A DNA stretch of 23,822 bases from a virus, in the IMG/VR virus record IMGVR_UViG_3300006750_000084, positions 1-23,822 of that record, one strand, 5' to 3'. This document shows, one piece after another, positions 1 to 23,822 of the stretch. The stretch's first letter is position 1. Each line of letters opens with the position of its first letter. The position numbers were made by a program, and so were the translations under genes. Below the pieces are notes generated by a model that saw only the letters and a program-made list of their open reading frames with translations, was not told where the DNA came from and ran no database searches.

Positions 1-114
1 AAAACATTAATGATTTTAACAAGAGTCCTTCCTCTTGCATTTCTTGGAGGAGCAATGGTAAATGGAGAACTCCCAGTCCTATTACCAGGGGGAGAAGAAG
101 GGGTGGATACTTAA
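1..114 (+). CDS. 3' end of a plus-strand gene (partial, unknown)
   Basis: Frame 1 is open from the first base of the window to a TAA at 112-114, giving 37 codons. The peptide has a hydrophobic stretch, including the run RVLPLAFLGGAMV, and ends in GGEEGVDT. If the gene begins upstream of the window this is its C-terminus; an in-frame ATG at 10 would make it a 34-aa peptide. It points toward the minus-strand operon, so it would be the end of a plus-strand operon meeting it head-on. Nothing in so short a piece names a function. A chance open frame is possible, but the overlap with another plausible plus-strand ORF starting at 62 fits phage gene packing. Confidence 0.4.
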   Translation, partial: KTLMILTRVLPLAFLGGAMVNGELPVLLPGGEEGVDT

Positions 115-220
115 ACTTTACACCAAGGGTGGTAAGGAGATACAACCTCATAATCCACCCTTGATGCTGTACCTAACTCAGTACTATGGAGGTAGCATAT
201 TAGTTAGGTATGCTTGGTAA
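62..220 (+). CDS. small hypothetical protein, 52 aa
   Basis: The ORF opens with ATG at 62 and ends with TAA at 218-220. A GGAGGAG ribosome-binding site lies about 9 bases upstream at 46-52. The peptide begins MENSQSYYQGEKKGW and is rich in Tyr, Lys and Gly with few hydrophobic runs, which looks like a soluble small phage protein. It overlaps the end of the preceding plus-strand frame and runs about 20 bases into the 3' end of the convergent minus-strand gene at 200-406. No family is recognised. The ribosome-binding site is the main support; conservation data would decide. Confidence 0.4.
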   Translation: MENSQSYYQGEKKGWILKLYTKGGKEIQPHNPPLMLYLTQYYGGSILVRYAW

Positions 221-406
221 TACTATGGTGTCATAGAAATGACATCCATCTGGCTGACATTCCTTGCCAGCCATTTTCTTGTCTATATGATATGTTGTGA
301 TAGATTTACCTTCCCCATGAGTAAACTTAAATATTAATCCACTACATATTCCTTTATTCCAGTTGGAACAATGTTTCTGCGCCAACCTCTTTTTGCTAAC
401 TGCCAT
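200..406 (-). CDS. small cysteine-containing phage protein, 68 aa
   Basis: This is the last gene of the minus-strand operon. It encodes 68 residues with spaced cysteines (C13, C21, C50, C55) in the contexts KHCSNWNKGIC and KECQPDGCHFYD, then a VLP motif near the end. I recall short phage proteins with this pattern (a Cys pair around Trp/Gly, then C-x4-C-x-Y/F and a C-terminal VLP). Their function is unknown; paired cysteines suggest metal binding or disulfides. No strong Shine-Dalgarno precedes the ATG at 406. A competing ORF at 334-519 on the same strand in another frame lacks any recognisable pattern, so this frame is preferred. Its stop overlaps the convergent plus-strand ORF ending at 220. 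Confidence 0.5.
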   Translation of the reverse strand: MAVSKKRLAQKHCSNWNKGICSGLIFKFTHGEGKSITTYHIDKKMAGKECQPDGCHFYDTIVLPSIPN

Positions 407-559
407 AATTTAAGCGGAACATCCTTGGTGCCTTTGTACCTGGAAAGATACAGAGAAGGGAAGGTCGGGAAAGTGAATGCCCCGCTATGTTTAATTTTCA
501 ACAAAGTCTCCGCATACATCTATAGAATTTATGAATAAATTCTTGTAAATCTCAATTTC

Positions 560-576
560 AATTTTTACTAAAAATT
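560..576 (-). terminator. weak AT-only hairpin after the 72-aa gene
   Basis: AATTTTT (560-566) pairs with AAAAATT (570-576) around a 3-base loop, just downstream of the minus-strand gene ending at 586. An all-AT stem is weak, so this may be a poor terminator or chance in an AT-rich gap. The stretch 407-585 otherwise shows no convincing gene. Confidence 0.2.
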
Positions 577-585
577 TGAAAATGA

Positions 586-804
586 TTAATCACAGTCACT
601 TCCTTTACACCCTGCAACCATAGTCCCTTGAGCCTTCTGGATTTCCTTTCCTATATCATTATTATCCATTCTTTCAAGAAAAGATGTAACTTTATCCATT
701 TCAAGCATGTCGTCATTTGAATAACATTCTACTCTATAACATTTAAGAGCTCTTATAACCCTGTCATAGTCTCTGTCATTTAAAGTTACTTTTTTCATTT
801 CCAT
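586..804 (-). CDS. hypothetical protein, 72 aa
   Basis: The protein is small, mostly charged and probably helical (MEMKKVTLNDRDYDRV...), with a cysteine-bearing tail (AGCKGSDCD). Translation starts at ATG 804, which overlaps the TAA of the HNH gene as TAATG. A good AAAGGAGG site lies upstream, so the start is firm. It lies at the distal end of the replication operon. No family is recognised; similar short helical proteins of unknown role are common beside phage replication genes. The two cysteines spaced C-x4-C at the C-terminus might bind a metal, but that is inference only. Confidence 0.6.
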   Translation of the reverse strand: MEMKKVTLNDRDYDRVIRALKCYRVECYSNDDMLEMDKVTSFLERMDNNDIGKEIQKAQGTMVAGCKGSDCD

Positions 805-1328
805 TAGTATCTTCCTCCTTTTGCCAATTTCCTCATAATATATTCTCTTACTTCCATAGTTTGCTTTTTAACCCAATCTATTAAACTTAAGTAATCTTCT
901 TCATCAAGAGGACCTTTACGTGTATTACATGTTTTGCAAATAAGCTGAAGATTTTCAATTACAGAATCTCCTCCCTTTGAAAGGGGGATAATATGGTCAC
1001 ATGCTATTGTCCTGATATTTAATTGTTTTTCACAATATTTGCACTCTTTGCCGTAGTTTTCTAAAAATAATTCTTTTAACTCATCTAAAGTTATGTTGAA
1101 TATTACATCGTTCTCTTCAGAACGCTTTCTAAGGTTACTTTTAAGGATTGATATTTTCCTCATCAAGCGTTTGTATGCCTGGTTCCAATATGTTCGATGT
1201 ATTGGAACAAGCTTTTCTCTAAAGCTGCCCTTAAAAGTTGGGGATACACACGGACTTATCATAACCGCATAGGTAGGGTTAATCCGAGGTAAGGATGATA
1301 GTGCATATCCCCAAGGCTTTATTTCCAA
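804..1328 (-). CDS. HNH endonuclease
   Basis: A DNA endonuclease of the HNH superfamily with structural zinc. The C-terminal half (about residues 94-140) holds the full motif: CKYC (C96, C99), the catalytic DH pair in ACDHIIPLSKGG (D111, H112), N126, and CKTCN (C131, C134, N135). The first 90 residues are basic and probably bind DNA. The longest reading starts at a TTG (1328) inside the end of the upstream gene without a clear ribosome-binding site; an ATG at residue 23 (1262) is an alternative. It may be a free-standing homing endonuclease or a phage nuclease for replication, recombination or packaging. It sits after Gp157 and the primase-helicase and is not next to the terminase genes. No intron or split gene is seen around it. 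Confidence 0.85.
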   Translation of the reverse strand: MEIKPWGYALSSLPRINPTYAVMISPCVSPTFKGSFREKLVPIHRTYWNQAYKRLMRKISILKSNLRKRSEENDVIFNITLDELKELFLENYGKECKYCEKQLNIRTIACDHIIPLSKGGDSVIENLQLICKTCNTRKGPLDEEDYLSLIDWVKKQTMEVREYIMRKLAKGGRY

Positions 1329-1522
1329 TTAAACATAAACTGAACCGCTATTGAGGCTCTCCATGCTGACATAATCAGATGAATGTATGAATTTGTAACA
1401 TCTTCTCCGAGTTCAATCCCGCAAGATATTAGGTTGAATAAAGTTAATTGATATCCTTTCAAGCTAATATTTTCTACGTGATCATTGTATATATTAAATT
1501 TTACAATGTCACGTATACTCAT
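1319..1522 (-). CDS. hypothetical protein, 67 aa
   Basis: A short protein with alternating hydrophobic and polar segments, such as YQLTLFNLISCGIELG and SAWRASIAVQFMFNW, probably a small globular or membrane-associated fold. It starts at ATG 1522, overlapping the stop of the Gp157 gene by four bases (ATGA), so translation is probably coupled. The upstream AAGAAG is a weak ribosome-binding site. Its stop overlaps the first codons of the HNH reading frame. No family recognised. Its fixed place between Gp157 and HNH suggests it belongs to the replication operon. Confidence 0.55.
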   Translation of the reverse strand: MSIRDIVKFNIYNDHVENISLKGYQLTLFNLISCGIELGEDVTNSYIHLIMSAWRASIAVQFMFNWK

Positions 1523-2046
1523 GATCTTCTTACCCTTTTAAGACGTTCTATAGAAAGTCCTTTTATTAACTTTCCATTTTTATGAGCATTCATTGCATCT
1601 TTTCTTGCTTTACTTTTGTCAATAGATTCACGGACTTCAACCTTCTTGTATTTATCATCAACAAGGGATTGGTCAACTTTTACTTCTCCATAAGTTTCAT
1701 ATAACTTATATCTAGCAATATCAGTTTCCCAAATTCCGTCCTCATCTCCTAGCTTTTCAATTACAAAAGGAAGTAATTTCTGGTTAAACCAGTCTTTTGT
1801 TCGAGAAAGTGCTCTTCTCCTTGTTTTTAACCGATCTTCTTCCTCTTTTAGTGCCTCTATAGAAGCGTCCATTACAAATTCACGCTTTCTTACTTCTATT
1901 AGAAATTCATCTATACTTTCAATTTTCTGTTGAATTTCTAACTGAAGCGTGTTTCTTGTATCACGTTCATGCTGAGACTCTACTTGACCTTCTATGGTTT
2001 CTTCCAGTTCAAGTAACTGCTTGACTATCTCCTGCGTTGTCGCCAT
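1519..2046 (-). CDS. Gp157-family phage protein
   Basis: The layout matches the Siphovirus Gp157 family. A long charged coiled coil fills residues 1-90, followed by a helix ending in a short region (ARYKLYETYGEVKVDQ), then a basic segment with SLVDDKYKK and ending KGLSIERLKRVRRS. In known members the second half carries the equivalent 'P..y' and 'I..alk.G..i.G' pattern. Gp157 was linked to phage resistance in Streptococcus thermophilus phages and is usually found next to recombination and ssDNA-binding genes, as here; its molecular role is unclear. The ATG at 2046 has GAGGAG 8 bases upstream. The gene overlaps the 3' end of the primase-helicase by 38 bases. Confidence 0.75.
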   Translation of the reverse strand: MATTQEIVKQLLELEETIEGQVESQHERDTRNTLQLEIQQKIESIDEFLIEVRKREFVMDASIEALKEEEDRLKTRRRALSRTKDWFNQKLLPFVIEKLGDEDGIWETDIARYKLYETYGEVKVDQSLVDDKYKKVEVRESIDKSKARKDAMNAHKNGKLIKGLSIERLKRVRRS

Positions 2047-3835
2047 CGTATGTTCTCCTCATTCTAAATGATGGTTGCCATTTAAGGTCGATTTCCCAGA
2101 GGTCACCGTCAGAGTTCTTTAATAACTTGATAGTTTTGTAAGGACTCTTTGCATTTCCCTGAAGAATCATGACCTTCCTTGAAGCATTTTCGATTGCTCC
2201 ACTTCCTTTCCCAGAATACAGGTCAAGTATCTCTGTCCTGCTATATTCCCTTGATGTTTGACTAATCTGTATGATTATAATATCAAGGTTTACAGCTAAA
2301 CTGGATAGCTGATGACATATGTACCTGATAGTCTCATATTCACCTCTCATCCCTTTTGGGGGTTCTACAAGGTCAATATAATCTACAATTACACATGCAG
2401 GCTGCAATTCACGTATTTTATCAGCAATCTGATTTATAGTAGGTGCAACTGTTTGGACAACAATATGATCAAGTTCATTTTTATGAAATTTGAACATTTC
2501 TTTTACATTTCTACCTATTTGTTCTTTTGACTGTCCAGTTAGAATCTGAAGATTCCTTCTGTGCATCATCCAGCTTGACAGTTCAAGACTAAGATATAAT
2601 GTAGATATTTGTTCATCCTTGGCTATTACATCTTCTAAGGCATGATATGCTAATGCAATATTCTGAGCTAATGTTGTTTTATTTGAACCAGTTGGTCCGC
2701 ATATGGTAACAAGTTCGCCTGGATATATTACAGTATCGACGTTTCCTAGTCCAAATAATTTGGCTAAGTCTATTTTCCTGCCAGTAAAATCAGCAGTGAG
2801 CCTATACTCTAACTCTTCTTGCATATCACGTGCACTATATGTTTCAACAAGATAGTCCTTATGTTTATAGTAAATGCATCGTGGTTTACAATGTTTTTCC
2901 ATTAATGGATCATGACAACTGTACTTATACCCGCGATTGTATACACTTTCTACCTTATCTAGTACTATCTCTTCTTTCATGGAGTTCTTATTCCACCATA
3001 GCAATGCAGCCTTGGTGGCATCAGAGTGTATTCCATTTCTCCTGAAATGTGATGCTATTCTTAAGATGTAATCATTTCTCTGACCATGTTCTGGTCCTTG
3101 TGAATACATTTCCTGAACACAAGGAACGACATTCCTAGGTTCAGTTACATTAGTAAATGCTCTTACACTTGGGATATTAGTTGTTACATGGCTTTTTAAT
3201 TCCCCATTCCCTTCACCAATTATGTCAAGATGGTTCATTTCCAAGTTAGTAAACCTTGTCCTGGCATATTCCTTTATACTCTCAGCTGCCATATTATTTA
3301 ATTCACTGTGAGTTAATGGAATCTTGTACAGAGAACTCTTTTGATTCAGAGTATGCTCAAGCCTGTATATCCCTGTTCTAGAATATATAGATGCATCAAG
3401 GTCGTCCCATATTCCAAGGATTGTTCTTTTAACGATGAATGGTAAATCCTTGGACTTTGCAGGAAATGTAAATATTCCTGCATCTACAATTATATGATAA
3501 CCGGTACCACTGAACATTGGCATTATTGCTTCTTCGGGGGCTCCCATATCAACCAAATCCATTACAATGGATCGAGCAATATCTAGTGTATGTTCATCGC
3601 TGTTGTCTTTCCTATCAATGTCGATAGGTACAACATCAATGCTCCTTGAGCCAAAGAAGTTCTTTAAGGTACCGTTTGCCTTTACATATTCAACTGCCTC
3701 ATTATCATAGACATATGTTGACCTGTAAATAGGCATAGTCTCACCTTCATTGTGAATGTACTCATGAATATCTCTTCCAAGTTCCATAAGAAGCCCTCTG
3801 TTATGAGGGCCTCCTATGGCTATCTCGCAGTACAT
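2009..3835 (-). CDS. primase-helicase (AEP primase fused to DnaB-like helicase)
   Basis: A bifunctional replication protein of 608 aa. Residues about 35-200 look like an archaeo-eukaryotic primase: the metal-binding pair in VPIDIDRK (D72, D74), the nucleotide-binding SGTGYHI (109-115), and a later D147 with R158. Residues 235-330 form a helical and cysteine-bearing linker (C307, C316, C320), resembling a PriCT or zinc region. Residues 350-590 are a RecA-fold DnaB/Gp4-type helicase: Walker A GPTGSNKTT (380-388), Walker B CVIVDYIDLV (D485), and IIIQISQ (about 520-526) as the sensor strand. It would unwind DNA and make primers at the phage fork. The first ATG (3835) follows the upstream stop as TAAATG but lacks a ribosome-binding site; M17 (3787) has an AGGAGG separated from it by a hairpin. 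Confidence 0.9.
   Translation of the reverse strand: MYCEIAIGGPHNRGLLMELGRDIHEYIHNEGETMPIYRSTYVYDNEAVEYVKANGTLKNFFGSRSIDVVPIDIDRKDNSDEHTLDIARSIVMDLVDMGAPEEAIMPMFSGTGYHIIVDAGIFTFPAKSKDLPFIVKRTILGIWDDLDASIYSRTGIYRLEHTLNQKSSLYKIPLTHSELNNMAAESIKEYARTRFTNLEMNHLDIIGEGNGELKSHVTTNIPSVRAFTNVTEPRNVVPCVQEMYSQGPEHGQRNDYILRIASHFRRNGIHSDATKAALLWWNKNSMKEEIVLDKVESVYNRGYKYSCHDPLMEKHCKPRCIYYKHKDYLVETYSARDMQEELEYRLTADFTGRKIDLAKLFGLGNVDTVIYPGELVTICGPTGSNKTTLAQNIALAYHALEDVIAKDEQISTLYLSLELSSWMMHRRNLQILTGQSKEQIGRNVKEMFKFHKNELDHIVVQTVAPTINQIADKIRELQPACVIVDYIDLVEPPKGMRGEYETIRYICHQLSSLAVNLDIIIIQISQTSREYSRTEILDLYSGKGSGAIENASRKVMILQGNAKSPYKTIKLLKNSDGDLWEIDLKWQPSFRMRRTYDGDNAGDSQAVT
3793..3815 (-). promoter_or_regulatory. 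ribosome-binding site plus hairpin before an alternative primase start
   Basis: On the minus strand AGGAGG (3815-3810) is followed by the hairpin GCCCTC-TGTTAT-GAGGGC as read on the plus strand (3793-3810). The ATG for M17 of the primase-helicase follows at 3787. Folding would bring AGGAGG to about six bases from that ATG. Similar hairpin-bridged initiation sites are known in T4. This is an inference from layout only. Confidence 0.3.
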
Positions 3836-4564
3836 TTAACTAGATGAGAATGGGAGTCTATCCTGCTTAGATGTTGCATCTTTAATACCAGGTTTATCGT
3901 ATTCTTTAGATGCGGTAACTACTACAGGCCGTCTATTTACCGGAGTAACAACTATTTCTGATGCATTCCATGGTCCTTCATCATCATTATCCGGTGGAAA
4001 GTACTCGTTTATAATGCCCTTAGCTTTTAGGAATTTTATATAATCCTTAAACTTAGTAACGGCCGTATGATCAGTACTATCTGTTAACCGGGGATCTACT
4101 CTGGTGAAGGCTTTACCTTCTCCCGTGTCTTTGTTTACTACCCATTCTTTGTAAACATAGACTAAGTATTTATACTCAGGGTCCACGTCTTTGGGAACAG
4201 CAAAGTGAGCATTTAATGTTGCAGCAAGATCAGTAATCTCACCATCATCATCTACCCAATTTCCATTCTTATCAACGCCGCCTTTCCAGCCGGTAGCATC
4301 TACTAAATACGTAATTCTGTTTAAAAGCGTATTCTTTTTAATGGTACCGTCAGGATTTTTATCAAAGCTACCAAATATTCTCATATTCTGGGGATACTGA
4401 CTTCCTTCAGTCTGGAGTTCTATTTCCAGATACAGGTCAGCCCAGTCATACTCACTGGTTTTATCCCTAAATTCACGAATACAAGCACTTTGATAACCTA
4501 ACCAAGGAGCTTTGCTTTTAAATGAGCGTGCTCCTTCTGTTGCTTGTGGTCTGTAATGTGCCAT
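3836..4564 (-). CDS. probable single-stranded DNA-binding protein
   Basis: A soluble 242-aa protein with a beta-rich centre (YDWADLYLEIELQTEG, NMRIFGSFDKNPDG, then NTLLNRITYLVDATGW), an acidic Pro/Asp-rich segment, and a short C-terminus ending DRLPFSSS. The N-terminal half recalls phage DUF669-type ssDNA-binding proteins, where an OB-like core is followed by an 'LN.l...tG' helix and a disordered tail. I am not certain of the family. The position between a probable annealing protein and the primase-helicase supports a role in coating single-stranded DNA during replication or recombination. The start at ATG 4564 has a strong AAGGAGG 7 bases upstream. It could also be a recombination mediator. 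Confidence 0.55.
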   Translation of the reverse strand: MAHYRPQATEGARSFKSKAPWLGYQSACIREFRDKTSEYDWADLYLEIELQTEGSQYPQNMRIFGSFDKNPDGTIKKNTLLNRITYLVDATGWKGGVDKNGNWVDDDGEITDLAATLNAHFAVPKDVDPEYKYLVYVYKEWVVNKDTGEGKAFTRVDPRLTDSTDHTAVTKFKDYIKFLKAKGIINEYFPPDNDDEGPWNASEIVVTPVNRRPVVVTASKEYDKPGIKDATSKQDRLPFSSS

Positions 4565-4576
4565 AGTGACACCTCC

Positions 4577-4963
4577 TTATCTAGCCAGTGCCTTGTTAGG
4601 TGTAGAATGCCCTTGTTGATGAATAGCATTTTTCACCTCTTCAGCTGACGCAATAGACTCTTCAGTCCCAAAGCCAGCCATCGCTAGACAACGGCCTACA
4701 GCCGAAGTTTCGCAGTTTTCCAGAGCACTAGTCTGGTTAATTTGACTACTCCCATGAGATTCATGTGCGAGGCCTGTACAATAAGTTTCAGGATGCTCGT
4801 TTGGATTCGTAAAACAATATGCTTTTACTATCCAATCACCATCTTTGTAGTCAACAAGTTCTGTTCTAATGCAACCATAAGGATATGCATTGTAAAAGGC
4901 AACAATTCTGTCCTTTACCATTACATATTCTTTGCCATGAATGTTTACCGTAGGTGTTTTCAT
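4577..4963 (-). CDS. probable single-strand annealing / recombination protein
   Basis: A 128-aa protein whose centre carries the phage-typical block NQTSALENCETSAVGRCLA (residues about 77-95), followed by MAGFGTEESIASAEEV. That block is a hallmark of small ERF/Sak/Rad52-like annealing proteins and their relatives: a Thr-Ser helix, an 'E.CETSA.GRAL' helix, a Gly turn, then 'IAS.EEV'. The N-terminal strand-rich part (VNIHGKEYVMVKDRIVAFYN) fits the same family. It would anneal complementary single strands during recombination-linked replication, with the ssDNA-binding protein made just downstream. At 128 aa it is short for a full recombinase, so a related accessory role is possible. The ATG at 4963 overlaps the preceding stop as TAATG and has GGAGG 8 bases upstream. 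Confidence 0.6.
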   Translation of the reverse strand: MKTPTVNIHGKEYVMVKDRIVAFYNAYPYGCIRTELVDYKDGDWIVKAYCFTNPNEHPETYCTGLAHESHGSSQINQTSALENCETSAVGRCLAMAGFGTEESIASAEEVKNAIHQQGHSTPNKALAR

Positions 4964-5187
4964 TACCTATTCCTCCAATCATTTTTACTCTGATACTCTT
5001 TTGGTATTTTAATACCTTTAACTCCTGAATAAACAAACCATCCATTTTGATTTCTTTCAAAGAGTTCTCTTTTATCCTTAATATATGATGGATCATTCTC
5101 ACCATTGTAAGGCCATTTCCAATTTCTGATATAATAAGATTTTTGATCTGATTGATATCGTTCTTTCGGACCAGTTTTCTTTTTCAT
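4963..5187 (-). CDS. hypothetical protein, 74 aa
   Basis: A small, very polar and aromatic protein (five Trp, many Lys and Tyr) that begins with the basic run MKKKTGPKERY and contains RNWKWPYNG and NQNGWFVYSG. Such a charged aromatic composition fits a small nucleic-acid-binding protein, but no family is recognised. Its ATG (5187) follows TTGGAG at a 4-base spacing. It is the first gene after the structured gap downstream of the E1-like gene and is translationally linked to the annealing protein by a TAATG overlap. It therefore belongs to the replication block rather than to the ubiquitin-like block. Confidence 0.55.
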   Translation of the reverse strand: MKKKTGPKERYQSDQKSYYIRNWKWPYNGENDPSYIKDKRELFERNQNGWFVYSGVKGIKIPKEYQSKNDWRNR

Positions 5188-5205
5188 ACTACTCCAATTA
5201 TAAAT

Positions 5206-5284
5206 CTGCGTGACTAGAAAGGAGGAACATACCGTTTCATTTGATTATAATAACAACAGGGTCATTACAATACCAGCCACGCAG
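5206..5284 (-). promoter_or_regulatory. candidate structured RNA leader (12-bp long-range stem)
   Basis: As minus-strand RNA, CUGCGUGGCUGG (5284-5273) pairs over all 12 positions with CUAGUCACGCAG (5217-5206), two of them G-U wobbles, closing a 55-base loop. In DNA those two positions are mismatched, which favours an RNA role. It fills most of the gap between the E1-like gene and the 74-aa gene and ends about 4 bases before that gene's own leader sequence. It may control the downstream replication genes or mark a processing site. Confidence 0.3.
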
Positions 5285-5292
5285 CTTTATAT

Positions 5293-6009
5293 CTATTTAG
5301 GAACAATAAGACCTTTCTTCTTAATTTGTAAAGGCACCAAACCTATCCAAATATACTCATTAAAAGGCCTCTTTCCAAGTACATTAAATACTTGGTTAAC
5401 TCCAAAACCAGCTGAAATTGATGAAGTAAATATTGTATGCTTCATAGTACACGGAGCATCTTCAATATCCTTTGACGGCTTCCAGTAATTCTCGTAAGCA
5501 TCCATATTATATGGAGTTACAGTAATCACTTCAAGTGCCAAAGCGTCCATTCTTATGTCAATAAAGAATGCTGTATTGCTAATACAAGGGTTGCTTTCTA
5601 TATACACTTTCCATGCATTATAAGCATCTATCCTTACTTCCATATTATCTGGACAAACTATAACTTTTCTCAAGTCATATTTATTTCCCATTCCAGTTTT
5701 GTCATCCCACATATAACTCCACCATTCACCAAAATTATCAGCATGAATGTTTGGATTATACTCTCTTGCTTGTATGACAGCTGCTTCAGCTTTGTTCGTA
5801 TCTAAGAACATTGTGGGATACAAACTTGATGATAAATTATGTTCCTCTAATTTATCATGGTCATAAACGACTACATGTTTAAATCCCATAATAGACAGCA
5901 AGGGGACAACGGATGAACCGATGCCCCCTGCTCCTATCACATGAACTTCATTGAGATACGCCTGGTCTATCAGGTCTTTGTTCCGTAAAAACCTATTCGG
6001 CTGGTCCAC
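5293..6009 (-). CDS. ThiF/E1-like ubiquitin-activating enzyme
   Basis: A 238-aa adenylating enzyme of the ThiF/MoeB/E1 superfamily, expected to adenylate the C-terminus of a beta-grasp protein and pass it to a cysteine. Visible motifs: an N-terminal NRFLRN with the arginines typical of MoeB; nucleotide loop GAGGIGS (26-32); acidic pair VYDHDKL (D50, D52); N58; lysine in NKAEAA (K73); the CPDNMEVR block (D121, N122, R126); and a probable catalytic cysteine C187 in APCTMKHTIFTSS. The usual NLxRQ arginine is replaced by serine (NLSSSLY). There is no zinc CxxC pair, rhodanese or ThiS fusion. The start is GTG with AGGAG upstream, overlapping the JAB gene by 17 bases. With the JAB, E2-like and Ubl genes it completes a conjugation cassette. 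Confidence 0.9.
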   Translation of the reverse strand: MDQPNRFLRNKDLIDQAYLNEVHVIGAGGIGSSVVPLLSIMGFKHVVVYDHDKLEEHNLSSSLYPTMFLDTNKAEAAVIQAREYNPNIHADNFGEWWSYMWDDKTGMGNKYDLRKVIVCPDNMEVRIDAYNAWKVYIESNPCISNTAFFIDIRMDALALEVITVTPYNMDAYENYWKPSKDIEDAPCTMKHTIFTSSISAGFGVNQVFNVLGKRPFNEYIWIGLVPLQIKKKGLIVPK

Positions 6010-6799
6010 TAGGCTCTCCTAGGAAATACTTGAGCGGGTCAATCCCATACTTTTTCATTTCAGCATCGAATTTTCCTTTTGTCAACTTTCCAGTTTCAAA
6101 CTCTTCATAGACATCATCAACTGCTTGCATTTCAGCCCATGTTAAGCTCTTAGACATTCCATCAGAATAGTTATAACTATTATAGTTGTTATACCTACCA
6201 TAGCCGTCATAATGACCACCCCAAGGTATAGTCCGTTGAGGGGTCTTTTTAGCTTCAAGAGCTTTAGCCTTCTTACTAGCCTTTTGAATAGTATCAGCTT
6301 CTTTCTTCCAGATAGTATTCTGATCAAACACCGGCTCTTCATAAACAATTTTGTCTACTTCAGACGCCCGTGGAAATCCATACTGATCCTTATAACTGAA
6401 CTCAAAGGCATAGTCATTGTCATGGCTGACAACTAAACTCCCGTAAAATCCTTTCACCGGAGCCATTTCCTTAAGAGTATCATCATCAGTACCACTATGG
6501 TATGCACTCATATTATGATGGCTATGAATTAGTCCCATCATACATCTACCAAGTTCAGGCATGGTCTCTAGCGTCTTCTTCAAGATTTTTGCTAAATCCT
6601 TTGCCTCATACTCAGTAGCTGCACTACTACCAAGGTCTAACGGCTGAAAATGTTTCAGCTCAACACTCTTTGGATACCCACTTTTTAACAGCTTAAAGTT
6701 ATACCACGCTGGCCCGCTCCATTCCATCTTCGGAAAACGGCTCAACAAATATCTCACCTTGTGGTGCATCTCTAGTGGTATCGTTAATTGTAATTTCAC
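5993..6799 (-). CDS. JAB/MPN (JAMM) metallo-isopeptidase
   Basis: A 268-aa protein whose first 150 residues are a JAB domain: an opening strand (VKLQLTIPL), the catalytic glutamate in KMEWSG (E26), then the exact zinc signature H-x-H-x7-S-x2-D in IHSHHNMSAYHSGTD (H92, H94, S102, D105). Members cleave bonds after the C-terminal glycine of ubiquitin-like proteins, maturing them or releasing conjugates. The rest is a charged linker, a Tyr/Gly/Asn-rich stretch (about 194-213) and a helical tail. The start chosen is GTG at 6799, because AAGGAGG lies 7 bases upstream and the JAB strand begins there; a longer frame would start 29 codons earlier without such a site. It overlaps the E2-like gene by 101 bases and the E1 gene by 17. 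Confidence 0.92.
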   Translation of the reverse strand: MKLQLTIPLEMHHKVRYLLSRFPKMEWSGPAWYNFKLLKSGYPKSVELKHFQPLDLGSSAATEYEAKDLAKILKKTLETMPELGRCMMGLIHSHHNMSAYHSGTDDDTLKEMAPVKGFYGSLVVSHDNDYAFEFSYKDQYGFPRASEVDKIVYEEPVFDQNTIWKKEADTIQKASKKAKALEAKKTPQRTIPWGGHYDGYGRYNNYNSYNYSDGMSKSLTWAEMQAVDDVYEEFETGKLTKGKFDAEMKKYGIDPLKYFLGEPSGPAE

Positions 6800-8684
6800 G
6801 AATTTTCCTCCTTGTTTTCTCGGTTTCGCGAACAAGGTTCTCAAGATATGTTCTATAGCCATTAAGATGCAAAAGTTTAATAGCACTATCCAGATATATT
6901 TCTTCTGGAAACAATGTACTAAATCTTCTGTAACCTAAACGTTTCTTGTCAACCTTTACCTTCTTGATATTAATATCAAGTGCAAACGATTTAAATTCAT
7001 GCCCTTCATAAGTAGTAAAGCCAGCCTGTCTTGCAAAACTAGTTATTCCCCCTGATAGAAGTGTTAAACACTTTTTCAGGTTATTAAAGAACCAATCAGT
7101 TTGCATATACCATTCTATCTTTTCTAAATAAGGCGTTAAACCATCATCAGTTTCACACATGATGTCTCTATATCCATTTACCCGGTACTTCCATTCCCTG
7201 GATAATTTAAGATATCTTCTCCAATCTCTGTCTGTCATGGCACGAATACAATAACATGCCCACTCAACTTGAATCTGCTGGATACTACTCAGCCAATATT
7301 GTGCATTTTCCATTCTGAGATATGCATTGCCCATAGGGCCAACTGTCTGATATATCCTAAGTTCAGTTGCACCAGGAACATCATCTTGGTAATCAATATA
7401 TTTACCAATCTCACTTTTATGTCTTATATCGTTACAACTGCCATTAGCAATTGAATCAAGAAGATCAAGTCGTATATTGCCTAAGCAATCATCGTTATGA
7501 CATGCATCACTACCAAATCCATTTATACGAAAATTTGGAAACATTTCTTGCCATTCATTGACTGCCCTTTGTATTCCTTCAATATTCAGTGCATGTCTAA
7601 TAGTATCATTCCATGTAACATCCATATCATACATCATAGAACCAATGAGCTGACTTGCTTCAAGCGTAGTAAGCTTAGTATACTCTGCTACACGTTTTAC
7701 AAGAGGTATCCATACTGTACTCATACATCTAATACCGGTCAATACTTCATCAGGTATTATATGATCGCCATCATCATGATCACGTATACGTCCTTGATGA
7801 GCTCCTTGCAGAATAATGTAATCGTCAAGTTTCATATCTCTAAGTGTTCCACCTTGACTTTCCATTGATCTCCAAGTCTGGTTTATGTCCCAATAAGCAC
7901 CATTTCTATTCCAGATGCTTATAAATTGTTTACAACCACCAAGAAAATCAGTTATCTGACCTTTGTATTGAGAGTTATTCATCTGTCCTTCTCTATCTCC
8001 CCAACAAGCATTTCCATTGCTTATATGAGGATGTATAGCCAAGTCCATGAATTTTCTACCCTCTTTATCATCGGTTGATGTAAAGGGCTGACCAGGACAT
8101 CTTAATTCCAAATCCTCATCAGTCATAAACAGAGTATGCGTCCTTGGTTGTACAAATGAAACTCTAGCAGTATTGCTATCAGCTACTGCTCTTCTATGTC
8201 TTACAACAGCCTGTAAATCTGGACTCATGCGTAATTCAACCCAGGTTTCCCCAAATCTATACACTCTTCGTCCTCTCATCTTCGGGGTTCCAAGATTTAA
8301 CTGCATTATCCTTGGAACAGTCACATGAATATATCTTTTACCATCATCAGACTCTTCAATATCTGCATATTGTGCATCTGCTCCGGCATTCCCCACAGGA
8401 ACACGTGAAGAAGTAAAGAATACTCTTATCTTACTCGTATCATTCCAATCATCAATACCAAGCAAAGCCTTTACTGCATTTACTTCAAGTAATTGTTGAT
8501 CTAATGTTCTGCCATTTTCAATACCAGGAAAGAAATATAACATCATGTTATGTACTGGTACTTCAACACTACGAAATGGTCCCTGATCTTCATCAGGATA
8601 ATGTCTATACGGTGTATTATTATGTATAGTCATTGTTTCAACATTCCTAAATGTTGAACCTAACTTAGTATTATGCTTTTCCAT
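6699..8684 (-). CDS. large E2-like conjugating protein (UBC active-site motif) with a long novel C-terminal region
   Basis: A 661-aa protein. Around residue 218 it has IHPHISNGNACWG, the classic E2 pattern of HP-x-[IV]-x2-NG-x2-C, with candidate catalytic C227 (H218, H220 nearby). It is preceded by a strand-rich region (about 140-217) and followed by the expected 'l.d.L....' helix and an aromatic turn (GAYWDINQ, about 262-269). This fits a UBC-fold ubiquitin-like carrier enzyme taking the tag from E1 C187. The remaining ~390 residues are helical and aromatic with a Cys/His patch (C395, H396, C400) but no RING pair; I recognise no family there. The second of two ATGs (8684) is chosen because AAGGAGG sits 4 bases away; the first is nearly touching it. 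The gene lies between Ubl and JAB. Confidence 0.65.
   Translation of the reverse strand: MEKHNTKLGSTFRNVETMTIHNNTPYRHYPDEDQGPFRSVEVPVHNMMLYFFPGIENGRTLDQQLLEVNAVKALLGIDDWNDTSKIRVFFTSSRVPVGNAGADAQYADIEESDDGKRYIHVTVPRIMQLNLGTPKMRGRRVYRFGETWVELRMSPDLQAVVRHRRAVADSNTARVSFVQPRTHTLFMTDEDLELRCPGQPFTSTDDKEGRKFMDLAIHPHISNGNACWGDREGQMNNSQYKGQITDFLGGCKQFISIWNRNGAYWDINQTWRSMESQGGTLRDMKLDDYIILQGAHQGRIRDHDDGDHIIPDEVLTGIRCMSTVWIPLVKRVAEYTKLTTLEASQLIGSMMYDMDVTWNDTIRHALNIEGIQRAVNEWQEMFPNFRINGFGSDACHNDDCLGNIRLDLLDSIANGSCNDIRHKSEIGKYIDYQDDVPGATELRIYQTVGPMGNAYLRMENAQYWLSSIQQIQVEWACYCIRAMTDRDWRRYLKLSREWKYRVNGYRDIMCETDDGLTPYLEKIEWYMQTDWFFNNLKKCLTLLSGGITSFARQAGFTTYEGHEFKSFALDINIKKVKVDKKRLGYRRFSTLFPEEIYLDSAIKLLHLNGYRTYLENLVRETEKTRRKIREITINDTTRDAPQGEIFVEPFSEDGMERASVV
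6807..6813 (-). promoter_or_regulatory. ribosome-binding site deciding the JAB start
   Basis: AAGGAGG on the minus strand, 7 bases before the GTG at 6799 and inside the coding sequence of the E2-like gene. It fixes the start of the isopeptidase and shows that the long gene overlap is real initiation space. Confidence 0.85.
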
Positions 8685-8701
8685 CATTCCTCCTTAACTA
8701 A

Positions 8702-8813
8702 ATGCTAGAGGTTGTTTAAATACTCACCTCAATCATTGGGGAATCCATCTAGATATGTATAGATGGGCCAAGATTTGCACGGTATACCCTTCGTTCAGTA
8801 TCCCTCTAAGCAT
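8702..8813 (-). promoter_or_regulatory. candidate structured RNA leader of the E2-like gene
   Basis: The 150-base gap between the Ubl stop and the E2-like start has inverted repeats. ATGCTAGAGG (8702-8711) pairs with CCTCTAAGCAT (8803-8813) with one bulged base. Inside lies a perfect 7-bp hairpin, CCATCTA (8745-8751) with TAGATGG (8760-8766). The closing stem ends about 6 bases before the ribosome-binding site. There is no U-run, so it is not an obvious terminator. It may tune the amount of enzyme relative to the Ubl upstream. Confidence 0.3.
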
Positions 8814-8833
8814 CACAGTTCAAATCGAAGTGG

Positions 8834-9043
8834 TTAGTCCCCGGACTTCGTTGACTTTTTCTGAAACGATACGAGATCACCGTCTCTCAGCACTGCTGAG
8901 GGAACAGCCTCGTTATCATTAACAAAAATAGCCACGCCTTCCAATGGGAGACTGTTCGATTGTGCAATCTCCGCGGGAGTGTTAGCTTCCATTTCAGCTA
9001 ACTGGCCACCAGTATGAAAACTAGTGTACATTATGTTGGCCAT
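8834..9043 (-). CDS. small beta-grasp ubiquitin-like protein (ThiS/MoaD-like)
   Basis: A 69-aa protein with the order expected of a beta-grasp fold: a beta hairpin (IMYTSFHTGGQLAEM), a helix (TPAEIAQSNSL), then a strand and the ThiS/MoaD-like block VAIFVNDNEAV followed by VLRDGDLVSF. The 'VN...' and 'L.DGD.V' signatures are typical of these families and of Ubls coded beside JAB and E1 genes. It ends STKSGD, so the tail has one glycine followed by Asp rather than an exposed GG; the JAB peptidase might remove the Asp. It would be the tag activated by the E1-like protein and carried by the E2-like protein. The ATG at 9043 has AAGGAGG 7 bases upstream. No thiamine or molybdopterin genes are near, so a metabolic sulfur carrier is less likely. 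Confidence 0.68.
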   Translation of the reverse strand: MANIMYTSFHTGGQLAEMEANTPAEIAQSNSLPLEGVAIFVNDNEAVPSAVLRDGDLVSFQKKSTKSGD

Positions 9044-9055
9044 AAGGAGTCCTCC

Positions 9056-9520
9056 TTACTGTTTACTGGCAATATTACCAAACGACGCAACTAGCTGTGC
9101 CAGTGACTGTTGATGCGCCGGATGTGGTACTGCATTACCTGCAGCCCACTGATATACGGTTGTGTAATGACAGCCGATTATCTTCGCTAAATCGAATGTG
9201 CTTAATTGCCCATTCTTTGTCAAGTGCCGGATAATAGCCGTTGTCTCTTCTAACTTCTTTTCCCTATTTGTATGGGCAAAATGATTAGGAGAGTGTCGAC
9301 CATCGACCAACACTTCTGGTACCACAGGTACCTTTTCTTCTGTTATTACCGCTTCCTGGGCTTCCATTTTATGTACAATATTTATACACTGGAATCCAGG
9401 AAACTGGCTTACTGTTACAAGAGCACTGCCAGAAGTATCCTCCATGAGGGTACTAACATAGCTATTGAGCTCGCTGCCTTTAGCAAACCACTTTGTGAAA
9501 CTATGAGTAGCTGATTCCAT
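9056..9520 (-). CDS. helix-turn-helix protein
   Basis: A 154-aa protein. The C-terminal third (about 94-146) has a helix-turn-helix of the Cro/transposase type: QLSTFDLAKIIGCHYTTVYQW, shown here by its ends QLSTFDLAKI and TTVYQWAAGN, then a further helix. The first 90 residues carry strand-like segments (SALVTVSQFPGFQCINIV) and a Glu/Val/Pro linker, matching no family I know. It probably binds DNA. Lying directly before the Ubl gene (its stop overlaps the Ubl ribosome-binding site) it may regulate the cassette or act in replication initiation. The ATG at 9520 overlaps the previous stop as TAATG with AAAGGAG upstream. Confidence 0.6.
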   Translation of the reverse strand: MESATHSFTKWFAKGSELNSYVSTLMEDTSGSALVTVSQFPGFQCINIVHKMEAQEAVITEEKVPVVPEVLVDGRHSPNHFAHTNREKKLEETTAIIRHLTKNGQLSTFDLAKIIGCHYTTVYQWAAGNAVPHPAHQQSLAQLVASFGNIASKQ

Positions 9521-9897
9521 TACTCATCTCCTTTAGTTGAAGGAGTTACAACCTGTGCATAGATGTTCTTCGGTGGCCTTTTAAAATACAATGACAAAGC
9601 ATCACAAAGCCAAGCTTTGAGCTTATACCTTGGTACATAATAATAAGTACCACTGCCTATTGTATTGTTCAAATTCGCCCAAGTCATCTTCTTCAGGTTT
9701 ACACTCCAGTTAGGAAATTGTGAGTCAGAAAATATGAGAGTAAAGTTCTCTCCATACTCGTCTTCTATTCTATCCATCAAGGTGTCAGCCCCGGCGACGA
9801 ATGCTTCTTTGATAAGACCCACATCTGGATCATCAAATACCCACATTCCACTATAACGGTATGGCTCTATTACATAGAGCTTATTATTCCTTCTCAT
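9520..9897 (-). CDS. DUF6717-like protein
   Basis: A 125-aa protein with the pattern I recall for family DUF6717: YVIEPYRYSGMWVFDDPDVG near the N-terminus (about 8-27), EAFVAGADTLMDR (30-42), a central FTLIFSDSQFP, a YYYVP turn, and LKAWLCDALSLYF toward the end. The function is unknown; conserved Trp, Asp and Pro suggest a compact enzyme-like or binding fold. The ATG at 9897 is preferred over a TTG 16 codons earlier because homologues begin near this point and a weak AAAGG lies upstream. It overlaps the membrane-protein gene by 14 bases. Its place just before the Ubl cassette makes it a candidate partner or substrate. The family name is from memory. Confidence 0.6.
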   Translation of the reverse strand: MRRNNKLYVIEPYRYSGMWVFDDPDVGLIKEAFVAGADTLMDRIEDEYGENFTLIFSDSQFPNWSVNLKKMTWANLNNTIGSGTYYYVPRYKLKAWLCDALSLYFKRPPKNIYAQVVTPSTKGDE

Positions 9898-10090
9898 ATT
9901 TCTTACCTTTTCGCCCAGAGTAGACAATGGATTTAAGCCCTTCAAGCTGTCTCACAATTTTGTTCAGCTTTAAAGCATCATTTCTCCATTCATCTCTTGA
10001 TCCTCTGAGTCGTTTTAACTCTTTCAACGTCATTATTAATCCGATAATCACCGGAATAAATGTTAAAAGAGCTAAGAATACCCATTTCAT
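9884..10090 (-). CDS. small single-pass membrane protein, 68 aa
   Basis: An N-terminal membrane helix (residues about 3-22, VFLALLTFIPVIIGLIMTL) is followed by a charged, probably coiled-coil tail (ELKRLRGSRDEWRNDALK...) that ends very basic (GRKGKKYEKE). With two residues before the helix and the positive charges after it, the tail should stay in the cytoplasm. Its role is unknown; an anchor for a partner protein or a holin/spanin-like accessory are both conceivable, though it is far from the lysis genes. The ATG at 10090 overlaps the stop of the preceding gene by four bases. Confidence 0.55.
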   Translation of the reverse strand: MKWVFLALLTFIPVIIGLIMTLKELKRLRGSRDEWRNDALKLNKIVRQLEGLKSIVYSGRKGKKYEKE

Positions 10091-10629
10091 TCGACATTCT
10101 CCTTATTATAATCCTCTAAGTACTGCTTGTACTTATGAGGCTTCTCTACAACATGGATAATGCCCAAGGTCGTGAAATTCCTCTTCAGGTATAGGTAATT
10201 CAGAAATAATATAAAATTATCATCTGTTACCTTTATTTCACACATTGGAATTACAGGAGTACTGGGTTCTTGGTCATAAGCATAGAACCACTTGTCCCCA
10301 GTATCTTCATCAAATGCATCCCAGGGGTCCATTTCAATGATCTTATTCATATCATCAAAAATTGCCTGGTTCACTCTATTCCAATATCCTACTCGGACAC
10401 CATCTACCTTGATATCAATGTCCTCTATCGGATATCCCGCGTTTAAGAGTACTTGCTTGAGCTCCTCCTCCTGCTCCATAGTAGCAAATACTCGCTGTTT
10501 TGGTATTGTGATACGTGCCTTCTTCTTTTTAGACACTCCTAACACCTCCCTTTCTTTATGATATGGCGGTCCTTGCCATGTCGTCTCGTATGTAATATGA
10601 CAGTCCTCTCTATTACACTTCTTAATCAT
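10087..10629 (-). CDS. hypothetical protein, 180 aa, first gene of the Ubl operon
   Basis: A soluble acidic protein with a cysteine-bearing start (MIKKCNREDCHITYET), a lysine run (KKKKARITIPKQ), helices around EEELKQVLLNAGYP, an acidic middle (MDPWDAFDEDTGDKW) and a C-terminal aromatic region (NFILFLNYLYLKRNF). I recognise no family. The start at ATG 10629 is chosen over a longer frame because AGGAGGT lies 6 bases upstream. It directly follows a long-stem leader (10651-10726) and a hairpin terminator (10734-10763), so it probably opens a transcription unit that includes the Ubl-E2-JAB-E1 genes. Confidence 0.6.
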   Translation of the reverse strand: MIKKCNREDCHITYETTWQGPPYHKEREVLGVSKKKKARITIPKQRVFATMEQEEELKQVLLNAGYPIEDIDIKVDGVRVGYWNRVNQAIFDDMNKIIEMDPWDAFDEDTGDKWFYAYDQEPSTPVIPMCEIKVTDDNFILFLNYLYLKRNFTTLGIIHVVEKPHKYKQYLEDYNKENVE

Positions 10630-10650
10630 GAGAGTACCTCCTATTAATAA

Positions 10651-10726
10651 AAGCTTAGTTGGTCCGCTAGATGTGTTAGTAGGGACTATACTACGGAATA
10701 TAGCCGTACCCATACCAACCAAGCTT
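10651..10726 (-). promoter_or_regulatory. candidate structured RNA leader (13-bp stem) before the Ubl operon
   Basis: As minus-strand RNA, AAGCUUGGUUGGU (10726-10714) pairs with ACCAACUAAGCUU (10663-10651) over 13 positions including one G-U, closing a 50-base loop with small hairpins (ACGG/CCGU and GUAG/CUAC). The stem is followed by UUUUAUUAAU and then the ribosome-binding site of the 180-aa gene. It could be a terminator/attenuator or a leader that controls the operon. The G-U pair, mismatched as DNA, supports a role in RNA. Confidence 0.4.
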
Positions 10727-10733
10727 AAATATA

Positions 10734-10763
10734 AGGGCTGTAAAACCGCGGAATTACAGCCCT
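10734..10763 (-). terminator. hairpin terminator after the 62-aa gene
   Basis: AGGGCTGTAA (10734-10743) pairs perfectly with TTACAGCCCT (10754-10763) around a 10-base loop, 10 bases after the stop of the gene at 10773. On the minus strand it is followed by TATATTT, a weak U-tract. It probably separates the small-protein operon upstream from the Ubl operon. Confidence 0.6.
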
Positions 10764-10772
10764 CGCATAGGC

Positions 10773-10961
10773 TTAGTTCAATACTTCAGCTGCTTCTACC
10801 GGTAAACAACCAGTTTCTATCAGTCTGTCCATTTCACTAAGCTGCGCGGCCTCAATTTCGCAGGATATAAGTTCGTCGAGTCTTGCCTCGATCCGAGCTA
10901 TGGCCGCTATCGTCTTCTCCAATGGAGCACCTGACTCCTCAGTTTTACTGGATAACTTCAT
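10773..10961 (-). CDS. small helical protein, 62 aa
   Basis: An acidic, almost fully helical peptide (KTIAAIARIEARLDELISCE...), probably a coiled coil with hydrophobic residues at heptad spacing. The start ATG at 10961 overlaps the stop of the upstream gene by four bases (ATGA), so it is probably translated by coupling. No family recognised. It ends an operon of three small proteins before the hairpin terminator at 10734-10763. Confidence 0.5.
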   Translation of the reverse strand: MKLSSKTEESGAPLEKTIAAIARIEARLDELISCEIEAAQLSEMDRLIETGCLPVEAAEVLN

Positions 10962-11197
10962 TTCGCAGTCATCCTCTGTTTAAACTTCGCCCACCAGGAA
11001 TTATTTGTTTCAGTAAATATCCCTTCAGTGGCTGAACTATTCATAGCACGCTTCATTCTTGCTGCGTTCTCTTCCTGCTTTTGCTTGCTATCCTCGTCTA
11101 AACTTATTGAGGTGTGTTCGTGGTGCTTCCGCTTATTACTATTCTTCTTCCATTCACTGGCAGATTGGTCGGCTCTATGATGCTTAGATTGTGCCAT
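10958..11197 (-). CDS. small hydrophilic protein, 79 aa
   Basis: A very polar protein rich in Lys, His, Ser, Glu and Gln (MAQSKHHRADQSASEW..., then DEDSKQKQEENAARMKRAM) that ends in an aromatic basic tail (NSWWAKFKQRMTAK). It is probably partly disordered. The start ATG at 11197 is chosen over an upstream TTG because it overlaps the previous stop as TAATG. No family or function recognised; the Trp-Trp and basic tail could touch membranes or nucleic acid, which is speculation. Confidence 0.5.
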   Translation of the reverse strand: MAQSKHHRADQSASEWKKNSNKRKHHEHTSISLDEDSKQKQEENAARMKRAMNSSATEGIFTETNNSWWAKFKQRMTAK

Positions 11198-11592
11198 TAT
11201 CTGCCCTTCCAACTGCCATCATCCGGATCACCATAAGTAGAAGAATCTTCATCCACTGTACCACCTGGTACAGATGAAGGCATTTTCCTTGAGCTCTTTA
11301 GTATCTCAGCATTAGCACGTCTAATACTTGCTCTTACCTTCATCTCCTTATCATAAGCCTCTGCAGGTAAAGGCTCATCCTTAAAGTTCTCCTTCAAGAT
11401 GTACTGAGCAAGAGTTTGTTGAGTCATTGACTTATACTGTTCCAAGGCCTCTTGCATTACCTTGTTTATATCTTCACGAAAAGCATCCTTGTAATTGGTA
11501 TGTTCATAGACTGCGTCTGCAACCATCATACCAATGTACATGAATACTGCTCCTGAGATGAGTCCTATTAAGAACCATACTAATGTAGTCAT
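11197..11592 (-). CDS. membrane-anchored protein, 131 aa
   Basis: The N-terminus is one membrane helix with a glycine-rich face (residues 4-27: LVWFLIGLISGAVFMYIGMM is its core), followed by a long charged helical region (KDAFREDINKVMQEALEQYK) and a low-complexity Ser/Gly/Asp tail. It probably sits in the inner membrane with a cytoplasmic coiled coil. The ATG at 11592 has AAGGGG 8 bases upstream. Function unknown. It heads the three-gene operon ending at 10773 and follows a gap with inverted repeats. Confidence 0.55.
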   Translation of the reverse strand: MTTLVWFLIGLISGAVFMYIGMMVADAVYEHTNYKDAFREDINKVMQEALEQYKSMTQQTLAQYILKENFKDEPLPAEAYDKEMKVRASIRRANAEILKSSRKMPSSVPGGTVDEDSSTYGDPDDGSWKGR

Positions 11593-11988
11593 AGTATTAT
11601 CCCCTTGTTATGAGATAACCACAAGTGTTGGTGAACTGGAAGCCGTTCCTCCTTAGAAAATTTGACCACGCCACCAACACCTGTTGATTACCAAGTTATA
11701 AGAGCCCTATCTTACATTAGGCTCTCTACCTTTCTGATTGGGTCCGTATCTTAAAGTCACATCTTTTAACGAGGATGACTTAAATCCTCACCGAGTGTAA
11801 GACCAATCGAAGTATAGAAATTTCAACTTGTATTAGAGGAGCTTTATTGCTATCCTCATTCTGTTGCTCATCTAAGCTGTTAGCTGGGGTGTACATCCCC
11901 GTTAATACAAGTAAGTTATTCGGCTGATTATTACCAACCGTGTAATAAAGGGGGTATGAAACCCCCTTCACTCACCGACAGAGCTGAG
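11593..11988 (-). other. 396-base gap without a convincing gene, rich in inverted repeats
   Basis: Seen from right to left: a terminator hairpin (11948-11968); a perfect 10-bp inverted repeat ACTTGTATTA (11826-11835) with TAATACAAGT (11903-11912) that encloses small hairpins (GGGG/CCCC, AGCU/AGCU); GAGGAT (11771-11776) with ATCCTC (11784-11789); GATTGG (11736-11741) with CCAATC (11803-11808); AGAGCC (11701-11706) with GGCTCT (11720-11725); and GTGTTGGTG (11625-11633) with CACCAACAC (11672-11680). An ORF of 63 codons (11780-11971) starts within the terminator and looks non-coding. A structured RNA or a control region is more likely. No promoter was clear. Confidence 0.4.
11948..11968 (-). terminator. 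intrinsic terminator after the 116-aa gene
   Basis: AAGGGGG (11948-11954) pairs with CCCCCTT (11962-11968) around a 7-base loop. Read on the minus strand the stem is followed by TTTATT. It lies 20 bases downstream of the stop at 11989, as expected for a factor-independent terminator. Confidence 0.7.
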
Positions 11989-12339
11989 CTATGAGTATAG
12001 CTCGCTTACGTCACCTTCCGACACAGGCCGGAAGAAGTCCCATCTCGCCTCAGGACGCCCGTCGCGGGCTTCTAAGGCGAATGTACGTGTAAACACGTAA
12101 TCGACGCCTTCCGCAATGTTAGGAAGGTTATGCTTCTGAGCAAGCTTACGCATTGCAGAAGCACTCACCCTGGCCTTGGCCGGGGGTGCGTCCTTTGCTA
12201 CTGTGGTAACTATGTTATCACTTAGCAAAGGTCTGTTGTTGCGGTCCAACTCAGCAATAAAGTCTCCTTTATTGTCAGTTGTACCCACACGTGAGTGTCG
12301 AACCTCACCAATCGTTACCTTGTTACTATTGGTAGCCAT
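11989..12339 (-). CDS. hypothetical protein, 116 aa, first minus-strand gene
   Basis: A basic protein with an early strand-rich part (NKVTIGEVRHSRVG), a middle basic helix (ARVSASAMRKLAQKHN), and an end with VDYVFTRTFALEARDG and an acidic tail (VSEGDVSELYS). No family recognised. The ATG at 12339 is chosen over a longer start because AAGGAGATA lies upstream. It is the gene nearest the divergent control region and has its own terminator, so it is probably strongly and early expressed. Early phage proteins in this position are often regulators or host-takeover factors, but that is only context. Its base composition is more GC-rich than its neighbours, as is the hairpin region in front of it. 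Confidence 0.6.
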   Translation of the reverse strand: MATNSNKVTIGEVRHSRVGTTDNKGDFIAELDRNNRPLLSDNIVTTVAKDAPPAKARVSASAMRKLAQKHNLPNIAEGVDYVFTRTFALEARDGRPEARWDFFRPVSEGDVSELYS

Positions 12340-12785
12340 GTTGTATCTCCTTGAGTTACACCTATGGGTAGTCCGCACACGTGTGTGTCACGCAACTACC
12401 CCAACGAATGGGGGCAGAGCAGACGGTTCGAAGAGAAGAGCTCGAAGGTGAGCGAAGCGAACCATCCTGAGCTCTGAACGTAACCTCAACGAGGTTTCGA
12501 CCCCACCGAGTGAAACGAGATGGGGAGTCTTGCATTGTGTATCTCGTCCCCCCATTCTAAAATATTTTTCTAGAATTAGGATTTGTCGACGGGATTTTCC
12601 TCACCAGGTAAAGTATTACTTGATCTTGTTAGTTAATTGTGTACACAGCAGGGGGATAGGGGTTCTTGCTTAAAGTAAATCATAGCTATTGCATATTAAA
12701 TATTTTTAATGAAGATTATGTCTTAATAATTACGTCATATCCAACAAGGCTTTGGTTCTTATTAAAAACGTAATTATCACGTTAT
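12340..12785. other. divergent control region with a hairpin cluster and an AT-rich half
   Basis: This stretch of 446 bases separates the two transcription directions. The left half (12366-12525) is GC-rich and packed with inverted repeats: GGGTAGT/ACTACCC (12366-12372, 12395-12401), CAGAGC/GCTCTG (12415-12420, 12471-12476) enclosing GGTTCG/CGAACC, AACCTC/GAGGTT (12482-12496), and CCCCA/TGGGG (12501-12505, 12521-12525). The degenerate direct repeat GAG[CT]GAA[AG]CGA occurs at 12450-12460 and 12508-12518. The right half is AT-rich, with ATTCTA/TAGAAT (12554-12559, 12571-12576). Promoters for both directions and perhaps a replication origin are expected here, but I cannot pick a convincing -35/-10 pair. 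Confidence 0.5.
12726..12777. repeat. 10-bp inverted repeat, operator-like
   Basis: ATAATTACGT (12726-12735) and ACGTAATTAT (12768-12777) are perfect inverted copies 32 bases apart, immediately before the first plus-strand ORF at 12786. Spaced half-sites in a divergent promoter region suggest binding by a dimeric regulator, possibly with looping. Confidence 0.35.
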
Positions 12786-12971
12786 ATGGAAAATAATTAT
12801 AAGAAATATGCTAAATCTAATGGTAAATTAGATTATGATGTCCTTTGGGGAGAAATAAGAAAAATAACAGGTTTTATGGCAAAGAAGCGACGTGAAGAAC
12901 ATTACCACAGGGTCGTTGAATGGTTCGGGATACACCGACAGCTTAACGAGAGAAAAGAGCAAAAACGGTGA
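12786..12971 (+). CDS. small basic protein, 61 aa
   Basis: This is the first ORF of the plus-strand side. It is basic and helical (MENNYKKYAKSNGKLDYDVLWGEIRK..., then AKKRREEHYHRVVEW) and ends in a charged run (RQLNERKEQKR). It looks like a small nucleic-acid-binding or accessory protein. The ATG has no clear Shine-Dalgarno, and only 15 bases separate it from the inverted repeat ending at 12777, so it could be close to the transcript start. No family recognised. A 99-codon ORF in another frame (12892-13191) overlaps it and is judged less likely. Confidence 0.45.
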   Translation: MENNYKKYAKSNGKLDYDVLWGEIRKITGFMAKKRREEHYHRVVEWFGIHRQLNERKEQKR

Positions 12972-12994
12972 AACTCACTGGATAGAGAAGCAAG

Positions 12995-13129
12995 ATGTCA
13001 GCCGTTTTCCCAATATCCCTGTTTCCACCCCTGCAACAAGGAACTTCGCAGCATCCATGGAGTATAACGGCAACCTTGATAATGGGTCTTACCGCAGTGA
13101 CTATAGGCTCGATTGTTGGCAATATATGA
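12995..13129 (+). CDS. small membrane peptide, 44 aa (possible lysis accessory)
   Basis: The frame starting at ATG 12995 and ending with TGA 13127-13129 encodes a peptide with a Pro/Gln-rich start (MSAVFPISLFPPLQQG) and then one hydrophobic helix, ITATLIMGLTAVTIGSIV (about 24-41). That is a typical single membrane segment. It lies about 100 bases before the endolysin gene, where phages often place holins or other lysis peptides. The ribosome-binding site is weak (AGAGAAG). It overlaps the out-of-frame 99-codon ORF, and an ATG at 13126 overlaps its stop (ATGA), opening a 21-codon frame. The role is inferred from the hydrophobicity and place only. Confidence 0.4.
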   Translation: MSAVFPISLFPPLQQGTSQHPWSITATLIMGLTAVTIGSIVGNI

Positions 13130-13187
13130 ATAATACGTCTGGTTCTAGAATATCAACAGGTTTCTGGCTTATGGCTGGAAGATATGA

Positions 13188-13209
13188 GTAATGCCAGATA
13201 GGGCATTAC
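13188..13209 (+). terminator. 8-bp hairpin before the endolysin gene
   Basis: GTAATGCC (13188-13195) pairs perfectly with GGCATTAC (13202-13209) around a 6-base loop, just upstream of the endolysin ribosome-binding site at 13218-13222. There is no T-run after it, so it may be an RNA-processing or translation-control element rather than a true terminator. Confidence 0.35.
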
Positions 13210-13227
13210 TACATGATGGAGGCCGAG

Positions 13228-13602
13228 ATGAGTAATTGGAGGCATTTCACGGATAAAGAGTTGGCTTGTCCTTGTTGTAGAGATACGAACATGGATGTAG
13301 ACTTTATGGATAAATTGGAGGTAGCCAGGGTTCTAGCTGGTATACCTTTTAAAATAACGTCGGGGTATAGATGTGAAAAATACAATGCAAAGATCACTGG
13401 GGGAGCACCTACAGGAGGCGCTCATTCTATGGGGAAAGCTGCTGATATTAGGTGTAGGACTGGTACTGATAGGTTCAAAGTTGTTTCTGCTGGTATCACT
13501 GCGGGCTTTGAGGGGATTGAGGTTTGTGACAGACACATCCACTTTGATACCAAGAAACGGACACACAAGAACCAGGTCATATGGCCAGGGAAATCACGGT
13601 GA
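13228..13602 (+). CDS. M15-family peptidase (endolysin)
   Basis: A 124-aa zinc peptidase of the M15A type that cuts peptide cross-links in bacterial cell walls. Seen in order: the typical start RHFTDKELACPCC, DKLEVARVLAGIPFKITSGYR (cut here to its key part ITSGYRC), the zinc motif GAHSMGKAADI (H66, D73), and a final ligand in DRHIHFD (H105). The N-terminal CPCC resembles other phage M15A enzymes. No signal peptide or binding domain is present, so it needs a holin for release. The start at ATG 13228 is chosen because GGAGG lies 5 bases upstream; an earlier ATG pair is too close to that site. It is followed by a small membrane-protein gene, giving a compact lysis unit before the terminase. Confidence 0.88.
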   Translation: MSNWRHFTDKELACPCCRDTNMDVDFMDKLEVARVLAGIPFKITSGYRCEKYNAKITGGAPTGGAHSMGKAADIRCRTGTDRFKVVSAGITAGFEGIEVCDRHIHFDTKKRTHKNQVIWPGKSR

Positions 13603-13639
13603 AAACCCCTTTCTAGGGATATGAATAGGAGAGGATTCA

Positions 13640-13849
13640 ATGAAAGACTGGTTTTTGTTCTTATATGGAGCTGGAGGTATCTATTTAACGCTTTCTGGGA
13701 AAACGTGGGGAATGCCTAGTGTTCCGGAATTTAGCTTACCCAGCTTCTTTACGGTACCAGATACCATTAATGGACTTGTTATAACAAGTATTCTGTATAT
13801 TGCATACAATTACTATCAATCACAGAGATTCGGGGCAGAAGACATATAA
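13640..13849 (+). CDS. small membrane protein, 69 aa (holin candidate)
   Basis: Two hydrophobic stretches are visible, residues about 5-18 (FLFLYGAGGIYLTL) and 43-58 (INGLVITSILYIAYNY), joined by a Pro-rich loop and followed by a short polar tail (QSQRFGAEDI). A two-helix protein of this size directly after the endolysin fits a holin, though no holin family is recognised. The ATG at 13640 has GGAGAGG about 6 bases upstream. The end of the gene overlaps the long reading frame of the small terminase. Confidence 0.55.
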   Translation: MKDWFLFLYGAGGIYLTLSGKTWGMPSVPEFSLPSFFTVPDTINGLVITSILYIAYNYYQSQRFGAEDI

Positions 13850-14579
13850 TATATATACCAAGGATGAGGCGGATAAGGAAGATATTAGCTATAAACCGTG
13901 GAAAGAGGGAGAAGAAGGTGATTTTGTTCTCTCTGATGACGGATTCTGTGCTAAAGTCCTTAAAAAGAAGATATACCCGAACCAAAATGGCTCAGAGAGC
14001 GTATATTTAAGATTACCATGGGGATATCACATTTGGAATACAAAATACCCTGGGAAGAAATTCAATGCGGAAGGGAGAAGAACGCCCCATACTCTTACTG
14101 GAAAGAGTCAATTGGAGGTAAGGGCCGGTCAGGACAAAATGAAGAACCTCGCCACAGCATACGCCCAGACTTTCGACTGGAATATTGCAATCGACATGGC
14201 TATTGGGTCAACAACGCCAGGAGAGCACCGAAAATACAAGAGATGGATGAAATCGGAGGTATTCAAGAAAATGGTTCGTGAAGAATTACAGAGATTGCTC
14301 CAAGACCATGGCATAACAGAGGCTTTTGTCATGGATGAGATGGTTGAAGCCTTTGAAGTAGCCAAGAAACATGCTAATAAGTCTGGGAATATGACGAATT
14401 GGGTAAGACTTATAGAAAATGCACAAGATTTACATGGTATGCGGACTAAACAGGTTGTTAAGACGACAACTCAGCTTGAAGCCACCTCAACTAGTAGAAT
14501 GTTAGATGAAATAGAAGAAGAAGAGAGGAAATTAATAGCTAAGAAGGTTGAAGTTGCAGAACTCCCAGAAGAAAAGTGA
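13800..14579 (+). CDS. terminase small subunit (probable)
   Basis: A 259-codon frame directly before the large terminase. The conserved part seems to begin at IYTKDEADK and includes SYKPWKEGEEGDFVLSDDG, LRLPWGYHIWN, a helical DNA-binding-like middle and a charged C-terminal coiled coil (DEIEEEERKLIAKKVE). I recall phage small terminase proteins with the same 'Y.T.eEAd...Yk.W...e.GdyvlsDDGyvak' start. They recognise the packaging site and stimulate the large subunit. The start is unclear: the longest frame begins with TTG at 13800, inside the membrane-protein gene, without a ribosome-binding site, and no ATG or GTG occurs before the conserved block. The real start could be an unusual codon near 13851. 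It overlaps the large subunit by about 30 bases. Confidence 0.65.
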   Translation: MHTITINHRDSGQKTYNIYTKDEADKEDISYKPWKEGEEGDFVLSDDGFCAKVLKKKIYPNQNGSESVYLRLPWGYHIWNTKYPGKKFNAEGRRTPHTLTGKSQLEVRAGQDKMKNLATAYAQTFDWNIAIDMAIGSTTPGEHRKYKRWMKSEVFKKMVREELQRLLQDHGITEAFVMDEMVEAFEVAKKHANKSGNMTNWVRLIENAQDLHGMRTKQVVKTTTQLEATSTSRMLDEIEEEERKLIAKKVEVAELPEEK

Positions 14580-16071
14580 GGATTATGAGGCATTATATGC
14601 CCGACGAGAAGCATTAAAGAAATTTAAGGGCAATATTGGATTATTTGGCCGATATTGCTTTCCCACCGCCCTGAGGAAGGATATTCCTCCATTTCACAGT
14701 GAAATATACCAAAATCTTCTAAATCACAAGAATAAGCGTATTCTTATAGCTGCACCACGAGGAACTGCTAAAAGTACGGTATGTAGCCTCATTCTTCCTC
14801 TGTATAGAGCGGCTTTCAAGAAAGATGATGAAGATTTGTTCATGGTTATCATCTCAGAGTCCCAGGCGCAGTCAATTAACTTCTTAAGTCGTATAAAGTA
14901 CCATTTAGATCATTCTGATAGGTTTAAGAAGCTTATTGGTGATTTTGGGGCAACGACAGCTGCAAGATGGACTGGAAGTGATATTATCCTTGCAAATGGA
15001 ACAAGGATAGTCGCAGTTGGTACTGGCCAGAGGGTCAGGGGCTTTATTGAGGGGGATACACGGCCAAATCTTATCATTGTAGATGATTTTGAGTCAGAGC
15101 TGAATGCTTTAACCGCAGAAGCCCGTACTAAGAATAGGAAGTGGATGACTGAGGCTGTGATACCTTCGTTATCTGATGATGGGCGTATTGTTATGGTGGG
15201 GACAGTTATTTCAGAGGATTGCTTCTTATATTGGGCAAAAGACAGTTCAGCCTGGAAAACCATGTGGTATTCTATCTGGGACGATGATGAGAAGAGTATT
15301 TGGCCAGAACGCTTCAATAAGAAGCGTATTCTTGGTATAAAGGACGAATTTCAGAGCGTTGGCAATTTAAACGGATTTTATCAGGAATACATGAATATTG
15401 CCCAATCTCCTGATACAGCCCCATTTAAGCCAGAATATGTTAAATTACATCATTACGACTATGAAAGAATAGATGGTCAGCCTTGTCTGACGAGGAGTAT
15501 AGGTGATAAAAAGGATATCAAACCAGTTGAGGTGTATTGCGGTATTGATCCCGCTAGTTCTCTTTCTGCCCGTGCTGACTTTTTTGTTATTGCCACTATT
15601 GCTGTTGATCATGATAATCATAAGTATATTCTTGATATATTCCGTTCTCGCCTCAATCCTGCTTTTCAGCCTGCAAAAATTATCGAAATTTATAAGAAGT
15701 TCCGTCCAAAGCGTATGAGAGTGGAATCTACTGCATATCAGGACGCACTTCGCCAATCAACAAGGGTTCTGATGATGGAAGAGGATTTATACATTCCCGG
15801 ACTTGAAAAGGGGGTAAAACCACGTACTCGCAAGTCTGAGAGGTTAATTAGCCTGGTTCCCATGCTCGCGAAGGGGATGTTCCATTTCAGGCCAGAAGAC
15901 ATAACAGCTCAGCAGGAGTTCCTTTCTTATCCAGCTGGGAAGAACGATGACATCCTAGATGCAATATGGACAGCCTTAGAGAAAGCTACTCCATGTAGGG
16001 TGGAGAAATTCACCCCTGGGAAAAAAGATGATGATCTTATGACAAAAGTGTTGGATTGGATGACTGCCTAA
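14548..16071 (+). CDS. terL: terminase large subunit
   Basis: The phage DNA-packaging motor and nuclease. The ATPase domain (about 30-230) has Walker A APRGTAKST (69-77), Walker B LIIVDDFE (175-182), and a coupling-type VMVGT at about 216-219. The nuclease domain (about 325-480) has the RNase H-like GIDPASS (D334), an acidic VEST (E393) and KNDDILDA (D467, D468) near the end. At 507 aa it is the usual size. Starts are TTG: 14548, or 14554, which has AAGAAGG 6 bases upstream and is perhaps the better one. It overlaps the small terminase, which suggests coupled translation. It threads DNA into the prohead through the portal coded next. Confidence 0.92.
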   Translation: MKLQNSQKKSEDYEALYARREALKKFKGNIGLFGRYCFPTALRKDIPPFHSEIYQNLLNHKNKRILIAAPRGTAKSTVCSLILPLYRAAFKKDDEDLFMVIISESQAQSINFLSRIKYHLDHSDRFKKLIGDFGATTAARWTGSDIILANGTRIVAVGTGQRVRGFIEGDTRPNLIIVDDFESELNALTAEARTKNRKWMTEAVIPSLSDDGRIVMVGTVISEDCFLYWAKDSSAWKTMWYSIWDDDEKSIWPERFNKKRILGIKDEFQSVGNLNGFYQEYMNIAQSPDTAPFKPEYVKLHHYDYERIDGQPCLTRSIGDKKDIKPVEVYCGIDPASSLSARADFFVIATIAVDHDNHKYILDIFRSRLNPAFQPAKIIEIYKKFRPKRMRVESTAYQDALRQSTRVLMMEEDLYIPGLEKGVKPRTRKSERLISLVPMLAKGMFHFRPEDITAQQEFLSYPAGKNDDILDAIWTALEKATPCRVEKFTPGKKDDDLMTKVLDWMTA

Positions 16072-16102
16072 TGTAAATTCGCCCTAAGTCTATGGAGGTA
16101 GC

Positions 16103-18274
16103 TTGGCTTATAAGAAGTCCAAATCGGACAAATCTTTCGTAGAAGAGACTATTGACCTCTGGAAAACGTATTCCATGAAAAGGGATACCTGGGCTGCACA
16201 TGCTCAAGAAGATCGGGAGTTTCGTCTCGGAAAACAGTGGACAGCGGAGCAGAAGCGCACTCTCGAAGAGCGTGGCCAGGCTCCGATTGTTGTTAATAGA
16301 ATCCATCCTGCTGTTGAAGCTGCGAAAGCTATGCTTACCTCTAACAGGCCCTCTTTCAGGGTCTCTCCACGTGAAGATAGTGATAATAAGGTTGCTCAGG
16401 TAATGAACGGCCTTTTGGAGTATATATGGCAGATATCTGATGGTACAGCTGCTATGAGGTCTGTTATAGATGATTATTATGTAACTGGCATGGGTGCTTT
16501 ACTTATATATCAAGACCCGATGTCTGATATGAACCGTGGAGATGTGAAGGTAAAGGATGTTGATCCGCTTGATATTTATATTGATCCAAATTCGAGGGAT
16601 AGGCTATGTAACGATGCGGAAAGCATCATTATTTCCCGTTTATATACAAAAGATCAGGCAATCCGTCTGTATCCTATGTATGAAAAGGCAATAAAAAACG
16701 CTGCCTCAGACAACTTTACTACAGACCGTCCCGCTACTGTTAGAGAAGACTCTGGAGAGGTTACTTTCCCTGAAGATGTAACAACACAGACACTCTCCAC
16801 GTTTGGAGAGTCTGATGAGTATATTCGTGGATATGAGAGATATTACAAGGAGATGTTTGATTATTACCTCGTAAGAGAAAGTTTTAGTGGTAAAGAAGAC
16901 CTTTTAAGTGAAGAGAGTTATACAGAGTATGTAGAGCAGACTGCATGGTTAGTCCAGGGACAGGTATTTACAAATCCTGAACAGGCAGAAAAGGCTATGG
17001 TACGTATGCAGGAGATGTATGCACAGGTAGCCCAGGAAGCATCAGCTAAAGGGCAAGAGAAACCTGAACCTCCACAGGCAAGAGAAGTTTCTTACAAAGA
17101 ATTAATTGATCAGGGTGCAATAGAAGTCATAGTTACTCCAACAACAAGGGTTCTACAGTGTGTGGTAATGGGAGATAAGAAGTTGTTTTCTCGTGTTCTT
17201 CCTACAGAACACTATCCTGTGGTTCTTTTCATGAATATGCATACTCGTACCCCATTTCCTATGAGCGATGTAAGAATGGTGAAGAACTTGCAGGAGTATA
17301 TTAATAAGACGCGTTCTTTAATTATTGCTCACGCTACTACAAGTACGAATACAAAGATTTTAATTCCTTCGGGAAGCGTTGATATGAGAGAGTTTGAGCA
17401 GAAGTGGGCTCAGCCTGGAGTGGCTATAGAGGTTGATTTTGATCAGGGACCGCCTGTTCCAGTGCAACCTATCCCACTTCCGAATGAGTTGTATCAAAAT
17501 GAGAATAATGCAAAGAATGACATTGATCATCAGCTTGGTTTATATGAATTGATGATGGGTAATTCATCAGTGGCTCCACATACATACAAAGCTACTGTCT
17601 CTCTCGATGAGTTCGGACAGAGAAAGATAAAATCAAAACAAGCTGACATTGAGGCTGGGCTTACTCGGGCAGCAGAAATTGTTATACCAATGATGCAACA
17701 GCTGTATAGGACGGAGAAGGTCGTGAGGATAGTCCAGCCTAATAATAGTCTGACTGAGTATAGCGCGAATAAGCGGTTGTTTGATGATAAGGGAATGGAG
17801 ATAGAAGTAATTAATGATATTAGCGTTGGTAAGTTTGATGTTGTTGTCGTTACCGGCTCTACTCTCCCAACAAACCGCTATGCTCAGCTTGAAATGTACA
17901 TGGATGCCTATGAGAAGGGTATTATAGATAGGCAGGAAGTTCTGAAGAAAACAGAGGTATTCGATCTTGAAGGAGTTCTAAAGCGTACAGATATAATTGC
18001 TAAGCTGCAACAGCAGATGCAAGCAGCACAGGAGACAATAAAAGACTTACAAGGCGACCTGCAAACGCGTGAGCGCGAAGCGTATCATGCCAAGCAGCAA
18101 GCAAAGCTGGCAAAGTTCGATGCATCGCTTGATAAGACGACAAACAAGGCACAAGCTGCCGGTACCGTCTTTGAGAAACGTTTGGACGATGCCATGGGTC
18201 AAATACAAGGTGAGGTCAGACAGGCCTCTAAACCGGAGACACCCTCTAAGACCCGTAGAGGTTCTTCAAAGTAG
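16103..18274 (+). CDS. portal protein (P22-like)
   Basis: A 723-aa portal forming the ring at the head vertex through which DNA enters and leaves. The N-terminal part matches P22-type portals: DREFRLGKQWTAEQ, GQAPIVVNRIHPAVE, then a DP-rich segment VDPLDIYIDPNSR typical of podovirus-like portals. The centre is a mixed stem/wing with a helical insertion (YAQVAQEASAKGQEKPEP). The last 110 residues are Gln-rich coiled coil (KLQQQMQAAQETIKDLQG) ending very basic. It starts with TTG at 16103, set by GGAGGT 4-5 bases upstream. It lies between the large terminase and the scaffold. Confidence 0.88.
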   Translation: MAYKKSKSDKSFVEETIDLWKTYSMKRDTWAAHAQEDREFRLGKQWTAEQKRTLEERGQAPIVVNRIHPAVEAAKAMLTSNRPSFRVSPREDSDNKVAQVMNGLLEYIWQISDGTAAMRSVIDDYYVTGMGALLIYQDPMSDMNRGDVKVKDVDPLDIYIDPNSRDRLCNDAESIIISRLYTKDQAIRLYPMYEKAIKNAASDNFTTDRPATVREDSGEVTFPEDVTTQTLSTFGESDEYIRGYERYYKEMFDYYLVRESFSGKEDLLSEESYTEYVEQTAWLVQGQVFTNPEQAEKAMVRMQEMYAQVAQEASAKGQEKPEPPQAREVSYKELIDQGAIEVIVTPTTRVLQCVVMGDKKLFSRVLPTEHYPVVLFMNMHTRTPFPMSDVRMVKNLQEYINKTRSLIIAHATTSTNTKILIPSGSVDMREFEQKWAQPGVAIEVDFDQGPPVPVQPIPLPNELYQNENNAKNDIDHQLGLYELMMGNSSVAPHTYKATVSLDEFGQRKIKSKQADIEAGLTRAAEIVIPMMQQLYRTEKVVRIVQPNNSLTEYSANKRLFDDKGMEIEVINDISVGKFDVVVVTGSTLPTNRYAQLEMYMDAYEKGIIDRQEVLKKTEVFDLEGVLKRTDIIAKLQQQMQAAQETIKDLQGDLQTREREAYHAKQQAKLAKFDASLDKTTNKAQAAGTVFEKRLDDAMGQIQGEVRQASKPETPSKTRRGSSK

Positions 18275-18286
18275 AAGGAGTTAATC

Positions 18287-19240
18287 ATGGCAGAAATAGA
18301 TACCCAGCGTCTTGATGGTAGTGAAGTGCCGCAAGAACCTGGTTCTATCGTTAATGATATAATTCTTCATGGAACTGCTGCACCTGAAGAGTCAGCAGCC
18401 TTTGGTTCAACTGAAGTGGCCGCGAATGAAGAAGAAGTTCGCGCACCCGTGGAGGAAACCACCTCTCAAGAGGTAGTGGATAACGATCAAACCCGATATC
18501 AATACCAACAGTCTCGTGCAGATAAGATGCTGAATGAGAATAACCGGCTTAAAGAGCAAAACAATGTCCTGCAACAGCAGATGACAACGCTCTTTGAGAA
18601 GGTTCAGCCTCAAGCAGCACCATCTGAAGAACCTGTTGAGGAGGTAAGGGAAGAGTTTCCACCGCCACCTGAGAGACCGCAAAGACCATCTGGATACAAT
18701 CGTGAGGAAGCATACACTGACCCGAGCTCGGCTAGTGCACGACACCTCGAAGATACAGAAAGATGGAGAGACAATATGGATGAATATAATAGCTTACGGA
18801 CAGAATATCTCCAGGCTAGTATTGAATCTGAACGCGATGAGTTCAGGCAAGAACGTCAGAATGAGATACAACGCCAGAAGGCTGATAGTGAAGCGCAAGA
18901 AGCCATTAATAATGTTGCGGAACATCTCCGTACCACTTATCAAGCGGACGACACGCGGATCAGTAAGTTCATCGAAGTAATGTCAGACCCATCCTCACTC
19001 ACGGTAGATAACTTATGGAAGCTCTTTGCAATGGATGAAGGTACTGGGAATATGCAACCTCAACCTCAAACTTCAGCTCCCGCTAGCCGGGACTTTGAGC
19101 AGGTTAAAAGAGCATCCTCAATACCAAGTCCGATGGGAGTTCTTCCGTCTGCAAATGTGGATACGTCCCCGAAGGCGGAAGAAGATAGGATAATAGATGA
19201 AATGGTGACGGACTATAGAAGTTCGAATCCATTTACATAA
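18287..19240 (+). CDS. head scaffolding protein (probable)
   Basis: A 317-aa acidic protein with a disordered start, a Gln/Asn coiled coil (about 73-110, MLNENNRLKEQNNVLQQQM), a Pro/Glu region (EEFPPPPERPQRP), another long helical stretch (SIESERDEFRQERQNEIQ) and a C-terminal IDEMVTDYRSSNPFT. This composition and the position between portal and major capsid genes are typical of phage scaffolds that guide capsid assembly and then leave the head. No protease domain is seen. The ATG at 18287 has AAGGAG 7 bases upstream. The call rests on position and composition, not on sequence motifs. Confidence 0.75.
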   Translation: MAEIDTQRLDGSEVPQEPGSIVNDIILHGTAAPEESAAFGSTEVAANEEEVRAPVEETTSQEVVDNDQTRYQYQQSRADKMLNENNRLKEQNNVLQQQMTTLFEKVQPQAAPSEEPVEEVREEFPPPPERPQRPSGYNREEAYTDPSSASARHLEDTERWRDNMDEYNSLRTEYLQASIESERDEFRQERQNEIQRQKADSEAQEAINNVAEHLRTTYQADDTRISKFIEVMSDPSSLTVDNLWKLFAMDEGTGNMQPQPQTSAPASRDFEQVKRASSIPSPMGVLPSANVDTSPKAEEDRIIDEMVTDYRSSNPFT

Positions 19241-19267
19241 CATAGACTAAAACGGAGGTAGCTCAAA

Positions 19268-20620
19268 ATGGCAGACCAATATAGCGTAACAGCTGGTGGT
19301 GACATGCAGTCGAGCTCAGTTAATCACTCACGCCGGATGTATAATTTCGGTGAGAGGGTTGCTGAACTAGCTCCGGAGCAAACGCCGTTCTTCGTCTACC
19401 TATCAAAAGTTGCCAAAGCGTCTACTGACGACCCTGTTTTCAAGTTTCTTGAACAGCGTCACCAGTGGCAGCGTAGGAACTTTGATGCCAAAGGAGCAAC
19501 AAGCTCCGCGTCTTATACTAAGGGTACAGAAGTCGCCAACATGATGAAGGTTGACGTGACGTATGATAAGTATGGACGTGTAGTTACTACTCCAGTGGTG
19601 CCACAGTTCTTGCTGAATGGCCAGGTTGTGATGATTCCGGATACGGCGGGAACTCTCCGTCATTTCCTTATCTCACAGAATCCTGACTTGACAGCTGATT
19701 CCAGTGCTGCCGCGCAAATAGACCTGACACCGTTGTTTACTGCAACGTGTGCTTTTGCTGACAATGCAAAAGGTCAGGTCGTTGGTTCAGCTTTTGCTGA
19801 AGGTGGAACCGACCCAGCGGGTTGGAAGGACGAGCTCTACGATAGAGAAGGATATTGCCAGATTTTCAAAACTGCAATTCCTCTCTTCTCCGGTACGACT
19901 CTTGCGACCAGATATCGTGGGAAACCTGATGAGTATAAACGTGTATGGTCTGAGAAGCTTATGGAGCACAAAATGGACATAGAGCATGCAATGCTTTATG
20001 GTTCAGGTGGTGCCGATGAGTCTGCATCCGCTGGACCCCAGCGGTATTCATGGGGAATACTTCCCTATACAGAGACTTATGGTAAAGTGAAAAACTTTAC
20101 ATATGCTTCCAGTTCTTACGACGATTTCGTTGACGCTATGGAGGATATTTTTGCTCCTGAATCCGGTAACTCCGGTCAGAAGCTAGTCCTCGCATCTAGG
20201 AAAGTTATTGCCTGGTTCCAGAAACTAGGTAGTGCTTCCTTCTTACATAACACAGTTGAGCTCGGCCAAATTGAAGCCGGCACCGCTGCAGATCAATATG
20301 GTGGAAATGGATTCCGCCTTGACTTGCAGAACATTAAAGGTGCTTTCGGCCATAATGTAATGCGGGTTAATACTGTGTTTGGTGATCTGCACTTTGTGCA
20401 GGAGCCTTTACTAAGAGGTGCGACGGAGAACTATTCTATCATGATTGACATGAAGAATGTTAAGTATCGTCCGCTAGCCGCTAACGGCGTAAGTCGTGAC
20501 ACGCATATCATCACAAACGTTCAGAATAATAACGTTGATGGACGGAAAGACATCATCTTGACCGAAGCCGGTCTTGAGATTGCTCTTCCAGAAACTCACG
20601 CTATTATGAAATGGGCGTAG
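19268..20620 (+). CDS. major capsid protein (SU10/N4-gp56-like)
   Basis: The shell protein of the head, 450 aa, presumably HK97-fold. The N-terminal pattern FGERVAELAPEQTPFFVYLSK (its core: ELAPEQTPF) is the 'e..PeeTPf...l.k' mark of SU10-type and related N4-gp56-type capsid proteins. Later blocks include LMEHKMDIEHAMLYGSGG, the 'k..e.E.alL.G' helix, and ILTEAGLEIALPETHA near the end, where such proteins have 'i..e.gle...P..ha'. The ATG at 19268 follows GGAGGTAGC. A strong terminator at 20635-20660 follows, consistent with very high expression. The exact subfamily is not certain. Confidence 0.85.
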   Translation: MADQYSVTAGGDMQSSSVNHSRRMYNFGERVAELAPEQTPFFVYLSKVAKASTDDPVFKFLEQRHQWQRRNFDAKGATSSASYTKGTEVANMMKVDVTYDKYGRVVTTPVVPQFLLNGQVVMIPDTAGTLRHFLISQNPDLTADSSAAAQIDLTPLFTATCAFADNAKGQVVGSAFAEGGTDPAGWKDELYDREGYCQIFKTAIPLFSGTTLATRYRGKPDEYKRVWSEKLMEHKMDIEHAMLYGSGGADESASAGPQRYSWGILPYTETYGKVKNFTYASSSYDDFVDAMEDIFAPESGNSGQKLVLASRKVIAWFQKLGSASFLHNTVELGQIEAGTAADQYGGNGFRLDLQNIKGAFGHNVMRVNTVFGDLHFVQEPLLRGATENYSIMIDMKNVKYRPLAANGVSRDTHIITNVQNNNVDGRKDIILTEAGLEIALPETHAIMKWA

Positions 20621-20634
20621 TAAAGTAGTTAGTT

Positions 20635-20660
20635 GGGGGAGGCTTGTCCTCCCCCTTCTT
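20635..20660 (+). terminator. intrinsic terminator after the capsid gene
   Basis: GGGGGAGG (20635-20642) pairs perfectly with CCTCCCCC (20648-20655) around a 5-base loop, followed by TTCTT. It lies 15 bases after the capsid stop and probably limits transcription of the genes downstream relative to capsid. Confidence 0.85.
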
Positions 20661-20677
20661 ACTCAAAGGAGAAAGAA

Positions 20678-20806
20678 ATGGAAAAGATGGTTACAAGCAA
20701 CACAGTTGGCGGACCCCATCAAAGTCCAAGTGTAAATGATGAAAGTAGGCGCATGGCCTATGATAAGAATAAAAAGAAGTCGAAGCCCAAGACTGAAAAG
20801 AAATAA
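20678..20806 (+). CDS. small basic protein, 42 aa
   Basis: ATG 20678 to TAA 20804-20806, with AAAGGAG 6-7 bases upstream (20665-20671). The peptide starts MEKMVTSNTVGGPHQS and ends with a lysine-rich tail (KNKKKSKPKTEKK). It is probably disordered and could bind DNA or the capsid interior, but no family is recognised. It is the first gene after the capsid terminator and is 12 bases ahead of the next gene. The good ribosome-binding site supports it. Confidence 0.6.
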   Translation: MEKMVTSNTVGGPHQSPSVNDESRRMAYDKNKKKSKPKTEKK

Positions 20807-20818
20807 CAGGAGATAGTA

Positions 20819-21154
20819 ATGGCAAGAAATTTAACAGATATAGCTCAGACCCTGAGTATCCTTACAGGTCGAGGTGGTTATGATTGGTGTGGCAATGGGT
20901 CTACAGTTAGTGATGATACGTATAGTTCGATCTGTGCAACCTTTACAACAGGTGGAACTGACTTTATAACAGTCTCAGCTGTGTCTACTGATACAGATAT
21001 TTGGGATACTATTGTAACAGAAGAAATTCCTATAGGAGTTACCATTTATGGGAGATGGAGTTCAGTTACTATTGGTTCATCTGATTATGCGATGGTTTAC
21101 AGAGAATGGGTTGGCGATACTGTAGCTGACATCGACAATTATCCCGCTTCGTAA
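20819..21154 (+). CDS. hypothetical structural protein, 111 aa
   Basis: A beta-rich, Thr/Ser/Gly-rich protein (ICATFTTGGTDFITVSAVST, IYGRWSSVTIGSSDYAMVY) with no membrane helix. Such proteins between the capsid and connector genes are often head-decoration or minor head proteins; here that is inferred from place and composition. The ATG at 20819 has AGGAGATAG upstream. Its stop is followed after two bases by the GTG of the next gene. Two cysteines (C24, C39) are present. Not recognised by family. Confidence 0.6.
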   Translation: MARNLTDIAQTLSILTGRGGYDWCGNGSTVSDDTYSSICATFTTGGTDFITVSAVSTDTDIWDTIVTEEIPIGVTIYGRWSSVTIGSSDYAMVYREWVGDTVADIDNYPAS

Positions 21155-21156
21155 TA

Positions 21157-22812
21157 GTGGCTAGTTTTAGTACTCAGGTACAGTTTTACGCTGGAGATAT
21201 CTCAGGACAGACAACTGAGATAGTCCAGTGGTTACCAGATGCGGTAAAGGCTGTTGTTTCAAGAATTGAAGCAGCAAACCCTGGCTTGTTGCATATGTTC
21301 GCAGCTGAGACCGTACTAAATGCTACGGATGGTGTCTCTTTTGATACAACCGCAAAAGGAAGAATCCTTGACGTGCAGAGAGATTCTAAGAGGTGCTCAC
21401 CGGTTTCACCCCAGTACAGGGCAAAGATTGGGGATAATACGAGTATTTACTATGCTCCAATTACTGACCCTAAATACTATATCCTCAATGGTACACTGAC
21501 TGTTCTTCCTACTCCAACAAATGCTGCTCCTGCTCAGGTATCTTCTGTTGCATATGGTGCGATCAGTGATGCAAATGGTACTATTGCTAGTTTTCCATCA
21601 GAATTTTACAGACATGTGGTTTTATGGGTGGCTATGAATGTTATTCATTCTAAGCTAATAGATTTAAGAGTTGCTTTACCTACTGATCTTGATGCTGATA
21701 CTACGGTATTTAATGCTGTGGCCGACCTTGATCTTTCTGGTATTGATACTTTACCAGCTTCACCTGATGCTCCAGATTATGGAAGTATCGCTGGATTTGG
21801 GCAAGCCCCTACATATACCAAGCCGACAATAGGTTTGACAGGAGCTAGTCCAGATGTTGTGATCCCAGCATTTCCAAGTATTACAGATTTAGACCTGACA
21901 ACAGATAATGCTTTAATTGATATTAATCCGGCCGTTTTGGATGCACCAGCCCTCTCCAGTGCACCAACTGTGGCCGATCCAAGTGGCTCCGTACCAACTT
22001 ATACCCCTCCAAAGGTGGGCGGAGTCACAGAAGAATTAACAGTAGCTATGGATGCTGGTGTAATTGGAACAGAGGCGGATACTCTGAATTTTAGCAAGTG
22101 GTGGAATACACTCGCTGACATGATAGAGACAGAGGAAGATATTGAGTTAGCACAGTCTCAGATGGCTAAGATTACTACTTATGTAGGTGCATACAGTCAG
22201 GCTATGCAGAACCAGTTAAATGAGTTCAATGAAGCAAATGTTGCATATCAGGGCAAGTTACAGGAATATATTACAGAAGCACAATTAGAAGGCTCTCATG
22301 ATGGTAATTTATTAAACAAGTATGCCGCACAGATTCAAGAATATCAGATGCAGGTAAACAATGCGGTTCAGGCGTACCAGAATAATGAGCTTCAGAACAA
22401 GTTCCAGAAATGGACAACAGATTATACTAATAAGCTCCAGGAGTATTCGCTGGCAATACAGCAGGAACTAAACGAATTTAATAAAGAGAGCACTGTTTAT
22501 CAGGCCACTATACAGAAGAATGTAACTGAGTTCGCGGCTAAGGATACTGAATATGCAGCAGGACTTCAGGAGTATGCTACTGAGATGGCTGAGTTCCAAG
22601 CCTTGATAGGTAAGGAGGTTACACAGTATACCACTGATCTAGGTAAGAAGATTCAGCTTTATCAGGCTGTTATACAGAAGGATACTGTGGATTATCAGTG
22701 GCTTCAGGGTCAGTTAGGGTACGTTCAGGCGATGTACGAACAGTGTTGGGCTCCTTATATGGCTGGAGCTAGTCCTGATAAGAATACATCTTTTGTGGGA
22801 GTACAGAAATGA
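21157..22812 (+). CDS. virion protein with an adaptor-like start and a long helical-repeat region, 551 aa
   Basis: Residues 1-180 resemble a head-tail adaptor: WLPDAVKAVVSRIEAANPG, then a beta domain and FPSEFYRHVVLWVAMNVIHSKL. Residues about 190-295 are a Pro/Asp/Thr-rich linker. Residues about 320-530 are a chain of helical repeats spaced by Tyr and Gln (YQGKLQEY, YTNKLQEYSLAIQQEL, YAAGLQEYATEM, IQLYQAVIQKD). Proteins of this layout occur in marine and other environmental phages next to connector genes. It may link the neck to an extended helical structure. The start is GTG at 21157 without a good ribosome-binding site, so translation is likely coupled to the gene before. The stop overlaps the next ATG by four bases. 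Confidence 0.6.
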   Translation: MASFSTQVQFYAGDISGQTTEIVQWLPDAVKAVVSRIEAANPGLLHMFAAETVLNATDGVSFDTTAKGRILDVQRDSKRCSPVSPQYRAKIGDNTSIYYAPITDPKYYILNGTLTVLPTPTNAAPAQVSSVAYGAISDANGTIASFPSEFYRHVVLWVAMNVIHSKLIDLRVALPTDLDADTTVFNAVADLDLSGIDTLPASPDAPDYGSIAGFGQAPTYTKPTIGLTGASPDVVIPAFPSITDLDLTTDNALIDINPAVLDAPALSSAPTVADPSGSVPTYTPPKVGGVTEELTVAMDAGVIGTEADTLNFSKWWNTLADMIETEEDIELAQSQMAKITTYVGAYSQAMQNQLNEFNEANVAYQGKLQEYITEAQLEGSHDGNLLNKYAAQIQEYQMQVNNAVQAYQNNELQNKFQKWTTDYTNKLQEYSLAIQQELNEFNKESTVYQATIQKNVTEFAAKDTEYAAGLQEYATEMAEFQALIGKEVTQYTTDLGKKIQLYQAVIQKDTVDYQWLQGQLGYVQAMYEQCWAPYMAGASPDKNTSFVGVQK

Positions 22813-23087
22813 AAGCAGGGGAAATGGTTGAATTGGTTCAACAGCATCACCCTGACTTAGGAGCCGTGGAAATAGTTAAGATGATAAATAGGGCATCAGA
22901 TGACTTCACAGCAAGGACAAGGGTGCTGGATAGTGCGATTACCTTTCCCACTATTAAGGACCAGAGATTTTATGCTCTTGACGATAAGATATTAGAAATA
23001 CGGTCAGTTGACTTGGAGAACGATGATGGAGATTCTGAGGGGATTCCACATCTTATTGGTCGGCCTGCCATCAGGGATATCACATAA
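22809..23087 (+). CDS. head-tail connector, N-terminal part (possible split gene)
   Basis: A 92-aa protein: a helical start (KAGEMVELVQQHHPDLGAVE and IVKMINRASDDFTARTRV) followed by a beta segment with 'FYALDDKILEIRSVDLEND'. This is the pattern of phage neck/connector adaptors (helix pair, then 'Y.LP.d.l.i..v...'), in which the domain normally continues. Here it stops with TAA at 23085-23087, and the following ORF opens with YVWWTERDSIGIAKYD, which looks like the continuation. The two may be one ancestral gene split by a frameshift, or two cooperating peptides. The ATG at 22809 overlaps the previous stop. Confidence 0.65.
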   Translation: MKAGEMVELVQQHHPDLGAVEIVKMINRASDDFTARTRVLDSAITFPTIKDQRFYALDDKILEIRSVDLENDDGDSEGIPHLIGRPAIRDIT

Positions 23088-23464
23088 TGGCACATTCAAG
23101 ATATGTATGGTGGACTGAACGAGATTCAATAGGCATTGCAAAGTACGATGCTATTAATGCAACATTTGCATCGCCAGATCAGGACGACCTTACTGCTACT
23201 ATCTATTATTATAAACGTGCGGATAGAATTAGTGAGCCCTCAGCAAGTGATGCTTGGGCTACCGAAGAAAATGAAATACTTCCTCAATTCCATGAACATC
23301 TTGTTGAGAAAGCAATACAGTATGGATATGAGAGAAATCCTGATGGGGGTAGTCTTGCACAGTATTTCGGATCGAAGTATGAAGCTGGGATTAAACGAGC
23401 AAGGAAGTTCGCGTATCGCGCGCGAGCGGGTACTTTTAAATACATAAAACCGGTGGATTTCTAA
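23087..23464 (+). CDS. head-tail connector, C-terminal part or partner
   Basis: A 125-aa protein whose start, SRYVWWTERDSIGIAKYD, fits the second half of a connector beta-domain ('yyw...d.igi.p.p') and is followed by a strand (DLTATIYYYKRADRI) and a terminal helical region (LPQFHEHLVEKAIQYGYER) with a basic tail. The last pattern is typical of head-tail adaptors ending in helices. Translation starts at ATG 23087, overlapping the TAA of the upstream gene as TAATG in a different frame. It would act with the 92-aa protein at the portal-tail joint. Confidence 0.65.
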   Translation: MAHSRYVWWTERDSIGIAKYDAINATFASPDQDDLTATIYYYKRADRISEPSASDAWATEENEILPQFHEHLVEKAIQYGYERNPDGGSLAQYFGSKYEAGIKRARKFAYRARAGTFKYIKPVDF

Positions 23465-23685
23465 TGGCTTTATCATGGCGACCAGGAAAATTTGGTGTAG
23501 AATCTTTCAATGAGGTTGGACATGCGTTTAATGATGCTATTATGACAACACATCAGATAACATTTGAACAAGATAAAAGTGACAGGTATACAGATACTGC
23601 TGATTCTGCCTCAACAACGTATACTACTATATCAGTATCAGCACCAACTTATACGGATATAATACCTAACTATGGTACAGCTTAA
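23464..23685 (+). CDS. hypothetical neck/structural protein, 73 aa
   Basis: A small protein with an aromatic start (MALSWRPGKFGVESFNEVG), a polar middle, and a Thr/Ser-rich beta-like end (STTYTTISVSAPTYTDIIPNYG). Not recognised. It is linked to both neighbours by TAATG overlaps (23464 and 23685), so it belongs to the same neck operon and is probably part of the virion. Confidence 0.6.
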   Translation: MALSWRPGKFGVESFNEVGHAFNDAIMTTHQITFEQDKSDRYTDTADSASTTYTTISVSAPTYTDIIPNYGTA

Positions 23686-23822
23686 TGGGTAGTCTATCGT
23701 CACCAAATTTAATAAAAGATGTTTACAAGACTCTTGTATTCAGGAAGTCAGATAATAAGTTTTACCGCGATGATGGAACAAGCGATGTAGAGCTTTTAGA
23801 TTTAGATGTGGTAGATAATTTC
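23685..23822 (+). CDS. unknown protein, N-terminal part cut by the window end
   Basis: Starts at ATG 23685 in a TAATG overlap and stays open for 46 codons to the window edge. It begins MGSLSSPNLIKDVYKTLVFR and continues with an acidic stretch (DVELLDLDVVDNF). The position suggests another tail or neck protein. The pattern 'kdvYktLVFrksdnkfyrddG' resembles N-termini of some phage virion proteins, but no function can be named. Confidence 0.6.
   Translation, partial: MGSLSSPNLIKDVYKTLVFRKSDNKFYRDDGTSDVELLDLDVVDNF

Follow-up and report, generated by a model that had tools for sequence, protein, structure and literature searches.

The locus and its genes

The window analysed here is the whole stretch of 23,822 nucleotides of IMGVR_UViG_3300006750_000084, a 23.8-kb record from a virus of bacteria. 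A near-identical phage (~99.7% identity) is present in IMG/VR contigs from 3300025114, 3300025112 and 3300038433. The plus strand carries structural genes (terminase, portal, major head protein), and the minus strand carries an early module, which includes a four-gene ubiquitin-like (Ubl) cassette. The genes of the minus strand discussed here are as follows.

9056..9520, minus strand: HTH-like protein, 154 aa, directly upstream of the tag gene; weak HTH matches
8834..9043, minus strand: Ubl tag, 69 aa, predicted beta-grasp; C-terminus K-S-T-K-S67-G68-D69, predicted mature end after G68
6699..8687, minus strand: E2-like protein, 662 aa; predicted UBC-like domain at about 40-292 with H219-P-H221...C228-W-G230
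5993..6799, minus strand: JAMM/JAB peptidase, 268 aa, GTG start; E26, H92, H94, S102, D105
5293..6009, minus strand: ThiF/E1-like adenylating enzyme, 238 aa, GTG start; G26-x-G28-G29, C187
4577..4963, minus strand: 128-aa protein; phrog_11717 (4e-33), PHROG function unknown
3836..4564, minus strand: SSB-like protein g242, a conserved partner found in 114 loci (family alignment)
2009..3835, minus strand: primase-helicase with DnaB-like C-terminal domain; PHROG DnaB-like (9e-34), Pfam DnaB_C and PriCT_1
1519..2046, minus strand: Gp157/Mu Gam-like protein; phrog_253 (6e-8)
804..1328, minus strand: HNH/endonuclease VII-like protein; Pfam HNH (4.5e-14), phrog_1035 (1e-21)

A previous sequence-only reading of this DNA had described the four consecutive cassette genes on the minus strand. 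That observation is confirmed: all four ORFs are present, each behind a good Shine-Dalgarno sequence (AAGGAGG for tag and E2, AGGAGG for JAB, AGGAG for E1). Two of the sizes were refined. The JAB start is placed at the GTG at 6799, behind AGGAGG, which gives a protein of 268 aa rather than the 297-aa ORF and means that the JAB and E2 genes share 101 nt, and the E2-like protein has 662 aa (661 from the second ATG). The JAB and E1 genes overlap by 17 nt.

The cassette was also said to lie in a phage replication operon, and this is borne out well beyond the window. It sits between the HTH gene and the SSAP/SSB/primase-helicase genes, and not among tail-assembly genes with NlpC/P60. In the window it is followed by the 128-aa protein, the SSB-like protein, the primase-helicase, Gp157 and the HNH/endonuclease VII, and throughout its relatives annealing/Sak4, SSB-like and primase-helicase genes lie downstream; in most of them the slot of the 128-aa protein is occupied by a Sak4-like ssDNA annealing protein (phrog_124). 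On the other side, the 154-aa HTH-like gene is not conserved outside this phage, its copies among the loci being near-identical only.

The SSB-like protein g242 has no family match. Several of its relatives terminate in DDMPF/DELPF, a tip motif as in bacterial SSB, and these ends point to an unannotated phage SSB-like family.

The tag protein

Searched as single sequences against Pfam, PHROGs and NCBIfam, the tag had a sub-threshold ThiS match (E=0.09) and the E2-like protein had none, and family profiles were therefore needed. The AlphaFold2 model of the tag is confident (pLDDT 89), with the order strand-strand-helix-strands, and its best structure matches in VIA are MoaD and TtuB (both Z 8.9), followed by SAMP2 (7.7) and SAMP1. 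On this model the 69-aa tag is a single-domain beta-grasp protein, and the earlier assignment of that fold withstood the attempt to refute it. A match of the tag profile to PDB 8vd6 (E 1e-12 over the whole chain) was rejected because no single stretch passed, the best being 28 residues of a 'CAP repeat' chain.

The C-terminus of the tag family has the form K(V)xSG followed by a short variable tail. S67 and G68 are found in 43/43 family members, and the S-G is followed by one residue in 51 of 79 sequences, by 2-19 residues in 22 and by none in six. Because there is usually an extra residue after the S-G, and long extensions in crAss-like phages, this is likely to be a processing site, with JAB as the likely processing peptidase. 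JAB is retained even at loci where S-G is already the end of the tag, which suggests that it probably also removes conjugated tags.

Given that MoaD and TtuB are sulfur carriers, and that the E1 of crAss phages is labelled 'thiamine biosynthesis', the cassette might instead carry out sulfur-carrier chemistry of the ThiS/MoaD/TtuB type, supplying thiocarboxylate sulfur for modification of phage tRNA or nucleotides. We consider this very unlikely. The E2-like protein has an invariant Cys with an HPH motif, for which we know of no role in sulfur transfer; there is no rhodanese, sulfurtransferase or sulfur-metabolism gene among the annotated neighbours; and the tag precursors need processing.

The E2-like protein

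The mean pairwise identity across the E2 family is only 19%, which makes its fixed residues telling: HPH (H219-P220-H221) is present in 66 of 67 relatives, and C228 and G230 in 67 of 67. A small MAFFT alignment had paired a Cys at about position 401 with the Cys of the crAss E2, and this was rejected, since the larger family alignment shows C228 to be invariant.

The structural model has a mean pLDDT of 54 and is poor outside the core, with confident regions at residues ~45-97, 110-180 and 211-260. When residues 40-292 were compared with known structures in VIA, UBE2S led (Z 6.0, 128 residues, rmsd 4.3), and Ube2k, UbcH5A, Ubc13 and Ubc9 also matched; these UBC-fold scores (Z 5-6) are modest. 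Both HPH and C228 lie inside the matched region. Foldseek with the full 662-aa model gave no E2 match (best E 0.41), probably due to more than half of the model being of low confidence, and a search of PDB sequences with the E2 profile gave no relevant match. The models thus support a UBC-like domain in residues 40-292, with modest scores, and the claim of a UBC fold in the large protein was not refuted. The 300-550 residues after the Cys motif are mostly helical, poorly modelled, variable and fast-diverging.

The JAB peptidase and the E1-like enzyme

The exact JAMM signature and the ThiF/E1 with C187 noted from the sequence both stand, with Pfam matches above cut-off and invariant active-site residues. 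JAB matches Pfam Prok-JAB just over the cut-off (1.5e-5) and has the complete JAMM set, E26 (in EWSG) and H92-x-H94-x7-S102-x2-D105, all five residues of which are invariant in 96-98 sequences. The JAB profile found no relevant match among PDB sequences. The C-terminal part of JAB (6045-6300, minus strand) contains a Gly/Tyr/Asn-rich stretch, GGHYDGYGRYNNYNSYNYSDG, which possibly has a role in tag binding or localisation.

E1 matches Pfam ThiF (4.3e-17). C187 is found in 91/91 relatives, and G26, G28, G29, D50, N58, K73, D121 and R126 are likewise invariant in the family. Against PDB, the family profile ranks UBA5 (best) and SUMO E1 ahead of MoeB/ThiF.

The sequence-only reading had offered, as one of its interpretations, that the cassette blocks host Ubl systems. 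Phages do antagonise host conjugation systems, as Vs.4 does with CBASS (PMC10097602), and the cassette could in principle be a dominant-negative decoy that ties up the host machinery. A decoy has no need of its own complete and catalytically invariant E1, E2 and JAMM protease. The cassette brings its own tag and has lost none of its catalytic residues, which speaks against this reading; we regard it as extremely unlikely. What is upheld of that interpretation is a complete cassette in a replication operon with no adjacent effector.

Conservation and gene order

Relatives were collected with the JAB alignment (263 viral contigs) and the E1 alignment (176), the best 80 of each were kept, and the four genes were located in these loci by iterated profiles on their ORFs. 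More than a hundred phages, marine and gut, have the cassette. Informative loci were defined as distinct non-crAss loci with >2.9 kb upstream of JAB (n=34). The order tag-E2-JAB-E1 is fixed in all 34. E2 is present in every one, and the tag is found by profile in 31; the remaining three have an 80-aa ORF in the tag position, ending VKSGR. E1 is found in all 74 loci with room downstream of JAB, and the E2 and JAB genes overlap in 111 of 111. The cassette is thus complete, as had been claimed, with four families, invariant active sites and a constant order, and the case that would have spoken against it, JAB and E1 always occurring without tag and E2, is not what is seen in the loci that are long enough.

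The collected loci contain 3,823 distinct ORFs. Within these, HPH..C.G, the JAMM pattern and GxGGxGS are restricted to ORFs of the expected families, and since the three enzyme motifs occur in no other ORF, chance is excluded. The short C-terminal K..SG pattern is weaker by itself (25 family ORFs against four others).

The divergence of the four genes correlates mutually and with that of the primase-helicase and SSB-like genes (r 0.71-0.92), which indicates joint inheritance of cassette and replication module. A search of 84,980 bacterial and archaeal genomes gave only one divergent match, in the marine MAG JAHJDR010000254.1 (L152, 1087-3329), with the order E2-ThiF-JAB and an E2-like SHNGHSICTGE; E. 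coli genomes gave no match. We conclude that the cassette belongs to the phages themselves and forms a conserved core module in a clade of marine phages. The MAG contig also has an integrase-like gene, and appears to be a divergent cellular or mobile relative.

No description of the complete cassette in phages was found in the open-access literature searched, and an earlier description may exist. ThiF and ubiquitin are not mentioned in the main text of the crAss phage papers checked.

A second lineage in crAss-like and FpV phages

The breadth of the cassette had been underestimated: it is indeed present in this phage, but it is not a one-off, being conserved both in the marine clade and in Crassvirales and the Flavobacterium phages FpV (Fipvunavirus). 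In the latter two groups the order is the same, and the cassette lies after or near the primase. In the cultured phage crAss001 it consists of four genes, gp79-gp76, ordered as in the marine phages, with the motifs KKIKSG in gp79, HSH...PCTG in gp78, EWSG...HSHNNMATFFSGTD in gp77, and GVGGIG and ICSYKQT in gp76. These genes are annotated as hypothetical, metalloprotease or ThiF, with PHROG function unknown.

JAB and ThiF of the marine and crAss/FpV phages are homologous by sequence. The tag profiles of marine and crAss phages align weakly (p 0.0045), and profile-profile comparison of E2 between marine phages, crAss phages and PRTRC gave nothing significant. Because the E2 profiles do not align, a common origin of the E2 families rests on position and motif, together with the predicted fold of the marine family. 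The two lineages differ in that crAss-like phages have a tag precursor of 150-290 aa, with a long extension after K..SG, whereas the marine tag mostly has one extra residue; and the crAss-like E2 is shorter than the marine one, its motif reads HSH (or QSH), and the Cys lies further away from it. The E1 proteins gp76 of crAss001 (L161, 5718-6869) and DAC15_88 (L162, 5711-6721) have an extra N-terminal region of ~100-150 aa, which is absent in marine E1.

Comparison with known systems

Bacteria are known to have complete operons of Ubl, E1, E2 and JAMM genes, for which a role in antiphage defence has lately been described. The cassette resembles PRTRC, Bil, CBASS and TAPI/TAPK, and is not a member of any of those tested.

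The ParB-Related ThiF-Related Cassette, PRTRC (NCBIfam TIGR03735/TIGR03736), shows in plasmid operons (loci L151, L153, L154 and L156) exactly the gene order of the phage cassette, Ubl(C)-E2(B)-JAB(A)-ThiF. It also shares a small, free-standing Ubl with a Gly at the C-terminus, a gene of its own for each protein, and a location on a mobile replication-linked element. In profile comparison the phage JAB aligns with PRTRC A (p 4e-8) and the phage ThiF with PRTRC ThiF (p 5e-14), and the cassette might therefore be a phage-borne PRTRC operon with its plasmid role. We give this very little weight. None of the PRTRC models reached its cut-off with the phage proteins (ThiF 20.8 against 144.75; A 15.7 against 101.8), and the tag and E2 matched neither the NCBIfam PRTRC models nor, as profiles, PRTRC C and B. 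No ParB/E/F partners were seen next to the cassette, where the 154-aa neighbour has only weak HTH matches (Pfam, PHROG, NCBIfam). PRTRC B has no upstream His, and TH.N downstream of the Cys, whereas the phage E2 has the classical upstream HPH; and PRTRC belongs to plasmids, whereas the phage cassette is accompanied by Sak4/SSB/primase genes. Operon type 6d of Iyer 2006 resembles both PRTRC and the phage cassette in order and composition, and its E2 lacks the conserved upstream His and has a His downstream of the Cys (PMC1779556).

Bil operons (BilABCD) share with the phage the set of Ubl, E1, E2 and JAMM, and the Bil JAMM exposes the C-terminal Gly of the tag (PMC11354881). The proteins themselves differ. 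The Bil tag BilA is a tandem double Ubl, as against the single 69-aa domain of the phage; the Bil E2 has the motif Cys-Glu-His-His (PMC11354881), whereas the phage E2 has HPH before C228 and no such His-His after it; and the Bil E1 has two modules, that of the phage being a one-domain ThiF. Bil is moreover a bacterial defence operon, which the phage cassette is not. A Bil-like role in superinfection exclusion, by which a resident phage would tag the structural proteins of its competitors, would suit the shared enzyme set, but we consider it improbable. There is no temperate signature, with no integrase in eight related records (which may be fragments), the position of the cassette is that of a conserved core, and PADLOC finds a generic E1 domain only. 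A temperate-phage moron was rejected on the same integrase result.

Type II CBASS (Cap2, Cap3 JAB) has the E1/E2/JAB chemistry in common with the phage cassette, and a single C-terminal Gly is enough for its conjugation (PMC10097602). Cap2 is a fused E1-E2, whereas in the phage E1 and E2 are separate genes with their own beta-grasp tag. No CD-NTase or effector was found among the replication-operon genes scanned (Pfam, PHROG), and the matches in PADLOC were confined to generic E1 regions and domains. The idea of a defence effector was rejected on the PADLOC result, in agreement with the sequence-only reading, which had seen none adjacent.

The tail-assembly proteins TAPI (Ubl) and TAPK (JAB) of lambda/T1 provide another phage-borne Ubl with a JAB, and a Gly-terminated Ubl with a cleavable C-terminal extension (PMC1779556). 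They are encoded by tail-assembly genes without E1 or E2, whereas the phage cassette has both and lies in a replication operon.

Proposed mechanism and targets

The cassette is very likely to be conjugation machinery. Our preferred reading, to which we give a probability of roughly 0.7, is that it forms a ubiquitin-like conjugation pathway that is owned by the phage, is reversible and is expressed along with the replication-recombination genes; we infer each of the reactions in both statements. JAB would first clip the residue or residues after the S-G of the tag precursor. The exposed glycine would then be adenylated by ThiF/E1, probably passing onto Cys187 as a thioester, and the tag would next be handed to the E2-like protein at Cys228, with the HPH motif placing it. 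E2 would attach it to the target at a lysine or another amine, and JAB would take it off again. Since no E3 is visible, the target may be chosen by the long variable C-terminal region of E2 or by an unrecognised partner.

The cassette is inherited with replication genes, and the target we favour is therefore the phage replication-recombination complex (Sak4/annealing, SSB-like, primase-helicase). The control of DNA replication by SUMO and ubiquitin provides an analogy. Drawn from neighbourhood and analogy, this is the most likely target, and we put it forward tentatively. We suggest with more hesitation that lytic phages, including the dominant gut Crassvirales, may use SUMO-like reversible tagging of their own replication-recombination complex, separate from the modification of PCNA/SSB in eukaryotes.

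The same machinery could be aimed at host proteins, with host enzymes or defence proteins being tagged to redirect or disarm them. The E2 C-terminal region, long, variable and fast-evolving beside a fixed active site, would suit a module that tracks host targets, and it is on account of this region that we retain them as candidates; its fast divergence suits them equally. Bacterial Ubl systems are also known to act in phage-host conflict (PMC10097602). Against this, the cassette is embedded in and co-diverges with the replication module, not with variable anti-defence genes, and its retention over deep divergence, in two groups of phages, is what one would expect of a core function. Host targets are in our view unlikely.

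The cassette belongs to the phage, forms a conserved core of its replication module and is found again in cultured crAss001; it has the look of a central control system of the virus. If it does conjugate, then lytic phages use ubiquitin-like tagging as an ordinary tool, several PHROG families of 'unknown function' gain a role, and the label 'thiamine biosynthesis' on crAss genes is wrong. The target is testable in the B. intestinalis/crAss001 laboratory system.

Minor observations

The cassette is tightly packed except for a gap of 146 nt (8688-8833) between the tag and E2 genes. Such a gap is also seen in many relatives, and is a possible regulatory RNA or promoter; it has no Rfam match, and no Rfam RNA was found in the window. 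A near-identical 46.7-kb phage contig (L160) has at 1-8182, on the minus strand, a gene whose product is at least 2,727 aa long and which adjoins tail and internal virion genes.
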